Assembly: GCF_000299355.1 (NCBI RefSeq)
Contig: NC_018664.1
Coordinates: 2,588,380-2,652,379, forward strand
Direction of reading: 5' to 3'
Source: Gottschalkia acidurici 9a
Lineage (GTDB): Bacteria; Bacillota; Clostridia; Tissierellales; Gottschalkiaceae
DNA: 64,000 nt
Both the position numbers and the translations under genes were made by a program. Shown here in pieces: positions 1-64,000 of the stretch (position 1 is its first letter; each line of letters opens with the position of its first letter). Below the pieces are notes generated by a model that saw only the letters and a program-made list of their open reading frames with translations, was not told the origin of the DNA and made no database searches.

Positions 1-1
1 T

Positions 2-130
2 TTTAAAAGCGGAACTCCAGAAGAAATCATTTCAGAAGAAAATATTAATAAAGTATATAATATCAGAGCTCTCACAATGAAAAACCCACTTACTGGTAAA
101 CCTCATATAATACCTTATATGAAAAAATAA
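2..130 (+). CDS. C-terminal end of an ABC transporter ATPase (partial)
   Basis: Only the last 42 codons are inside the window; the gene enters from the left edge. The visible tail contains the segments GTPEEIISEENINKVY and NPLTGKPHIIP. This pattern ends many FecE/BtuD-type ATPases of iron-siderophore and cobalamin importers. A cobalamin or metal-chelate importer would fit the haem/cobalamin genes next door, but the nucleotide-binding motifs lie outside the window, so the substrate is inferred. The reading frame ends with TAA just before a two-way terminator. Confidence 0.7.
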   Translation, partial: FKSGTPEEIISEENINKVYNIRALTMKNPLTGKPHIIPYMKK

Positions 131-166
131 AAAAAGCTACTAGATTATAATCTAGTAGCTTTTTTT
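131..166. terminator. Bidirectional rho-independent terminator
   Basis: A near-perfect inverted repeat (arms around GCTACTAGATTA) is flanked by an A-run on the left and a T-run on the right. It can therefore stop transcripts from both sides: the ABC ATPase on the plus strand and hemL on the minus strand. Confidence 0.9.
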
Positions 167-167
167 A

Positions 168-1436
168 TTACATATTTCTCATTATATCTATAAATTTATC
201 TATATCACTTTCAGTATGTCTAACTGATAAAAACATAGCTTCAAATTGAGATGGTGACATAAATATTCCATTAGTTATCATATGCTTAAAGAATTTCGCA
301 TAAAGGCTAGTATCACATTTCTTAGCATCTTCATAATTATTTACTATTCCTTCTTTGTTAAAGAATATAGTCATCATAGACTTGAATCTGTTTACTACTA
401 TAGGTAGCCCTTTTTCTTTAGCTACTTCTTCTACACCTTGTTGTAGTCTAATAGCAAGACTTTCTAGGTGGTTATAATATGATAGATTACTATGAAGTTT
501 TTTCAGTGTTGCTAACCCTGCTGCCATAACTATAGGATTTCCTGACATAGTTCCAGCTTGATAAACTGGCCCCATAGGTGATAGTTGTTCCATTATGTCT
601 CTCCTACCACCATATGCACCACTCGGAAGTCCGCCACCCATTATCTTTGCCATAGTCGTTATATCTGGTTTTATTCCATATAAGCTTTGCGCTCCTTTGT
701 AAGCTACTCTAAATCCAGACATAACTTCATCAAAGATTAAAAGTGATCCATGTTTTTTACAAAGACTATCTAGCTCTTTTAAAAATGCTTTATCTCCTGG
801 TACTACACCCATATTACCAGCTACTGGTTCTATGATAACTCCTGCTATTTCTTCACCAAATTTGTCAAATATATATTTTATGTTTTCTATATCATTATAG
901 TTGGCTACTATAGTATTTTTTATAATCTCTTGTGGTACTCCTTCGCTCCCTGGGATTCCTTCTGTAAGTACACCCGATCCTGCGCTAACTAAAAATGCAT
1001 CAAAATGGCCATGATAGCATCCTGCAAACTTAACTATCTTATCTCTTTTTGTAAATCCCCTTGCTAGTCTTGCTGCACTCATAGTGGCTTCTGTACCTGA
1101 GTTTACCATTCTAACCATATCTATATTGTCTACAGTAGTACATATATGTTTCGCAAGTTGAAGCTCAAGATTAGTTGTTCCTCCAAATGATATAGCATCC
1201 TCTGCTGTATTTTTTATAGAGTTTACTACATCTTCATCACAATGACCTAATACAGCTGGTCCCCATGCCCCTACATAGTCTATATACTCTTTATCTTCTT
1301 CATCATAAAGATAAGCACCTTTTCCCTTTTTTATGATAGGAGGAGTAACGTCCACGTCTTTATATGCTCTAACAGGACTATTAACTCCACCTGGCATATA
1401 TTTTTTTGATTCATTGAATATATCTGCGTTCTTCAT
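168..1436 (-). CDS. hemL: Glutamate-1-semialdehyde 2,1-aminomutase
   Basis: A 422-residue PLP enzyme that converts glutamate-1-semialdehyde to 5-aminolevulinate, the last step of the C5 route. Visible family features are the N-terminal [20 protein letters not shown] (PLP-ring aspartate) and [17 protein letters not shown], whose lysine should form the Schiff base. The length is normal for the family. An AAAGGGTG ribosome site precedes the ATG. It is the most distal gene of the haem/cobalamin run and works with HemA upstream to make the tetrapyrrole precursor. Confidence 0.97.
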
Positions 1437-1491
1437 TTATATCACCCTTTTTATCTTTTCTTATTTCGTCTTATAAACAAAATAGTTTTAT

Positions 1492-1887
1492 CTATAAAAA
1501 TTTATTTTTTAATATAATGATTAATATTGAAACCCAAATAAACACAATTATAAAAGCTGGAATCCAACTTTTAAGCTTATTTTCTTTAAAAATATTCTCT
1601 GCTTCTTTTCTACATTCATCCATGATATTAGCTGGTATTAACTTTATTACTATCATTATTCCTATAGGTAAAAGAAGTAAGTCATCCAAATACCCTATTA
1701 TTGGTATAAAATCAGGTATCAAATCAATAGGACTTATAGCATATCCTACTACAATTATGGACAATACTTTAGCGTACCATGGCACATCAGGTCTTTTATA
1801 TGCTAAGTATAGTGCACTTATTTCTTTTTTCAGTGTTTTAGCTTGTAACTTTAATTTATCTAAGATTATTTTTAATTTTTTCTTCAA
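1492..1887 (-). CDS. DUF1232 (YkvA-like) membrane protein
   Basis: A 131-residue protein with a basic, lysine-rich N-terminus. The DUF1232 core is seen as YKRPDVPWYAKVLSIIVVGY, then SPIDLIPDFIPIIGYLDDL, followed by two hydrophobic segments, the last near residues 110-128. The family function is unknown. It starts with TTG only 3 bases after the hemB stop and has a weak ribosome site, so it is probably expressed by coupling. A link to haem biosynthesis is suggested only by position. Confidence 0.85.
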   Translation of the reverse strand: MKKKLKIILDKLKLQAKTLKKEISALYLAYKRPDVPWYAKVLSIIVVGYAISPIDLIPDFIPIIGYLDDLLLLPIGIMIVIKLIPANIMDECRKEAENIFKENKLKSWIPAFIIVFIWVSILIIILKNKFL

Positions 1888-1890
1888 CTT

Positions 1891-2862
1891 TTACTTTAAA
1901 TCCTTTATCCACTTACATGCATCTAGTGCAAAATAAGTTATAATAATATCTGCACCTGCTCTTTTTATAGATGTAAGTATTTCTAACGCTATCTTTTTTT
2001 CATCTATATAACCTAGTTGTCCAGCAGCTTTAACCATTGCATATTCACCACTTACATTATAAGCAGCTAATGGATAATCAAACCTATCTTTTGCACTTCT
2101 TATAACATCAAGATATGAAAGAGCTGGTTTTACCATAACTATGTCTGCTCCTTCTAATATATCTTCTTCTATTTCTCTAAGTGCTTCTCTTCCATTTCCT
2201 ATATCCATCTGGTAAGTCTTTCTATCGCCAAATTGTGGACAAGATCCTGCTGCATCTCTAAATGGACCATAAAATGAAGAAGCGTACTTTGCACTATATG
2301 CCATTATAGGAGTATCTTCATATCCGTTTTCATCTAGTATTTCTCTTATCGACTGTATTCTTCCGTCCATCATATCAGAAGGAGCTACCATGTCAGCTCC
2401 AGCTTTTACATGAGAAAGAGCTATACTTTGTAAATATTCTAATGTTTTATCATTTTTAATTATTCCGTCTTCTATTATTCCACAATGTCCGTGATCAGTG
2501 TATTGGCACATACAAATATCCGTTATTATATATATATCATTATTTAACTCTTTTATCTTTCTAATTGCTTTTTGCACTATCCCATTTTTATCAAATGCTG
2601 ATGATCCTATATCATCTTTCTCATCTGGTATTCCAAATAAAAGTATACCTTTTATTCCAGATGCTGATATCTCACTGATAATATCATCCAATTTGTCTAA
2701 TGAATAGTGATAATTGCCAGGCAGTCCCGATATTTCACTTTTTATATTTTCCCCTTCTACTACAAATATAGGGTATATGAAGTCATTAGGTGTTAAATAT
2801 GTTTCTCTTACTAAACTTCTTATAGCTTCATTATTTCTTAATCGTCTATGTCTTTTAAACAT
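1891..2862 (-). CDS. hemB: Delta-aminolevulinic acid dehydratase (porphobilinogen synthase)
   Basis: Condenses two 5-aminolevulinate molecules to porphobilinogen. The zinc-ligand pattern is seen in [14 protein letters not shown]. The two Schiff-base lysine regions are [16 protein letters not shown] and [11 protein letters not shown]. About 323 residues is normal. I chose the ATG that gives MFKRHRRLR, because AAGGA lies 9 bases before it; the ATG three codons upstream (position 2871) has no room for that site. It sits between the DUF1232 gene and cobA-hemD in the same operon. Confidence 0.96.
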
Positions 2863-2890
2863 TCTAATCATTCCTTGTCTAATTAATGTT

Positions 2891-4372
2891 TTAAATATCC
2901 TTTTTTACTTCTATAATCTTTTTAATTAAACTATCTGTGGTACATTCATCACTTTTAATTGATTCTAGTCCCCATTTATCAACTTCACTTTTAGTTATGC
3001 TTCCTATGGCTATTATTTTTTTATGTTTTATATTATCTATTCCAACCATATTTATGAGGTTTCTTACAGTTGATGGACTAGTAAATAAGATAACATCTAT
3101 TTTTTCTAATCTTTCACTAATAGATCCATGGATTTTTATATCTCCCTCTACTGTATCATATAAGTCTACCTTATCTACTAGACAGCCTTCTTTAATTAAT
3201 CCTTCATATAGTAGGTTTCTGGATATCTTCGATTGAGGTAATATAATTTTATCTCCTCTTTTAATAAACTCTTTCATTTTTTCTAGTAAATTCTCAGATA
3301 TGAAATGATCTGACATGGCAAATGGAATTATTCCCTTTTTCTTTACAGTGTCATATGTCTTAGGTCCTATAACTATAAATCTTCCTTTAAGTTCTCTTAT
3401 ATCTATTTCCAACTCTTTTAATCTTTCAAAGAATATTTCAACTGCATTTATACTCGTTAAAACTATATAGTCATATTGTGATAATTTCTCTTTATATTTA
3501 TCTATATTACTAGATGTATTAATTATCTTTATAGTATTTATTTCAGTAACTTCTCCTCCTGAGTCAACTATCTTTTCTCTTATTTCTTCAGATTGCTCTT
3601 TAGATCTAGTAATACATATATTCAACCCAAATAACGGCTTTTTCTCATACCAGTTTAATTTTTCATTAAACTTAACTACATCTCCAATAACTATCATACA
3701 TGGAGATACTAACTTAGCATCTCTTACTTTTTGAGAAATATTTTCTAAATCTCCTATTACTTTTTTTTGTCTTGCTGTTGTTCCTTCCATTATTACCGCA
3801 ACCGGTGTATATTTATCTTTTCCATTTGATATTAGATTTCTGGTTATGTCTTCTAAACTCTCAAGTCCCATTAAAAATATAAGTGTTCCTTCAGTTTTAG
3901 ATACTATGCTCCAATCTATATTAAGGTTTTCTGCACTTTTACCCGTATATACGTGAAAACTTTGAGTCAACTTCCTATGTGTAACTGGTATTCCACTATA
4001 GTTTAAAACAGATATAGGGGAAGTTATCCCAGGGATTACTTCGAATTCTATCCCTTCTTCACGAAGTCTTAATCCTTCTTCTCCTCCTCTTCCAAATATA
4101 TATGGATCGCCACCTTTGATTCTACCTACAGTATGACCATCTTTGGAGAATTTAACTAGCATATCATTTATTTCTTCTTGTGTTTTATAGTGACTTCCTG
4201 GCTTTTTACCACAATAGTATACTTCACAATCTTCTCTAATATATTTTAATAAATTATTATTTGTTAACCTATCATAAAGTACAACATCACACTTTTTCAG
4301 TACTCGAATTGCTTTTAAGGTTATTAATTCCTCATCTCCAGGACCTGCTCCTATCAGATATACTTTGCCCAT
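2891..4372 (-). CDS. cobA-hemD: Fused uroporphyrinogen-III C-methyltransferase / uroporphyrinogen-III synthase
   Basis: A 493-residue two-domain protein. Residues 1 to about 245 are a SAM-dependent uroporphyrinogen methyltransferase: [18 protein letters not shown], the [17 protein letters not shown] motif, and VIPGITSPI. Residues from about 250 to the end are a HemD-type synthase of low sequence conservation, with segments such as [18 protein letters not shown] and [13 protein letters not shown]. Together they close the ring and make precorrin-2, the branch point to cobalamin and sirohaem. This fusion is common in Clostridia. AGAGGTGATG precedes the ATG; hemC ends 11 bases upstream. Confidence 0.95.
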
Positions 4373-4383
4373 GTCATCACCTC

Positions 4384-5256
4384 TTAAGTATTTAATATCT
4401 TCTTAGCTAGCTCTTCTCCTAATTTTATATGCTCCTCTACATTCCCTCTTATATCTTTTTTTATAAGCTTTCCATCTAGTTCAAACATTCCTATCATATT
4501 TATAAAATCACCATCTAGCTCTGCATAAGCCCCTATAGGAGTATGACAATCTCCATTAAGTGACTTCATAAAACTTCGTTCAGATTCTATACATATCCTA
4601 GATTTCTCACAATCTATCTTTTTGAATAGTTCTTTATGATTACTATTTGTTAGTGTTTCAAAACCTAAAGCTCCTTGCCCTACTGCTGGAACAAATTCTT
4701 CTGGATTAAAGTAGTCCACTATGAAGTTCTCCATATTTAATCTTTTAAGTCCTGCAGCTGCTAACAGTATTCCATCTAGTTTTTCTGTATTTATTTTATC
4801 TACCCTAGTTTGAATATTTCCTCTAATTGGGACTACTTCTATATCTGGCCTCAATATTCTTATTTGACTCCTTCTTCTTAAACTGCTTGTCCCAACTTTA
4901 GCGCCTTTAGGTAAATCAAAAAAGCTTACTCCTGTTAAGGATACAAATGCATCCCTTACGTCTTCTCTTTCTGGTATAGCTACTATTTTAAATCCATCCG
5001 GCATTGCAAAAGGAACATCTTTCATACTATGAACTGCTCCATCAGCATTTCCTTCTACCATAGCATTCTGAATATCTTTTACGAATACTCCCTTTCCACC
5101 TATTTTATCTATAGTTACATCTAGCCTTTTATCTCCCAGCGTTTCTATAAGAACTTTTTCACAATCTATATTAAGTTTTTCTTTAAGCATGCTTATTACT
5201 GTATCTGCTTGTGCTTGAGCCAATGCACTTCTTCTCGTAGCTATTCTAAAGATCAA
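4384..5256 (-). CDS. hemC: Hydroxymethylbilane synthase (porphobilinogen deaminase)
   Basis: Polymerises four porphobilinogens into hydroxymethylbilane. Seen are IATRRSALAQAQ at the N-terminus, GGKGVFVKDIQNAM, AVHSMKDVP, GTSSLRRRSQI and the dipyrromethane-cofactor cysteine in NGDCHTPIGAYA. I place the start at a TTG (5254-5256) giving MIFRIATRRS, with GGAGGG 7 bases upstream. A longer frame from a TTG at 5271 would put that ribosome site inside the gene. The resulting 290 residues is normal. Confidence 0.95.
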   Translation of the reverse strand: MIFRIATRRSALAQAQADTVISMLKEKLNIDCEKVLIETLGDKRLDVTIDKIGGKGVFVKDIQNAMVEGNADGAVHSMKDVPFAMPDGFKIVAIPEREDVRDAFVSLTGVSFFDLPKGAKVGTSSLRRRSQIRILRPDIEVVPIRGNIQTRVDKINTEKLDGILLAAAGLKRLNMENFIVDYFNPEEFVPAVGQGALGFETLTNSNHKELFKKIDCEKSRICIESERSFMKSLNGDCHTPIGAYAELDGDFINMIGMFELDGKLIKKDIRGNVEEHIKLGEELAKKILNT

Positions 5257-5299
5257 AATATTTCCCTCCAAAATAATCTTAATATTATATGATGCTTAT

Positions 5300-5905
5300 T
5301 CAATTTATAAAAAAATAAAAATCATCTGTATTTAAAAATTCCATTATTTCTAAAGTTAACTTTTTATCATTCGCTTTTTCCTTGACCATTTTTCTAACTT
5401 CACCTACATACATTACAAAGTCATCATATTCACTTAAATCTTTAATCATCTTTTCAGCTAAAAAAACAGAAGTTTTTGGACTCCCTACTTTTGTATTTAT
5501 TGCTATAGAGATACTTCTAGTATCCCTTTGAGTAGGAGTTACAAATAATCCTTCTTTAAAGTCTGAAGACATAAGATATAGTTTATAATTTTCTTCACAA
5601 TCTTGTTTTATAATATTATTTAATTCAGGATTATTAGTCGATATTATGACTATATGTTTATCCTTAATATAATCTTTTTTGTAACTTTCATTTATAAATA
5701 TTATATTTTTAGAATATCGAAGATTTTTAAATTTTTCATCAAACTCTTTTGATAGTACATATACACTACATCCTCTTTGTAAAAAGGACTTCGCCTTTAT
5801 ATATCCACCTTTTCCACCACCAATTATAATTACTTTTATTTTTGATGATATCAATGATATAAGTGCATAATCTAGTAAAATATCTTCTTTATTATTCTTA
5901 GACAT
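5300..5905 (-). CDS. Precorrin-2 dehydrogenase (CysG N-terminal / MET8-like)
   Basis: A 201-residue protein with an N-terminal Rossmann segment, VIIIGGGKGGYIKAKSF at about residues 25-41, then the CysG-like pattern IVIISTNNPELN and the SISIAINTKVGSPKTSVFLAEK region. It should oxidise precorrin-2 to sirohydrochlorin, feeding both sirohaem (needed by the sulfite reductase near the right end) and the cobalt-early cobalamin path. Its ATG lies inside the end of hemA (34-base overlap) behind a good AGGGGAGAAG site, so translation is probably coupled. Whether it also chelates iron cannot be told. Confidence 0.85.
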   Translation of the reverse strand: MSKNNKEDILLDYALISLISSKIKVIIIGGGKGGYIKAKSFLQRGCSVYVLSKEFDEKFKNLRYSKNIIFINESYKKDYIKDKHIVIISTNNPELNNIIKQDCEENYKLYLMSSDFKEGLFVTPTQRDTRSISIAINTKVGSPKTSVFLAEKMIKDLSEYDDFVMYVGEVRKMVKEKANDKKLTLEIMEFLNTDDFYFFIN

Positions 5906-7059
5906 TCTTCTCCCCTACCATCTAAGTATTCTTCTTTTAATGTTTCTATGGCCTTATTTATATAAGCGTTCGAGGTGCTTTTAATCATAGTTTCTACTAG
6001 TTGTTCAACATCTTTCGTTTCTTTCTTATTTTTAAAAACCTCGTATCTTTTCTTATATATATCTTCACCTTTGCCTTTCAGCTTTATTATATAAGGTGTT
6101 ATTTCTCTTATAGTTTGCCAGTCCCTAAAATCTTTAATATATTCATCTATAATATCTCTATTTTTAATCATAACTGACTTTCTTCTATCGTGGTTTTCGT
6201 CATTTATAATATTTATATTATCTATATTATAAACTTCTGCATTTGGAAGACTATATACATCTTCGGAAACATCTCTTGGAACTGCAAGGTCAAATATCAA
6301 TAACTCTTTATCTGGTAGGTTCTTACTTTCTATAACCACGTGTGGCGCTGATGTACAACTTATTATACAGTCTACATCATTATAGTATAGTTCTCGCTCT
6401 TTAAACTTTATTACTTTCACCCTTGTATCATCTATGTTTAAATCTTCCTCATCTCTAACTACTATATAAAGTTTTTCAAAATCTATAGATGTTATATATT
6501 TAGCAACAAGACTTCCTACCCCACCATATCCTAATATCATAAATTTTTTTATTCCTCTTTTTTTAGCCTCATTTACTACTATGGAAGAAGAAGATACTGG
6601 TATTCTATAAAGCTCTGTTTTGAGTCTAAATTCTTTTCCACAAGCTATGGCTGTTTCAAATAATCTTATAAATTCACTTTTTATGGACTTATTTTCCAAG
6701 CCAACTTCATAAGCCATTTTAACTTGCCCTAGTATTTGTTCTTCTCCAAATATTATTGAATCAAAACCACATACTACATCCATTAAATGTTCTATAGCTT
6801 TATCTTCTTTTAAGTAAAAAGTATATTCTAATAGATCCTTATCCCAATTTAATTCATCAAATATCTTTTCTATAATACTATCATCATAGTCTTTAGATTT
6901 AAAATAAATTTCCGTTCTGTTGCAAGTACTTAGTATGACTACCTCGTCACAATGTTTTTTCAGTTTCTCCAAAGACTTCTCTATTCTCTTTGTAATTATA
7001 GATAGTTTTTCTCTAATTCTTAACTCTACATTATGACGAACTCCTAGTGCTTGTATCAA
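5872..7059 (-). CDS. hemA: Glutamyl-tRNA reductase
   Basis: Reduces glutamyl-tRNA to glutamate-1-semialdehyde with NADPH; first step of the C5 pathway. The catalytic cysteine lies in STCNRTEIY (about residue 46). FGEEQILGQVKMAY, the nucleotide-binding MILGYGGVGSLVAKYI and a C-terminal helical dimerisation part are visible. At 395 residues it is slightly short of the usual 410-450. It overlaps cbiJ by 4 bases upstream and the precorrin-2 dehydrogenase downstream. Confidence 0.95.
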   Translation of the reverse strand: MIQALGVRHNVELRIREKLSIITKRIEKSLEKLKKHCDEVVILSTCNRTEIYFKSKDYDDSIIEKIFDELNWDKDLLEYTFYLKEDKAIEHLMDVVCGFDSIIFGEEQILGQVKMAYEVGLENKSIKSEFIRLFETAIACGKEFRLKTELYRIPVSSSSIVVNEAKKRGIKKFMILGYGGVGSLVAKYITSIDFEKLYIVVRDEEDLNIDDTRVKVIKFKERELYYNDVDCIISCTSAPHVVIESKNLPDKELLIFDLAVPRDVSEDVYSLPNAEVYNIDNINIINDENHDRRKSVMIKNRDIIDEYIKDFRDWQTIREITPYIIKLKGKGEDIYKKRYEVFKNKKETKDVEQLVETMIKSTSNAYINKAIETLKEEYLDGRGEECLRIIKKIFY

Positions 7060-7784
7060 ATTATCATCTCCACTAACTTATCTATATCCTTTATTCCTTC
7101 TTCATCTTTCCTACCTATTATGATAGATTTAATCCCTAGCTTTTCACAGGCAGATAATTTATCAAAAGTTCCACCTATATTTCCACTATCTTTCATAACA
7201 ACATAGTCTGGATTGTACTGTTTAAACATAGCCAAATTAAATTCTTCCGAAAAAGGACCTAAAATAGCTATTATATTTTTCATATCTATATTATTATTTA
7301 CACATTCTTCTATACTAAATTTAGAAGGAAGTACTCTATATATAAATCTATTATTCCCTTTTATACGTTCAAAGTCCGTTATGTTTTTTATACCTGTAGT
7401 AAATAGAACTGTTCCTTTTCTTTCTTTCAGATAGTTTAAACATGCTTCTATATTCTCCAGATATATAGTCTTTGATTCCTTTACTCTCTGAGCTTTTTCT
7501 CTTACATATCTTATATATTCTATATTACACTCTTTAGAAGCTCTTTTTGCGTTTAGAGTAACTTCTTCAGCATACGGATGAGACATGTCTACTATCTTTT
7601 TTATATTATGTCTTGATATAAATTCTATCATATTTTCATAGTTTAATCTTGAAACTATTGTATTTTTATCCTTTAGAACCTCTTTTCCCGCATAAGTTGC
7701 AACAGTGACTACATAATCTACTTTTTTAGATATCTTTTCTACCAAATAGAAGGTTTCTTTAGTTCCTCCTATTATCCAAATCAA
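7056..7784 (-). CDS. cbiJ: Precorrin-6A / cobalt-precorrin-6A reductase
   Basis: A 242-residue CobK/CbiJ-family protein that reduces the corrin macrocycle using NAD(P)H. Recognisable parts are MIWIIGGTKETFYLV at the N-terminus, VDMSHPYAEEVTLNA, IRYVREKAQRV and YVVMKDSGNIGGTFDKL near the C-terminus. It overlaps cbiH and hemA by 4 bases on each side, the tight spacing seen throughout this operon. Assigned to the anaerobic branch because cbiG, cbiD and a cobaltochelatase are present. Confidence 0.93.
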   Translation of the reverse strand: MIWIIGGTKETFYLVEKISKKVDYVVTVATYAGKEVLKDKNTIVSRLNYENMIEFISRHNIKKIVDMSHPYAEEVTLNAKRASKECNIEYIRYVREKAQRVKESKTIYLENIEACLNYLKERKGTVLFTTGIKNITDFERIKGNNRFIYRVLPSKFSIEECVNNNIDMKNIIAILGPFSEEFNLAMFKQYNPDYVVMKDSGNIGGTFDKLSACEKLGIKSIIIGRKDEEGIKDIDKLVEMII

Positions 7785-8500
7785 ATTTTATACCCCCTAG
7801 GAGTAACTATTTTTCCATCTTTAATATAGCTTTCTCTATTTCCAACTATAACTATGGTCATCATATCTATAAATTCATAGTTTATATTTCCTAGTGTAGT
7901 TACTATCTTATCTTCTCCTTCCCTTCCAGAATGCTTTACTATTCCTACAGGTGTATCTTTACTTTTATATTTCAACATTATTTCTACGGCTTTTTCTATA
8001 TGCTCTTTTCTTCCCTTACTTCTAGGATTATATATAGATATTACGAAGTCAGCTTTTGAAGCTAAATCTATCCTATTCTCAATAACTTCCCATGGAGTTA
8101 AAAGATCTGATAGACTTATAGTACAAAAGTCATGCATAATAGGTGCTCCTAGTACCGATGCTCCACTAAATGCTGACGTAACGCCGGGTACTACTTCAAC
8201 TTCTATACCTTCTGATAACTCAAGTATTGGGCCTGCCATGCCATAAAGTCCTGCATCTCCTGTGCTAATTATACAGGTATTAAATCCTTCTTTTACTTTA
8301 TCTATTGCCATATTGCATCTTTCTATTTCGCCCTTCATTCCTGTCTTAATAACTTCTTTGCCTATTACTAAATCACTTATAAGATCTATGTAGAAGGTAT
8401 AACCTACTACTACATCACACTTTTTTATAGTCTCTAGTGACCTCAATGTCATGTCGTCCCTACCACCAGGTCCTATTCCTATAACATATAGTTTAGCCAA
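7781..8500 (-). CDS. cbiH: Cobalt-precorrin-3B C17-methyltransferase
   Basis: A 239-residue tetrapyrrole methylase that adds the C17 methyl and drives ring contraction. Seen are LYVIGIGPGGRDDMTLRS, the SAM-binding ISTGDAGLYGMAGPILE, VVPGVTSAFSGASVLGAP and SLSDLLTPWEVIENR, which is typical of CbiH/CobJ. I place the start at TTG 8498-8500 (MAKLYVIG) because GAGGAG lies 8 bases upstream; a longer frame begins at 8524. The start overlaps the end of cbiG. Confidence 0.94.
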   Translation of the reverse strand: MAKLYVIGIGPGGRDDMTLRSLETIKKCDVVVGYTFYIDLISDLVIGKEVIKTGMKGEIERCNMAIDKVKEGFNTCIISTGDAGLYGMAGPILELSEGIEVEVVPGVTSAFSGASVLGAPIMHDFCTISLSDLLTPWEVIENRIDLASKADFVISIYNPRSKGRKEHIEKAVEIMLKYKSKDTPVGIVKHSGREGEDKIVTTLGNINYEFIDMMTIVIVGNRESYIKDGKIVTPRGYKI

Positions 8501-9596
8501 TTTTATCACTCCTCGAAACTGCAATAGTTATTCCGTTAAATATCTTCTTACTTATTATCATTTCACTTCCTAGTAAATATGCACATGGTTCACAAACTGA
8601 TGTAACTCCTACTTTAGATTCTACAAATTTACTTCGATTAAATTTATTTTGAACCTTTTCTATATCTTTTTTAGTAAATACTTCCATAGAGCAATTAAGC
8701 TCTTTTGAAGTCTCTATTATACCTTCTTCATCTTTTTTTACATCTATAGTTCCTATTTTATTTATACTTTTTAAACATAAATTATTTTCTTTAAATAATT
8801 CCATTATTGCACCAAGTATTTCTCTTTTACTTTTTCCTCTTCTACAACCTATGCCTATATTTATATTCTTAGGTCTTAGTAAGCATATTGGTTTATGCTT
8901 GTCTTCTGACTTTATATAATCTTTTATATTATCAAGTGAAGAAATTACTATAATTCCTTTAACATCACTCAAAGTTGAACTAATGCTATGTTTATTTATT
9001 TTGATAACATTATCATATCTCAATTCTACATCTACTAGTTCTGATATTAACTTTATATTTTCTCCCTCAACCATAAGTGAGGTTAGCTTTTTAGCATCTT
9101 CCATACTTTCTATTTCTAAATTATATCTTTTAGCAAATGTATCTACAGCATCTATACCTCTTCCATCTGACGCTGTAGTTATTATAGGTTGATTTTCAAG
9201 TATGCTTGATATCTGTAAAGTAAGATCATTAGCTCCTCTAATATGCCCAGAAAGTAAGCTAATTGAGTATTTCCCCATATCATCTACTACTATAACAGCA
9301 GGATCTTTAACTTTACTCTCTATATATGGTGCTATAAGTCTTAAAGCTATACCTGTTGATGATATAAAAATTAATCCATCATGATTCCTAAAAATATCTT
9401 CCATATGATTACTTAGCTTATCTGAGAAAGTATTCTTATCTATTTCTGTAACTACATATTCATTTCTATAATGAAAATTTTTTTCAGTTTTTGATAACAT
9501 GGCTTCTTTATCCTGTACTCTACAAGTCAATCCATATTTAATTCTTTTCGATATTTCTTTACCACTAGATGTGAAAGAAATACATGCTATTCTCAT
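8493..9596 (-). CDS. cbiG: Cobalt-precorrin-5A hydrolase
   Basis: A 367-residue CbiG, which opens the delta-lactone of cobalt-precorrin-5A and releases acetaldehyde. The central domain has FISSTGIALRLIAPYIESK, DPAVIVVDDMGKYSISLLSGH and ANDLTLQISSIL. The C-terminal CobE/GbiG-like domain starts near NIGIGCRRGKSKREI and includes GVTSVCEPCAYLLG. Its presence marks the oxygen-independent pathway. It overlaps cbiF by 4 bases. Confidence 0.95.
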   Translation of the reverse strand: MRIACISFTSSGKEISKRIKYGLTCRVQDKEAMLSKTEKNFHYRNEYVVTEIDKNTFSDKLSNHMEDIFRNHDGLIFISSTGIALRLIAPYIESKVKDPAVIVVDDMGKYSISLLSGHIRGANDLTLQISSILENQPIITTASDGRGIDAVDTFAKRYNLEIESMEDAKKLTSLMVEGENIKLISELVDVELRYDNVIKINKHSISSTLSDVKGIIVISSLDNIKDYIKSEDKHKPICLLRPKNINIGIGCRRGKSKREILGAIMELFKENNLCLKSINKIGTIDVKKDEEGIIETSKELNCSMEVFTKKDIEKVQNKFNRSKFVESKVGVTSVCEPCAYLLGSEMIISKKIFNGITIAVSRSDKIG

Positions 9597-10348
9597 TTAT
9601 TTCCCTCTCTAAAACCATGTGTAAAGTCAGGATTGTAAAGAAGTGATCTCTCATAGTCTCCTTCTATAAATCTTCCTACTAGTATTTGTGCAAAGTTTTT
9701 TATTCCTTCTTTTTGAATTTTTTCAGCTATATCTTTCAGTGTACCTAAAACTATCTTTTCATCTTCCCATGTAGCTTTATATACTACTGCTACTGGAACA
9801 CTGTCACTGCCATATCCATTTTTAAGTTTTTCTACTACTTTGTCTATGCTTTGAGCTGATAAAAAAATTGCCATAGATGCATTATGTCTAGCAAGACTTT
9901 CTAAGTCTTCATCTTTTGGTACGGGCGTTCTTCCTTCTATTCTAGTTATTATAACTGTTTGACTTACATCTGGTAGTGTAAATTCTCTTTTTATTCTGCT
10001 ACAACTTGCTGTAAATGAGCTAACTCCAGGTATTACTTCGTATTCTATATTATAGTTATCTAAGTAGTCCATTTGCTCTCTTATTGCTCCGTATATAGTT
10101 GGGTCTCCAGTATGAAGTCTTACTACCTTTTTACCTTCTTTTATACCTTTTATACTAACTTCCATAACTTCTTCTAAAGTCATGGATGCACTACTGTATT
10201 TTTCACATTTATCTTTACAAAATTGTAAATGTTTATCTGACACTAATGATCCTGCATATATAACTATGTCTGCTTCTTCTAGTAATTTTCGTCCCTTTAC
10301 AGTTATTAAACCTACATCTCCAGGTCCAGCCCCTACGAAATAAAACAT
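9593..10348 (-). CDS. cbiF: Cobalt-precorrin-4 C11-methyltransferase
   Basis: A 251-residue tetrapyrrole methylase (CbiF/CobM). Visible are MFYFVGAGPGDVGLITVKG, VVRLHTGDPTIYGAIREQM (the SAM-binding loop with the GDP triad) and VIPGVSSFTASC, followed by REFTLPDVSQTVIITRIEG, a signature of this subfamily. It methylates C11 of cobalt-precorrin-4. It lies directly against cbiL (no gap). Confidence 0.95.
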   Translation of the reverse strand: MFYFVGAGPGDVGLITVKGRKLLEEADIVIYAGSLVSDKHLQFCKDKCEKYSSASMTLEEVMEVSIKGIKEGKKVVRLHTGDPTIYGAIREQMDYLDNYNIEYEVIPGVSSFTASCSRIKREFTLPDVSQTVIITRIEGRTPVPKDEDLESLARHNASMAIFLSAQSIDKVVEKLKNGYGSDSVPVAVVYKATWEDEKIVLGTLKDIAEKIQKEGIKNFAQILVGRFIEGDYERSLLYNPDFTHGFREGNK

Positions 10349-11005
10349 TTAATTCCTCCTTCCGAATATAAGTGACATATAGTCATTGTCTTTTAATATT
10401 TCTTCTTTATCATACAGTATAGTTTCATCCGCTCTAGTGCATCTTTTTATATATACATATTTAAAGTTTTCTCTTTCCAACTTAGATATTATATCTTCTT
10501 TATTCCTGTTTACTTTTAGAATACATATACTATCTACCTTTTTTAGTACTTCATAATCTATTTTTCCGTCACAAAGATAGAAGCTTTCTCCTTTTAATGT
10601 TAACGGCAAATTAAGAGCACTTGTACTAGCTCCGAAAGAAGTTATCCCAGGTATTGTTTCTATGTTTATATTGTATTCTTTCAGCTCTAACATTAAGTAT
10701 ATATATGTGCTGTAAGTCATAGGATCTCCTAATGTTAAAAACGATGAAGTTTGTCCTTCCTTTAGAGTGTCATTTATTATCTTCGCAGCATTTTTATATC
10801 TATCACTATTATCTTCTCCCATAGGAAATTCTAGCTCTATTATATTCTTACCTTCTGTATACTCTTTTGCTATTATTCCTGCTGTACTTTCTCCCTTACT
10901 CTTAGGTATAAATATATAGTCACTTTCTTTTATAGCATTTAATCCTTTTATAGTTATAAGCTCACTATCCCCTGGTCCAACTCCTACTCCATATAATTTT
11001 TTCAC
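10349..11005 (-). CDS. cbiL: Cobalt-precorrin-2 C20-methyltransferase
   Basis: A 218-residue methylase of the CbiL/CobI group, adding the C20 methyl to cobalt-precorrin-2. Evidence is MKKLYGVGVGPGDSELITIKG, FLTLGDPMTYSTYIYLML and TIPGITSFGASTSALNLPL. The last, with the preceding YIFIPKSKGESTAGIIA, is characteristic of CbiL. It overlaps cbiT by 4 bases. Confidence 0.94.
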   Translation of the reverse strand: MKKLYGVGVGPGDSELITIKGLNAIKESDYIFIPKSKGESTAGIIAKEYTEGKNIIELEFPMGEDNSDRYKNAAKIINDTLKEGQTSSFLTLGDPMTYSTYIYLMLELKEYNINIETIPGITSFGASTSALNLPLTLKGESFYLCDGKIDYEVLKKVDSICILKVNRNKEDIISKLERENFKYVYIKRCTRADETILYDKEEILKDNDYMSLIFGRRN

Positions 11006-11559
11006 CCTTTAATCCCCCTAACTATAAATATTGGATTTTGTGCTTTTAACAATCCTGTTTTTTCATCAACTATAGATGCCTGAATTAGTCTAGTTTCTAT
11101 ATTTCGATATCCGTTTTGTTTTAATAAACTTTGAAACTTTGTTAAGTTATTTAATGTTATAAAGTTTGCCACCAATATTCCATCTGGAGCAATTTTATCT
11201 GTAATTGTTCTAACTATTTCTTCTAACCTTTTACTACTTCCACCTATAAAACATTTATTAAAATAATGTATATTATCTATTCCTAAAGGAGCTATATTCT
11301 TAATTATTTCTATATCTTCTATATTGAACCTTTCAGAATTCTTTCTAATTAGATCTATACCTTCATCCTCTTTTTCTATAACATAGGTCTTTGCCCCCTG
11401 TAGTGATGCTTCTATAGATATAGATCCAGTTCCACCACCTATATCTAAAAACACGTCTCCTTTTTCTATTTCTAACATTCCTATAGTAATTATTCTTGCT
11501 TCAAATTTAGTCATAGGAATGTTTCCTCTAATAAATTCCTCATCTTTAATCCATCTCAA
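11002..11559 (-). CDS. cbiT: Cobalt-precorrin-6B C15-methyltransferase (decarboxylating)
   Basis: A Rossmann-type methyltransferase that methylates C15 and decarboxylates the C12 acetate. Seen are IRGNIPMTKFEARIITIGML and the SAM motif VFLDIGGGTGSISIEAS, followed by CFIGGSSKRLEEIV. I prefer the TTG at 11557-11559 because GGTGGTG lies 6 bases before it; a TTG at 11574 is also possible. It is the first gene behind the cobalamin riboswitch. Its usual partner cbiE is 11 kb away, on the far side of the accessory region. Confidence 0.93.
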   Translation of the reverse strand: MRWIKDEEFIRGNIPMTKFEARIITIGMLEIEKGDVFLDIGGGTGSISIEASLQGAKTYVIEKEDEGIDLIRKNSERFNIEDIEIIKNIAPLGIDNIHYFNKCFIGGSSKRLEEIVRTITDKIAPDGILVANFITLNNLTKFQSLLKQNGYRNIETRLIQASIVDEKTGLLKAQNPIFIVRGIKG

Positions 11560-11581
11560 TATTTTCACCACCAATACAAAA

Positions 11582-11620
11582 AATAAACTCCTGCCTTAAA
11601 TGGCAAGAGTTTTTTATCTA
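11582..11620 (-). terminator. Riboswitch-associated terminator before cbiT
   Basis: On the minus strand the leader forms a stem between ACTCTTGCC and GGCAGGAGT, followed by a T-rich stretch (ATTTTTT), right before the cbiT ribosome site. The matching hairpin is found after the second B12 riboswitch, which supports a transcription-terminating expression platform. Confidence 0.8.
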
Positions 11621-11699
11621 ACAATACTAGTAAAAGGTAATTGATTTTTACATAAACTACCCCTAATATATAATCTTACGCCATTTACTTCCCTCCGAA

Positions 11700-11868
11700 G
11701 TGTAGCTTACATTTTAGGCAGGTTTCCTGACTTACGTTTCATCCTCCTCTTTCCTTCCCAGATATTTGTAATAACCAGTGGTATAAAGACTTGTCCTCGT
11801 ATACAGTAGCGGGGGCTGTAGTGGATTTTAACCACTTTCCCTATTATCCTTTTGCAAGGCACCTAAAA
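11700..11868 (-). ncRNA. Cobalamin (B12) riboswitch, copy 1
   Basis: Read on the minus strand it has the cobalamin-aptamer landmarks in order: AGGTGCC, GGGAA, the CAGCCCCCGCTACTGT block, CCACTGG, GGGAAGG, and GTCAGGAAACCTGCC. It should fold on adenosylcobalamin and shut off the cbiT-to-hemL run through the terminator just downstream. Long blocks are identical to the copy at 27351-27510, suggesting duplication or gene conversion. Confidence 0.95.
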
Positions 11869-12164
11869 CAATATATTTAACTTTACTTTCATTATATTAT
11901 CAGTCCATAATTATTTCAATGATAAAGTCTCGATTACTATTTTTATATTCATTAAAGGTCTTAAAATCAGTATATACTCTAATATTTACCTAGAGTATAT
12001 TTATCAAATAAATCTGTCTTTTAAAGATCTCTATCATGAACAAAGTAAATAGTTTCCTCAACTTTAACAGACAATAATGTTTCTATATTAGCTAAAATAT
12101 AGGGTTTAATTTCTATTTTAAAATCTGTTGGATTTATTTAAATGCAAAAAAAAAATTCTTTTAA

Positions 12165-12240
12165 AAAATAGAAGAAGCTCATCTAAGATATCTTTCCTTC
12201 TATGATTTATTAATTAGAAATTTAAGCCTTATACTATTTT
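12165..12240 (-). repeat. Cassette 3' element, copy A
   Basis: A roughly 75-base element lying right after the stop codon of the 69-residue membrane protein gene. On the plus strand it reads TAGAAGAAGCTCATCTAAG, then TTCTATGATTTATTAATTAG. It aligns with copies C, D and E. On the minus strand it can form a stem (ATAGAAG...CTTCTAT) followed by six T, so this copy could also terminate transcription. Confidence 0.6.
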
Positions 12241-12244
12241 GAAA

Positions 12245-12454
12245 TTATTCTCTATAACTCAATGATAATTTATTAAAAATAAAATCAATTATTAGATATA
12301 CTATAATCCACAAACCTAAATCGATTAGTATTTTTATATTAAATATTCCTTCAGAAAAGTTATAGTTAAATCCTGTTAAGCTACGAATAATGCGAACAAT
12401 TATAAATGCTATTATAAATTTAGAAATGCCCATATATTTTTTTCTTTCATTCAA
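12245..12454 (-). CDS. Small membrane protein
   Basis: A 69-residue protein, function unknown. It has a charged start (MNERKKYMG), a hydrophobic segment near residues 11-25 and another near 46-60, so two membrane passes are likely. GGAGGATTGA precedes the ATG, supporting translation. It is one of a run of small same-strand genes between the cobalamin riboswitch and the recombinases, and is followed by copy A of the common 3' element. Confidence 0.65.
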   Translation of the reverse strand: MNERKKYMGISKFIIAFIIVRIIRSLTGFNYNFSEGIFNIKILIDLGLWIIVYLIIDFIFNKLSLSYRE

Positions 12455-12504
12455 TCCTCCATTATTAATCTATTAATATTAAAATTTTATGAATCAGTTA
12501 TATA

Positions 12505-12575
12505 ATAATCTACATCAAGCTCAAACCCTCTTCTTTTATAGTTTATTGATTCGAAATTTATATGGCGTAAAGTAA
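12505..12575 (-). repeat. Cassette 3' element, copy B (diverged)
   Basis: Directly follows the stop codon of the 74-residue membrane protein gene. Only the second half is clearly alike: TTTATTGATTCGAAATTTA and then GCGTAAAG on the plus strand, compared with TATCAATTGGAAATTCTG and GCGTAAAA in copy D. Its placement is the same as in the other copies. Confidence 0.45.
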
Positions 12576-12581
12576 ATAATA

Positions 12582-12806
12582 TTATGATCTTTTATGTATT
12601 ACTTTTATAGCATCAATGATTAGTATAATACTAAAGTAAATTATAAATATAATTCCTATAATCAATATTAGGTTAAATAAAATCCTATTAAAATAACCTA
12701 CAATGCCTCTTAATCTATAAACAGGTCTAATATAACTTGAGGTACTCACCAATACAAGAAAAAGGCTACCAAGTATACCTAATAAAAGGCTTAATCTTCT
12801 TTCCAA
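12582..12806 (-). CDS. Small membrane protein
   Basis: A 74-residue protein with two strong hydrophobic segments (about residues 5-22 and 40-65) separated by RPVYRLRGIVGYF. The start is TTG with AAAGGAGGAG upstream, a strong ribosome site. No family recognised. It is part of the same-strand array and is followed by 3' element copy B. Confidence 0.65.
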   Translation of the reverse strand: MERRLSLLLGILGSLFLVLVSTSSYIRPVYRLRGIVGYFNRILFNLILIIGIIFIIYFSIILIIDAIKVIHKRS

Positions 12807-12924
12807 GACAACTCCTCCTTTTATAAAAGTGACAATCTTATTTAGTACACAACATAGTAAGATTGCGAATCAACTCATAAACTTATCTTCATAGTATGTT
12901 ATATTTATTATTTATTTTTCTTTA

Positions 12925-13090
12925 TTCTCTTAAACTTAATAATACAGTACCTAATAAGTGCCTCTATACATCCTCCTATAATGTATCCTGATGTATAGTT
13001 ATCAATCAATTTAATACTAAAATATTTATCTATAACACAACCATATGCAATTTCCTAAATAATAGAATCTCTTGTTTCTTTCCTTTAGGT
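12925..13090 (-). pseudogene. Broken small gene remnant
   Basis: On the minus strand one frame reads KEPKGKKQEILLFRK and stops, while another continues with GCVIDKYFSIKLIDNYTSG and GGCIEALIRYCIIKFKRI before a TAA. Each piece looks protein-like but no single frame has both a start and an end. I read this as a small gene broken by a frameshift; the family is not recognised. Confidence 0.3.
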
Positions 13091-13126
13091 TCTTTTATAC
13101 ATTGTGAAACTCCCTTTTACATGTAT

Positions 13127-13303
13127 TTACGACTTATTTGGAAATAACTTATTTCCTATCAGTCCGCCGATTAAAGCTGATAGCCCAGTAATACTAACTG
13201 ATGTAATAAGATTACTGTTAGGTAGTATATATTCAAATAAGAAAACTACTATTCCTACAAATGCGCCTGTAAATAAAGCCATACCCATGCTTCCCTTTTT
13301 CAT
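13127..13303 (-). CDS. Very small membrane protein (58 residues)
   Basis: An ATG with a full AGGAGG ribosome site 8 bases upstream opens a 58-codon frame. The protein begins MKKGSMGMALFTGAFVG and has two hydrophobic stretches (about residues 7-25 and 33-50) with small residues, the second containing SALIGGLIGNKLFP. The glycine-zipper-like pattern suggests helix packing in the membrane. Function unknown. Confidence 0.65.
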   Translation of the reverse strand: MKKGSMGMALFTGAFVGIVVFLFEYILPNSNLITSVSITGLSALIGGLIGNKLFPNKS

Positions 13304-13378
13304 AGCAATAACCTCCTTTAATCTTAAGTTTGTAAATTCTTACGTTTATGAATCAACTTATAAAGCATTATACCTTGA

Positions 13379-13750
13379 TTATTTTATTACTAATCGCCAT
13401 AGAAATATTAAAATAATAACAATCATTATGATCAATGAGGCAGTATGAAAGATTATCTTTTTGTCTTTTATCCTATTGTACGATAAATAATTCAATATGC
13501 TTATACAAGTAGCTAGACAAAAAGAATATACTGAAAAAATACATAACACTATAAATGTAGATTTAATATTTTTAATACACACAATTATAAATATATTCAC
13601 TCCTAAGTTAACAATGAATTGTTTAAGAAATTTACCTTTTCTCCGAAATACATATGGATTATATCTGTCTTTATTAAATAAGTAGATTTCTCTGATAATT
13701 AGACCTACAAGTATAGTGATAAAGACTATTATATAAAGATAATCAGGCAT
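13379..13750 (-). CDS. Membrane protein, unknown
   Basis: A 123-residue protein with about four hydrophobic segments (roughly residues 4-20, 46-60, 62-85 and 100-120) and a basic loop, RYNPYVFRRKGKFLKQF, between the first two. No family recognised. It is on the same strand as the neighbouring small genes of the accessory region. Confidence 0.6.
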   Translation of the reverse strand: MPDYLYIIVFITILVGLIIREIYLFNKDRYNPYVFRRKGKFLKQFIVNLGVNIFIIVCIKNIKSTFIVLCIFSVYSFCLATCISILNYLSYNRIKDKKIIFHTASLIIMIVIILIFLWRLVIK

Positions 13751-14049
13751 ATCACTTCCCCCTCTTTCTATGAAGTATAGTGTTAACTATTATAAGTCTC
13801 CTTCTAAAATAACCTACTGTAAACCAAATCCTCCACGCTCATTAATGTTACATAACTAAAATATTCAAGAACTTAATTTCATGACATCTATCAAAATTAG
13901 TATCTTCGTGAGAATACACTTCAAAATACCTAAGTATTTAGCATGATCTAGTTAAATCATTACATAATATACTTTCTAACCTTTAGACATAAGAAAACAG
14001 GGTAAACCGTCTTATAACTATACAGTCTAGCCTTCAATATAATTTACAC

Positions 14050-14262
14050 TTAAGAATATATTACTATAGCATTATATCCTTTTCCTTCTAGTTCATTAAC
14101 TAAACTATCTACATTAGTTTTTACACTAAATGCTCCAACCTGTACTTTATATAGTTCGTCTTATTGAACTACTATAGGACATATCACTTAGTTTTAAGTT
14201 CATTTACAAGGCTAGACGTTTTAATATCTTTCCTATCTTTAAGATAACTGACAACTTTATGC
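14050..14262 (-). pseudogene. Decayed SPOR-domain fragment
   Basis: The minus strand encodes LYKVQVGAFSVKTNVDSL followed by VNELEGKGYNAIVIYS and a TAA. This is a clear SPOR (peptidoglycan-binding) repeat, as found at the C-terminus of cell-wall amidases. Just upstream a second partial repeat, DIKTSSLVNELKTK, is cut off by stops. No start and no catalytic domain remain, so this is the decayed 3' end of a cell-wall hydrolase or sporulation gene. Confidence 0.6.
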
Positions 14263-14276
14263 TTTTTACTAAGTAA

Positions 14277-14771
14277 TTATAGGATTTTCTTCATCATATC
14301 ACCACATAAAGTTTTCCCTGCCCACTTTAATTCTATATCTTTGATTTTTATAAATCCAATTTTAGTCCAGAAATCAAGTACATAGTTATCGTAGTTAGTA
14401 ACCACATCTATCCTAATTGAGTCACTTCGTAATGATTTAGCGTATATTTCTAATGCATGAAAAATCTCCTTTCCAAAACCTTTATTTTTATAATCATTAT
14501 GTATAATTAATAATGATAAGTATGTTTCCTTATCAATTTTAAAATCCATAATACCAATCAATTTTTGTGAACTTATCTCAACTATTTTACAACAGTGAAA
14601 TCCTATTTTTTTCATAGATTCAATTTCTTCATATATCCACTCATTTCTTACACTATCATAATTCGTATGACTTATTAAAAATTTCTTGCTAGAGTTATAA
14701 ACCTCAGTAATCCTGTATAAATCTTTATTATCTACTAAGTCTACATATAATTTTTTTGACCTAAAAAGCAT
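14277..14771 (-). CDS. GNAT-family N-acetyltransferase
   Basis: A 164-residue acetyltransferase. The acetyl-CoA-binding region is seen as YLSLLIIHNDYKNKGFGKEI (about residues 84-103), where the usual R/Q-x-x-G-x-G/A becomes KNKGFG. A C-terminal FWTKIGFIKIKDIE matches the GNAT end. The substrate is unknown. It is the first gene downstream of the decayed recombinase and its hairpin pair, in the position that the lipoprotein gene at 16959-17327 holds in the other unit. Confidence 0.85.
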   Translation of the reverse strand: MLFRSKKLYVDLVDNKDLYRITEVYNSSKKFLISHTNYDSVRNEWIYEEIESMKKIGFHCCKIVEISSQKLIGIMDFKIDKETYLSLLIIHNDYKNKGFGKEIFHALEIYAKSLRSDSIRIDVVTNYDNYVLDFWTKIGFIKIKDIELKWAGKTLCGDMMKKIL

Positions 14772-14791
14772 TTAAACCTCTCCCTAAGTTT

Positions 14792-14864
14792 CACATAACT
14801 AATTGTATTCCCGATGTTTACTGAACGTTTCTATCAGTGAATGTTAGGAATATTCAGTTATGTG
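14792..14864 (-). repeat. Long imperfect hairpin I (copy 2), attC-like
   Basis: A 73-base imperfect inverted repeat. The outer arms CACATAACT and AGTTATGTG are perfect; inner arms pair TATTCC with GGAATA and ACTGA with TCAGT. The same 73-base structure with compensatory changes occurs at 17351-17423. It lies between the recombinase remnant and the next gene. The AAC/GTT triplets in the outer stem recall attC simple sites, but the full attC consensus is not met. Confidence 0.7.
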
Positions 14865-14872
14865 TTGTTTAC

Positions 14873-14939
14873 ATGGATAATCAATATCTTCTTAATTTAA
14901 ACATACTACTTTGACTTAAGAATGTAATTAATTGTCCAT
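14873..14939 (-). repeat. Long imperfect hairpin II (copy 2)
   Basis: A second inverted repeat directly after hairpin I. Arms begin ATGGATAAT and end with GTCCAT; the inner stem pairs TTCTTAA with TTAAGAA. The counterpart at 17432-17497 has TCCTTAG with CTAAGGA at the same place, so pairing is kept while bases change. Confidence 0.65.
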
Positions 14940-14987
14940 ATATGCCATATTCGACATAATAACCCTAGAGCCTCCTACAATCTATCT

Positions 14988-15718
14988 AATGGACTTTGAA
15001 TGTTACTTATATACTTCTTACTCACATGAGTATAAATCATTGTAGTTTCTGTACTACTATGGCCTAATAACTTATATATATCTAATGTCTGTTCCTGATT
15101 CTAATAAGTGCGTAGCAAATGAATGCCTTAGACTATGAATAACTAACATTCTTTTTAATTGCTACTTTATAATAATCCTTCTCAAACACTCTTTGTGCTG
15201 ATCTTTCTGTTAGATGATGTTTCTTATCTCCTCCTTTAAACAACCATTCTTTTGGTGTATATCTTCTGTAGTAATCTCTTAATACAATCAATGCTTTTTC
15301 TGATAGTAAAGTATATCTATCCTTTTTACCTTTAGCATCTCTAACATGGATTAGCATTCTAATTGAATCAATATCTTCTATCTTTAATCTAACTAGTTCG
15401 CTTACTCTTAATCCTGCTGAATATACTAAACTTAATAAGACTTTATGTTTATGATTCTCTACTACATTTAATATTCTTGTTACTTCTTCTTGACTTAATA
15501 TATCAGGTAACTTCTTTTCTTTCTTTACTCTAAACATATTAATATCAATTCTTCTAGGAGATATAATATATATTCATTTACATCTTCACTAGAAACAAAC
15601 TTTAAATCACTTTCATAATAATCTGTGAACCTTATAATAGGATTCAATTGTATTAGAACTATATCTTTTTAGTTTTAATACTTTTTCTAACTCTAAATAA
15701 ACTGATTGATGATTCATT
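14988..15718 (-). pseudogene. Decayed tyrosine recombinase (copy 2)
   Basis: A broken copy of the gene at 17533-18369. Near the start it keeps ATG-AAT-CAT-CAA and a GGAGG ribosome site, but two internal deletions remove much of the N-terminal DNA-binding domain. The largest open part (15133-15537, 134 residues) keeps the catalytic arginine (SAGLRVSELVRL) and lysine (RDAKGKKDRYT). A small insertion near the HxxR box and a deletion before the GH motif shift the frame. About 280 bases of the centre are nearly identical to copy 1 while the flanks differ more. Confidence 0.9.
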
Positions 15719-15744
15719 TAATTAAACCTCCTTTGATTTTAAGC

Positions 15745-15880
15745 ATAAAAATAAACCCTAACCACAATTGGCTAGAGCTTTAATTTCTTTATCATATTTA
15801 GTTTTTATATAGGGGTGGGGCATTAAACTATTATTCTAAATCATATGGTTCATATAGATACCGAAGAAAAATCTATATAT
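15745..15880 (-). promoter_or_regulatory. Recombinase leader with terminator (copy 2)
   Basis: Upstream of the recombinase start there is a hairpin (CTCTAGCC paired with GGTTAGGG) followed by a T-rich run, then the GGAGG site. Further up is a conserved block with CCCCACCCCTATAT and GGTATCTATATGAACCATA. The same arrangement precedes copy 1. A terminator immediately before a ribosome site suggests attenuation, or insulation of the gene from upstream transcripts. Confidence 0.45.
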
Positions 15881-16060
15881 AATTTCCCTACAGATAACCA
15901 TCTAGTAAAACTACTGTTTTTACACATTTAATAACCTATTTCTCCTTTTCAGTAGTAAATCATTTATTGTTAGTAGTGTATACAGTGATTCATATTTACT
16001 ATTAATCATATATATTATCTTTAGATAGCTTAATTCTATATGATATTTAATAAAGATATA

Positions 16061-16097
16061 TTAGGAGGGGAGAATACAAAGTATTCTCCCCTCCTAA
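16061..16097. repeat. Perfect GC-rich palindrome (copy 2)
   Basis: TTAGGAGGGGAGAATAC, a three-base loop, then its exact reverse complement: a 17-bp perfect stem, notably G/C-rich for this DNA. No T-run follows on either strand, so an ordinary terminator is unlikely. The same place in the other unit has a palindrome of different sequence (18715-18755). Confidence 0.85.
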
Positions 16098-16107
16098 AGA
16101 AACCAGT

Positions 16108-16209
16108 TTAAAATATACTTATACATCTTATGACTCTAGTTGTATAATTTCCAGTTGTATTTACATACTTTAATGTGCTAGACGTTCTCACAGCAATCTG
16201 AGAGCATGT
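16108..16209 (-). pseudogene. Gene tail of about 33 codons
   Basis: A minus-strand frame without a start ends in TSSTLKYVNTTGNYTTRVIR and a TAA, beginning with SQIAVR. The counterpart next to copy E keeps SQIAV and then hits stops. It appears to be the 3' end of a lost gene carried along with the recombinase unit. Family unknown. Confidence 0.35.
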
Positions 16210-16241
16210 TTAAGATAGAATACATTCATATCGTACCTACT

Positions 16242-16315
16242 AATAGAAAGAACTCGTCTAAGATATTTTTTCTTCTATGGGTTGTTAACTGGAAATTATG
16301 TATGACGTAAGATAT
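16242..16315 (-). repeat. Cassette 3' element, copy C
   Basis: On the plus strand: TAGAAAGAACTCGTCTAAG, TTCTTCTATGGGTTGTTAAC, TGGAAATTATGTATGACG. It lies just after the stop codon of the 103-residue membrane protein gene. It shares the order of blocks with copies A, D and E. Confidence 0.7.
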
Positions 16316-16338
16316 TAATAACATGATATAAATTTTAT

Positions 16339-16650
16339 TTAAGGTATAATACCAAATCCACTAATAATTAATATAGAAAATATAAATAAAACCATATTTC
16401 CTCCAAATCCTACTTTAGATAAGATTTTAATCACTTTATTTTCTTGTACACCTAAAGGTTTAATGTATCCTATTCCTAATATCCAGTAAATAAATAATAG
16501 AAACAAATTCAAACTACTTGAAGCCATTATTGGTAAAAGCTCAGAATCACTTATCCTTAGTTCTAGCGTCCAAGCAAATATACTAAAGCTAAATAATAAG
16601 CATGATAAAACAACTAAAAGAGTTCTAACAAGTTCTATAAATCTTTTAAT
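16339..16650 (-). CDS. Small membrane protein with possible ATT start
   Basis: A 103-residue protein with three or four hydrophobic segments. The open frame extends 41 codons above the first ATG (16527), and the extension encodes a good N-terminal membrane/signal segment (RTLLVVLSCLLFSFSIFAW). A strong AGGAGGTG site lies directly before two ATT codons (16653 and 16650), with no ATG, GTG or TTG there. Either an ATT codon starts translation or the original start was mutated. The downstream part holds FLLFIYWILGIGYIKPLGV. Followed by 3' element copy C. Confidence 0.6.
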   Translation of the reverse strand: MKRFIELVRTLLVVLSCLLFSFSIFAWTLELRISDSELLPIMASSSLNLFLLFIYWILGIGYIKPLGVQENKVIKILSKVGFGGNMVLFIFSILIISGFGIIP

Positions 16651-16748
16651 AATAACACCTCCTAGTATTCAATTTTCTATTTAAAATAGTTTCATAGTAT
16701 CTAGCTGTTAAGAAACTAATTATAAAACAATTTACTTTAAACTCAATC

Positions 16749-16842
16749 TCAATTAGCTCTTAAAATTACCATTGATACACAATTATCATCTAACGCTATT
16801 GCTGGCTGGTCTTCTGTTTCTAAAACATAATAGAAGAAACTC
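16749..16842 (-). pseudogene. Gene tail of about 30 codons
   Basis: A start-less minus-strand frame ends VLETEDQPAIALDDNCVSM then VILRAN and a TGA. It begins inside 3' element copy D, so the junction looks like a fusion of the element to the end of another gene. No family recognised. Confidence 0.35.
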
Positions 16843-16902
16843 GTCTAAAATATATTTTTCCTCTATGGCTTATCAATTGGAAATTCTGTGTTGCGTAAAA
16901 CA
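16829..16902 (-). repeat. Cassette 3' element, copy D
   Basis: On the plus strand: TAGAAGAAACTCGTCTAAAA, CCTCTATGGCTTATCAATTG, GAAATTCTGTGTTGCGTAAA. It lies 56 bases past the stop of the lipoprotein gene at 16959-17327. On the minus strand TAGAGGAAA can pair with TTTCTTCTA. Confidence 0.7.
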
Positions 16903-16958
16903 ATTAAGTTGTAAGCTTATTTTCTAAGTTTTACTTATATAAATTGTAATTTAAAAAA

Positions 16959-17327
16959 CTATTTATTATTCCACTCATAATCAGATTTTAAATTACCAGG
17001 TATTTCCATTACATTTATCTCTTTCATCAGCATAGAGCTATCCATTTCTCCAGATTTATAAAATGAAATTATCCAATCATCTGTAGAATAGTCTTTATAT
17101 TCATAAACTTGGTCATTCTTGTCTCCATTAACTATACCAATTTGTTCTCCTCTTTCACTATTGTCAACAGCACAAAAAGGAATATAAGTCCTATTTTCAC
17201 TAACAATCGCAACATAATCATTATTTTCTTGAGTTGTCATATTTTCTAATTTCTTATTACTCTGATTACATGAACTTAACATAATAGTTATTAAGCACAG
17301 ACTTATAAGATATAGTAACTTTTTCAT
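16959..17327 (-). CDS. Putative lipoprotein
   Basis: A 122-residue protein with a clear lipoprotein signal: MKKLLYLISLCLITIMLSSC, the cysteine at residue 20 being the expected lipidation site. The mature part is short and polar (NRTYIPFCAVDNSERGEQIG, DDWIISFYKSGEMDSSMLM). Function unknown. It is the first gene downstream of the intact recombinase and its hairpin pair and is followed by element copy D, the arrangement expected of a gene cassette. Confidence 0.75.
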   Translation of the reverse strand: MKKLLYLISLCLITIMLSSCNQSNKKLENMTTQENNDYVAIVSENRTYIPFCAVDNSERGEQIGIVNGDKNDQVYEYKDYSTDDWIISFYKSGEMDSSMLMKEINVMEIPGNLKSDYEWNNK

Positions 17328-17350
17328 TTAATACCTCACCTTATTAATTT

Positions 17351-17423
17351 CACATAACTACTCGTATTACCGATGTTGACTGTACATTTCTAACAGTCAA
17401 TGTTGGTAATATTCAGTTATGTG
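17351..17423 (-). repeat. Long imperfect hairpin I (copy 1), attC-like
   Basis: 73-base inverted repeat: outer arms CACATAACT and AGTTATGTG, inner TATTACC with GGTAATA and TTGACTGT with ACAGTCAA, with a few unpaired bases and a short loop. Same length and outer stem as 14792-14864, and the inner pairs differ by compensating changes. It sits between the recombinase stop and the lipoprotein gene start. Confidence 0.75.
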
Positions 17424-17431
17424 TTGTTTAC

Positions 17432-17497
17432 ATGGATAATAAATTATCCTTAGTTTAAACATCATCATTTAAGCTAAGGACATGATTAATTATCCAT
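17432..17497 (-). repeat. Long imperfect hairpin II (copy 1)
   Basis: 66-base inverted repeat running ATGGATAAT ... ATTATCCAT, with an inner TCCTTAG paired with CTAAGGA. It directly follows hairpin I, giving a two-hairpin site between recombinase and cassette gene. Confidence 0.7.
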
Positions 17498-17532
17498 TGG
17501 TACCATATTCGACATACCTATCCAAAATCCTT

Positions 17533-18369
17533 CTACAACCTATCTAAAGGACTTTGAATATTACTAATATATTTCTTACTAACATGAGTATAAGTCATAG
17601 TGGTTTCTGTACTGCTATGACCTAATAACTTTTGAATGTATCTGATATCTGTTCCTGATTCTAATAAATGAGTGGCGAAAGAATGTCTTAGACTATGAAT
17701 GCTAACATTCTTTTTAATTCCTACTTTATCACAAGCTTTCTCAAATACTCTTTGAGCTGACCTTTCTGTCAGGTGTTGATGTTTATCTAATCCTTCAAAT
17801 AACCATTCTTTTGGTGTATATCTTCTGTAGTAGTCCCTCAATACTATCAATGCTTTTTCTGATAGTAATGTATATCTATCCTTTTTACCTTTAGCATCTC
17901 TAACATGGATTAGCATTCTAATTGAATCAATATCTTCTATCTTTAATCTAACTAGTTCGCTTACTCTTAATCCTGCTGAATATACTAAACTTAATAAGAC
18001 TTTATGTTTATGATTCTCTACTACATTTAATATTCTTGTTACTTCTTCTTGGCTTAATATATCGGGGAACTTCTTTTCTTTCTTTACCCTAAACATATTA
18101 ATACTAATATCACTTCTACTTAGTACATTATTCACCATAAACTTTATTGCACTTATGGATGTATTAACATAGGATGCTGAACGTTTCTTTTCTTCTAGGA
18201 GATATATTATATATTCATTTACTTCTTCACTTGTAACAAGCTTTAATTCCATTTCATAATATTCTATGAATCTCCTAATATGATTTACATATGATTCTAT
18301 TGTATTTGGACTATATCCTTTTAGCTTTAATACTTTTTCTAATTCTACATATACTTCTTGATGATTCAT
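17533..18369 (-). CDS. Tyrosine recombinase / integrase (intact copy 1)
   Basis: A 278-residue site-specific recombinase. Residues 1 to about 90 form the SAM-like core-binding domain (KLKGYSPNTIESYVNHIRRF). The catalytic domain has all six expected residues: R135 (SAGLRVSEL), K160 (RDAKGKKDRY), H225 and R228 (IHSLRHSFATHLL), H251 (LLGHSSTETT) and Y260 (MTYTHVSKK). The C-terminus IQSPLDRL resembles the SPLD ending of integron integrases and of recombinases accompanying IS91-type elements, but the extra helix insertion of true IntI is not seen. It reads into the hairpin pair and lipoprotein gene. A terminator lies just before its AAAGGAGG site. Confidence 0.95.
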   Translation of the reverse strand: MNHQEVYVELEKVLKLKGYSPNTIESYVNHIRRFIEYYEMELKLVTSEEVNEYIIYLLEEKKRSASYVNTSISAIKFMVNNVLSRSDISINMFRVKKEKKFPDILSQEEVTRILNVVENHKHKVLLSLVYSAGLRVSELVRLKIEDIDSIRMLIHVRDAKGKKDRYTLLSEKALIVLRDYYRRYTPKEWLFEGLDKHQHLTERSAQRVFEKACDKVGIKKNVSIHSLRHSFATHLLESGTDIRYIQKLLGHSSTETTMTYTHVSKKYISNIQSPLDRL

Positions 18370-18397
18370 TTAATTTATCCTCCTTTTAATTTTAAGC

Positions 18398-18520
18398 ATA
18401 AAAAAATACACTAACCTTAATTGGCTAGTGCATTAATTTCTTATTCATATTTACTTTTAATATATGGGTGGGGCTTGAAACGTTTTTTCTTTATTCTATG
18501 ATTCATATAGGTACCGAAGG
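18398..18520 (-). promoter_or_regulatory. Recombinase leader with terminator (copy 1)
   Basis: On the minus strand a stem of CACTAGCC with GGTTAGTG is followed by TATTTTTTT, ending about 30 bases before the recombinase ATG. Upstream are CCCCACCCATATAT and GGTACCTATATGAATCATAG, also present in copy 2. The terminator next to the ribosome site suggests attenuation; the signal, if any, is unknown. Confidence 0.45.
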
Positions 18521-18538
18521 AATTTATCTATAACTTTA

Positions 18539-18751
18539 CTACAGATAACCATCAGCTAAAATATTTGTTTCTACACATTCAATAGTTAGTTTACCCCCTA
18601 TAGTAACAGTAGGCTTATCATAAGGAGTATATACTATACTTTTATTTAGATATGAATCATATGTATTACCTTTAGATTCATTAATACCATATGATATTTC
18701 ATATTGATTTAATAAGGTGTGGGGGGAAATTACTTTGTAATTTCCCCCCAC
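18539..18751 (-). pseudogene. Gene tail ending before the recombinase
   Basis: A 70-codon frame whose only start lies inside the GC palindrome, so the first residues are doubtful. The believable part reads LLNQYEISYGINESKGNTYD, then KPTVTIGGKLTIECVETN and a TAG. A decayed copy occupies the same position in the second unit (about 15890-16060), matching in its last codons (DGYL). I read it as the 3' end of a lost gene carried in both units. Confidence 0.4.
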
Positions 18752-18755
18752 ACCT
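18715..18755. repeat. Perfect GC-rich palindrome (copy 1)
   Basis: AGGTGTGGGGGGAAATTAC, loop TTT, then its exact reverse complement: a 19-bp perfect stem containing six consecutive G:C pairs. No terminator T-run on either side. It holds the same position as the palindrome at 16061-16097, but nearly every base pair in the stem is different. Confidence 0.9.
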
Positions 18756-18885
18756 ATATCTTAGAGTTATTCTATTTATCTTATGATTCTGCTTATATAA
18801 TTTCTAGTTACTTTTCTATACAATTAAACTGACAGCAATCTGAGAGATTATTAATAGGATTTAATACTCCGTATCAAATCCTATT

Positions 18886-18960
18886 AATTTGGAAGAAACT
18901 CGTCTAAAATTTTTCCTTATATATATCGTATTAATTGGAAACTCTGTATTACGTAAAATA
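18886..18960 (-). repeat. Cassette 3' element, copy E
   Basis: On the plus strand: GGAAGAAACTCGTCTAAAAT, CGTATTAATTGGAAACTCTG and TATTACGTAAAA. It lies 56 bases past the stop of the lipoprotein gene at 19017-19457. On its left is an inverted repeat (ATTAATAGGATTT with AAATCCTATTAAT, about 18849-18887) that may be a terminator. Confidence 0.7.
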
Positions 18961-19016
18961 TAAATATTGTACTATACTCACAGTCCTAATCTAACTTATA
19001 ATCGGAGATTATATTT

Positions 19017-19457
19017 TTATTTTTCCATTCCATAACCATTTGTTCCAAATGTAGCATACCCATTTAAGTTATAACCATTTTGAGACAGTACTCTATATTC
19101 AAAATTTTGATTATAGTATTTTTTATGTTGTACAGTGAAATCTCCTACTAATCCATCAGATTGATATGGCTCAATATTTAGATTTCTAACACGTTCGCCG
19201 TTCATATATAATCCTATAGTAACAGAATATTGTGAATTATTTTCATACCACATTTTATAATATTTTTGACTTGTATTAGGATAAACAGTTCTCTCAAAGG
19301 TATTAGTATCAGAAACTTTTGTTTTTGCTAAAGGATAGCTTATATGACTGTCTTTGTTAATTTCATCATATACCATATTTTCTTCTTTTATATTATTACA
19401 CGCTGATATTGAGGTCATCATTATAAATAAAATAACCGCTAAAAAAATATTCTTCAT
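19017..19457 (-). CDS. Putative lipoprotein
   Basis: A 146-residue protein with signal MKNIFLAVILFIMMTSISAC, cysteine 20 being the likely lipid site. The mature domain is rich in Tyr and Asn (NTSQKYYKMWYENNSQYSVT, YRVLSQNGYNLNGYATFG), suggesting a small beta-sheet extracellular domain. No family recognised. It is followed by 3' element copy E, like the other lipoprotein gene of this region. Confidence 0.75.
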   Translation of the reverse strand: MKNIFLAVILFIMMTSISACNNIKEENMVYDEINKDSHISYPLAKTKVSDTNTFERTVYPNTSQKYYKMWYENNSQYSVTIGLYMNGERVRNLNIEPYQSDGLVGDFTVQHKKYYNQNFEYRVLSQNGYNLNGYATFGTNGYGMEK

Positions 19458-19520
19458 AAACGCACTTCCTTTGTTCTTGTTATACTACTACTATGTATTA
19501 ATTTTAATCTTGAATAACCG

Positions 19521-19667
19521 TCAAGAGTTCTTTTTGATATATATCTTTAATGCCTTTATAATTAATATCATTGTATATATACCAAGCCCCATTAAAATTA
19601 GATATAAAATCAAAGGTATTAAAAAACCTATAGCTTCTGATAGTGATGGCGTAATATTTACTGTCAT
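19521..19667 (-). CDS. Very small membrane protein (48 residues)
   Basis: An ATG with GGAGG 7 bases upstream opens a 48-codon frame. It has a polar N-terminus (MTVNITPSLSEAIGF), one long hydrophobic segment of about 25 residues (LIPLILYLILMGLGIYTMIL) and a basic end (KALKIYIKKNS). A single-pass membrane peptide is likely. Function unknown; it lies just upstream of the lipoprotein gene. Confidence 0.65.
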   Translation of the reverse strand: MTVNITPSLSEAIGFLIPLILYLILMGLGIYTMILIIKALKIYIKKNS

Positions 19668-19687
19668 TATTAATCCTCCTCAATCCA

Positions 19688-19780
19688 CATCATTTCACAT
19701 AACTAATGTATTTAGGACATTCATGTCAGCATATCCACTAAAATTCCTGATACTCCAGATGTTAGTATCAGAAATATATA
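19688..19780 (-). repeat. Partial hairpin-site remnant
   Basis: The plus strand starts TTTCACATAACTAATGTATT, matching the left arm of hairpin I at 14792 and 17351, but the right arm is absent. A small separate stem, CTGATACT with AGTATCAG, follows. It may be a half-site left by a deletion or rearrangement. Confidence 0.35.
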
Positions 19781-19972
19781 CTATAGATACATCCTAATAT
19801 TGATCTTTAATTTCTTACTTATACTAAAACCTAATTGTGTTCTAGTAAATCCATCATCTCATGTTCTATAATTATTTAAAATTCAACTAAATATTATACA
19901 TATATCAATGTGTCACTTATAAATAATTTTATATCAGATATGTATATTCATTCCCTCTTACTATGACCAACA

Positions 19973-20317
19973 CTATTTTTCTTTTCTTAACTCAGCCATT
20001 TGTCTTCTATAATTTCTTTGTACTTCCGTTAATCCATCATTATGCACATCTTTACCATTGCTTGTACAAGGTGCTTCTTTACAATTTTCTAATTCACTAA
20101 AAAATTCTTCTTTACTAAGTGGTACATAGTTTCCACATATATTACATTCTTTCACGTACATATTTTGATAAGGAATTACAGGTATAAAAAACAGTGTAAA
20201 CCAAGTTCTATAGCGATTATATGACCAACTTCCTAAATTAGCACAATGATTACAATAGTCTTGTCCTGATTCTCCATATTGCTTAGTTGTTCTTTTACCC
20301 CATCCAAAAATGATCAT
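19973..20317 (-). CDS. Zinc-ribbon protein
   Basis: A 114-residue protein. It starts MIIFGWGKRTTKQYGESG, has a CNHCANLGSW pair, a hydrophobic stretch (RTWFTLFFIPVIPY) and a second pair CNICGNYVPLS, followed by a charged tail. This matches the small zinc-ribbon family with the WTLFFIPVIP segment found widely in Bacillota; function unknown. Related direct repeats of about 60 bases lie on each side (about 19853-19915 and 20339-20400). Confidence 0.75.
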   Translation of the reverse strand: MIIFGWGKRTTKQYGESGQDYCNHCANLGSWSYNRYRTWFTLFFIPVIPYQNMYVKECNICGNYVPLSKEEFFSELENCKEAPCTSNGKDVHNDGLTEVQRNYRRQMAELRKEK

Positions 20318-20452
20318 ATTATTCCTCCTTCTATTTCAATAAATTTATCATCTCATATTTTTTATAATCATTCAACATAATTTAGGCTATTATATCAAAA
20401 TAAAACTATCCACCCAAGATTTCTTTCATTGAATGAATAGTTTATTTATTTC

Positions 20453-21907
20453 TTATTTAATTGGTATTTTAAACACATAATCTTCTTTAAAGTCTCTATT
20501 GTTTAAATTACTAGTTACAAAGTAATATTTTTCATTAGATTTAAGTTTTTCTACCTCAATGGTAAATTCTTTATTGTTATATCCATTATTTATTGGATTT
20601 ATTTTCACTTCAAGTTTTTCCCCAGCTTCATTTTCTATATAGAGTTGATGTCCTTGAAAATAAGGTAGTTTTCCTTCTGCCTTATATCTTATAATAGTTT
20701 TATCTTCTGTTTCTTCCATTCCTATTATTGTTAACTTTCCAAATCTACCTTGCTTTAATTCTATAGGATATGATCCATTTATAAGCTTTTTCACATCTTT
20801 TGTTATATATTCTTTTTTGTTTTTTCTAACAGACTTTTTCCCATCCTCGTGTAAACCAAATTCCTCTCTTATTCTGAACTGCACTGGTACAACAGTTAAA
20901 TATTTTGGTACTTTGTCCACAGCATCATATCTATATGTGGATTCAAAGCTTTCGTGAGATCCTCCCCCACTCATATTTTCTCTTCTTCCTATTTCATTTC
21001 CGTTATCGTCGAATAAAAGCCAATAGTCATATTCAAAAAATCCGAAATGACTATTTAAGTCATTCATGTTTTCATATTTTTTTCCGTCTAATTTTATATT
21101 AGTACTTAGTGGACTAAAGGAAACTTTACTTATTCTAACATCTGTTCCCTCAAAATTTTTAACTATATCAACATCAAATGTTTTTTGTTCTTTTAATATT
21201 TCTTCTTTTGATAATTTAAATGAGAATTTCCACTTTCCTTTTATATCAAATATTTCTTTAATATTTATATCCATATCAAACTTATCTGGTAGTTTTTCAA
21301 GTCCCATCTGATATTCAACAAAAGCTATCATAGTATGTTCATCTATCTGCTCGCTTGTAGACGAGGCTCCGCTAAAACCACTAAAACTTCCATTTATCTT
21401 AATTGATTCATATAGATTTGAAATAAAATTTTCACCTAATTCTTCAATTTTTTTATCACTTTTAATAGTGTACGTTATTATTACTTCCGATTCATCATAT
21501 ACTACTTCATTTAGTGTAATACTTATTCCTTTGTCATATTGAGTTTGACCTATAACTTCAGCGTATGTCTCATAATCACCCTTATATCCGTAATTCTCTA
21601 TTAATCTCTGCACTATAGAGTTTAACACAGGTATTTCTTTGGCAAAGGCAGGATTTTTAACACTCATTATTCCTATCCAAGCTATACAAATTATAACTCC
21701 TCCTGCTATACTTAAAGCATACTTAGCTTTTTTAGATAATCTTTTAACTCCTAAATCTTTTCTCAAATTCTTTTTAAGTTTTCTTATTCTTATTTCATCT
21801 ATATTTAAATCTATATCTTCAAATTCTTCTCCATCAATATTGACTTCATTAAGAAGTTTATATATATCTTTTTCATCTAAAATATTTTTTAATTCCTCCC
21901 TATTCAT
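20453..21907 (-). CDS. DUF4179 anti-sigma-type membrane protein
   Basis: A 484-residue protein. The N-terminal 60 residues are charged and cytoplasmic (MNREELKNILDEKDIYKLL), followed by one membrane segment (about 63-82, YALSIAGGVIICIAWIGIMS). A DUF4179-like extracellular domain follows, with YGYKGDYETYAEVIGQTQYDKG and ISITLNEVVYDESEVIITYT, then beta-rich domains to the end. It overlaps the ECF sigma gene by 4 bases, the usual pairing of an anti-sigma factor with its sigma. The inducing signal is unknown. Confidence 0.85.
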   Translation of the reverse strand: MNREELKNILDEKDIYKLLNEVNIDGEEFEDIDLNIDEIRIRKLKKNLRKDLGVKRLSKKAKYALSIAGGVIICIAWIGIMSVKNPAFAKEIPVLNSIVQRLIENYGYKGDYETYAEVIGQTQYDKGISITLNEVVYDESEVIITYTIKSDKKIEELGENFISNLYESIKINGSFSGFSGASSTSEQIDEHTMIAFVEYQMGLEKLPDKFDMDINIKEIFDIKGKWKFSFKLSKEEILKEQKTFDVDIVKNFEGTDVRISKVSFSPLSTNIKLDGKKYENMNDLNSHFGFFEYDYWLLFDDNGNEIGRRENMSGGGSHESFESTYRYDAVDKVPKYLTVVPVQFRIREEFGLHEDGKKSVRKNKKEYITKDVKKLINGSYPIELKQGRFGKLTIIGMEETEDKTIIRYKAEGKLPYFQGHQLYIENEAGEKLEVKINPINNGYNNKEFTIEVEKLKSNEKYYFVTSNLNNRDFKEDYVFKIPIK

Positions 21908-22482
21908 ATTATCTCCTCCTTCAAGGCTATAAGCTTTTCTTTTAAAGTCTTTCTTCCTCTTGAGAGTCTATTATCTACTACTGATCTCTTCACCTCTAAG
22001 TCTTCAGCTATATTTTGTATTTCTTCATCTAGAAAGTATCTTTTTATAAATATATCTCTATCAACATCATTAAGTTCGTTTATCATTTTAAGTAGTTTTT
22101 CCCTTTTTTCCTTCATTAGTAAAATATTTTCCGCATCACTTTCATTAGTTAAAAGTTTATCTCTTTCAACTAAACTTTCATCAAATTCTAGATTCGTGTC
22201 TTTTAATAGTTGCCTTCTATAATCTATAGCTTTATATCTTGATATAGCTATAATCCAATTTTTAAAACTTCCTTTTTTCTCATCAAAGCAGTCTATATTA
22301 TTCCATAGCGCTAAAAATATATCATTTACACATTCATCTATAGAATGTACATGAAATCCTGTTCCAAGAATGCTATATACTACCTTATAAACTAGCTTTG
22401 AGTATGAGTCTACAGCATAGTCTAGACCCTTTGGACTTTTCTTTTCTATATAACTTATAAAATTTTCTTCATTTACTTTCAA
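21904..22482 (-). CDS. ECF-type RNA polymerase sigma factor
   Basis: A 192-residue sigma-70-like regulator. Region 2 is seen around DECVNDIFLALWNNIDCFDE and GSFKNWIIAISRYKAIDYRR (about residues 48-92). Region 4 is around DVDRDIFIKRYFLDEEIQ then IAEDLEVKRSVVDNRLSRGR (about 138-178). It should direct transcription of its own operon and unknown targets, and be held by the DUF4179 protein encoded next. It is separated from cbiE by a terminator, so it is a different unit from the cobalamin genes. Confidence 0.93.
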   Translation of the reverse strand: MKVNEENFISYIEKKSPKGLDYAVDSYSKLVYKVVYSILGTGFHVHSIDECVNDIFLALWNNIDCFDEKKGSFKNWIIAISRYKAIDYRRQLLKDTNLEFDESLVERDKLLTNESDAENILLMKEKREKLLKMINELNDVDRDIFIKRYFLDEEIQNIAEDLEVKRSVVDNRLSRGRKTLKEKLIALKEEII

Positions 22483-22601
22483 AGATTTTACCCCTCCTTT
22501 TCTTTCCTTTATTTAAGAAGCTTCTCAATAAATAATACGAACTATGTAATGACTTTCTATCACGATTATCCAAATTTTTTTCATATATCTTATTCGCTAA
22601 T

Positions 22602-22650
22602 AAAAAAATAGCATAAAATAGATTTTCACTTTCTATTCTACGCTATTTTA
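22602..22650 (-). terminator. Terminator of the cbiM-to-cbiE operon
   Basis: On the minus strand AAAATAGCGTAGAATAGA pairs with TCTATTTTATGCTATTTT and is followed by a run of T. It lies 43 bases past the cbiE stop, so transcription from the cbiM riboswitch ends here rather than running on to cbiT. Confidence 0.8.
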
Positions 22651-22692
22651 AACTTACAATTTTGTTCTGAAATTATTTTATAGTTTGTCATA

Positions 22693-23325
22693 TTAATCTA
22701 CCTCAACAACAACTAATGCTAACGAACTTTCGTAGTTAATTTCATCTCCTATATTACCTATAATTATTTTTTCATCCTCGTAAGACAGGTTATATCCTGC
22801 ATATATTTTTCCTTTTAGTCCTTTTTCATATAACAGCTTCGATATATTATTAGGAGTATTATTACTATCTGTAAGAATGATAGAAGTTTGACTTTTCATT
22901 ATGTTTCTAATTTTTTCTTCTTTTTCTTCATCTCTGCCATGAAAACTAACCAAGTTGCTATTATGCCAACTCTTTTTTAACTTTGACATCATATATTGCA
23001 ACGATGAAACTCCTGGTACTATTTTATCTATTCTTACTTCTTTTCTTTTTAAATATTCCAGTATTCCATAAAAGCAAGGATCACCTGAGGCAAGTATAGC
23101 TATATTTTCTTCTATCATACTTTTATTTTCTAATAAATAACCTATTTCATTTAAGGTCTTGACTTTAGATATATTTTTATTAAATTCTTGTGCTACGTCT
23201 CCTATTCTACCAAATGAAATTATCTTTGATGAATCTTTTAGAACTTCTATGGCTTCTATTGTAAGATTTTTTATATTTCCAGGTCCCATTCCAACTAAGT
23301 AAATCGTAATATCATCCCCCAACAC
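22693..23325 (-). CDS. cbiE: Cobalt-precorrin-7 C5-methyltransferase
   Basis: About 205-210 residues; a tetrapyrrole methylase with YLVGMGPGNIKNLTIEA, ILASGDPCFYGILEYL and VPGVSSLQYMMSKLKKSWHN, the last typical of CbiE/CobL. It methylates C5 and pairs functionally with CbiT, which adds C15. The start is uncertain: the frame opens with TTG at 23325, but the GGGGG site lies just inside it, suggesting a start nearer the ITIYLVGMG segment. It is the last gene before the operon terminator. Confidence 0.92.
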   Translation of the reverse strand: MLGDDITIYLVGMGPGNIKNLTIEAIEVLKDSSKIISFGRIGDVAQEFNKNISKVKTLNEIGYLLENKSMIEENIAILASGDPCFYGILEYLKRKEVRIDKIVPGVSSLQYMMSKLKKSWHNSNLVSFHGRDEEKEEKIRNIMKSQTSIILTDSNNTPNNISKLLYEKGLKGKIYAGYNLSYEDEKIIIGNIGDEINYESSLALVVVEVD

Positions 23326-23362
23326 CTACAATAATTATTTGCTGTTTAAACTAATTCACTAA

Positions 23363-24433
23363 TTAAAGTATTCCATAGTCCATAGAATACATTACTACTT
23401 TTATATCAAAGTCCTCATCTTTTAAATATCTTTTTATCCTATATTCACAGCCCTTAATCATGTCTTTTATAACTTTCATATAATCATTTTCTATTATTAT
23501 TTTTAAAGCTTCTTCCGAAGTTAAGCAGCTATTTATTTTCATTATCATTTCATGTGGAGCATTTAGTAATGAAAGATAGTATATGAATGACTCAATTCTC
23601 ATATCACATATTTTACTATGAGTATTAAATGCACCTATTGATAGTTTACATAGTTTCCCTATATGCCCCACTAGTGTTATTTTCTTAAACCCTTTATTAT
23701 AGCAACATAGTATAGATTCACCTATAAAATTAGCTATTTTCACTCCACTTACCTTTTCATTCATTTCACTATATATCTTTTCACCATGATTGCCAAGATA
23801 GAGCACAATTTCATCTTCTTCATTATTTCTTATGCTATCGATCTCAATATATATACTTTTCTTAAATGCTTCTTCTGACATAGGCTCTACTATTCCTTTT
23901 GTACCTATGATGGAGATTCCACCCTCTATACCTATGTTAGAATTAAATGTCTTTTTCCCTATAGTTTCACCCATAGGTACATATATTTCTATATTAACTC
24001 CTATATTAGTAATTTTACTTACTTCCTCTTTTATCATTTTTCTAGGTACAGGATTTATAGCACTTTCACCTTTTTTACCCCAGAATCCACCCCTAGTTAT
24101 AGTTCCTACACCTTGTCCACCAGTTATAACTATTTCTTCATCATCTCTTTTACTTACCTTTGCAAATATTTCTATTCCATCTGTAACATCTGGATCATCT
24201 CCAGCATCTTTTACTATGCAACAAGATACAAAATCTTCTGTTATTGTAGGTTTGTCTACTTTTAGCTTTAGTCTAATTCCCGCAGGAGTATCTATTTCAA
24301 TATATTCAGGAATTGTTCCTGTTAAAAGTCCAACTGTGCATGCTTTAGCAGCTCCTGTAGCACAACTCCCTGTAGTATATCCACATCTAAGTTTCTTTCC
24401 TTCTTTTATAACATATAAGTCTAACTTGCTCAT
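23363..24433 (-). CDS. cbiD: Cobalt-precorrin-5B C1-methyltransferase
   Basis: A 356-residue CbiD, specific to the anaerobic cobalamin route. Family landmarks are LRCGYTTGSCATGAAKAC at the N-terminus, VKDAGDDPDVTDGIEI, INPVPRKMI and IVEPMSEEAFKKSI. It methylates C1 after CbiG opens the lactone. It overlaps cbiC by 4 bases. Confidence 0.96.
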   Translation of the reverse strand: MSKLDLYVIKEGKKLRCGYTTGSCATGAAKACTVGLLTGTIPEYIEIDTPAGIRLKLKVDKPTITEDFVSCCIVKDAGDDPDVTDGIEIFAKVSKRDDEEIVITGGQGVGTITRGGFWGKKGESAINPVPRKMIKEEVSKITNIGVNIEIYVPMGETIGKKTFNSNIGIEGGISIIGTKGIVEPMSEEAFKKSIYIEIDSIRNNEEDEIVLYLGNHGEKIYSEMNEKVSGVKIANFIGESILCCYNKGFKKITLVGHIGKLCKLSIGAFNTHSKICDMRIESFIYYLSLLNAPHEMIMKINSCLTSEEALKIIIENDYMKVIKDMIKGCEYRIKRYLKDEDFDIKVVMYSMDYGIL

Positions 24434-25050
24434 CGTCCTACCGCCATATATAGCAATGCGTTTACTATAGCAGCTGCAACATTACTTCCCCCTTTAGTTC
24501 CCTTTGTAGTAATAGTAGGTATATCAAATTCCCTTATATACTCTTTTGACTCCTTAGCTCCCACAAAACCTACAGGAACCCCTATTATAAGTTTTGGACT
24601 AGCTTTTCCCTCTTTTATTAGTTCTCCTATTCTGAACAAGGCAGTTGGAGCATTTCCTACTACAAATATGTCTACACCTTCACTTAAAGCAAAGTCTACT
24701 GCTGCCATTGAGCGAGTTATTTCTTTTTCTTTAGCTATTCTAAATACATCTTCATGACTTATATAGTTATCTAGCGTACAATTGGCTTTGTTTAGAGCTG
24801 TTTTATTGATTCCTGAAAAGCCCATCTTTGTATCCGTTACTATTCTACATCCATTCTTTATTGTGTTTATACCTACTTCTATTGGACTATTTTTAAATAT
24901 AACTATATTCTGATAATCAAAATCTCCTGTAGTATGAATAGTTCTTTTAACTACATTTAACTCCTCATCAGTAAAACTATGAGGAGTCATGCCTTCATCT
25001 ATTATTTCAAAACTTTTAGTTTCTATAAGTTCAGGATTTTTTATATACAT
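24430..25050 (-). CDS. cbiC: Cobalt-precorrin-8 methylmutase
   Basis: A 206-residue CbiC/CobH enzyme that moves the C11 methyl to C12 to give cobyrinate. Seen are the catalytic-His region VVKRTIHTTGDFDYQN, CRIVTDTKMGFSGINK, FVVGNAPTALFRI and IIGVPVGFVGAKESK with ATITTKGTKGGSNVAAA-type ending. Normal length. Overlaps cbiX by 10 bases. Confidence 0.96.
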   Translation of the reverse strand: MYIKNPELIETKSFEIIDEGMTPHSFTDEELNVVKRTIHTTGDFDYQNIVIFKNSPIEVGINTIKNGCRIVTDTKMGFSGINKTALNKANCTLDNYISHEDVFRIAKEKEITRSMAAVDFALSEGVDIFVVGNAPTALFRIGELIKEGKASPKLIIGVPVGFVGAKESKEYIREFDIPTITTKGTKGGSNVAAAIVNALLYMAVGR

Positions 25051-25412
25051 TTAGTTTCACCTTGTATTCTTTCCTTTAATATATCTATTAAAGAATCATG
25101 ATAACCTATAGGCTCAGCTAGCTTTATAGATATATCTCCATATTTTTCTTTACATTCGTTTAATATTTCAGGTATATCCTCTTTTATATGAATTCCAGGA
25201 AAAAGAAAATATGGAAGCACAGTAAAATCTCTTACTCCTTCATTATACATCTTATCTATAGTTCTAGGTATATATGGCTCTGACAACTCCATAAAACATC
25301 CCTCAACATTAGGAGTGTCTAGTTTTTCTTTTAATCCTTCTACTACTTTTAAAAATATATCTTTAGCATCATTTGCTCTGCTTCCATGTCCTATAATTAT
25401 TATACCTTTCAC
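25041..25412 (-). CDS. cbiX: Small sirohydrochlorin cobaltochelatase
   Basis: A 123-residue single-domain CbiX(S)-type chelatase that inserts cobalt into sirohydrochlorin, committing the pathway to cobalamin. The two metal/substrate histidine regions are IIIIGHGSRANDAKD (His about residue 8) and LPYFLFPGIHIKEDIP. The small form works as a dimer. A weaker alternative is a sirohydrochlorin ferrochelatase or nickelochelatase, but the position between cobalt transport and cbi genes favours cobalt. Confidence 0.9.
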   Translation of the reverse strand: MKGIIIIGHGSRANDAKDIFLKVVEGLKEKLDTPNVEGCFMELSEPYIPRTIDKMYNEGVRDFTVLPYFLFPGIHIKEDIPEILNECKEKYGDISIKLAEPIGYHDSLIDILKERIQGETKCI

Positions 25413-25483
25413 TTTCCATCGCTCCTTTTTCTTATTAATTAACTATATCACTTATGTCAAAATAATGAAATAATTTAAACTCA

Positions 25484-26194
25484 TCATATTTTATCAAAAC
25501 TTAATATTAAAACTACTAATATAATATTATAAAAACATCCTAGTCCAAATCTTAGTTTGGAAAACTCAAATTTTCTTTCTAAATAGACAGTATTACCCCT
25601 ATAACCTCTACTTTCTATAGAGTCGCTTATTTCCTTCCACCTTCTCATGGTATTTACAAATAAGAATCCCATAACTTTTGCACCATTTATGACTTTAAAT
25701 TTAGTTGTAATAAAACCTTGCCTTGACTTCATAGCATTTTTTAGTAGAAGATACTCATCTTCTATTAAGATTAAAAATCTTATCATATTTTTAGCTATAT
25801 CACATATGTCTTTAAATAAACTGGATTTTGAACCTAGATAAAATACATCCTCTATAGGTGTTGTCATAGTAAATAATAGTATAGATAAAACTCCAGATAT
25901 ACTTTTTAATATCAAAATAGCTATATATCTTATACTTTGATCAAAGATTAATGATATAGATGTAAATATGGAAAAAATGAGTATCCCTTTAGTGAACTTT
26001 AATATTATCGTTTTAGGATTTCTTAGTATTATATGGATAGCTATCATTGTCAGTATATTTATTAGAAGAATTACAATCGAATTTTTTACAAATCCACATA
26101 CAATGATAGGAAGCAAAAATAGTATTGCTTTTTCTATAGGATGTACATTACAGAGTCGATTTAGTTTTGCATAGCTCATTAGTGTTCTTAGCAT
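25484..26194 (-). CDS. cbiQ: Cobalt ECF transporter T component
   Basis: A 236-residue membrane protein with about five hydrophobic segments. The conserved coupling-helix signatures of EcfT/CbiQ proteins are seen as KNAMKSRQGFI (residues around 150) and SDSIESRGYRGN near residue 200. It links the substrate-binding CbiMN part to an ATPase. Its start lies 47 bases inside cbiN; the downstream ATG giving MSYAKLNRL (26179) is also possible. No cbiO ATPase gene is in the window. Confidence 0.93.
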   Translation of the reverse strand: MLRTLMSYAKLNRLCNVHPIEKAILFLLPIIVCGFVKNSIVILLINILTMIAIHIILRNPKTIILKFTKGILIFSIFTSISLIFDQSIRYIAILILKSISGVLSILLFTMTTPIEDVFYLGSKSSLFKDICDIAKNMIRFLILIEDEYLLLKNAMKSRQGFITTKFKVINGAKVMGFLFVNTMRRWKEISDSIESRGYRGNTVYLERKFEFSKLRFGLGCFYNIILVVLILSFDKI

Positions 26195-26438
26195 TTTTCT
26201 TTTTACCTATAAAGTACCCTAAAAGTACCCCTCCTATAGCTGCCTGAAATGCGAATATTCCACTTTCCACTTCTCCTGAAGGTGGCTCCCATATTGGTTC
26301 AAACCATGGCTCATAGTTTTCTATTTCATCCATTGCTATCCCATCGGCACCTTCAAGTGGGCCATTTTTAGCTCCTATTTGAAGAGAGACTACGAGTATT
26401 ACTACTAATAATATCACAAGTAATGCATTATTTTTCAT
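26148..26438 (-). CDS. cbiN: Cobalt transport protein
   Basis: A 96-residue protein with two membrane segments (about residues 6-22 and 64-82) and the conserved outer loop GADGIAMDEIENYEPWFEPI and WEPPSGEVESGIFAFQAAIG. CbiN works with CbiM in cobalt capture. It overlaps cbiM by 11 bases and cbiQ by 47. Confidence 0.95.
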   Translation of the reverse strand: MKNNALLVILLVVILVVSLQIGAKNGPLEGADGIAMDEIENYEPWFEPIWEPPSGEVESGIFAFQAAIGGVLLGYFIGKKKNAKNTNELCKTKSTL

Positions 26439-27159
26439 AAGATAAGTCCCCCTTTAGTGCTTCTAAATCATCTTTAGAATATTTTTCAATTATATTAAAT
26501 ATTAGAACAGTTAGTATTCCCTCTGCTATTGCTAATGGTATTTGAGTTATGGCAAATATAGATAAGAATTTTTCAAGTGATGCTACTAATCCACCTACTT
26601 CTGAAGGGTGAGCTAGAGCTAACTGTATCGCTGTTACTACATAAGTTGCAAGGTCACCTAAAGCTGCAGCTAAAAATATTCCTAATTTTTTATTTTTCCC
26701 TGCAAGTTTATATACACCAAAAGCTACTAAAGGTCCTACTACTCCCATTGAAAAAGTATTTGCTCCTAGTGTAGTAAGACCACCATGAGCTAAAAATAGG
26801 GACTGGAATAAAAGAACTATAGTACTTACAACACTCATAATAAATGGTCCAAATATTATAGCCCCAAATCCTGTTCCTGTAGGATGTGAACTACTACCAG
26901 TAACTGAAGGTAACTTTAGAGCTGAAAGTATAAAGCAATATGCTCCTGCTACAGCTATAAAAAGCTTCATATCATTGCTTAACTTTCCCTTTCTTTTTAT
27001 ATCTCTGATTCCTAAATAAACAAATGGTAATGCAAGTAAGAAATATAGACCACTCCAAACTGGTGGTAAATATCCCTCAGCTATATGCATAGCGTATCCA
27101 AAGTTAGGTGCTAATAGCAATATAGCTAAAGAATATAGATATTTAATTAGTTTGTTCAT
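26428..27159 (-). CDS. cbiM: Cobalt ECF transporter substrate-specific component
   Basis: About 243 residues. After a signal sequence comes the CbiM core MHIAEGYLPPVWSGLYF, in which the Met-His start of the mature protein forms part of the metal site, followed by several membrane helices and SSSHPTGTGFGAIIFGPFIM. I place the start at ATG 27157-27159 (MNKLIKYLYS) because GGGAGGTG lies 9 bases upstream; a frame opening at 27219 would include the leader. It is the first gene behind the second B12 riboswitch. Confidence 0.95.
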   Translation of the reverse strand: MNKLIKYLYSLAILLLAPNFGYAMHIAEGYLPPVWSGLYFLLALPFVYLGIRDIKRKGKLSNDMKLFIAVAGAYCFILSALKLPSVTGSSSHPTGTGFGAIIFGPFIMSVVSTIVLLFQSLFLAHGGLTTLGANTFSMGVVGPLVAFGVYKLAGKNKKLGIFLAAALGDLATYVVTAIQLALAHPSEVGGLVASLEKFLSIFAITQIPLAIAEGILTVLIFNIIEKYSKDDLEALKGDLSYEK

Positions 27160-27209
27160 TTTAACAAACACCTCCCGATATTTATAAGTTTGTCCATAAA
27201 AACTTAGAT

Positions 27210-27252
27210 AAAAAAACAACTCTAACCATAAATGGTAAGAGTTGTTTTCTAT
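27210..27252 (-). terminator. Riboswitch-associated terminator before cbiM
   Basis: On the minus strand AAACAACTCTTACC pairs with GGTTAGAGTTGTTT and runs into seven T. It lies between the B12 aptamer and the cbiM ribosome site, as expected for a transcription-terminating riboswitch. Confidence 0.88.
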
Positions 27253-27350
27253 CTAAACGCTAGTATAAGAGTACTCTTCATAAGTAATTATAAATACACT
27301 CTTTAAAATCAATCTCACGCCATTTACTTCCCTCCGAAGTGTAGCTCTCC

Positions 27351-27510
27351 TTTTAGGCAGGTTTCCTGACTCACGTTTCATCCTCCTCTTTCCTTCCCAG
27401 CTTTCATAATAGCCAGTGGTTTATAAAGATTCGTCTCCGTATACAGTAGCGGGGGCTGTAGTGGATTTTAACCACTTTCCCTATTATCCTTGTAAATACA
27501 AGGCACCTAA
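27351..27510 (-). ncRNA. Cobalamin (B12) riboswitch, copy 2
   Basis: Same aptamer as 11700-11868: AGGTGCC at the 5' end, CAGCCCCCGCTACTGT, CCACTGG, GGGAAGG and GTCAGGAAACCTGCC at the 3' end. It should repress cobalt uptake and the cbiM-to-cbiE genes when cobalamin is plentiful. A 36-base block between aptamer and terminator (27311-27346) also matches copy 1 (11675-11709). Confidence 0.96.
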
Positions 27511-27658
27511 AACGACATACAATATTAAGTTCATTTCTCATTATATTATTAATGTATAGTTATTGCAATGATAAAGTAAATATTATAGGATAAACCTCTT
27601 TATATTAGGAAATAATATAACATATCTTTTAGTTTTCTTAATATGGAGGTGTTTTTCT

Positions 27659-28231
27659 TTGAGTAAACGAAGCAAATCAATATTTTTTGCAGTTCTTTTT
27701 ACTGTTATAGAAGCTTTAATTATATTTGGATTGTTCAAAAACAAGGGTGGTAAATATGCAGGTAATGTAGCTTTCACCACTGTACTATTCATTATATTTA
27801 CGTTTTTAGAAATTAAGTTTAAACTATATATTAGTACGTATTCTAGAATTATTTTGATCATTACAGCGATAGGTCATACTCTTTGTGGACAATATTTAGG
27901 ATTCTATGAAAAGTCTAAATATTTTGACAAGGGACTTCATCTTTTTGGAACATATGCTGTTACCTATTTTGCATATTCATTTTTAAATTTAATTACCAGG
28001 AAGCAAATTGTTTCAAGATTTCGTGAATTTATTTTTATAGTCTGTATTGGTATGAGTCTAGGTGCATTGTTTGAAACTTGCGAGTTTTTTATAGATGTAA
28101 TAGCTCATCCTAAACCAGCTAGTCAGTCAGGACTTGTGGATACTAACTTAGACTTAATTTTCAATTATTTTGGTGCGATATTAGCTGGTATTCATTTATT
28201 TCTTCTAGATTTTAGAGTTGGCAATCGTTAA
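27659..28231 (+). CDS. DUF2238 (YjdF-like) membrane protein
   Basis: A 190-residue protein with about five to six hydrophobic segments. Conserved family features are YFDKGLHLFGTYAVTYFAYS, GALFETCEFFIDVI and SGLVDTNLDLIFNYFGAILA. The start is TTG with GGAGGTG 8 bases upstream. The cellular role of the family is not known. It ends by overlapping the oppositely oriented YhhN-like gene by 4 bases, sharing their stop codons. Confidence 0.8.
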   Translation: MSKRSKSIFFAVLFTVIEALIIFGLFKNKGGKYAGNVAFTTVLFIIFTFLEIKFKLYISTYSRIILIITAIGHTLCGQYLGFYEKSKYFDKGLHLFGTYAVTYFAYSFLNLITRKQIVSRFREFIFIVCIGMSLGALFETCEFFIDVIAHPKPASQSGLVDTNLDLIFNYFGAILAGIHLFLLDFRVGNR

Positions 28232-28959
28232 TATCTTTTATCATAAATTCTAAACCCACTTAATGATAGTAATACTTGTGATGGAAGATAAAATAGCCAT
28301 ATTAGTGGATATGATACATCTCTTAGTACTTTAATAAGCCACGGTTGAAAATTTCCTGCTCTACTTATATTATATAGTCCTACATTTATATCACATAAAA
28401 GAAATAAGATCATACCAATAGCTATCATATATGCATTTGGATAAGGATATCTCTTATTTCTAAGCAGTTTTAAGGACTCTATAATACTATTTAGCAAACA
28501 TATAAAATAGAATATTGATATAGGTATTATAATATCAGCTTTTAGCCAAAAATAGTTAACTGATAAACATACTATTAGTATAATACTTAGTATTTTCATA
28601 TAGCTCATTATTATTGAGAAGTTTACCTTTACTTTATATCTAAAAAAATAAACTATTTGCGTTATGCAAAAAAAGGCTACTCCTAGCTTGAAGTAACCCA
28701 AAATGAGAAGGCATAAGTCTGCAAGAACCGTGAAGAGAAGTCCTACCTGAAGTAAACATCTATCTTTTACACTTATAGCACGTTTACCTATAAGGAGTGA
28801 TATTATAAAACACAATAATATGGATATATACTTAACTATATCTATAGATATGAAAAATTGTTTATTAGAAAAATCTATATATAAACAAAGAACATAAATA
28901 AAACTAATTGCTAATAATAGTATTTTTATATCCATAAAATTATACTTTTTATTTCTCAT
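28228..28959 (-). CDS. YhhN-family membrane protein (lysoplasmalogenase-like)
   Basis: A 243-residue protein with about eight membrane segments. The YhhN/TMEM86 pattern is visible as LLFTVLADLCLLILGYFKLG, IGMILFLLCDINVGLYN and WLFYLPSQVLLSLSGFR. Some eukaryotic members hydrolyse lysoplasmalogen; the conserved aspartates (A-D-L and C-D-I) are retained here. Plasmalogens are common in anaerobic Clostridia, so that role is plausible but inferred. Confidence 0.75.
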   Translation of the reverse strand: MRNKKYNFMDIKILLLAISFIYVLCLYIDFSNKQFFISIDIVKYISILLCFIISLLIGKRAISVKDRCLLQVGLLFTVLADLCLLILGYFKLGVAFFCITQIVYFFRYKVKVNFSIIMSYMKILSIILIVCLSVNYFWLKADIIIPISIFYFICLLNSIIESLKLLRNKRYPYPNAYMIAIGMILFLLCDINVGLYNISRAGNFQPWLIKVLRDVSYPLIWLFYLPSQVLLSLSGFRIYDKRY

Positions 28960-29011
28960 TTCTCACCCTCATTTATAAATTTAAAACTTCTTATACGAAA
29001 TAATTATTACT

Positions 29012-29747
29012 CTAGTAAAAAATCAAGAGAGTTATCATCTTAGCGATTACTATAAATAATGTTAGATACATTTGGGGTAAATATCTTCTCACTATTCTTT
29101 CATCAAACTCTGAATTATTTTTTAACTTTATGATGTCATAAATAAAAATTATAATGAACATAATTCCTAATGGAATCACAATATATTTATTTCTTACAAT
29201 TAGTACTATAATCAATATTAACATTGATAGTACAGTATATATATTTCTAAGTTCATGTGAACTTATTCTATCAACTTTTTCACTTATTCCTTTCCATTCT
29301 ATTAAAGTCTTTCTCACCTCTTTATAACCATCTAAACTTAATGGTATGAACATACTCTTATTTTTCTCTTTAGTATTAATATATATTCCTTTATTTTTTT
29401 CTTCTATAATATCTGCAATTTCTTCCCTATTAATAGTAATATCTTTTAAATGATTTTGTTTTTGTATCAATTTATCACTATCTATATGAAGTTCATATGA
29501 TAGCCATCCTCTTTTTAATGACCTAATTATTGTCTTTAAGAATACTGTAAAAAAATACTGCACTAGCTATAGCGTACACTGTGTATTCTGCTATTAAAGT
29601 AGACTTATCATAATATAAATTATTTGATGAACCATTGATAACATACATTACTAGTACGAACATTATAGACATAATAAAACAAACTACACTTATTCTTTTT
29701 TTATTTGCTTTCAAGTAGTCTTGTGGTACTAATTTATATATACTCAC
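29012..29747 (-). pseudogene. Membrane protein split by a frameshift in a T7 run
   Basis: Two overlapping frames look like halves of one protein. The first (29523-29747) gives MSIYKLVPQDYLKANKKR, two membrane segments, and stops. The second (29012-29563) gives RSLKRGWLSYELHIDSD, a PH-like soluble part with ADIIEEKNKGIYINTKEK, and three membrane segments. They meet at seven consecutive T of the coding strand (29549-29555). Removing one T joins them into about 245 residues without a stop. Sequencing error, true mutation and slippage are all possible. No function recognised. Confidence 0.6.
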
Positions 29748-29881
29748 TTTTTTTCCCTCCTATATCCTGTTTATACATATTATTATACGTTCCCTTTTAA
29801 AATCCTCTTTAAGGAAAATACATATTTACTATAATTATTTATTTCTAAATAAATTTAAAGTAACAAAATGAGTATATATAT

Positions 29882-31393
29882 TTATATAGATAATTTGCTT
29901 TTATCTATGTCAAACCAAAACACTACACCATTCTCTACGTTTTTAGCACCATAATCTTTCCCATGTAAGTCCTGTATTGCTCTTACTATTGCTAATCCTA
30001 GGCCATATCCACCTTTCTCCCTGTTTCTTGATTTATCAGTTTTATAAAAGCTAATCCAAAGTTTCTCTAGTTCATTTGTTGGTATCTCCGATCCACTATT
30101 ATAAACTGATACTCTTACGCTACTATTAATATTTCTACATGATATTCTAATTACTCTGTCTCCATCTATATGAGCAATTGCATTATTTATTAAGTTATTT
30201 AAAACTTGTTCTATTCTAAATGAGTCTGCATAAACTATCGCTTCTTCTATACTATCTATATACAGATTAATTTTATTGTCTCTAAGTATTCTTTCATATT
30301 TAGAGTAACATCTTTGAATAAGTTCTTTGATCTTAAATTCTCTTTTATCTAATTTAAAATAATCAGATTCCATTTGTGACAAGTCTAAAAGTTCTTTTAA
30401 TAACCTATCCATCTTAGTTGTTTCTTCCATAATGACATCGCAATAGGAGTTCTTTTTTTCCTCATTATTTATAATGTTTAATTTAAGCCCTTCAGAGTAT
30501 GCCTCTATAATTGATATTGGAGTTCTTAGCTCATGAGATATATTAGATATGAATTCCTTTCTCATTTCATCTATTTTTCTCTCTCTCTCAATATCATGCT
30601 GTAATTCTTCATTAGCATCTTTTAGCTCAGTTAGAGATTCTTCAAGCTGCTCTGATAGGTAGTTTATACTATCACCTAATTGATTAATCTCATCCATTGT
30701 CTTTATATTACACTTCTTAGAAAAATCTAATTTTGCCATTTTTCTAGTTATATCATTCATCTGTAGTATTGGCTTTGTAAAATTATTTGCCATAATAAAT
30801 GCCCAAAAAGCTCCAACTATTAATAATATTATTGAAATAAACAGCAAAAATGTGTTAGCAACATTTGCACTTTCAGAAATTGAACTTAAGAATACCCTAC
30901 TTTCTATAAGATCTCCATTGTTAAGCTTACTATAGTAAACTAAGAAGTCTATATTTAGCTTGTTATCACTCTGTATTTCTATAAAAGAATCTTCATTTAA
31001 AATTTCTTTATTTTTTACAGTGCGACCTTTAGAATCAGGTGGTGCCCCTTTGGGAAATAATGGTGGTCGTTGCTCTTGTGGATTTTGAACCATATAGGGT
31101 GCATCATCTATTACTGAAAAAAAAGAACTATATTTTATTTCACCCAGTGAGGACATTATAGATATATTTGTCCCATATCTACTTTCTATTTTTTTTAATT
31201 CTACAGCTATATCTTTATAGTTTCCTGTATTTATTTCATTTATATGATTAACTTGTTCAATAAGGACATTCTTCTTCTGATAAATATAGTATTTTTCTAA
31301 TAAGCTAGAGTTGATAATAGTAGTTAATAAAACAAATATTATAATTATTCCGCTTACTTGAATAAACAGTTTAGTTCTTATAGAGTTTTTCAT
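29882..31393 (-). CDS. Sensor histidine kinase
   Basis: A 503-residue membrane kinase. First membrane segment about residues 11-30, extracellular sensor domain to about 180, second segment about 182-202, then HAMP. The dimerisation box FISNISHELRTPISIIEAY holds the phosphorylated histidine. The ATPase domain has INNAIAHIDGDRVIRI (N box) and GGYGLGLAIVRAI (G box). The sensor part contains a proline-rich stretch (NPQEQRPPLFPKGAPPDSKG). It overlaps the response-regulator stop by one base. The signal is unknown; the CotH/VTC module is the nearest possible target. Confidence 0.95.
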   Translation of the reverse strand: MKNSIRTKLFIQVSGIIIIFVLLTTIINSSLLEKYYIYQKKNVLIEQVNHINEINTGNYKDIAVELKKIESRYGTNISIMSSLGEIKYSSFFSVIDDAPYMVQNPQEQRPPLFPKGAPPDSKGRTVKNKEILNEDSFIEIQSDNKLNIDFLVYYSKLNNGDLIESRVFLSSISESANVANTFLLFISIILLIVGAFWAFIMANNFTKPILQMNDITRKMAKLDFSKKCNIKTMDEINQLGDSINYLSEQLEESLTELKDANEELQHDIERERKIDEMRKEFISNISHELRTPISIIEAYSEGLKLNIINNEEKKNSYCDVIMEETTKMDRLLKELLDLSQMESDYFKLDKREFKIKELIQRCYSKYERILRDNKINLYIDSIEEAIVYADSFRIEQVLNNLINNAIAHIDGDRVIRISCRNINSSVRVSVYNSGSEIPTNELEKLWISFYKTDKSRNREKGGYGLGLAIVRAIQDLHGKDYGAKNVENGVVFWFDIDKSKLSI

Positions 31394-32055
31394 TAATCCA
31401 CCTCAAATTTATATCCAAATCCTCTTATAGTCTTAATATAGTTTCTCTTATCTTCAAGCTTTATTCTAAGTCTATTAATATGAGTATCTACTGTCCTATC
31501 TGTAACAAAGGAATCAAATCCCCATAACTTGTCTAAAAGCTGTTGTCTATTAAATACTTTTCCCTTATTTTCATATAAGAATAACAATAATTCATATTCC
31601 TTTGGACTTAAATCAATTAATTCTCGGTTTAACCTTACTTCATGAAAGTCATCATTTATTACCAAGTCCTTATCTAAAGAAATACTTCCTCTACTTATTC
31701 TTCTCAATAATGCATTCACCCTAGCAACAAGTATTGATGGTCTAAAAGGCTTTACTATATATTCATCTGCACCGATCTCAAAGCCATAAAGTTCATCAAC
31801 CTCTTCACCTTTTGCTGTTAGCATAATAATAGGTGTCTTTTTTGATATTCTTCTTATCTCTTTACATACATCCCATCCATCAATTTTAGGCATCATAATA
31901 TCTAAAATAGCTAAGTCTATTTCTTTATTATTAAATATACTTAATGCCTCTTCTCCATCTTTTGCTTCAATTACTATATATCCTTCGTTAACAAGAAAAT
32001 CTTTTACTATATCTCTTATTCTTGCTTCATCATCACATAATAATATTCTCTTCAC
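31393..32055 (-). CDS. OmpR-family response regulator
   Basis: A 220-residue regulator: receiver domain (1-118) with acidic DDE near the start, the phospho-acceptor in LAILDIMMPKIDG (Asp about 52), TAKGEE and the IVKPFRP lysine. A winged-helix DNA-binding domain follows with LSPKEYELLLFLYENKGKVF and TVDTHINRLRIKLEDKRNYI. It should act with the kinase encoded next. It is separated from the CotH gene by a terminator-like hairpin. Confidence 0.95.
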   Translation of the reverse strand: MKRILLCDDEARIRDIVKDFLVNEGYIVIEAKDGEEALSIFNNKEIDLAILDIMMPKIDGWDVCKEIRRISKKTPIIMLTAKGEEVDELYGFEIGADEYIVKPFRPSILVARVNALLRRISRGSISLDKDLVINDDFHEVRLNRELIDLSPKEYELLLFLYENKGKVFNRQQLLDKLWGFDSFVTDRTVDTHINRLRIKLEDKRNYIKTIRGFGYKFEVD

Positions 32056-32100
32056 TTTCTCACCACCTACAATTAATTATATATTTATAGTATAAGCCAA

Positions 32101-32140
32101 ATAAAGCATGCAATATGTAAAAATTTATTGCATGCTTTAT
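32101..32140 (-). terminator. Terminator after the CotH gene
   Basis: A perfect 15-bp inverted repeat (ATAAAGCATGCAATA and its complement) with a 10-base loop lies directly past the CotH stop. The T-run is weak on both sides, but the position fits the end of the VTC/DUF4956/CotH unit. Confidence 0.65.
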
Positions 32141-32142
32141 CT

Positions 32143-33945
32143 CTATATTCTTTTTTTATTTAATCTCTGTATATATACAGTTGATAATATTAACATTGCC
32201 GCTCCTACTATTAATACTTTTATATCTTCTAAATTCACCATACCCCTTTGCTGCCCCATCATAGGCATTTTGTTATTGTTACCTTGAGGTGACATACCTT
32301 CTTTAGGAGGATTCATGCCTTGTTTGTTTTCAAAATCCTTTGGCATATTGCTTGGATTAAATTCCCCTGACATATTTTCTGGTTTATTGTTCCCACCAGA
32401 CATACCCATCTTGCCTCCACCGATTCCTGTTCCATCCTTATAGGAAGGAATTGTTCCGTCTAATTGTTTTCTTACATTTTCTATTCTTGCTTCTACGAAA
32501 GATGTTAGTCCCACTATTGTGCTATTTCCAAAGCCTATTTTATTATCTTTATTAATATCATTATTTTTTACTTTTCCTTCTCTAGATCTTTCGTTACTAT
32601 TTATTTCTTCATCTTTTTTTTGCCCTGGTTCAGTAGGTTCTTCCATTTGATTTTGCCCCTTTTGGTCAGGCATTTTACTGCTATTACTTGTTGTTACATC
32701 TTCACTAAGTGACTTTATATGTTCTTCTAAAGTATAAAATTTAGTAGGATCTTTTTCTACATGATTAGTTATAAGATTCGAAAGTTCTTCTACTCTTTTA
32801 TTAAAGTTCTCCTTTGATAGATATCCATTAACTATCTCTTCTATATAACTATGATATTTTTCTTTATATTCTTGAACTTTTAAAAGTTTATCTATTAGTG
32901 GTCTTTCTTCCAGAGAACCCATAGTTGGCTCATCAATTAAAACCTCTGTCATTTCTCCACTTTCTGGCCCCATTCCGCCAAACCCTGCAAAAGACATATT
33001 AAAATCCCAAGGTATTATTGAAAACACTCCATTTTCTTCATAAAGATAATAATTATGCTTAAAGCTACCTTGGTAGCTGTCAAAGTTGCACAGTACTGTA
33101 CTAACCGCTAGATATCTTAACACCTCATCTACATTTATATACTTTTCATAATCACTACCTTCACTTAACTCTTTCATCATATTAAGTATTTTCGAGTTAT
33201 CATTTTCTTTTTTATTAGTTTTTAAATTTAATCCACTATAATTATCCATACTTTCACCTTTCCAGATTAAATCACTTCCATCTCCATCAGGTTTGTATAG
33301 ATTACCATTAGTGATTTCAAAATTACTATTTATAAAAGATTCATTAACTTGTTCCACTGCTAAATATAATCCGTGTAACTTATTATTAATATACACATTC
33401 ACATAGCTAAATCTTGGAGTAGGTAGTCCCATTTGCTCCATCAACTCATAAGTTAAATACTCTCTCATATAAGTCGGATCACTAAAGTTGTTATTCAGAT
33501 TTATACTTGTTATTCCATAAAAATTTTGTCCATCTGTATATTCATCTAAGTTTATCTTAAAACTATATCTATCAGAATCCTGTGCTGCAACTTGCATTAA
33601 GCTTGAGTTTCCTTTTGTTCTAACACCTATATTGTTAAATTCATATCCATTATAATTAACATTAGCAACCTTAATTTCTTCTTTTTGCCCATTTTTAAGC
33701 ATGTCCTCAAAATCTTTTTCACTTATATTTATCTTAACGTCTATAACTTTGTCTTTAGGAAATATTTCTTTATCTACCTTTGCATCTTTATCTTCCTGAC
33801 TTAAATCTAATGTTGCATCTTTCTGTGTTGTATCTGATATATTAGTCTTATAAGATGGAACTACTGTGCTTATTATAAGTATTAGACAGTATAGAATTAC
33901 AACAATTGCATACACCTTAGTATTTCTTTTCAATTTTATCACCAC
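32143..33945 (-). CDS. CotH-family protein kinase-like protein (module 1)
   Basis: A 600-residue exported or membrane-anchored CotH-domain protein. An N-terminal membrane segment (about 11-30) is followed by the CotH core: KDKVIDVKINISEKDFEDML, GVRTKGNSSL, YSFKINLDEYTDGQNFYG, LNLNNNFSDPTYMREY-like region, LYLAVEQVNESFI and the metal-binding IIPWDFNMSFAGFG. The last 100 residues are rich in Met, Gly, Pro and Asn and end in a membrane helix (VLIVGAAMLILSTVY). Known CotH proteins phosphorylate spore-coat proteins; the target here is unknown. Encoded with DUF4956 and VTC proteins. Confidence 0.88.
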   Translation of the reverse strand: MVIKLKRNTKVYAIVVILYCLILIISTVVPSYKTNISDTTQKDATLDLSQEDKDAKVDKEIFPKDKVIDVKINISEKDFEDMLKNGQKEEIKVANVNYNGYEFNNIGVRTKGNSSLMQVAAQDSDRYSFKINLDEYTDGQNFYGITSINLNNNFSDPTYMREYLTYELMEQMGLPTPRFSYVNVYINNKLHGLYLAVEQVNESFINSNFEITNGNLYKPDGDGSDLIWKGESMDNYSGLNLKTNKKENDNSKILNMMKELSEGSDYEKYINVDEVLRYLAVSTVLCNFDSYQGSFKHNYYLYEENGVFSIIPWDFNMSFAGFGGMGPESGEMTEVLIDEPTMGSLEERPLIDKLLKVQEYKEKYHSYIEEIVNGYLSKENFNKRVEELSNLITNHVEKDPTKFYTLEEHIKSLSEDVTTSNSSKMPDQKGQNQMEEPTEPGQKKDEEINSNERSREGKVKNNDINKDNKIGFGNSTIVGLTSFVEARIENVRKQLDGTIPSYKDGTGIGGGKMGMSGGNNKPENMSGEFNPSNMPKDFENKQGMNPPKEGMSPQGNNNKMPMMGQQRGMVNLEDIKVLIVGAAMLILSTVYIQRLNKKRI

Positions 33946-33954
33946 CAGCTTATA

Positions 33955-34641
33955 CTATGAAACATAGTCGCCATTGTAACTTATAAGAACTGCGTTACTT
34001 ACACCACTGATATTAGAAATCATATTTACAAAACCCGTTTCATTATCCTTTACTCTAAGCTCTAGTGTCATCTCAATACTATCTTTAGTTACTGTTTTAG
34101 ATTTAATATTAAATTTTTTAATTTCATTTCTTATCTTCTTTATAACTTCATCCTCAGCGCTACTGTCATTACAGTTCACTACAAAAAGATATGCATTTTC
34201 AGGCATTACTGTCTTGTTGAATGCAACTAAAATTATACCTATAACTAATGAACCAAATATAGCTAACACATACAAACTAGCTCCAGTTACTATACCTACT
34301 GAAATTGACCAGAACATAAATACAATATCAACTGGATCTTTTATAGCAGTTCTAAATCTAACAATACTTAGTGCCCCTACCATACCTAGTGAAAGAACTA
34401 CATTAGAGGTAACTGCCATAATAACTAGAGAAGTCACCATTGATATGGCTATTAAAGATACATTAAAACTTTTTGAAAATAAAACTCCTTTGAATGTTTT
34501 CTTATATACTACATAAATAAATAATCCTATAAGAAAAGTTAATCCTAAAGTTAGAACAACTTTCATTGCTGTTAAATCATTTGATGCACTATTTAAAAAA
34601 CTTTTCTTAAATATATCTGAAAAAGTAAACGTATTATCCAT
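33955..34641 (-). CDS. DUF4956 membrane protein (module 1)
   Basis: A 228-residue protein with about four membrane helices and a C-terminal soluble part. The DUF4956 signature is visible as SLGMVGALSIVRFRTAIKDP followed by VDIVFMFWSISVGIVTGA. The function is unknown, but the family is repeatedly encoded beside VTC-domain and CotH proteins. A second paralogue is in the pel operon (45750-46433), sharing the same core motif. Confidence 0.9.
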   Translation of the reverse strand: MDNTFTFSDIFKKSFLNSASNDLTAMKVVLTLGLTFLIGLFIYVVYKKTFKGVLFSKSFNVSLIAISMVTSLVIMAVTSNVVLSLGMVGALSIVRFRTAIKDPVDIVFMFWSISVGIVTGASLYVLAIFGSLVIGIILVAFNKTVMPENAYLFVVNCNDSSAEDEVIKKIRNEIKKFNIKSKTVTKDSIEMTLELRVKDNETGFVNMISNISGVSNAVLISYNGDYVS

Positions 34642-34643
34642 TC

Positions 34644-35366
34644 TTAATTATCCTCCCATAAATTTGACTTTATATATTTTCTACAAATTACATACTTTGA
34701 TGCTGATTGCTTAACTAGTCCCTCTAGTTGAATCATATCTTTTATGTGCTCTGGTAAATATGAATCATATTTTACCTCAAGAATTGTGTGTTCTTCATCT
34801 AATGATCTTATTGTGCTTAGCTCTGATTTCAATAAGTCTAATTGATTTAAACCTGTACTTAATTCTTTATCAAAAGTTATTCTTATGTTTCCTGGATCCG
34901 ATACATATGCTTCTCTTACATACTCAACTATTACTTTTGGTCTTAAGAGATTATTCTTCATCTTCATGTAAAGTTCTTTATGAAGAGGCATATCTATATT
35001 TTTAATAACTTCATAATTGCTACTTATAATGGCTCTATAAATTTCTATGCTTGTTTTCTCTCTAATTTTAGCTACATGGCTGCCATTCTTTATCTTTTTT
35101 TCTAGGATTATTTGTTCATCACTTCTGTTATATGTTCGTATTCTATATTTCACCCGATCATTAATTCCAGCAAGCTTATCGCTTAAAGCAGTATTATCAA
35201 TATCATCAAAGTATAAGCTGCTTATAAGATATTCACCATTTTCATTGGTATGTTTATCTCTTTTCATTATCCGTTTTAGTCTATGACTTAAAATATAGTA
35301 GTCATGATAATTTACATAGTACTTTAATTCATGACGATATTTTAGCTTCTTAGCGTGTTCTTTCAT
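34644..35366 (-). CDS. VTC-domain protein (polyphosphate polymerase-like, module 1)
   Basis: About 240 residues of the CYTH/VTC tunnel fold. Seen are YRHELKYYVNYHDYYIL, SLYFDDIDNTALSDKLAG, DRVKYRIRTYN, the EKK strand IILEKKIKN, RPKVIVEYVREAYV, NIRITFDKELSTGL and ILEVKYDSYLPEHI. Yeast Vtc4 uses this domain to polymerise phosphate from ATP; the basic tunnel residues are present, so a polyphosphate or nucleotide role is plausible. Start chosen at ATG 35366 because AAGGAGGTG lies 6 bases upstream. Confidence 0.88.
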   Translation of the reverse strand: MKEHAKKLKYRHELKYYVNYHDYYILSHRLKRIMKRDKHTNENGEYLISSLYFDDIDNTALSDKLAGINDRVKYRIRTYNRSDEQIILEKKIKNGSHVAKIREKTSIEIYRAIISSNYEVIKNIDMPLHKELYMKMKNNLLRPKVIVEYVREAYVSDPGNIRITFDKELSTGLNQLDLLKSELSTIRSLDEEHTILEVKYDSYLPEHIKDMIQLEGLVKQSASKYVICRKYIKSNLWEDN

Positions 35367-35594
35367 AGTAATCACCTCCTTATTTCATAAGAGTAGTATA
35401 AAAGACTAATGTTACACTTTTATCACAATTTTATTTTTATGTTAATATCACGTAAATATAATGTAAGGTAAATTTTCTATTACATTAAGTTATATGGATC
35501 ATTGTAGAAGGAAATTTTTACCCGTTTTATTGACGATCATATGCTTAAGTCTCAATGTTTAAATTTAAACGATTCTTCATGTTAGCTGGAATTT

Positions 35595-35622
35595 TTGAAT
35601 AAAAAGATAGGTTTGTTATAAT
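35595..35622 (+). promoter_or_regulatory. Probable sigma-A promoter of the AOR operon
   Basis: TTGAAT (35595-35600) and TATAAT (35617-35622) are separated by 16 bases, close to the vegetative consensus. The AOR start codon follows 39 bases after the -10 box, with AAAGGAGG between. Confidence 0.65.
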
Positions 35623-35660
35623 TAAATTGTAACGAATTTATTCTAAAGGAGGTTTAATTT

Positions 35661-37487
35661 ATGTATGGTTACATGGGAAAAGTTTTACGTGTCGATCTGA
35701 CAAAAGGTACATGTTTATATGAAGATTTAAACATGGAAAATGCAAAAAACTTCATTGGAGCCAGAGGTCTTGGTGTAAAAACTTATATCGATGAAGTTGA
35801 TCCAAATGTTGAAGCTATAAGTGAAGAAAACAAGATCATATTGGCTACAGGTCCGGTTACGGGAACTATAGCTCCAACAGGTGGACGCTATATGGTAATT
35901 TCAAAAGCTCCGCTAACAGGAACTATAGGAACAGCAAATTCTGGAGGATTTTTTGGTACACATCTGAAAAAATCTGGACTTGATATGATTATTATCGAGG
36001 GAAAATCTAAAGAGCCTGTTTATTTACTAATTGAAAATGACAAAGCAGAACTTCGTAGTGCAAAGCATTTATGGGGAAAAAAATTAGAAGACACTACAAA
36101 AACTCTAAAATCAGAGACAAGTGATAAGCACAAAATACTAGCAATAGGACCAGCTGGTGAAAATTTATCGCTGATGAGTTCTATTATGAATGATATTGAT
36201 AGAGCTGCTGGCAGAGGTGGTATGGGAGCTATAATGGGATTTAAGAATTTAAAAGCCATATCTATTCTAGGTACAAAAACAGTTGAAGTTCCTAATAAAG
36301 ATAAGTTTAGAGAAGTAGCAAAAGAAAAAATTAGTTTGATTAAGAATGACCCTGTTGGTGGTACGGGATTACGTGCTTATGGTACAGCAGTTCTTGTAAA
36401 TATAATTAATGAAAATGGTATGCATCCTGTTAAGAATTTTAAGGAAGGATACACTGATTTAGAAAAAATAGATAAAGTTAGTGGTGAAACTTTAGCTAGT
36501 GATCATCTAACAAGAGCAGTAGGTTGTGCTTCTTGCCCTATTTCTTGCGGACGTGAAGTAAAACTTTCAAATGGTGATATAGTAGGTGGTCCAGAATATG
36601 AAACTCTATGGTCATTTGGACCAGACTGTGATAACTATGATCTAGACTCTATCAATGTTCTTAATATGTTATGTAATGAGTATGGATTAGATACAATATC
36701 AGCAGGGGCAACTCTTGCAGCTGCTATGGAACTATATGAAGATGGATTAATAAAGGACGAGGAACTACAAAGTGATGGATTAAGTCTTCAGTGGGGCGAC
36801 AAAGATTCTATGATAAAGTGGCTACACAAAATAGCACTTAGAGAAGGTTTTGGAGCTAAAATGGCAGATGGTTCATATAGACTTTGTGAAAGCTATGGTC
36901 AGATAGATAAAAGTATGAGTGTTAAAAAACAAGAAATTGCAGCTTATGACCCACGTGGGGCAAAAGGAATCGGACTTAACTATGCAACTAATAATAGAGG
37001 CGGTTGCCACATTAAAGGTTATATGATTAACCCAGAAATTTTAGGTTATCCTGTAAAAGTGGATAGACTCTCAGATGATAAGGAAAAATCAGATTTAACT
37101 GTTATAGTTCAGAACTTAACAGCAATCGTTGATTCTATGGGTATGTGCATATTTACTACTTTCGGACTTAAAGATAATCAAGACTATGCGGATATTTTAA
37201 ATGCTGTATGTGGTACAAATTATACGGGAGATACTCTATTAGAAGTTGGTGAAAGAATTTATTCATTAGAGCGTATGTATAATGAAAGATGTGGTTTTTC
37301 ACGTGCTGATGATACACTTCCTAAGAGATTAACTGATGAAGCTATGCCAAGTGGCCCAGTAAAAGGTGAAATAGTGAACTTAGAAAAAATGCTTGATAAC
37401 TATTATATATCACGTGGTTGGTCAAAAGATGGTATAGTTACAGAAGAAACTAAAAAACGTCTTGGCTTACAAGATTGTTTCGCATAA
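35661..37487 (+). CDS. aor: Aldehyde ferredoxin oxidoreductase (tungsten/molybdenum)
   Basis: A 608-residue enzyme that oxidises aldehydes to acids with ferredoxin, using a tungsto- or molybdo-bis-pterin and a 4Fe-4S cluster. The N-terminus MYGYMGKVLRVDLTKG, the pterin-binding GARGLGVKTYIDE and APTGGRYMVISKAPLTG, and the cluster cysteines in AVGCASCPISCGREVKL are visible. A further conserved cysteine lies in SMGMCIFTTFG. Its operon contains its own MoaD-like and ThiF-like genes, so cofactor maturation may be dedicated to it. Confidence 0.93.
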   Translation: MYGYMGKVLRVDLTKGTCLYEDLNMENAKNFIGARGLGVKTYIDEVDPNVEAISEENKIILATGPVTGTIAPTGGRYMVISKAPLTGTIGTANSGGFFGTHLKKSGLDMIIIEGKSKEPVYLLIENDKAELRSAKHLWGKKLEDTTKTLKSETSDKHKILAIGPAGENLSLMSSIMNDIDRAAGRGGMGAIMGFKNLKAISILGTKTVEVPNKDKFREVAKEKISLIKNDPVGGTGLRAYGTAVLVNIINENGMHPVKNFKEGYTDLEKIDKVSGETLASDHLTRAVGCASCPISCGREVKLSNGDIVGGPEYETLWSFGPDCDNYDLDSINVLNMLCNEYGLDTISAGATLAAAMELYEDGLIKDEELQSDGLSLQWGDKDSMIKWLHKIALREGFGAKMADGSYRLCESYGQIDKSMSVKKQEIAAYDPRGAKGIGLNYATNNRGGCHIKGYMINPEILGYPVKVDRLSDDKEKSDLTVIVQNLTAIVDSMGMCIFTTFGLKDNQDYADILNAVCGTNYTGDTLLEVGERIYSLERMYNERCGFSRADDTLPKRLTDEAMPSGPVKGEIVNLEKMLDNYYISRGWSKDGIVTEETKKRLGLQDCFA

Positions 37488-37497
37488 AGGTTCTATC

Positions 37498-37722
37498 ATG
37501 AGTGATATAAAAGTTGAAGTTAGACTATTCGCATATTTAAGAGAAAACAGAGGAAAAGTTCTTTACACTAACGCAGATACAATTCGTAAAGTTTTGGATG
37601 AGCTAAAAATATCAGATGAAGATGCCCATATAATTTTATTAAATGGACATGATGCTGACAGAGAACATTCTTTAAAAGATGGAGATGTATTATCAATTTT
37701 TCCGCAAGTGGGTGGGGGTTGA
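37498..37722 (+). CDS. MoaD-like sulfur carrier protein
   Basis: A 74-residue ubiquitin-fold protein ending in the double glycine required for activation (FPQVGGG). The body has VEVRLFAYLRENRGKVLY and GDVLSIFPQ. I start at the ATG at 37498, 10 bases past the AOR stop, with AAAGG before it; an earlier frame overlaps AOR. It should donate sulfur to the dithiolene of molybdopterin/tungstopterin after adenylation by the next gene product. Confidence 0.9.
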   Translation: MSDIKVEVRLFAYLRENRGKVLYTNADTIRKVLDELKISDEDAHIILLNGHDADREHSLKDGDVLSIFPQVGGG

Positions 37723-37726
37723 TAAA

Positions 37727-38410
37727 ATGAACTTTGAAAGATATGTTAAAAATACAAACTCTTTTTCTAAAGAAGAAGTAGAATCAATGTTCACAAAAAA
37801 AGTGTGTATTATTGGTTGCGGTGGTCTTGGAGGATATACAATTCAAATTTTAGCACGCTTTGGAATAGGACATCTCACTTTAGTTGATGGTGACGTTTTC
37901 GTAGAAAGTAATTTAAACAGACAACTATTTGCTACAGAGAAAACGATTGGTAAGTATAAGGTTGAAGTCTGTAAAAGTGGTTTAGCAGAAATAAATAGTA
38001 ATATAAATGTAAAAACTTTTAATTGCATGATTTCGGAGTCAAATGTAAACAGTATCATAACAAACCATGATATTGTAATAGACTGTTTGGATAATATAGA
38101 AACAAGATTGTTACTTGAGAAAGCTTGTTCTGAAGAAAATATACCTTTAGTACATGGTGCAATTGCTGGATTCTTTGGTCAAGTTACAACCATATATCCA
38201 GGTGATAAAACTCTTGAAAAGATTTATAAAAATAAAAATAAAGGTATTGAAAGTAAATGGGGCAATCCATCTTTTATTCCACCTACTGTAGCTTCTATAC
38301 AGTGTTGTGAAGCAATAAAAGTTCTAGTAGGTAAAGGAGAAGTTTTTAGAAATAAGCTTTTATATGTAGATCTATTAAATAATGACTTCGAGATAATAAA
38401 TATTAATTAA
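37727..38410 (+). CDS. ThiF/MoeB-family adenylyltransferase
   Basis: A 227-residue E1-like enzyme. ATP-binding VCIIGCGGLGGYTIQIL, LVDGDVFVESNLNRQ (with the conserved Asp and Arg), and DCLDNIETRLLLEKAC are visible. The usual CxxC zinc pairs of MoeB are not evident; a CC pair in ASIQCCEAIKVL near the end replaces the usual C-terminal pattern. Start at 37727, four bases past the moaD stop, with GGGGGTTGAT upstream. Its likely partner is the MoaD-like protein just upstream. Confidence 0.9.
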   Translation: MNFERYVKNTNSFSKEEVESMFTKKVCIIGCGGLGGYTIQILARFGIGHLTLVDGDVFVESNLNRQLFATEKTIGKYKVEVCKSGLAEINSNINVKTFNCMISESNVNSIITNHDIVIDCLDNIETRLLLEKACSEENIPLVHGAIAGFFGQVTTIYPGDKTLEKIYKNKNKGIESKWGNPSFIPPTVASIQCCEAIKVLVGKGEVFRNKLLYVDLLNNDFEIININ

Positions 38411-38416
38411 ATAAAA

Positions 38417-38512
38417 TCTTCCGAGTCTTATATACCTAAGGGATTTCCTATGGCATAAGACCAATGGGTACATGTAGAAATGTATGTGCCTCCCGAATTG
38501 GAAAGGAATGTG
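38417..38512 (+). ncRNA. Moco/Tuco-type riboswitch without a downstream gene
   Basis: After the ThiF stop the plus strand reads CTTCCGAG, then GTCTTAT paired with ATAAGAC, a second hairpin GGTACAT paired with ATGTGCC, and GCCTCCCGAATTGGAAAGGA. The last block closely matches the conserved end of the molybdenum-cofactor RNA motif (GCCUCCCG...UGGAAAGG). CTTCC and GGAAT-type bases can close the outer stem. It is followed by a terminator and then by a gene on the opposite strand, so it controls no visible downstream gene. Confidence 0.7.
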
Positions 38513-38534
38513 TTTGAGATGATTTTTCTATATT

Positions 38535-38567
38535 TAAAAAAACAGTCCTTTTCAGGACTGTTTTTTC
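38535..38567. terminator. Bidirectional terminator
   Basis: AAACAGTCC, a short TTTTCA loop and GGACTGTTTTTT, with an A-run before and a T-run after. It can end the AOR operon or act as the riboswitch's expression platform on the plus strand, and can stop the chemoreceptor transcript on the minus strand. Confidence 0.9.
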
Positions 38568-38636
38568 ATTATCATTAAAATTTATTACATAATATTAAAA
38601 TACCAAGTTATCAATATCTTTATTATTAATTTTACC

Positions 38637-40364
38637 TTAAGTTCTAAACCTATTAACTAATTCTTCGAGGTCATGAACAACTTTAATTAGCTCATTAGAA
38701 GAGCTGGACACTTGTTCAACACTAGCTGACTGTTGCTCCATAGCTACTGATATTTCCTCAGTTGATGCAGCTGCTTCTTCTGAAATGGCACTTATTTCAT
38801 CCATAGTAATTATAAACTCATCTTTGCTTTTATCTATATCTCTTATGTTATTTATTAATATGTCTAATTCATAAATAATTCCCGATATCTGATCTTCTAT
38901 ATTCTCAAAAGATTTTTTAGTGCTATCTGAAGCTATGCTAGTTTGCTTTATAGCAGATATAGACTCGGTAACTTGAGACTTTGTATTGTCTACTTCCTTT
39001 TTTACAATACTTATAATTTCTTCTATTTCTTTAGTTGATGTATCTGTAGCAATTGCTAATTTTCTGATTTCTTCAGCTACTACAGCAAATCCTCTCCCAT
39101 GTTCTCCTGCCCTAGCTGCTTCTATACTTGCATTAAGCGATAGTAAGTTAATTTGTCCAGTAATTGAATTAATTACTTCTATAACTTTTTCAATAGACTT
39201 TGATTCATTGTAAAGTATATCTACTTGATCTGATACTTTATTTGCTATTATGCTATTTGCTCCTACCGAATCTTCTAGACTACCGATGTATAGCATTCCT
39301 TCTTCACTTGCTTTAGTAGTCTTCTCTATATGTCTTTTTATAGTATCTGAATTATTTACACATTGATTTATGCATTCAGCCAATAAATTTATTTTATCTA
39401 CCCCACCTTGAACATTTTGTGCTAGATCCGCTGTCCCTTCTGCAAGCTCACTAGTAGCTCTAGCTACTCCCTCTATAGAGATTGATGTTTCTGACATCGT
39501 AGTTGAAACATTCTCTGAACTAAGTGCTACTTTATCAGAGTTGTCTTTTATATTATTTATTATTTGTCTAAGTTCACATCTCATTGATAGTATAAGATCT
39601 TGCATTATACTAATTTCATCTTGAAGTCTACTCTTACTTATTTTAACTTCTGATATCTTATCGTCATCGTCTGATAATTTTAACTTCGCCGTTTCTTTAA
39701 TTATAGAACTTAAATTTGCTATACGACCTGAAACATCTCTCCCATTATATATAGCAAAAATTCCGTTTACTAACACAATAGCTATAGATATTAATATAAA
39801 TCTCATTCTTGCATCATTATAGTGCTTATTATTTTCAGTATGAACACTATTAGCACTTTTACTATTTCTTTTAACAAGTTCTTCTATTAAATTATTAATT
39901 TTAGTGAAATGATCTTGAGAATATCCTAAAGTTGCCTCCATAGCAACCTTACCCTCTCCGGCTTTTCCTAGATATAAAAGCTTATTGCTTATGTTTAAGT
40001 ATGATTTCCATTCTTTATTTATTTGTTCTATCATATTTTTTTCTTTTTTAGACTTTATAATTTTACTATATTCGTTTATGTACTTTTCAAATTCGCTTCT
40101 TAAATTCTTTAAATCCTTTTCTGCATCATCTACAAGCTCTGGATCATCAGCTATAATATGTACGTACTCTCTAGACCTAAAATCTACAAGTGTTTTATTA
40201 GCTTTATGAGCTAAGTCTACTGCATTAAGCCATGTATCTGTTATTTGATTTGATCTATCTTTTACTGTTCTTAATGAGTAAATAGAAAGTATGCTAAGTA
40301 TTATAGTGAGCATAATTATGATGGCAGATGTGCTATACATTCTCATTCTGATTGTTAGCTTCAT
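38637..40364 (-). CDS. Methyl-accepting chemotaxis protein
   Basis: A 575-residue chemoreceptor. Membrane segment 1 at about 9-30, a four-helix-bundle sensor domain to about 185, membrane segment 2 at about 188-206, then HAMP and a long cytoplasmic coiled coil. The signalling tip is [20 protein letters not shown] followed by [14 protein letters not shown], as in all MCPs. The ligand is unknown. It is monocistronic, between the AOR operon terminator and pelG. Confidence 0.95.
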
Positions 40365-40494
40365 ATATTTTTTTACCTCCAGTAAAATTATTTATCTGAT
40401 AGCTTACAATTCAAATCTAGCACTTTAATATATCCATGTCTATGTATTTTACATTAATATAACCTGTACATAACAAATACTTTACATTACTTTA

Positions 40495-42078
40495 TTAGAA
40501 CTTAATACTAATAATTTTAGCTATAAAATATATAAATATTGCAGCTAATATAATTAAAATATTTATATATTTACTATTAATCTTAAGTTTATTTTTCAAT
40601 AAATTATTTCCTTGATTCACTTCATTCAGCTTGTATCTATTCATAGTATCTGAGATTTTTATAAAAATTCCTGTATCCTCCTCTACAAAAAGTGGCTGTA
40701 GAGAAAATGTTGTGAAGTTAAGTTTTTTTATAAATCTAGATAAAAATATCATAGCAATAATTAATGATATAAATGATCCTATAGTAAACCCATATCCATA
40801 GTATTCTAACCCGCTGCTACTGAAAAGGTACGTAAATATAATATTTGAAGCTAGAAATATAAAGGAAACTATTACCGCATATACCCTAGATTCAAAGTAA
40901 AGTAAAACTATTATTATCAATAAAGCGAATATATTAAATACCGCACCTAAAGCACTTATCCTAAAGATATTCCTTATTACTATACTAATATTTAAAAAGC
41001 TAAGTATCTGTCTAGAAAGTAATATTATAGTTGTAGTTATTAAAAGCTGTACATAAAAAGTATGACGTAACTTTCCATATAAGGTTTTCTTCATTTCATT
41101 CTTTGCTATTAATAATTCTTCATAAGTTCCTGTTTTATTAGCTAACTCATAATATTTTTTATAACAATCGTAAAACTCTGTTTCTACAGATACTAAAAAC
41201 ATTACTGTTGATGGTATAGTAGTTAAATATGCTAAGAATACAGCATTATCATAAATAGGTGCATAATGATATGTTTCGTATGCGTTAACACCTACTACAC
41301 TAAACCACATTATAATATCATCTATCCAAAGACCTACTGTGTAAAATAATCCAATATAAAATAAACTCGGAAATTTATTTACATATCTTATAAAATCATA
41401 TTCTAAATTATTTCCGAAATAAAACGTTGACAAAAAGCTATATAAAAGTATTGCAAACGTTAAGCTTATGCCTAGTAAATATGCAAACAATATGTTTGTA
41501 GAGTATACATTAGAGGGAAATTTTATAGGATTTAATAAAAAGAATATAGTCATTCCAATTGAAATCAGACCTCCATATATATACGCCTTGGAGATTAATT
41601 CATAATTTTTCACTGCACTTAAATAAACCATAAGTATCCAAACCATTGTGAGAATCGTAAACAAATATATAGACATTACCTTGTAGTAAATTGATATCGG
41701 TTTATTAATATAAAAGCACACTGCAATTATAAATGATAGAAAAAATACTATTTTATTTATTCCTATATATGAAGGTCTGATACAGTCATATTCTTCAGTG
41801 TAAAGTTTATCAGAAATATATCTAGTAATTATAAATTGCCATGGTGCTGTTATAATCTGAGAAAATACAAAACTATAAACAATGGTGCCCATAAATAATT
41901 CTTTTTCTAAAGGATTATCTAGAAAAACCTCCATTGTAGCTAGCATAATATTAACAGTTACTACTGCTGCAATCCAAGGACCTGCTGATACTAGTGCAGA
42001 ATATATATATGCTTTGCCTCTATTCGTATATGTTTCGTCTCTAAATAATCTTTTTAAGGTAAATCCAATTCCAGCCAT
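40495..42078 (-). CDS. pelG: Pel polysaccharide flippase-like protein
   Basis: A 527-residue membrane protein with about 12 hydrophobic segments, beginning MAGIGFTLKRLFRDETYTNR and SALVSAGPWIAAVVTVN, the PelG N-terminal pattern. It also has SVVGVNAYETYHYAPIYDNA and VSVETEFYDCYKKYYE. PelG is the Wzx-like membrane transporter thought to move Pel (a GalNAc-rich polymer) across the membrane, working with PelD and PelE. It ends the pel operon and starts 8 bases after the pelF stop. Confidence 0.93.
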   Translation of the reverse strand: MAGIGFTLKRLFRDETYTNRGKAYIYSALVSAGPWIAAVVTVNIMLATMEVFLDNPLEKELFMGTIVYSFVFSQIITAPWQFIITRYISDKLYTEEYDCIRPSYIGINKIVFFLSFIIAVCFYINKPISIYYKVMSIYLFTILTMVWILMVYLSAVKNYELISKAYIYGGLISIGMTIFFLLNPIKFPSNVYSTNILFAYLLGISLTFAILLYSFLSTFYFGNNLEYDFIRYVNKFPSLFYIGLFYTVGLWIDDIIMWFSVVGVNAYETYHYAPIYDNAVFLAYLTTIPSTVMFLVSVETEFYDCYKKYYELANKTGTYEELLIAKNEMKKTLYGKLRHTFYVQLLITTTIILLSRQILSFLNISIVIRNIFRISALGAVFNIFALLIIIVLLYFESRVYAVIVSFIFLASNIIFTYLFSSSGLEYYGYGFTIGSFISLIIAMIFLSRFIKKLNFTTFSLQPLFVEEDTGIFIKISDTMNRYKLNEVNQGNNLLKNKLKINSKYINILIILAAIFIYFIAKIISIKF

Positions 42079-42085
42079 AATATTA

Positions 42086-43492
42086 TCATCCTAGCTCCTC
42101 ATACAATCTTTTATAATTATCTATAAAGCTTTTTTCACTATAAATTCTTTCTGCCCTAATTCTTCCGTTCTTGCCCATTTGCTTTCTTAAATCTGGATTT
42201 TTAATTAGTCTAATTATCATAGCTGCTGTTTCACTTGCTGATACCAGATTAGTTACTATACCACAACTTCCTTCATGATCATCTTCTTCTAGCAGTTCTT
42301 TACATCCTCCTACATCTGTAGACACTATAGGAATTCCAGATGCCATTCCTTCTAAAATTACTAAGGGTTGACCCTCAGATATGGAAGTCAAAACTAGTAC
42401 ATCTATTTTTTTAAGATATTCTTTTACGTCTACTCTACCTGTAAATATTATATCTTTCTCTAACTTTAGTAACTTAACTAGACCTAAACACTGTTGATAG
42501 TATTCTTTATCCTCATCTGCTGGTCCAATTAAATAAAGCTTGGCTGAATCAACTGTGTCTTTTACAATTTTGAAGGCTCTTATTAGAGTCATCACATCTT
42601 TTATAGGCACTATCCTAAGAATAGCCCCTATATTATACTCCTCATGTTCTTCATACTCTATTTTATAATTCTCTAAGTTTACTCCATTATGAATAATTTC
42701 TGTTTTTTCTTTAGAAGCTCCTAGCTTATGTTGAATATCCTGATTTCTCTGAAACAAAGTAACTATTTTATCCGCTTCCTTATATGCTGCAGTGGAAATA
42801 AAGTAAAAAAACTTAATCCATAGCTTTTTATAAATTCCTGTTACCCAGTTAGCCTTTATAATTTCTTCTTCTCTTTCACGAGCATATATTCCATGTTCAG
42901 TTAGTAAAAAAGGCTTTTTATTAATCTGTTTAAAGTGCACACCTATTATGCCTGCATATCCAGTTGATACTGCATGATATATATCAGCTTCCATGATTTC
43001 TTGATTAAATAAATTCAGAAATGGTAGTAACATAGTTCTTACAGTCCAGAAAAATGTATTTAAACTCTCTTCATTATATTGTTTTGTATATATGTCTATA
43101 ATATTATCCCAGAAAAATTTGCTTTGCAGAAAGTCTACTGAACTTCCTATCTTTTTAGGATTAGATATTAAGTTTATAAGTTTGTTCCATTCTACATCTG
43201 ATTCTAAAGATAATAGCTTGTACAAGCATTCTCTTTCTTCTTTATTAAATCTTAGCTTTCTTTTTATAAACCTATGTTTTAATTTCAAGTAATCATCTAA
43301 ATAGATTGTCCTTATTTCTATTAGATTATCTGGTATTTTATATTTATACTCCAGCTCTTCTTTATATGATGGCATCAAAGATATTACTTTAAACTTTATA
43401 TGAGGTAGTCCATTTATTAGCTGATTAATCCAACTTGAAACCCCTCCAGTAACATACGGATATGCTCCTTCTGCAATCAAACAAATTACCAT
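42086..43492 (-). CDS. pelF: Pel glycosyltransferase (GT4)
   Basis: A 468-residue cytosolic glycosyltransferase with CLIAEGAYPYVTGGVSSWIN at the start, YHAVSTGYAGIIGVHFK, TEHGIYAREREEEII, and the donor-binding region SISEGQPLVILEGMASGIPI with STDVGGCKELLE. PelF polymerises sugar from a UDP-linked donor, probably UDP-GalNAc or UDP-GlcNAc. The epimerase at the top of the operon could supply the donor. Confidence 0.95.
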   Translation of the reverse strand: MVICLIAEGAYPYVTGGVSSWINQLINGLPHIKFKVISLMPSYKEELEYKYKIPDNLIEIRTIYLDDYLKLKHRFIKRKLRFNKEERECLYKLLSLESDVEWNKLINLISNPKKIGSSVDFLQSKFFWDNIIDIYTKQYNEESLNTFFWTVRTMLLPFLNLFNQEIMEADIYHAVSTGYAGIIGVHFKQINKKPFLLTEHGIYAREREEEIIKANWVTGIYKKLWIKFFYFISTAAYKEADKIVTLFQRNQDIQHKLGASKEKTEIIHNGVNLENYKIEYEEHEEYNIGAILRIVPIKDVMTLIRAFKIVKDTVDSAKLYLIGPADEDKEYYQQCLGLVKLLKLEKDIIFTGRVDVKEYLKKIDVLVLTSISEGQPLVILEGMASGIPIVSTDVGGCKELLEEDDHEGSCGIVTNLVSASETAAMIIRLIKNPDLRKQMGKNGRIRAERIYSEKSFIDNYKRLYEELG

Positions 43493-43505
43493 TCCACCCC
43501 TCTTT

Positions 43506-44465
43506 TCATCTCCAAAATGATAATATCTTTTCGTACTCTTTAGGTATATCTTCTCTATTATCTAAATCCTTAATTAAATTATTTAACTCATCAAAGTCTT
43601 TTTTCTCATATGCAATTTGTATTTTATTGAATATACCATCAAATTTATCTGTATATTTTTTCAACAAATCATCATTAACTTTTTCTGCTTGTTTAAAATT
43701 CTTATCTCGAATATATGCTTTAACTAACTCGTTCACTATTTTAAGTGTTTCTTTTTTAGATTCTATTAGCTTATTTAATATATCTATATATTCGAGATTA
43801 AATGCATTCAAAACTTCTGATGATAATAGTCCAGACTCTATATAACTTTTATAGACTTCTGAAAGCTTTACTAGTATTCTGATATCCTTTTTTATATTAA
43901 ACTCTTCTTTTAACTGATTAATAATTATTGAGAATTCGTTTTCTATCATGTTTAAAGTTACTGCAGTATAGTGTTTTACTTCTCCATCTTGATCTACTAA
44001 GCCTTTTTGTAGTAAATTAATTCTTCCATCATAATAGTTCACATCAAATTCTATGATTGATTCTTTCTTACTTTCAGAATCTAATAAATTCATTTGATCT
44101 AAAAAGCTTATAGTAGACACTTCTTTTCTATAATCTAATTTCTTTTTATCTTCTAATAATCTATCATAGTGAATGTACTGCTCATACTCCTCCAGTACCA
44201 TACTATCCCTCATAAAATAGTCTAAACTAAAGTATAGACCAGAGACTAATATACCTCCTAACCCCGGTAAAAAAAATGCTATATAAGTAGGTACTCCTTT
44301 AGTTTGCTTCAGATATTTGTTTTCTAAATTATAAAGAAGTAAGTATAGAAGTGTATGAACAAGCATTATTTCTTTTATTAGTTTAGGATTTTCTAGAAAT
44401 AAAATGAATATAATACAGTCCAATATTCCTATTAAAAATATAAATAAGATCACTAAGCTCCCCAT
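43506..44465 (-). CDS. pelE: PelE-like membrane/TPR protein
   Basis: A 319-residue protein: two or three membrane segments in the first 90 residues (LVILFIFLIGILDCIIFILF, FFLPGLGGILVSGLYFSLDY), then an all-helical region that looks like TPR repeats (ILVKLSEVYKSYIESGLLS, LVKAYIRDKNFKQAEKVND). This layout and the position between pelD and pelF match PelE, which joins the PelD-PelG membrane complex. Sequence conservation in the family is low, so the call leans on context. Confidence 0.82.
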   Translation of the reverse strand: MGSLVILFIFLIGILDCIIFILFLENPKLIKEIMLVHTLLYLLLYNLENKYLKQTKGVPTYIAFFLPGLGGILVSGLYFSLDYFMRDSMVLEEYEQYIHYDRLLEDKKKLDYRKEVSTISFLDQMNLLDSESKKESIIEFDVNYYDGRINLLQKGLVDQDGEVKHYTAVTLNMIENEFSIIINQLKEEFNIKKDIRILVKLSEVYKSYIESGLLSSEVLNAFNLEYIDILNKLIESKKETLKIVNELVKAYIRDKNFKQAEKVNDDLLKKYTDKFDGIFNKIQIAYEKKDFDELNNLIKDLDNREDIPKEYEKILSFWR

Positions 44466-45740
44466 TTAAATTTCAGCTCCTAAGGCTTTTTTTGAACTTT
44501 CACTTTCTTCATAATGTTTGTCATATATCTTTTCTAAACCATAACTTACTTTACTTAGAATTCTCTCTTCCACTATCTTTAGCTTATCTTCTGGTGTAGC
44601 TGGTAAAAGAATGTATATTACTTTTTTTAACTTATCATATCCTATGATATCCACATCTCTTAAGATTTTCTTCATCTTTTCATTTACGTCTTCTAGTTGC
44701 AAATCTTCTACTCTATATTTAAGAAGACCATATTCCATGCCAAAATCTCTTTTTCTTCTCTTTTCTTCCTCTAGCCTTTCTTCAAACGATCTATACTCCA
44801 TTATCTCTGTACCATCAATATACGGTGATTCTCTTAATTCCCCTACATACATTGCTTTTTGCAGAGATTTATTTACCCAGTCTATAATAACTCTAAATAG
44901 CTGATATGCATATTCTGATAACTTATCAAAGTCCATGTTTTCTACATTTACAATAGCTATTACTTTTCCATCTTTAACTAATGGAGCTGCCATTAATGCA
45001 AATCCTTCTTCTTTTACATCACTCCATCTAACTGGTATCTTTTCTAGTACAACTTTACTAAGACCAGGGGACTCTTGTACTTGTTTTGAACTCTTCTCTT
45101 CTACATGATCTCCCATTCTAATTTTAAGTCTTAAATATCCGCTCTTCTCATTATACGTATATACTGATACAGTATTAGCCTTTAGATATTTAGATAGTAT
45201 ACCTATAGTCTCTGTATATATAGCTTCTAATTCAAAAGTCTCAAGTCTTGAGGCTATCTCGTATAAGTTAAGTATACTTTCTTCTGAGTTTATGATTTGC
45301 TTCTTAAGTTCTTCTTGAATTTTTTTAGTCAACTTATATGATTCATCTAGCTTTTTATATCTATTTTTTATTAATTTGTTCTCATTCAAAGCCTTTTCTA
45401 GTCTAGTATCATAATTATCTTTAAAACTTCCAAACACCATAGATGATCCGAAAAATAATAAAATATACTTACAGTTATCTATATATCTAAATAGTGTCAA
45501 TATATCTCCATGGATCTGTATAAAAACATAAGTATAAAATATAGAAGATATAACAGCACTGATTAATCCTAACTGATTTCCATACCTTAATCCCATTAAA
45601 GCACATAGTAGTAGCAGTGGATGTGGATTTAAGCTTAAGTAAACATCTTGATTGTACTGCTTAGTAAAAAATATGAAGTAAATTATAACATTTATAAGAA
45701 TTGTTTCTGACACACAGTATATCGTTTTTTTTGTATTCAT
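44466..45740 (-). CDS. pelD: PelD-like c-di-GMP receptor
   Basis: A 424-residue protein: about four membrane segments in the first 120 residues, a short coiled coil, a GAF domain (roughly 160-300, with ALMAAPLVKDGKVIAIVNVE), then a degenerate GGDEF domain. The GGDEF signature is replaced by KLKKV (about 370-374), but the inhibitory-site RxxD is kept five residues upstream as RDVD (361-364), the motif by which PelD binds c-di-GMP. It should switch on Pel synthesis when c-di-GMP rises. Confidence 0.88.
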   Translation of the reverse strand: MNTKKTIYCVSETILINVIIYFIFFTKQYNQDVYLSLNPHPLLLLCALMGLRYGNQLGLISAVISSIFYTYVFIQIHGDILTLFRYIDNCKYILLFFGSSMVFGSFKDNYDTRLEKALNENKLIKNRYKKLDESYKLTKKIQEELKKQIINSEESILNLYEIASRLETFELEAIYTETIGILSKYLKANTVSVYTYNEKSGYLRLKIRMGDHVEEKSSKQVQESPGLSKVVLEKIPVRWSDVKEEGFALMAAPLVKDGKVIAIVNVENMDFDKLSEYAYQLFRVIIDWVNKSLQKAMYVGELRESPYIDGTEIMEYRSFEERLEEEKRRKRDFGMEYGLLKYRVEDLQLEDVNEKMKKILRDVDIIGYDKLKKVIYILLPATPEDKLKIVEERILSKVSYGLEKIYDKHYEESESSKKALGAEI

Positions 45741-45749
45741 ATTATCATC

Positions 45750-46433
45750 CTATTGTCCAACAAAATTTCCATTATAACTTATTAAAGATGTATTTTTTAC
45801 ACCTTCTATTTGAGATATTTCTTCTACAAAAGATGTATCTGATCCAATTATTTTAACTTCAAGTGTTAATTCTGTTATCCCTCTGTTAATAGTCTTCGAT
45901 TTTATGTTATAGTCTAGCTCATTTAAGCTCATAAATATATTATCACTTGCTTCGTCCTCATAATGAATAATAAGCATAAATATGTTATTAGTGTTTTTAT
46001 ACTTCATTAATATTACAATTACTATTCCAATAAACAATGTTCCAGTTATAGCAACTGTGTATAGCCTAGCCCCTGCTGTAAGTCCTGATGCAACTGCCCA
46101 AAACATGAATGTGGTATCTATTGGTTCTTTAACAGCTGTTCTAAATCTTACAATACTTAAAGCTCCTACCATTCCCAAAGACAAAACTAAGTTTGAACTA
46201 ATAGTCATGATAATTAAAGATGTAGTCACTGACATTATAACTAGAGAAACATTATAGCTATGGTTATAAATAACTCCGCTGTGAGTCTTTTTATATATAT
46301 GAAAGATATATAACGACAAGACTAAACTAATTATTAATCCTAATATTATATCTGGAAAGCCAACAGATCCAAAAACATCTCCTTTGAACAAACTCTTTTT
46401 TATTACATCTTTGAAACTTAATGCATCATTCAT
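45750..46433 (-). CDS. DUF4956 membrane protein (module 2, in pel operon)
   Basis: A 227-residue paralogue of the protein at 33955-34641. Four membrane helices and the core SLGMVGALSIVRFRTAVKEP, then DTTFMFWAVASGLTAGARLY; the soluble C-terminal part ends in ISYNGNFVGQ, as the other copy ends in ISYNGDYVS. Function unknown. It sits between pelD and the VTC gene with gaps of 9-15 bases, so it is co-transcribed with pel genes. Confidence 0.9.
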   Translation of the reverse strand: MNDALSFKDVIKKSLFKGDVFGSVGFPDIILGLIISLVLSLYIFHIYKKTHSGVIYNHSYNVSLVIMSVTTSLIIMTISSNLVLSLGMVGALSIVRFRTAVKEPIDTTFMFWAVASGLTAGARLYTVAITGTLFIGIVIVILMKYKNTNNIFMLIIHYEDEASDNIFMSLNELDYNIKSKTINRGITELTLEVKIIGSDTSFVEEISQIEGVKNTSLISYNGNFVGQ

Positions 46434-46448
46434 ATTTGTTCCTCCTAT

Positions 46449-47153
46449 TTATATTGATAAATGCTCCCTACATATTACGTATTTTGAAATAGCTAATCTG
46501 CTATGGCAATACATTTCTAATGCATTTTTAATATGATTTGGTAAATAGTTGTCATATTTTACTTCTAATATATTTTCATATCCTTGTCCTACATTATAGG
46601 AGATTAAATCTTTGTCAAATATATTCCTATAAGGCCTTTGTGCTGATAATCCTCTGTCAAAAGTAATTCTTATTTGATTGAATGGAAAAGTATAAGCCTC
46701 CCTTTTATAATCTACTATAACTTTTGGCCTTAGCATGTTATTTCTAATTTGATAGTAATAATTTTTTTTAACAGAATTATTATCATGAATTAAGCTTTCT
46801 ATATTTCCATCAAAGATATCTTCGTATTCACTTTTTGAAATACTGCAAACTTTCTTCTGAATATAGTTATCATATTTGATCTTTTCTTCTAACTTAATAA
46901 CTTTATCCGAAAAATTATAAATTCTCACTCTAAATTTTCTACGATTTGGAATTCCTAAATATTTCTCATTAAGTGCTGTATCATATATGTCATCAAAATA
47001 AAGACTTCTTATATGATAACCCTCACTGTCCTTTGAATGTTTATCCATATACATAGTTTTATCCAATATATTTTTCAGTTGTAAGTAAGAACCCTCAGTT
47101 ATTAGATATTTATATTCATGACGAACTTTTATACTATTTCTTTTTCCTAACAC
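46449..47153 (-). CDS. VTC-domain protein (module 2, in pel operon)
   Basis: A 234-residue CYTH/VTC-fold protein: RHEYKYLITEGSYLQLK, SLYFDDIYDTALNEKYLG, RKFRVRIYN, IKLEEKIKYDNYIQKK, RPKVIVDYKREAYTFP and ILEVKYDNYLPNHI. It should bind nucleotide or polyphosphate in its basic tunnel; polymerase activity is inferred from Vtc4. It is paralogous to 34644-35366. Confidence 0.88.
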   Translation of the reverse strand: MLGKRNSIKVRHEYKYLITEGSYLQLKNILDKTMYMDKHSKDSEGYHIRSLYFDDIYDTALNEKYLGIPNRRKFRVRIYNFSDKVIKLEEKIKYDNYIQKKVCSISKSEYEDIFDGNIESLIHDNNSVKKNYYYQIRNNMLRPKVIVDYKREAYTFPFNQIRITFDRGLSAQRPYRNIFDKDLISYNVGQGYENILEVKYDNYLPNHIKNALEMYCHSRLAISKYVICREHLSI

Positions 47154-47176
47154 ACCATTTCCTCCCGATAAACTGT

Positions 47177-48817
47177 TTAGTGCACATAAAAAGGTTGAAT
47201 ACTAAAGTAATATTTTAAAGTTTTTTCATTTCTATATATATCAAATGCATCTTGAATATTTCCGTTCGAGTCTTTTATCTGCAGTCTCCAGTAGTATTTT
47301 CCTAAATCTAGTCCATTAACTATTTGTTCTGTATCTACGATACCATCCTTATGATAGATAATAGTTTCAAACTCTGGAGAATCACTAATATCTATATTGT
47401 ATTCAATTAAATCACCTTGTAAATCGTAAGACTTAGTCCATTTAAAAACATACTGACCTCCTATTTTTAATGGTTCATCCATAAACACAGGCATTGGCTT
47501 TTCTAAGCTTTTATAGTATGTTTCTTTATTCTTTTCAATACTTTTAGGCATTTCTTGAAGTTCTTTTTCCAGCTTTTCTAAACTTATTGATTTGTCTAAG
47601 CTATCTGGTTCTCTACTTAAGTAATAGTTTAAAATTGGTCTGTATTGTGCCAGAAGTTCATTTGTTCTTTCTTCAGTAATTATATTTTTAGATAAATACT
47701 CTATCTTTTCACTTAATTCTTTTACATTTTCCTTATTTTTTAAAAATCTTTTGTGAAGTACACCGCCCCAATAAATAGAAGCTCCTTCTTGCCACTTACC
47801 CCTTGAATAGTGGTATCCTCCCCATCCCTTATCATAGTCCCAGGGTAAGAAGTACCATTTATTTTCATTGCTTGGACTATATAAGTAAAAATTTCTACTC
47901 CCTATATCAATATTGTCAGTTAGTATATTTAATGCCATCCATGTAATATAGTTCTCTCTATCAAAATACTTAGATATAACATCATTAATATGAATTGATT
48001 CATTATTTACATCTTCTAGCATGTTGATTAATTTCTGATGATCATCGTTACCCTTTATTTCTAATATTTTCTCGAATTCCTCAATATCATACTCTGGATC
48101 AGTTTTGAGCTTTATACTTTCTTTATATCTGTAGAATTCAAAGTTCTCAACTTTATATAAAGAAGCTTTTGTATCAAGTTTATGATTTTTTAAAAAAGTA
48201 GTATCTACATTCTCTATATTAGTGAAAAGTCCATAATCTTTAAACTTTTCGTTGAAGTTTCCTTTACTTAAGTCTTTAATATAAACGTGTACAAACTGAT
48301 TTCTTAAACTATTTATTGCCGGAATATCTTGCAAGTAATCAAATGTTAATTTATTTCTAGTCCTAGTATAGTCAAAAGCATGTTTATTCAAATTTACAAC
48401 TCTATAACTATCCCATAATCCTGCTTCTTTATCTAATTTTACTCTATAAGACTTTTGTTCAGCAGTTTTTGCAGACTGTCCTCTTAATCTCATTTTTCCA
48501 TTTGCATCAGTTAGTCCATATCCAAAGTCACCAGGTCTTATAACTCCATCTTTTCCTTCTTGAAGTAGCACCCTTACTTCTAATTTTTCATCTATATTTT
48601 CATTTAGTTCTTCAAATGTATACTTATATTCATGTGACTGATCTTCTGAAGGCATTACAGTTATATAAAGCTCTTTTACGCTGTTTATAGCTTCATCTTC
48701 ATAAATGTCATCATTATCTATAATCCCTTTGTCCTTATTATAAGCTCCTGTTTTATAGCTACATGAAGTAAGAAGTAATATGCACAAAATCAATAGTATA
48801 GTTAAATTTTTTTTCAT
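47177..48817 (-). CDS. CotH-family lipoprotein (module 2, in pel operon)
   Basis: A 546-residue protein with a lipoprotein signal (NLTILLILCILLLTSCSY, cysteine about residue 19). The CotH core has GKMRLRGQSAKTAEQKSYRV, VVNLNKHAFDYTRTRNKL, YGLFTNIENVDTTFLKN, TDNIDIGSRNFYLYS and the metal-binding FLPWDYDKGWGGYHYSRG. A C-terminal beta domain (about 440-540) looks like a fibronectin/Ig-type fold. As an outer-face lipoprotein it could act on the polysaccharide or a surface protein; the substrate is unknown. Confidence 0.87.
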   Translation of the reverse strand: MKKNLTILLILCILLLTSCSYKTGAYNKDKGIIDNDDIYEDEAINSVKELYITVMPSEDQSHEYKYTFEELNENIDEKLEVRVLLQEGKDGVIRPGDFGYGLTDANGKMRLRGQSAKTAEQKSYRVKLDKEAGLWDSYRVVNLNKHAFDYTRTRNKLTFDYLQDIPAINSLRNQFVHVYIKDLSKGNFNEKFKDYGLFTNIENVDTTFLKNHKLDTKASLYKVENFEFYRYKESIKLKTDPEYDIEEFEKILEIKGNDDHQKLINMLEDVNNESIHINDVISKYFDRENYITWMALNILTDNIDIGSRNFYLYSPSNENKWYFLPWDYDKGWGGYHYSRGKWQEGASIYWGGVLHKRFLKNKENVKELSEKIEYLSKNIITEERTNELLAQYRPILNYYLSREPDSLDKSISLEKLEKELQEMPKSIEKNKETYYKSLEKPMPVFMDEPLKIGGQYVFKWTKSYDLQGDLIEYNIDISDSPEFETIIYHKDGIVDTEQIVNGLDLGKYYWRLQIKDSNGNIQDAFDIYRNEKTLKYYFSIQPFYVH

Positions 48818-48876
48818 TTTGTTGACTTCCTTTCACAATAAACTCTCATAATTTATAAGCTGTGCAAATCTACTTA

Positions 48877-49710
48877 TCACCATTTTGTATATCTTCCATC
48901 CTTCTCTAGGTACATATGCTTCCAATTTAACTTCTTAGTAAAAATACTATTTTCTCTTTCATCTTCAAAAGATAAAGAAAAAATTACAAACTTATTTTTA
49001 CTATTTATCTCTTGTAGTTTTTTAAAAGTTTCTTGATAATCCTCATCAAATTCATTTACATTTAAATTTTCCCATAATAATCCGTCAATGTAATCACTAC
49101 TAAAATCAATTACACTTTTAAACCCTCTATTTTGTATAATATATATGTCTGGATACTTTTTTCTTATCTTTTTCAGGACTTCCTCATAACCTTTATTTAA
49201 TTTTTTATAAATTTCTTCATTTGTGCTATAGTAATCTATCCAGTCAACAGTATCTAAAAAAACTCCATCCATTCCCTTAGATAAAATCCTTTCTTCTAAT
49301 GTATTTAAAAGTATTTCTTGGTAATGTTCTTGACTGATATCTGCTAACGGATTTTTAAAACTTTTATTGTATAGTGTTTTTCCTTCAAAGGTCATATAGT
49401 CTTCTTCATTCATTTTTTCCAAAATCTCTTCATCCCAATGTCCAATCTCTATTGTAGATAAGTATCCTATTAATATAGTATTTTTTTTCTTTTTAATATT
49501 CCTAACATCTTCTTTCTCAAAGTTTAAAGCCTCCACAATTAACAAATCGTACTTTTCCATATCTGTTATTATCTCATCATCAATACCTCTATAGTAAATT
49601 CTATATTTTTTTACTTTTTCCAAGCTACTTTTGTTTTCAGCTGTTAGTATACGTGTTGATTGCCATATGAGTAATATAACTAGTAGTATAAAGATAATTT
49701 TTTTGAGCAA
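48877..49710 (-). CDS. GH114-like (TM1410-type) glycosidase
   Basis: A 277-residue protein with an N-terminal signal anchor (IIFILLVILLIWQSTRIL). It has the endo-alpha-1,4-polygalactosaminidase/TM1410 pattern: YDLLIVEALNFEKEDVR, ILIGYLSTIEIGHWDEEI, NPLADISQEHYQEILL, and the acidic GMDGVFLDTVDWIDYYS. Family members cut galactosamine polymers, which fits Pel; it probably takes the place of the PelA hydrolase domain. No deacetylase domain is fused, unlike full-length PelA. Confidence 0.85.
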   Translation of the reverse strand: MLKKIIFILLVILLIWQSTRILTAENKSSLEKVKKYRIYYRGIDDEIITDMEKYDLLIVEALNFEKEDVRNIKKKKNTILIGYLSTIEIGHWDEEILEKMNEEDYMTFEGKTLYNKSFKNPLADISQEHYQEILLNTLEERILSKGMDGVFLDTVDWIDYYSTNEEIYKKLNKGYEEVLKKIRKKYPDIYIIQNRGFKSVIDFSSDYIDGLLWENLNVNEFDEDYQETFKKLQEINSKNKFVIFSLSFEDERENSIFTKKLNWKHMYLEKDGRYTKW

Positions 49711-49722
49711 ATAAAGTTCCTC

Positions 49723-50628
49723 CTAGTATTCTAACATTTCTTTCAATCCTTCTTTTAAAGTGTATTTAGGTTCCCATCCTATAATTTTTTTAGACAGTTC
49801 ACTATTAAAATAACTATTTAAAATATCTCCTTGTCTTTTATCTGCATAAATAGTTTCAATATTAGTACGTGATATACTTTTTATTATGTTAATCAGTTCG
49901 TTGATACTTGTTTCTACTCCAGTCCCTATGTTTAGTGTCGCACTACTTCCTTTATTTATTGAAAGCATATTAGCTTTAACAATGTCTTTTACATATATAA
50001 AGTCCCTAGTTTGATTCCCGTCCCCATAAATTGTTGTTCTATCCTTAGATTGAAGTTTATCTAACAGTATAGATATAACTCCACCTTCACCTTCAGAGCT
50101 TTGTCTATCACCATAAACATTTGCATATCTAAGTATGGTATAGTCTACTCCATATAGTCTTTGATAGGTCTTTATATATTCTTCTGAAGCATATTTTGAT
50201 GTTCCATAAAAAGAAGTACTATTTATATAATGTTTCTCATCTATTCCTAGATATATTGGTTCGCCATATACCGCAGCTGTAGAAGAGTGAACAATTTTTT
50301 TTACTTTATACTTTTTACAACATTCTAAAACATTTACAGTACCTAAAACATTATTTTGTAAGTCATATATGGGGTCTATTAAAGATTTATTTACGCTTAC
50401 TTGTGCGGCACTATGAATTACATAATCAGGCTTTTCTCTTTCAAATATTCTATATATATTCTCGCTTATTATATCTTCCTCATAAAATTTAGCCTTATTA
50501 TTTATATTTTTAACATTACCTGTTGATAAGTTATCTACTATAATAACTTTATCCCCTATATTTATTAATTCATCAACAATATGTGAGCCAATAAACCCAG
50601 CTCCACCTGTAACAAGTATCTTTCTCAT
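49723..50628 (-). CDS. NAD-dependent sugar-nucleotide epimerase (GalE-like)
   Basis: A 301-residue extended SDR. NAD-binding ILVTGGAGFIGSHIVDEL at the start, VIHSAAQVSVNKSL, catalytic Ser/Thr in HSSTAAVYGEP and Tyr-x3-Lys in SFYGTSKYASEEY, and the substrate region YANVYGDRQSSEGEGGVIS. It likely makes UDP-Gal or UDP-GalNAc from the glucose forms, supplying PelF. It is the first gene of the pel operon. Confidence 0.9.
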   Translation of the reverse strand: MRKILVTGGAGFIGSHIVDELINIGDKVIIVDNLSTGNVKNINNKAKFYEEDIISENIYRIFEREKPDYVIHSAAQVSVNKSLIDPIYDLQNNVLGTVNVLECCKKYKVKKIVHSSTAAVYGEPIYLGIDEKHYINSTSFYGTSKYASEEYIKTYQRLYGVDYTILRYANVYGDRQSSEGEGGVISILLDKLQSKDRTTIYGDGNQTRDFIYVKDIVKANMLSINKGSSATLNIGTGVETSINELINIIKSISRTNIETIYADKRQGDILNSYFNSELSKKIIGWEPKYTLKEGLKEMLEY

Positions 50629-50954
50629 ATCTTATCACCTCTTTACAAAATAAGTTATGTCCTTTTTTTGTTAGACCCCTAATATTTCTATTGTAGTAAG
50701 ATAAATTTCAATAATTATCATTGTCACCATAAAACATGTCATTTTATTTTTATTGATTTATTATCCTTTATTTAAAGCTACTGAGTAAACATTAACAAAT
50801 TATTGCTGAACAGTTTCTGAACATTTTTGTTATTATATTATATGTTAGCATATTTTATAGTTATTAAGACCAGATATTTCATATTGCTTAAGCCCATATG
50901 TATACATCTTTATTGTTACAAGTATAGATTTATGTTAATTCACACAACGTTATA

Positions 50955-51001
50955 ACAAAAAAACCCTCTGGGTCATTATTTATTAAATGACCCAAAGGGT
51001 G
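50955..51001 (-). terminator. Terminator of the PadR-FtsW unit
   Basis: On the minus strand ACCCTTTGGGTCATT pairs with AATGACCCAGAGGGT and is followed by seven T. It lies directly after the FtsW-like gene. The 330 bases between it and the epimerase start (50629-50954) show no clear gene or riboswitch; the pel promoter should be there. Confidence 0.88.
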
Positions 51002-51004
51002 CTT

Positions 51005-52411
51005 TTATTCAGTAGATAGTATTAAGTCTTTCCTACGATATATTCCAAGCAGTAGTCCAATTAGCCCCATATTAATTATGAAACTCACACCTCCATATGA
51101 AATAAGGGGTAGTGCAGCCTCCATCAGAGGAAACATGCCCAAATTCATCAATATATTAGCAGCTATCTGCAAAGAGAATGCTATAGTGATTGAGCTCATG
51201 ATATACTTTCCGTATGTTGAATGAATTTTCTTGACTGTAAAAAGCATACGTATAATAGTTACTAAAGCGATAATAACTATTGCAATACCAGCAATCCAAC
51301 CAAAAGTAGAAACAATATAAGTAAAAATAAAATCAGATTCTGAAGATGGAACTAAGAACCTTTCTCCATTATTAAAGTATACTCCATCTCCTTTTCCAAA
51401 CATTTTACTTCCGTACAATACCTTCTTTATACACATATATATAAATCCATATGATGTCGGATCTGTACTAGGATTCAAAATATCCATTAATCTTTCTACC
51501 AGATACTTGCGTGGCCTAACATAGAAAAATAAAAATCCTCCTACAGAACTGACTACACTTCCATAAGTATAAAATAAAAATAACTTTTTATTCCCTTTAA
51601 ATCTTTTATCTATAATGGCTATAGTAATCATAACTAGAAATACACAAATAAGTATAAAGGTATTTACAATAGATTCATGTATCAGTATAACATTATTTAC
51701 CCTAGATATATGTATTAAGCATATTAATATAGCTAGAGCTCCTAAACCAAATATCTTTAGAGAATCACCTCGGTTACCGGTCATCCATCTTGTTAAAAGT
51801 CCTGAGAAAGATATAAGTAAAAAGGGCATAGCTATAGATACAGGACTAAATCTTACATCTTTAATTCCAATGTATTTATATATATATTCGCTTGGTAGAA
51901 AATATGATGTTATAAATAAGAATGCAATACTTGCTAAAAATATGTGTAAAGAATACTTCTCAAGTGTTGTATAATCGAGAAAGTAAAATGCTAATAAAAA
52001 ACTGATTCCTAAAGATGTATATAGTAAATAAAGCTTAATAAGTCCTTTCATTGAGACTGAGAGATCATTATTAATTCTAATTGATAGAGTAGACAAGAAA
52101 GCAGCATCATTTACAAGAGAAAATAAGACTCCTACACCTGCAGCAATCAACATACCAACTAATATAATAATAGACCATTCAAGTTTAGGCTTATGAGTTT
52201 TATTAAGGCTTTTCCCAATTTCAATAGGATTACCCATTTGCTCAACTGCCTTTTTAACAGCTTCTTCTTCTGGCATTCCTTTTTTTATATACTCATCCTT
52301 TATTTCGTCTATGTGCATTATTAATTCATTAGAGATATCTTTATGAATTTTTTTATACTTTATTTGGTTACATACATTTCTTAAAAACTCAGAAGTATGT
52401 TTATTCAACAT
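51005..52411 (-). CDS. FtsW/RodA/SpoVE-like membrane protein with an N-terminal DUF1700-type domain
   Basis: About 468 residues. The first 70 residues are a soluble helical prefix (IHKDISNELIMHIDEIKDEY, GMPEEEAVKKAVEQMGNPIE) typical of proteins paired with PadR. About ten membrane segments follow, ending in the SEDS pattern ALPLISYGGVSFIINMGLIG. SEDS proteins polymerise peptidoglycan glycan strands; whether this divergent member does is uncertain. Start at ATG 52411 with GGAGG 5 bases upstream, overlapping the padR end. Confidence 0.82.
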   Translation of the reverse strand: MLNKHTSEFLRNVCNQIKYKKIHKDISNELIMHIDEIKDEYIKKGMPEEEAVKKAVEQMGNPIEIGKSLNKTHKPKLEWSIIILVGMLIAAGVGVLFSLVNDAAFLSTLSIRINNDLSVSMKGLIKLYLLYTSLGISFLLAFYFLDYTTLEKYSLHIFLASIAFLFITSYFLPSEYIYKYIGIKDVRFSPVSIAMPFLLISFSGLLTRWMTGNRGDSLKIFGLGALAILICLIHISRVNNVILIHESIVNTFILICVFLVMITIAIIDKRFKGNKKLFLFYTYGSVVSSVGGFLFFYVRPRKYLVERLMDILNPSTDPTSYGFIYMCIKKVLYGSKMFGKGDGVYFNNGERFLVPSSESDFIFTYIVSTFGWIAGIAIVIIALVTIIRMLFTVKKIHSTYGKYIMSSITIAFSLQIAANILMNLGMFPLMEAALPLISYGGVSFIINMGLIGLLLGIYRRKDLILSTE

Positions 52412-52739
52412 ATTCACCTCCCATAACTTTATCTATAGCATTACTATATACTTTCCACTCTTTCTGTTTTTGTGATAACATCTTTTTTCCGTTTGTTGTA
52501 ATATTATAGTATTTTCTTTTTCGGGTAGATTCAGTATCTTCCCAGTACGACTTTATCATCCCTTTACTTTCTAATTCATGCAGTATTGGATACAGTGTTC
52601 CTTCTTTTAAAGTAAATGTACTATCTGATCGCTTTTCTAGTTCTTTAATCATTTGATATCCATACATATCACTTGTGCTTAATAAATTAAGAACCAGCAT
52701 AATTGTGCTCCCTTTTAGAAGTGCTTTATTATCATTCAA
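52401..52739 (-). CDS. PadR-family transcriptional regulator
   Basis: A 112-residue winged-helix regulator: LLKGSTIMLVLNLLSTSDMY, MYGYQMIKELEKRSDSTF, and FTLKEGTLYPILHELESKGM, the standard PadR recognition region, then a C-terminal helix. It overlaps the FtsW-like gene and probably represses this two-gene unit. PadR paired with a prefix-domain membrane protein is a recurrent arrangement in Bacillota; the inducer is unknown. Confidence 0.93.
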   Translation of the reverse strand: MNDNKALLKGSTIMLVLNLLSTSDMYGYQMIKELEKRSDSTFTLKEGTLYPILHELESKGMIKSYWEDTESTRKRKYYNITTNGKKMLSQKQKEWKVYSNAIDKVMGGEYVE

Positions 52740-52846
52740 TTATATACCTCCTTTCTCGATACATATGTTATCTATGTATTGTATGTCTATATATTATCTT
52801 AGCTTCTTTATATTGTCAAATAGTTCATGATGTATACAAACATAGT

Positions 52847-52878
52847 AAAACCCTTTGAGTAAATCCTCAAAGGGTTTT
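52847..52878 (-). terminator. Terminator of the sulfate-assimilation operon
   Basis: AAACCCTTTGAG and CTCAAAGGGTTT form a perfect stem with a 6-base loop just past the cysN stop; a T-rich end follows on the minus strand. Confidence 0.85.
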
Positions 52879-52880
52879 TG

Positions 52881-54668
52881 CTAAAATATAATATTTAAAA
52901 GTGAGTTGGCTTTTTCTTTTCCATCAAAATTCGGATCGTCTATATATAGTGATATAAATGGTTCTTTTGATTTTTCATTTAAGTCAGCTATAGCTTCTTT
53001 CGATGGGAATCTTTCTGCACATACTTCATCTGAAGCTTCTACATATACTTCTACAAAGTTTTCTTTTCCAACTTGAGATTTTATATATTCTTTTTCTTCT
53101 CTTAAAAGATAGTTTGATGTAACTATAACTATGCTTCCCGTTTCACTAAGTATATTTGCTATCTTAGTCACTTCTTTTATTCCTTCTGAATCATTTTGAT
53201 TTGTTGCTACTTGATAGTAATCTAGATAGTATACATTTTTACCACTATCGAATAACTCTTTTTCTAAATTTACTGCTATTTCTCTTTTTCCGCATCCCGC
53301 TTTTCCAGTTAACCATACTACTTTACTTGTAGCCCCTAGTCTTTTCTCTCTATCTTGTCTAGTTACCAGTCTAGGTCTTACAGAGTGAACTTCTCCATCT
53401 ACTGATTTAAATTTCTTTTCAACCTCAAAACTGCTTCCTTTAGTTATTATTCCACCACCACTAACATCTAAATCATCTACTATTACAAATCTTCCTGTAC
53501 TTTGGATATTTTTAAACTCATCTAATGCTATTGGTTCTTTTGTTGTTATAGTTATTTCTGCTACGTCATTTCTTTTTACTCTTTCTCCATTTTCTATAGT
53601 TTCAAGAGTAGACGCATCTATAACCTTATTTATTTTTGCTATTTCACATTCTATTTCTAAAGTAGCAAGTTTTAATTTATATTTCTTATTTTTTACTAAA
53701 TCGTCTTTACCTAACCAAAACAAGTTACCACCAAATGTATCTGTCACTGTTGGTATATTATCTTTGTGAGATACTATCTCTCCTCTTTTGTAGAAAAACT
53801 CATCTTCAACTATTATACCCACTGACATTCCAGCACTTACTTCTTCTTTTTTATCTTTCTCTACCCAGTGCTCTATAGATTTCACTTTTGTAGTTTTGTT
53901 ACTTGGTAGTATAACTATCTCGTCTCCTACTTTTAAGCTTCCTGATTCTATTCTCCCTGCAATTATTCTTCTATGATCAAACTTATATACATCTTGTATA
54001 GGGAATCTTAATGGTTGATCTTCTATTCCTACTTCTTTTTCTATTATATCCATAGCTTCTAATATGCTTTCACCTTCATACCATGGCATTTTATCTGATT
54101 TGCTAGCTATATTTTCTCCGTGGAATGCTGAAACTGGAATATACTTCAACGGATAAACGCCTAGCGTATTTAAAAATCTATCAAAATCCCTTTTTATTTC
54201 TTCATATTTTTCTTCTGAGTAATCTACTAAGTCCATCTTATTTACTGCTACATAAACTTTTTGAATACCTAAAAGTGATAATATATATCCATGTCTTTTA
54301 GACTGTTCTTGTATTCCCTCATTGGCATCTACCATAAGTATTGCTGACTCTGCACTTGCTGCTCCCGATATCATATTTTTTAAGAATTCTTTATGTCCTG
54401 GAGCATCTATTATTATATAGTCTCTTTTTTCAGTCTTAAATTGAAGTCTTGTTGTATCTATAGTTATACCCTGCTTTTGCTCTTCTTCAAAAGCATCTAA
54501 TAGATATGAATATTCAAACCCTTTTCCTTTTTCTTGAGAAATTCTTTTTACTTTTTCTATAGCTCCGCTTGGTAATGAATCCGTATCGAATAAGAGTCTT
54601 CCAATAAGTGTTGACTTACCATGATCTACGTGTCCAACTACAACTATATTTAAACTTTCTCTATTCAT
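52881..54668 (-). CDS. cysNC: Sulfate adenylyltransferase large subunit with a degenerate APS-kinase domain
   Basis: A 595-residue fusion. The CysN GTPase part (1 to about 430) has [32 protein letters not shown] and [10 protein letters not shown]. The C-terminal CysC-like domain starts near [20 protein letters not shown]: the P-loop GxxxxGK is kept, but the following Ser/Thr is Arg, and the usual APS-kinase DGDNxR is replaced by LDYYQVATN. The kinase half is therefore probably inactive, and a separate cysC is present. CysN uses GTP to drive APS formation by CysD. Confidence 0.9.
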
Positions 54669-54683
54669 TTTACTGCCCCCTTT

Positions 54684-55484
54684 CTACATATAACCTTCTT
54701 TTCTTAGTTTTTCCATTGCATGAGCATCTTCTTGATCCTGTGCTCTTCCTGATCTCTCTGTTTCCTGAGTATTTCTAAGTTCTTCTATTATTTCATCTAA
54801 CGTGTTCGCTTCTGAATCTATAGGATTTGTACATGGTGCACATCCCAAACTTCTATATCTCTTACCTTCTTTAGAGAAATATAGGTCTATTATAGGTATA
54901 TTTTCTCTTTTTATATATTCCCATATATCTAACTCATTCCAATGTAGTATTGGATGTACCCTTATATGATTTCCTTTTTTAAAGTCTGTTTTAAATTGAT
55001 CCCAAAGCTCTGGTGGTTGATTTGCATAGTCCCACTCTGAGTCACTAGTTCTTTCACTAAACACTCTCTCTTTAGATCTAGAACCCTCTTCATCTCTTCT
55101 TATTCCTAAAATTAAACCTTCAAATTCATGATTCTTAACTACTTGATTAAGTCCTTCTGTTTTTAAAGCTTTACAGCAAACAAGTCTACCTTCATGTGGT
55201 CCCATACCTGCCTTTATTGCTTCTTCATTGGTATTTACTATAAGATTTAGATTTAGTTCTTTTGCCAGTCTGTCTCTATATTCAATCATTTCTGGAATCT
55301 TATATTTAGTATCTACGTGTATTAGCGGAAATGGGCAATGTCCATAAAATGCTTTTTGAGCTAACCACAACATTACTGTAGAGTCCTTCCCTATAGACCA
55401 TAACATTCCTAATTTTCCTAGCTTTTTATATGCTTCTCTTAAAATATATATACTTTGTGCTTCTAGTTGATCTAAATGATCCAT
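54684..55484 (-). CDS. cysD: Sulfate adenylyltransferase small subunit
   Basis: A 266-residue PP-loop enzyme that makes adenylyl sulfate (APS) from ATP and sulfate. The PP-loop is [20 protein letters not shown]; also [46 protein letters not shown] and [11 protein letters not shown] near the C-terminus. The preceding ribosome site is AAAGGGGGC, like others in this cluster. It pairs with CysNC encoded just downstream. Confidence 0.95.
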
Positions 55485-55498
55485 TTTTATAGCCCCCT

Positions 55499-56293
55499 TT
55501 AATTAGTTTCTAAGCCCCATTTTTGTCTTATTCTTTTTTCTATTTTTCCAAATACTATATTATCTAAAAATAGTCCTAATATTATTATTACTACCATTAC
55601 TGCTACTACTTGGCTTATATCAGCAAGGTCTCTTCCTACCATAAGAACTTGACCTAGTCCCGTAGTTGCACTAATCATTTCACCTGCAATAAGTGCTCTC
55701 CAAGCAAATGACCATCCTTGTTTTAATCCTGTAACTATAGACGGTAATGCTGCTGGAAGTGTTACATTAAAATATAGTTTCATTCCACTAGCCCCCATAG
55801 TTCTAGCAGCCTTCGCATATAAGGGATGAATATTCTTTATCGATGACTCTATTGCCATAGTTACTGCAAATGTTGATCCTATAGCTATAACAAATATAAT
55901 CGAACTTTCATCTATTCCGAACCAAAGTATTGAAAAAGGTATCCAACACACACTTGGTAATGTTTGAAGTCCTAGTATTAGTGGAGTTAGATTCTCATCT
56001 ATATATTTAAATTTAGCTATTATAAGCCCTAGTGCAGCTCCAAGTACTAGCGATATACCATATCCTACAAATAATCTCTTCATACTAGCTATTATAGCTA
56101 TCGCTAGTGTATTGGTTTTTCCAAGTATGAATAAACTTTCTATTACACTGAAGGGTGATGGAAATGTATATGGCTTCCATATTTTTAGTGTTTCTACTCC
56201 AAGTCTATAAGCCAACTCCCATATCATTATCAGTGCTATATAGAACACTATCTTTTTCAATATCCCAGTCGATGTCGTACTCTGATTTTGCAA
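55499..56293 (-). CDS. ABC transporter permease (SsuC/TauC type)
   Basis: A 264-residue permease with about six membrane segments and the EAA-like loop [20 protein letters not shown]. The start is TTG with AGGAGG 9 bases upstream, both inside the last 89 bases of the ATPase gene, so the overlap is real and translation is probably coupled. The family imports sulfonates, taurine or nitrate; here, within a sulfate-activation cluster and without a sulfonate monooxygenase, sulfate or an organosulfur compound is possible. Confidence 0.88.
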
Positions 56294-57044
56294 CTTTCTC
56301 TACCTCCTCTTTCAACTCTTTCATAACTTGAGAAGATATATATGCTAAATCTAAGCTATCAACTTTTCTAGGTCTTCCAAGTTCTATTTTAAATTCCTTC
56401 TTAACTCTTCCTGGATTTGCAGACATAACTATTATCCTATCTGCAAGAAAAACTGCCTCGTCTACATTATGAGTTACAAACACTATAGTCTTTTTAGTCT
56501 CCCACCATATTTTTTGAAGCTCTGTTTGGAGGATTGATTTAGTTTGACTATCCAAAGCTGAAAAAGGTTCATCCATAAGAAGTACTTCTGAATCTAGAGT
56601 AAGTGCTCTAGCAAGTGCAACTCTCTGTCTCATTCCCCCAGATAGTTCGTGTATATATGAGTTTTGGAATTTTGTTAGATGTACCATTTTCAAGTAGTGT
56701 ATTGCTTTTTCTCTTCTTTCTTCCTTAGGTACTCCCGCCATTTTCATACCAAACTCTACGTTATCTATAACTTTAAGCCAAGGAAAAAGTGCCGATTCTT
56801 GAAACATAACTGCTCTATCTACCCCAACTCCATTTATCTCTTTTCCGTTCAAATAAATCTTACCTTCTGTTGGTGTTTCTAATCCCGCTATTATATTTAA
56901 AAGTGTAGATTTTCCACATCCTGATGGTCCAAGTAAGCAAATAAATTCTCCTTTTTCAAAGTTAAGGTTCACCTCACTTAAAGTATGAGTTTCCTTTGTC
57001 TTACTAAAGAATTTTTTGCTAACCTTTTCTATCTTAATTCCCAT
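56205..57044 (-). CDS. ABC transporter ATPase (SsuB/TauB type)
   Basis: A 279-residue ATPase. Walker A CLLGPSGCGKSTLLNIIAGL, Q-loop VMFQESALFPWL, signature HELSGGMRQRVALARAL, Walker B VLLMDEPFSALD and the H-loop VFVTHNVDEAV are all intact. Start chosen at ATG 57044 (MGIKIEK), with AAAGGGGG upstream. It energises the permease encoded downstream. Confidence 0.94.
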   Translation of the reverse strand: MGIKIEKVSKKFFSKTKETHTLSEVNLNFEKGEFICLLGPSGCGKSTLLNIIAGLETPTEGKIYLNGKEINGVGVDRAVMFQESALFPWLKVIDNVEFGMKMAGVPKEERREKAIHYLKMVHLTKFQNSYIHELSGGMRQRVALARALTLDSEVLLMDEPFSALDSQTKSILQTELQKIWWETKKTIVFVTHNVDEAVFLADRIIVMSANPGRVKKEFKIELGRPRKVDSLDLAYISSQVMKELKEEVEKVAKSEYDIDWDIEKDSVLYSTDNDMGVGL

Positions 57045-57092
57045 ATAAAGACCCCCTTTCTGTATATCCACTTACAGTTTTATTAGCTCACT

Positions 57093-58133
57093 TTACTTTA
57101 TTTCTTTCAGTCCCTTAGAGTCTAGTACTTTATTTAATAAATCTAGATTAAATAAATTTGTTAAGTCGGGTTTTCTCCTTAAATAGCCAACTTCATAAGA
57201 AAGATCTACTATTTCCTTCACTGACTCTCGCTGTGGATCATACGTTATTACCAATCTATCAAATGCTCTATCTAATACATCTTTAGGCAGTGGCTTTTGT
57301 ATTAATTCTTGAAGTTGTTCATTTATAACCTTCTTTGCTTGATCGTTGTTTTTGTTTATATACTCAGTTGTTTCTATATGTGCTTTTAAAAACTTTTCTA
57401 TCAAGTCTGGATGATTTTCTACAAACTCTTTCCTAGCTATTATAACTGCTGATGAATATTCCCCTTCTCTCCAAGTCTCATCATAGTCTAATAAAATTTT
57501 TGCCCCTATTTCACTTTCTAATCTTGAACCCCAAGGTTCCGGTACAAAAGCTGCATCTATATTTCCTTCCTCTAGAAGCATCTTTATATCTGGATTTGGT
57601 GCTTGGACTACATCTACTGTTCCACCTCTTGCAGAATCTTTTAATCCATTATCTTTTAATAGTCCCCTTAAGCAAATATCTTGAGTATTTCCATACTGTG
57701 GTATGGCAATTTTTTTATGCTCTAAATCTTTTATGTCTTTTATATCTGTATCTTTACCTACTATCAATACTGCTCCTGCATTAGAAGCCCCAGATATTAT
57801 TTGTAAATCCCCTTTAGACACGGTATAACCGTTAACTGCTGGACCTGGACCAATATAGCCTATGTCTAGCTCTCCTGCAAGTAGTGCCTCTAGCTCCGAT
57901 GGTCCTGCATTAAATTGTTTCCAGTCTATAGTATATTCTTTCCCAATCTCTTTTTGAAAAGTTCCATTTCCTTTACCAACTAGTGCTTGAGTATGAGTTA
58001 CATTAGGGAAGAATCCTACCCTTACTATCTTAGACCCATCGCTTGAAGTCTTAGTTGATTCATCTGAGCAGCCTACCAAAGCTAGAGTAAGTATAACTAA
58101 GATAGTATAAACTAAAGATTTTCTTAACCTCAT
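57093..58133 (-). CDS. ABC transporter substrate-binding lipoprotein (SsuA type)
   Basis: About 346 residues. Lipoprotein signal YTILVILTLALVGCSDES, then the SsuA/NMT1-like fold: VRVGFFPNVTHTQALVGKG, FNAGPSELEALLAGELDIGY, IGPGPAVNGY, and VPEPWGSRLESEIGAKIL. Start at ATG 58133 with GGGGGC upstream. The protein resembles nitrate/sulfonate/bicarbonate-binding proteins; the exact anion is not determined. Confidence 0.92.
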   Translation of the reverse strand: MRLRKSLVYTILVILTLALVGCSDESTKTSSDGSKIVRVGFFPNVTHTQALVGKGNGTFQKEIGKEYTIDWKQFNAGPSELEALLAGELDIGYIGPGPAVNGYTVSKGDLQIISGASNAGAVLIVGKDTDIKDIKDLEHKKIAIPQYGNTQDICLRGLLKDNGLKDSARGGTVDVVQAPNPDIKMLLEEGNIDAAFVPEPWGSRLESEIGAKILLDYDETWREGEYSSAVIIARKEFVENHPDLIEKFLKAHIETTEYINKNNDQAKKVINEQLQELIQKPLPKDVLDRAFDRLVITYDPQRESVKEIVDLSYEVGYLRRKPDLTNLFNLDLLNKVLDSKGLKEIK

Positions 58134-58156
58134 TTTACTAGCCCCCAAACCTCTAT

Positions 58157-58471
58157 TTAGTACTTATTAGACTCATTTTTATCTATAGTTATCACTTGTC
58201 TTTCTCCATTTTTATCTACTATATGCCAATGCAAATAGTCATTTTCGTCCTTAGTATATAGGTATCCACCTTTACCCCCGATGTCTGCCCCTAGGTAGTA
58301 TTTTATGGCCTCAAACTTACATTCTTTAAGACAAGCTGTACATCCCCAACATTCTTTAGGATACTTTATAAATGCTTTATTATCACTATTCTTATATATT
58401 AAATTCCCTGGACAAACCCCTATACATTTATTGCAACCTACACACTTTTCTTTACTTATCACTATACTCAT
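58157..58471 (-). CDS. 4Fe-4S ferredoxin, AprB-like
   Basis: A 104-residue protein with two 4Fe-4S motifs: CVGCNKCIGVCPGN and CWGCTACLKECKFEAI, followed by a 50-residue tail (YYLGADIGGKGGYLYTKDEN) resembling the C-terminal part of the APS reductase beta subunit. Start at ATG 58471 (MSIVISKEK) with AAAGGTGAAG upstream; it overlaps the aprA-like end. It probably passes electrons to the flavoprotein encoded upstream. Confidence 0.92.
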   Translation of the reverse strand: MSIVISKEKCVGCNKCIGVCPGNLIYKNSDNKAFIKYPKECWGCTACLKECKFEAIKYYLGADIGGKGGYLYTKDENDYLHWHIVDKNGERQVITIDKNESNKY

Positions 58472-60143
58472 AGACTTCACCTTTTCCAATCAAATCTCTA
58501 TATTGTATTTTCACTTCACCATCACTATATACTGAATTTATATATTTTAAGAAGTTACTATCATCTTTGTTTGGATAATTTAGATTTTCTTGATAACTTC
58601 TCCATCTAGTTTCTTTTCTTGCTTTCAAATGATGGATTAATACTTTTGCTACTATAAGCCTATCTTGTATTTCTTGTATAAATAATAGTTCATGTAAATC
58701 ATTTGCCTTTAGTTTATTTGATAATCTTATAAGCTCCTCAATTTTATCTAAAGCTATATCTAATCTACTTTCGTTATATCCATAATTAGAAGATATCCCA
58801 CCAGCATATTCATCCATAACTTTTTGCATAGATTGTTCTACCTCTTCTATAGAATAAATACTCTCTTTATTTTCTAGGAACCCTTCTAGCTTACTTTTAA
58901 CTTTAATTATTTCTTCACTATCAGCTACTTCTACTTCTTTACCTCTTATATATTCTATTATTGATAATCCGGCTATTTCGCCTTCTGCAAAGCATCCTGT
59001 CACATATTTTTTAGGACTTCCTCCCGCTACATCACCCACTGCGTATAATCCTTTCAAAGTGGTTTTCCTATCTCTATCAACCCAATATCCACTCCCAGTG
59101 TGCCCTCCAACTATATATGGTTCTGTACCTTCTATCTCTATATTTTCTTCTGAAGGACCTATCCCATTTTCTAACCATTTTAGAGTTTGAGCTGGTGCCA
59201 TATTTAGATATGCCTTTAACAATTGTTCCTCTACATCTTTAGCTATCCCTTCTGTTTGTATGAAACATGGCCCATTTCCTATCCTATTTTCCATTATAGT
59301 TGAATGTAGTCTTACCGGAGTAGTCGGTTTTCCATAGCGTGAAACGTATTTTTCTCCATTAGCATTCACTTGTGATGCTTTTACCCCTTGAGCTACTGTA
59401 CCTGTTGGTGCTATAGTATCTTTACATCTTAGAGCTATGAATCTCATTTCAAATGAAGTCATTTCTGCTCCAGCTCTGATTCCCATTGCATATCCTGCAC
59501 CTGTATTAAATGGACTATACCACATTTTATGTCTCGAAAATCCTGGATTATTAGGTCTATATATTCCTGATGCTCCACCAGTTGCACAAATTACTCCTTT
59601 AGCATATATAACTAATAGCTTATTTTCATCTAATGAAAATCCATAAGCTCCTATAACTCTACCATCTTTAACTATATAATCTATGATATTTACTCTATTT
59701 AAAATTAGTATATTTTCTTTATTCTTTATTCCATCTACTAATATTGGCTTTATATTTTCACCATTAATTTTTATGCTTCTCTTACCCCTAGTCACATATT
59801 TTCCATTTTCATCTTTTAATATTGGTAATCCTAGTGACTCAATTTTTTCAGTTACACTATTTAACTTTTCTCCTATGGTATATACCAGATCTTCCCTTAT
59901 GACTTCTTCAAATTCTTTTTTTACGTATTCTACATAAGAATCAACAGTTTCATTTTCTGTTATATATGCGTTTAGTGCATTTACACCGGCTGCAAGACAG
60001 CCACTTCTTTTTATATTAGCTTTTTCAGCTATTATTACACTTGCATTGCTTTCTTCTGATATTGTAAGGGCTGCAAAGCATCCTGCAGTCCCTCCACCTA
60101 CTATTAAAATATCTGTTTTATACTCCTTTATATCTAAACTCAT
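58452..60143 (-). CDS. APS reductase alpha-subunit-like flavoprotein
   Basis: A 563-residue FAD enzyme of the fumarate-reductase/AprA type. FAD-binding [19 protein letters not shown], then [38 protein letters not shown], and near the C-terminus [20 protein letters not shown], typical of AprA. With the ferredoxin it should reduce APS to sulfite and AMP. This dissimilatory-type enzyme here sits with biosynthetic genes, an arrangement known from some Clostridia. It overlaps cysC by 4 bases. Confidence 0.9.
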
Positions 60144-60742
60144 ATCGTATTCTCCTTAAGCTCTAAATATTCTATGATTTTATCTATACAAGTATCGATA
60201 TCTTCAACATCTGTCTCTAAGATAATCTCTGGATTTTCTGGCTCTTCGTATGGAGAATCTATCCCTGTGAAATCTTTTATTTCACCATTTCTTGCTTTTT
60301 TATAAAGGTTCTTAGGATCTCTCTGCTCGCAAGTTTCTAGTGAGCATTTTATATATACTTCTATGAAGTCTTGTTTTAAAAGATTTCTTACTTGTAGTCT
60401 ATCTTCTCTTAAAGGTGATACAAAAGTTCCAAGAGTTATAATTCCCGAGTCTACAAATAGTTTTCCTACTTCACCTATTCTTCTTATATTTTCCTTTCTA
60501 TCCTCAAGGCTAAATCCTAAGTCCCCATTTAGTCCATGTCTTATGTTGTCTCCATCCAATACATAAGTAAGTTTACCTTTTTTATATAATCTTTCTTGAA
60601 GTGCATTAGCTATAGTTGACTTTCCAGATCCAGATAAACCTGTAAACCATATAAGAGTTCCTCTTTGTCCTAGTAACTCTTCTCTATCTTCTCTATTAAT
60701 ACTTGAACTATGCCAAACTACATTGTCTGAAGTAACTGCCAT
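60140..60742 (-). CDS. cysC: Adenylyl-sulfate (APS) kinase
   Basis: A 200-residue kinase making PAPS from APS and ATP. P-loop [37 protein letters not shown], the lid region and [20 protein letters not shown] are intact. It should compensate for the degenerate kinase half of CysNC. Since an APS reductase is also encoded, PAPS may have another use, such as sulfation. Ribosome site AAGGGGGG. Confidence 0.95.
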
Positions 60743-60764
60743 ATTCCCTATCCCCCCTTTTTAC

Positions 60765-62360
60765 TTAATCTACTTTATATGCTTCAACTAAGTTTTTGAT
60801 ATCCTCTTCTTTTTCACTAAGAAACTCATTAAAGTCACTATATCCACTCTTCTTTTTCAATACTGCAAGATCATACAAGAATTGTGGTATTCTTTTACTT
60901 AGTATATCTGAGTGTCTAGTTGCTAATTTGGCATCCGTTCCTACTCTTCCCCCAAAATAAACTGAATATATAGAAACTAACTCACCATCAATCTTTTTTA
61001 GCTTCCCTGAAAATCCTATATCCCCTCTCAGATGTTGACCACATGAACTAGGGCAACCTGATATATATAGTTTAGGAAGTTGATCTTTTATGTCTTGTTC
61101 TATGTTCTTAAACTTAGTTAGAATACTTTGAAGTAATTTTTGTGATGATCCTATCCCTGTTCTACAAGTATCTGCTCCTACACAAACTAATGAATTGTCT
61201 ATATCATATTCAGATGCAAATGGAGCTATTATTTCTAGTAACTTCTCTGAGTCATTTCCTTTTAGTCCTCTTACTACAAACCCTTGCGTTGGTGTTATTC
61301 TTAAAGTAACTTCATAGTCTAAATTATCTATAAATCTAATTACCTTATTTAAGTCTGTAGTATTTATTTTCCCTCTTCTAGGGTGTATATAAATTGAGTA
61401 GATACCATCATATTTAGTCGGTATTAATATTTTACTTCTTATATTAGTCTCTACCCCATCAGTACTATTTTGTAATTCCTCATATTTTTTATTTAACTCA
61501 TCTATATTTAGCGTCAGATCCTTCTCTCTAGCTTCCTGCACGTATTTATTAAATCTATTTTTAAATTCTTCCTCTCCAAGCTTAGTAACTAAATGTCTTA
61601 ATCTTGCTTTAGCCTTATTCTCTCTATTCCCTTCATTGAAGAAAAATTCTTTTACTGCCTCAACATAGTATAATATGTCTTTAGGCTCTATGGATTCTTC
61701 TAGCTTTAATGATAGTCTTGAACCTCCACCAAATCCTCCTCCAACATATACTTCAAATTTTTCTTTTCCATCTTCTATCTTTGCTATAAATCCTAGATCT
61801 GCAAAAGTAGAATTCCCCGTATCTTCATCTGTATTTGAATATGATATTTTAAGTTTTCTAGGAAACTTTACACTATTTTCGTCTTTAACTATATAGTTTG
61901 TGCTTTCTAAAGCATATGGAGTAACGTCAAATTTCTCTCCTAATTCTACTCCTGAAAGAGGTGAGCATGCCACATTTCTAGCTGCATTTCCTCCAGTTCC
62001 TACTGTGTATACGTCTACTTTTTTAAGTTCTTCCATAATTTTTATAGTATCTTCTAATTCTACTTTATGAAATTGTATGTCTTGTCTTGTTGTAAATCTA
62101 ATTTGTCTTTTTGAATATTTATTAGCTATCTTACTTATGGCTTTAAGTTGCTTTAATGTGATTAATCCACCCGGACTTCTCGGTCTTACCATATAAGTAA
62201 TACTACTTCTCTCCTGATAAACTCCTACAGTGGCCCCGAAACTTTTGAAATTAAGCTTCTCTTCACCTTTTTCACTATATTCTTTTATCTTTAGTCTAAA
62301 ATTTTCTATATAATCATCCGCATAATCTGGTGGTACGAACACGACAATCAGCCCCTTCAT
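60765..62360 (-). CDS. Ferredoxin-type sulfite (or nitrite) reductase
   Basis: A 531-residue sirohaem/4Fe-4S enzyme. The two half repeats show YMVRPRSPGGLITLKQLKAI and RQIRFTTRQDIQFHKVE, then the cluster cysteines CVGADTC and SGCPSSCGQHLRGD. Sulfite is the likely substrate given the neighbours. Its sirohaem could come from the precorrin-2 branch encoded at the left. The start is uncertain: ATG 62360 has a poor ribosome site, while AAGGGG lies 9 bases before an in-frame GTG at codon 7. Confidence 0.9.
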   Translation of the reverse strand: MKGLIVVFVPPDYADDYIENFRLKIKEYSEKGEEKLNFKSFGATVGVYQERSSITYMVRPRSPGGLITLKQLKAISKIANKYSKRQIRFTTRQDIQFHKVELEDTIKIMEELKKVDVYTVGTGGNAARNVACSPLSGVELGEKFDVTPYALESTNYIVKDENSVKFPRKLKISYSNTDEDTGNSTFADLGFIAKIEDGKEKFEVYVGGGFGGGSRLSLKLEESIEPKDILYYVEAVKEFFFNEGNRENKAKARLRHLVTKLGEEEFKNRFNKYVQEAREKDLTLNIDELNKKYEELQNSTDGVETNIRSKILIPTKYDGIYSIYIHPRRGKINTTDLNKVIRFIDNLDYEVTLRITPTQGFVVRGLKGNDSEKLLEIIAPFASEYDIDNSLVCVGADTCRTGIGSSQKLLQSILTKFKNIEQDIKDQLPKLYISGCPSSCGQHLRGDIGFSGKLKKIDGELVSIYSVYFGGRVGTDAKLATRHSDILSKRIPQFLYDLAVLKKKSGYSDFNEFLSEKEEDIKNLVEAYKVD

Positions 62361-62470
62361 TCGTCAATCTTTTTAAATCGCATCAGAATACTGTGCTTTA
62401 ATACTATAAACAGTATATACTACTATTGAAAATATTGCCACACCTTTTTTGAAATTATTTTATAAAAAAT

Positions 62471-62530
62471 AAAAAACTCTTAACATTACAAAGCTTCTAT
62501 CGTTGAAATTTTGTAAATCAAGAGTTTTTT
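62471..62530 (-). terminator. Terminator after the coiled-coil gene
   Basis: On the minus strand AAAAACTCTTGATTTACAAA pairs, with a few mismatches, with TTTGTAATGTTAAGAGTTTT and ends in a T-run. It separates the coiled-coil gene from the sulfite reductase gene, whose promoter must then lie in 62361-62470. Confidence 0.75.
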
Positions 62531-62543
62531 ATTTAATATTATA

Positions 62544-62873
62544 TTATTTAGTAGCTTTTAATTTTCCTATATCCCCTAAGTTCATAGCCGTTATTTGTTG
62601 AATATTACTTAAGTCATTTCTAAGCTCTTTAATTTCTTCTTCTATACGATCTATTTTATCTGTAGAGTTTGGTAGTATATCTGTTGTTCCTATATTTATG
62701 AATATTGCTTCATCCATTCCCATCCTATCTTCTTCCATGCTCATAAATGGCAATTCTTCTCTTAATTCTATATTCTCTATTTTCATAGCAAGCAAGTCTA
62801 TTTTTCCAGCGATAATCTCTACTTTGTTTGTAAGTTTTTCTAATATTTCTATTATTTTATCTTCTCTACTCAT
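62544..62873 (-). CDS. Coiled-coil protein, unknown
   Basis: A 109-residue hydrophilic protein. Two heptad-like helical parts (IIEILEKLTNKVEIIAGKID and KIDRIEEEIKELRNDLSNI) flank a middle rich in Met and acidic residues. No membrane segment, no recognised family. It is monocistronic with its own terminator. Confidence 0.65.
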   Translation of the reverse strand: MSREDKIIEILEKLTNKVEIIAGKIDLLAMKIENIELREELPFMSMEEDRMGMDEAIFINIGTTDILPNSTDKIDRIEEEIKELRNDLSNIQQITAMNLGDIGKLKATK

Positions 62874-63293
62874 TATTACACCCCTTTTTCTTCTGTTCGT
62901 TTTACTTCATGTTTTCATTATATATTATAAGTTTAATACTCTCAACATTATAAGCATATTATTTTAATTTCAATGAAAGCCAATGTTTCATTAATTTTTT
63001 AATTTAAAAACTATGTTTTAATTGAATATTAAAAATTTATTTTCTATCAAAAGCACACTACGATATGAGTCATATAGGCAGATTTAGTGGACAGTTGAAC
63101 TTAATGGTTTTACGCCTAAATATCTGTGTTATTTTTTATTGTCTCAAATGACTACAACTATTTGAAACGAATAAAGGAGTTGTTAAAGTTAAGAACTTTA
63201 TAGTCCTATACATTATATTAAGATTAATACTATAATTTAATATATGACTGTTATAAAATAAGGATTTATCTTAAGTGTTAGTGGAGGTACTGT

Positions 63294-63842
63294 ATGATTA
63301 TTGAGAATAAAAGAATAGACGGAAAAATTTTAACATGGATACTTCGTTGTCCATTAAAAGACGATGCGATTGAATTATCTAATTTAAGAATTAAGATTGA
63401 TGGGGAAACAGAAAATCTTGATAGAGAACCTGGTGAGGACTTATTAACAGCAGAAGATTTTGAAAAAATTATTTATGAAGACTCAATATCTCCCCAAAAT
63501 ATATTTTTAGTTGCAGAGATAGAAGGCAAAATAGTTGGGTTTACTCGTTGCCAAGGAAGTAAGTTAAGCAGATTTAAACATAAAGTGGAATTTGGGTTAT
63601 GTATATTGAAAGAATATTGGGGATATGGAATTGGTAAAGTAATGATAGAAAATATTTTGATGTGGGCAGATATTACGGGAATTAAGAAAATTTCATTAAC
63701 TGTAGTACAAACAAATACGAAAGCTATTCAATTATATAATAAATATGGATTTGTAGAAGAAGGATTATTAATAAATGACCGTGTTCATAAGGGTGGAAAC
63801 TATTATAACACTGTTATAATGGCAAAAATATTAGAGAATTAA
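63294..63842 (+). CDS. GNAT-family N-acetyltransferase
   Basis: A 182-residue acetyltransferase. The acetyl-CoA loop is seen around LKEYWGYGIGKVMIENIL (about residues 109-126), the C-terminal motif is TNTKAIQLYNKYGFVEEG. GGAGG lies 6 bases before the ATG. It resembles RimJ/RimL-like or spermidine acetyltransferase-type enzymes; the substrate is unknown. The 420 bases upstream (62874-63293) show no gene. Confidence 0.9.
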   Translation: MIIENKRIDGKILTWILRCPLKDDAIELSNLRIKIDGETENLDREPGEDLLTAEDFEKIIYEDSISPQNIFLVAEIEGKIVGFTRCQGSKLSRFKHKVEFGLCILKEYWGYGIGKVMIENILMWADITGIKKISLTVVQTNTKAIQLYNKYGFVEEGLLINDRVHKGGNYYNTVIMAKILEN

Positions 63843-63881
63843 TTTTTACAATTTAAATATAATACTCTTAAAAACAAATTT

Positions 63882-63908
63882 AAGGAAGTCAAAATGACTT
63901 CCTTTTTA
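63882..63908 (+). terminator. Rho-independent terminator
   Basis: AAGGAAGTCA and TGACTTCCTTTTTA form a stem with a short loop and a T-run, 40 bases after the acetyltransferase stop. Confidence 0.85.
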
Positions 63909-64000
63909 ATTTATATATTTTCAATGCCATATTAAAACATGGAAAACTTTAAAATATAATAATAGCTATTATTACATTACTTTATTTTTATGGATTAAAT

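What the first reader, a model, noticed from the sequence alone, without database searches (positions are those of the whole stretch)
12165..20317. Integron-like gene-cassette region in a Clostridia genome
Seen: about eight small genes (lipoproteins, small membrane proteins, an acetyltransferase, a zinc ribbon) all on one strand; an intact tyrosine recombinase and a decayed second copy on the same strand; a structured two-hairpin site between each recombinase and the next gene; and a common element after the stop of five small genes. Known: integron cassettes are single genes plus a 3' recombination site whose folded shape is recognised, captured by a tyrosine recombinase. Inference: this may be a distinct cassette-capture system using a non-IntI recombinase that keeps an IntI-like SPLD C-terminus.
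Basis: partly seen in the sequence, partly recalled or inferred. Interest (0 to 1): 0.85.

Follow-up and report, generated by a model that had tools for sequence, protein, structure and literature searches.

The report
Clostridial integron with unusual integrase
This stretch looks like the worn-down remains of a gene-collecting machine of the integron kind, built around a recombinase that lacks a part thought necessary for integrons; related bacteria carry large, well-preserved versions of it.

Summary
The window holds an intact tyrosine recombinase (17533-18369, -), a decayed copy, and after each a folded site (17349-17426, 14790-14867). A covariance model built from relatives' sites, without any sequence of this genome, hits in the window only these two places (weak genome-wide, so position matters). 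In relatives (mostly 51-58% identical) the recombinase is followed, on its strand, by an attI-like site and arrays of single genes each ending in an attC-type site, up to at least 94 sites per genome. In one single-contig genome an exact cassette sits in two arrays, identical over 993 nt and parting at the GTTA core. None of 28 such genomes has an integrase over the IntI cut-off (positive control), and the aligned recombinases lack the ~41-residue IntI insertion. Relatives head a rAID-like immunity array and stand beside tet(X3) (leads only). Not supported: the 3' elements as recombination sites; capture by the window's own locus. Ten searches of an open-access library found no description; subscription papers were not searchable.

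The parts
17533..18369 (-). Intact XerA-like tyrosine recombinase, 278 aa, without the IntI-specific insertion, SPLD-type C-terminus
17349..17426 (-). attC-type recombination site (hairpin 1) just after the recombinase
   Evidence: R1 hit E 3.2e-4 over 151 kb; fold z -5.0/-6.9
17434..17512 (-). Second hairpin between recombinase stop and hairpin 1, perhaps the accessory part of attI
   Evidence: fold z -3.8/-4.9; role inferred
14978..15717 (-). Decayed second recombinase copy
   Evidence: pieces at G000:C2:2603357-2604096
14790..14867 (-). attC-type site after the decayed copy
   Evidence: R1 hit E 0.0018; fold z -3.6
18405..18434 (-). Terminator-like hairpin just before the intact recombinase
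15753..15780 (-). Homologous terminator-like hairpin before the decayed copy
18892..18966 (-). Genome-specific 75-nt element after a lipoprotein gene and at the border of the recombinase block; role unknown
16820..16925 (-). Copy of the element
16241..16310 (-). Copy of the element, at the border of the decayed block
12167..12222 (-). Partial copy of the element
18715..18755 (-). Perfect palindrome in the leader of the recombinase block
   Evidence: I23
16061..16097 (-). Corresponding palindrome of the decayed block, other sequence but still paired
19690..19790 (-). Possible attI-like site (core AGTTATGTGAAA) before the next gene; weak
   Evidence: repeat of the core; fold z only -1.3
16959..17327 (-). 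Cargo gene: lipoprotein, 122 aa, right after the attC-type site
   Evidence: lipobox by eye
14277..14771 (-). Cargo gene: GNAT acetyltransferase, right after the second attC-type site
19017..19457 (-). Small lipoprotein gene before the recombinase block
   Evidence: lipobox by eye

Best explanation
The region is a partly decayed locus of an integron-type system whose integrase is a XerA-like tyrosine recombinase without the IntI-specific insertion. Mechanism, inferred from anatomy: the recombinase acts on an attI-like site just downstream of its own stop codon and on folded attC-type sites of single-gene cassettes, exchanges strands next to the G of a GTTA core, and so places a cassette beside the integrase, on the same strand. 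Shown by computation, in relatives: attI-like and attC-type sites, arrays, association with the recombinase, no IntI over cut-off, and one exact whole-cassette copy in two arrays. Inferred: circular intermediates, folding of single strands in the cell, and that this recombinase does the work. In the window an attC-type site stands right after each recombinase copy while no attC was found after the cargo genes, so the locus is best read as a derived or failing remnant.
For: Inverse core in own downstream DNA at <=3 mismatches in 11 of 20 loci against 3 of 578 cross-locus pairs and 1 of 20 in direct orientation. Site scan: 51 sense sites downstream, 7 antisense, 12.3 in shuffles; 6 and 5 in more DNA upstream. 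R1 in 24 of 28 recombinase genomes at E<=1e-3, 9 of the 24 without a training site. Same 391 genomes: sites in 16 of 19 with and 13 of 372 without the recombinase at the thresholds used; without training genomes 6 of 9 against 13 of 372. One cassette identical over 993 nt in two arrays, the base before G differing. One ORF in each of 7 intervals of L097. IntI cut-off passed in 0 of 28 and 0 of 13 genomes, in 2 of 2 positive controls. Window: R1 model without this genome's sequence hits only the two hairpins.
Against: The plain site scan does not single out the window: 9 hits on both strands, and 2-10 in one-strand shuffles; two pattern searches gave no more hits than chance. At the scale of the whole genome the window sites do not reach E 1e-3, only the two L035 sites do. 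No attC was found after the cargo genes. Four of 28 genomes with the recombinase have no R1 hit. L093 has lost the attI and shows no sites. Only one case of unit identity was found, and duplication by other means is not excluded. The tree did not resolve the relation to IntI. No activity was tested.
Confidence: 0.8

Rival explanations
1. The arrays are ordinary CALINs once or now served by a classical IntI, and the XerA-like recombinase stands beside them by chance.
For: 13 of 372 genomes without the recombinase at E<=1e-65 have R1 sites; CALINs are reported in Firmicutes (PMC9024848, passages).
Against: IntI over cut-off in 0 of 28 and 0 of 13 such genomes, though the search finds IntI where it exists. 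Six or seven of the 13 hold this recombinase or an end of it, by my reading of model ends. The core after the recombinase matches the cassette's own site.
Confidence: 0.08
2. In the window only: a small mobile block made of element, leader, recombinase and hairpins that copies itself, unrelated to cassette capture.
For: The block is duplicated with its far border at the element; a further remnant lies at 1.823-1.825 Mb; no attC after the cargo genes.
Against: Its recombinase and site belong to the type that runs arrays in relatives, and the same genome has a decayed recombinase with two attC-type sites downstream (L035). No target duplication or empty site was looked for.
Confidence: 0.25
3. 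The hairpins are transcription terminators or RNA control elements between co-directed genes.
For: Terminator-like hairpins occur before both recombinase copies.
Against: In 12000-20500 the terminator scan lists three sites, none of them the two attC-type hairpins. No Rfam match above gathering score in 11500-20500 except the cobalamin riboswitch. In relatives the sites pair with the cassette start and an exact unit ends on the core.
Confidence: 0.04

Closest known systems
Classical integrons (IntI, attI, attC cassettes)
   Same: Tyrosine recombinase beside an attI-like site, GTTA-type core, R''-L''-L'-R' sites, single-gene cassettes on one strand; the non-gene strand folds better in 38 of 49 sites
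   Different: No IntI insertion; below the IntI cut-off; integrase on the same strand as the cassettes with attI after its 3' end; model R1 does not find the class 1 sites of L122
Archaeal-type XerA and chromosomal XerC/XerD
   Same: Domain order and length; window protein scores 222.1 against a cut-off of 220 for NCBIfam XerA_Arch
   Different: SPLD end, further copies in the genome, cassette-type sites beside it instead of a dif site (dif is recalled, not searched)
Bacteroidales rAID arrays (PMC12247911, passages)
   Same: Tyrosine recombinase upstream of short co-directed genes with intergenic motifs; the B. ovatus plasmid protein is 44.8% identical; CCATTA in 8 of 8 later intergenic stretches of L124 (by eye)
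   Different: R1 finds no site in L124; core ATTA instead of GTTA; window cargo is not recognisable immunity genes
xerD/tpnF-tet(X3) module of Acinetobacter plasmids (PMC7530245, PMC8635130, passages)
   Same: Recombinase 50.7% identical over residues 50-278 directly before the gene, hairpin with GTTATG core between (fold z -4.1)
   Different: Site after the gene is unconvincing (fold z -0.8), no R1 hit; the papers' passages ascribe movement to ISCR2

Membership tests
Integron, strict (IntI-based) | Integrase with the IntI-specific domain / over the IntI model cut-off | tested here: not met
   216.3 bits against 265, split match; 22 residues where IntI4 has 64; insertion absent; positive controls 508 and 433 bits
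Integron, strict (IntI-based) | attC sites R''-L''-L'-R' after each gene | tested here: met
   In relatives. In the window only after the recombinases, not after cargo genes
Integron, strict (IntI-based) | attI beside the integrase | tested here: met
   In relatives: GTTA 60-200 nt after the recombinase in 26 of 32 loci, own genome included. In the window the site after the recombinase is attC-like
Integron, strict (IntI-based) | Unit-wise cassette gain, loss or reordering | tested here: inconclusive
   One exact unit in two arrays of G187; not tested in the window's species
Integron, strict (IntI-based) | Recombination of attI and attC by the integrase | not testable with these tools
   Needs a bench assay
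XerA/XerC/XerD housekeeping recombinase | Sequence family of XerA | tested here: met
   NF040815 222.1 bits, cut-off 220
XerA/XerC/XerD housekeeping recombinase | Acts at dif for chromosome dimer resolution | not tested
   No dif search was made; other Xer-like genes exist in the genome
rAID system | Recombinase upstream of co-directed orphan immunity genes with shared intergenic motifs | tested here: inconclusive
   Layout alike in L124; cargo of the window and of ten cassettes tested is not recognisably immunity genes

The most novel reading that the evidence does not exclude
There is a second, IntI-independent kind of integron: XerA-like integrases without the insertion held to be necessary run chromosomal cassette arrays in Clostridia (up to about a hundred sites) and, with variant cores, the rAID immunity arrays of Bacteroidales and the tet(X3) module. 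Orphan attC clusters reported in Firmicutes may be theirs.
Probability: 0.5. Interest if true: 0.95.

Novelty: new variant of a known kind. Interest (0 to 1): 0.85.

Why it matters
[quoted passage not shown] all passages). Arrays of up to at least 94 sites served by an integrase without that domain would mean that surveys built on it miss a kind of gene-capture system, would make the role of the domain directly testable, and could explain how rAID arrays are built, which PMC12247911 (passages) calls not yet clear.

Tried and rejected
The 3' element as an attC: by eye no match to the start of the gene it follows, no fold, no R1 hit, found only in this genome's loci among those held. The weak copy at G000:C2:646729 lies among unrelated genes. 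Rfam gave only the cobalamin riboswitch above gathering score. The first site scan was looser (35 sense sites downstream, 11 antisense, 6.5 in shuffles, 7 upstream) and was changed to TAAC/GTTA cores. The 18 inverse cores were picked by eye, some with 5 or 6 mismatches; the unbiased test is. A first form of that test, with GTT[AC] cores, gave 7 of 20 against 3 of 380 before the rule was set to GTTA. The protein tree left the relation to IntI open. Scans of genome contigs and viral contigs gave two distant loci each. R1 training: 31 of 48 collected sites; left out were two that looked like chance (L082_2012, L096_1575), two of this genome (kept as a test), four long or odd ones, and all over 170 nt. 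The folding test used 49: 46 of the 48 plus three of this genome. Tree rows dropped: L078, L042 (near copies), L105 (short); L008 and L040 gave no usable row. Ten cassette proteins were sent to Pfam of 16 prepared. In one search only 7 candidates per genome were scored, with stricter filters, and at most 110, so negatives and counts are lower bounds. The L033 site was missed with default filters and found with filters off in 3 kb.
Full report
What is in the window. On the - strand between about 12.2 and 20.3 kb lie small genes, one intact tyrosine recombinase (17533-18369) and a decayed copy. The two copies belong to homologous blocks, 17348-18966 and 14789-16320, that run from a 75-nt element through a leader with a palindrome and the recombinase to a pair of hairpins. 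A terminator-like hairpin stands just before both recombinases. A cobalamin riboswitch lies at 11700-11881.

The recombinase. It scores 222.1 bits (cut-off 220) with NCBIfam XerA_Arch, 'site-specific tyrosine recombinase/integron integrase', and 216.3 (cut-off 265) with the integron integrase model TIGR02249, in two stretches. Its best solved relative by sequence is IntI4 (2a3v): residues 10-173 align to 9-173 and 196-278 to 238-320, so 22 residues stand where IntI4 has 64. In an alignment with IntI1 and a second IntI about 41 residues present in both are missing from the other six: the window protein, two clostridial relatives, TnpF, the B. ovatus protein and the Rufibacter protein. IntI1 and the second IntI score 509 and 443 with TIGR02249; TnpF, B. 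ovatus and Rufibacter proteins stay under the cut-off at 192, 187 and 199.

Relatives. 10 of 249 genomes of the order (E<=1e-55) and 19 of 391 of the class (E<=1e-65) hold a close relative, own genome included in both. I fetched 30 loci of 27 other genomes. Of 23 draft contigs with such a recombinase, 8 end within 300 nt downstream of it and 0 within 300 nt upstream, as expected if repeats begin there.

Sites. Downstream of many of the recombinases lies a palindromic stretch ending in a GTTAnnnGA-like core. With one fixed rule, 26 of 32 loci have GTTA 60-200 nt after the recombinase; of the 20 with enough DNA, 11 have the inverse core at <=3 mismatches in their own downstream DNA, against 3 of 578 cross-locus pairs and 1 of 20 in direct orientation. 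Behind the inverse core follows the attC layout (18 loci picked by eye). A pattern scan finds 51 sense sites downstream in 141.7 kb, 7 antisense, 12.3 in shuffles, and 6 sense and 5 antisense in 201.5 kb upstream. The non-gene strand folds better in 38 of 49 sites; the sites are not all independent.

Arrays. L097 has seven sites and one ORF of at least 70 aa in each of the seven intervals; over seven loci 47 of 55 ORFs lie on the recombinase strand. L096 is less tidy: a long stretch between its first and last good site holds other genes. Ten cassette proteins gave four GNAT acetyltransferases, one HAD hydrolase, one methyltransferase, one 3-dmu-9_3-mt protein, one Fic/Doc protein and two without a family. 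With model R1 24 of 28 recombinase genomes have sites at E<=1e-3; 15 of the 24 gave training sites, nine did not. G187 has 94; the 47 that were listed lie in three clusters of 9, 16 and 22, each on one strand; two of the clusters run downstream from a recombinase, the third has none among the hits.

Association. In the same 391 genomes, sites at E<=1e-6 occur in 16 of 19 with and 13 of 372 without the recombinase at its threshold, Fisher p 6e-18. Without the training genomes it is 6 of 9 against 13 of 372, p 5e-7. IntI over cut-off: 0 of 28 and 0 of 13; the same search finds IntI in 2 of 2 plasmids known to carry it, at 508 and 433 bits. Two of the 13 have no TIGR02249 match at E<=1e-20; six or seven hold this type of recombinase or its end, by my reading.

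Unit movement. G187 is one contig with two of these recombinases, 96.4% identical in DNA up to the core. The first cassette of one array is identical over 993 nt to the sixth of the other. The base before the G of GTTA differs, and after the next GTTATA the arrays part. This is what insertion of a whole cassette at G|TT predicts; it is a single case.

Back to the window. R1 holds no sequence of this genome. Over the window, six other loci of this genome and two plasmid loci (151 kb) its only hits at E<=1 are the two hairpins after the recombinases (3.2e-4, 0.0018) and two sites in L035 (3.5e-9, 4.5e-9), 2.5 and 5.3 kb downstream of another decayed recombinase. Genome-wide only the L035 pair passes 1e-3, so the window sites rest on score and position together. 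The plain scan and two patterns do not set them apart from chance. L033 has one more site (3.7e-6 in 3 kb, filters off). No attC was found after the cargo genes, and the 75-nt element is something else. Capture in the window is not shown.

Wider leads. A Rufibacter plasmid has a recombinase 46% identical, co-directed genes and folded stretches between them (one R1 hit 6e-5; z -2.6 and -3.2). Two R1 hits in a Chryseobacterium plasmid are weak (0.004, 0.25). A B. ovatus plasmid shows a rAID-like array but no R1 hit. On pHH1107 TnpF stands directly before tet(X3), with a hairpin and a GTTATG core between; the site after the gene is unconvincing. R1 does not find the class 1 sites of L122, so its silence elsewhere says little.

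Literature. Ten searches of the held open library listed no paper on integrons run by an integrase without the IntI domain, or on such arrays in Clostridia. PMC8618304 lists Firmicutes among phyla with integrons (passage), and PMC8138268 says that the insertion is not fully conserved in its integron-like subgroup (passage). From recall, not read here: the 2019 rAID paper speaks of a structure suggestive of active gene acquisition, so part of the idea may be in print for Bacteroidales.

Noticed in passing
L124 5822-10456: B. ovatus plasmid: recombinase of the same kind before at least eight co-directed genes (SMI1/KNR4, Imm26, DUF2262, PoNe immunity and others); intergenic stretches carry inverted repeats and CCATTA (8 of 8 after the first, by eye).
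   Followed up: partly
L103 (pHH1107) 6028-8125: A recombinase of the same kind stands directly before tet(X3), with a hairpin and GTTATG core between; the stretch after the gene is only a weak match.
   Followed up: partly
window 18405-18434 and 15753-15780: Homologous terminator-like hairpins just before both recombinase copies: insulation or attenuation of the integrase.
   Followed up: no
window 18715-18755 and 16061-16097: Long palindromes in the leader of both blocks, different in sequence but still paired; use unknown.
   Followed up: no
window 12167-12222, 16241-16310, 16820-16925, 18892-18966: A 75-nt unfolded repeat near stop codons, found only in this genome among the loci held; role unknown.
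   Followed up: partly
L090, L101, L102: More distant relatives (38-46% identical) followed by an ORF that looks to me like an IS91-type transposase, without an array beside them; L090 and L102 have one chance-level site each.
   Followed up: no
G187:C1 21-54 kb: A third cluster of attC-type sites on one strand without a recombinase among the hits.
   Followed up: no
L078 / L079: Nearly identical recombinase loci (99.9% over 1442 nt) in two draft genomes of different families: transfer or misassigned contig.
   Followed up: no
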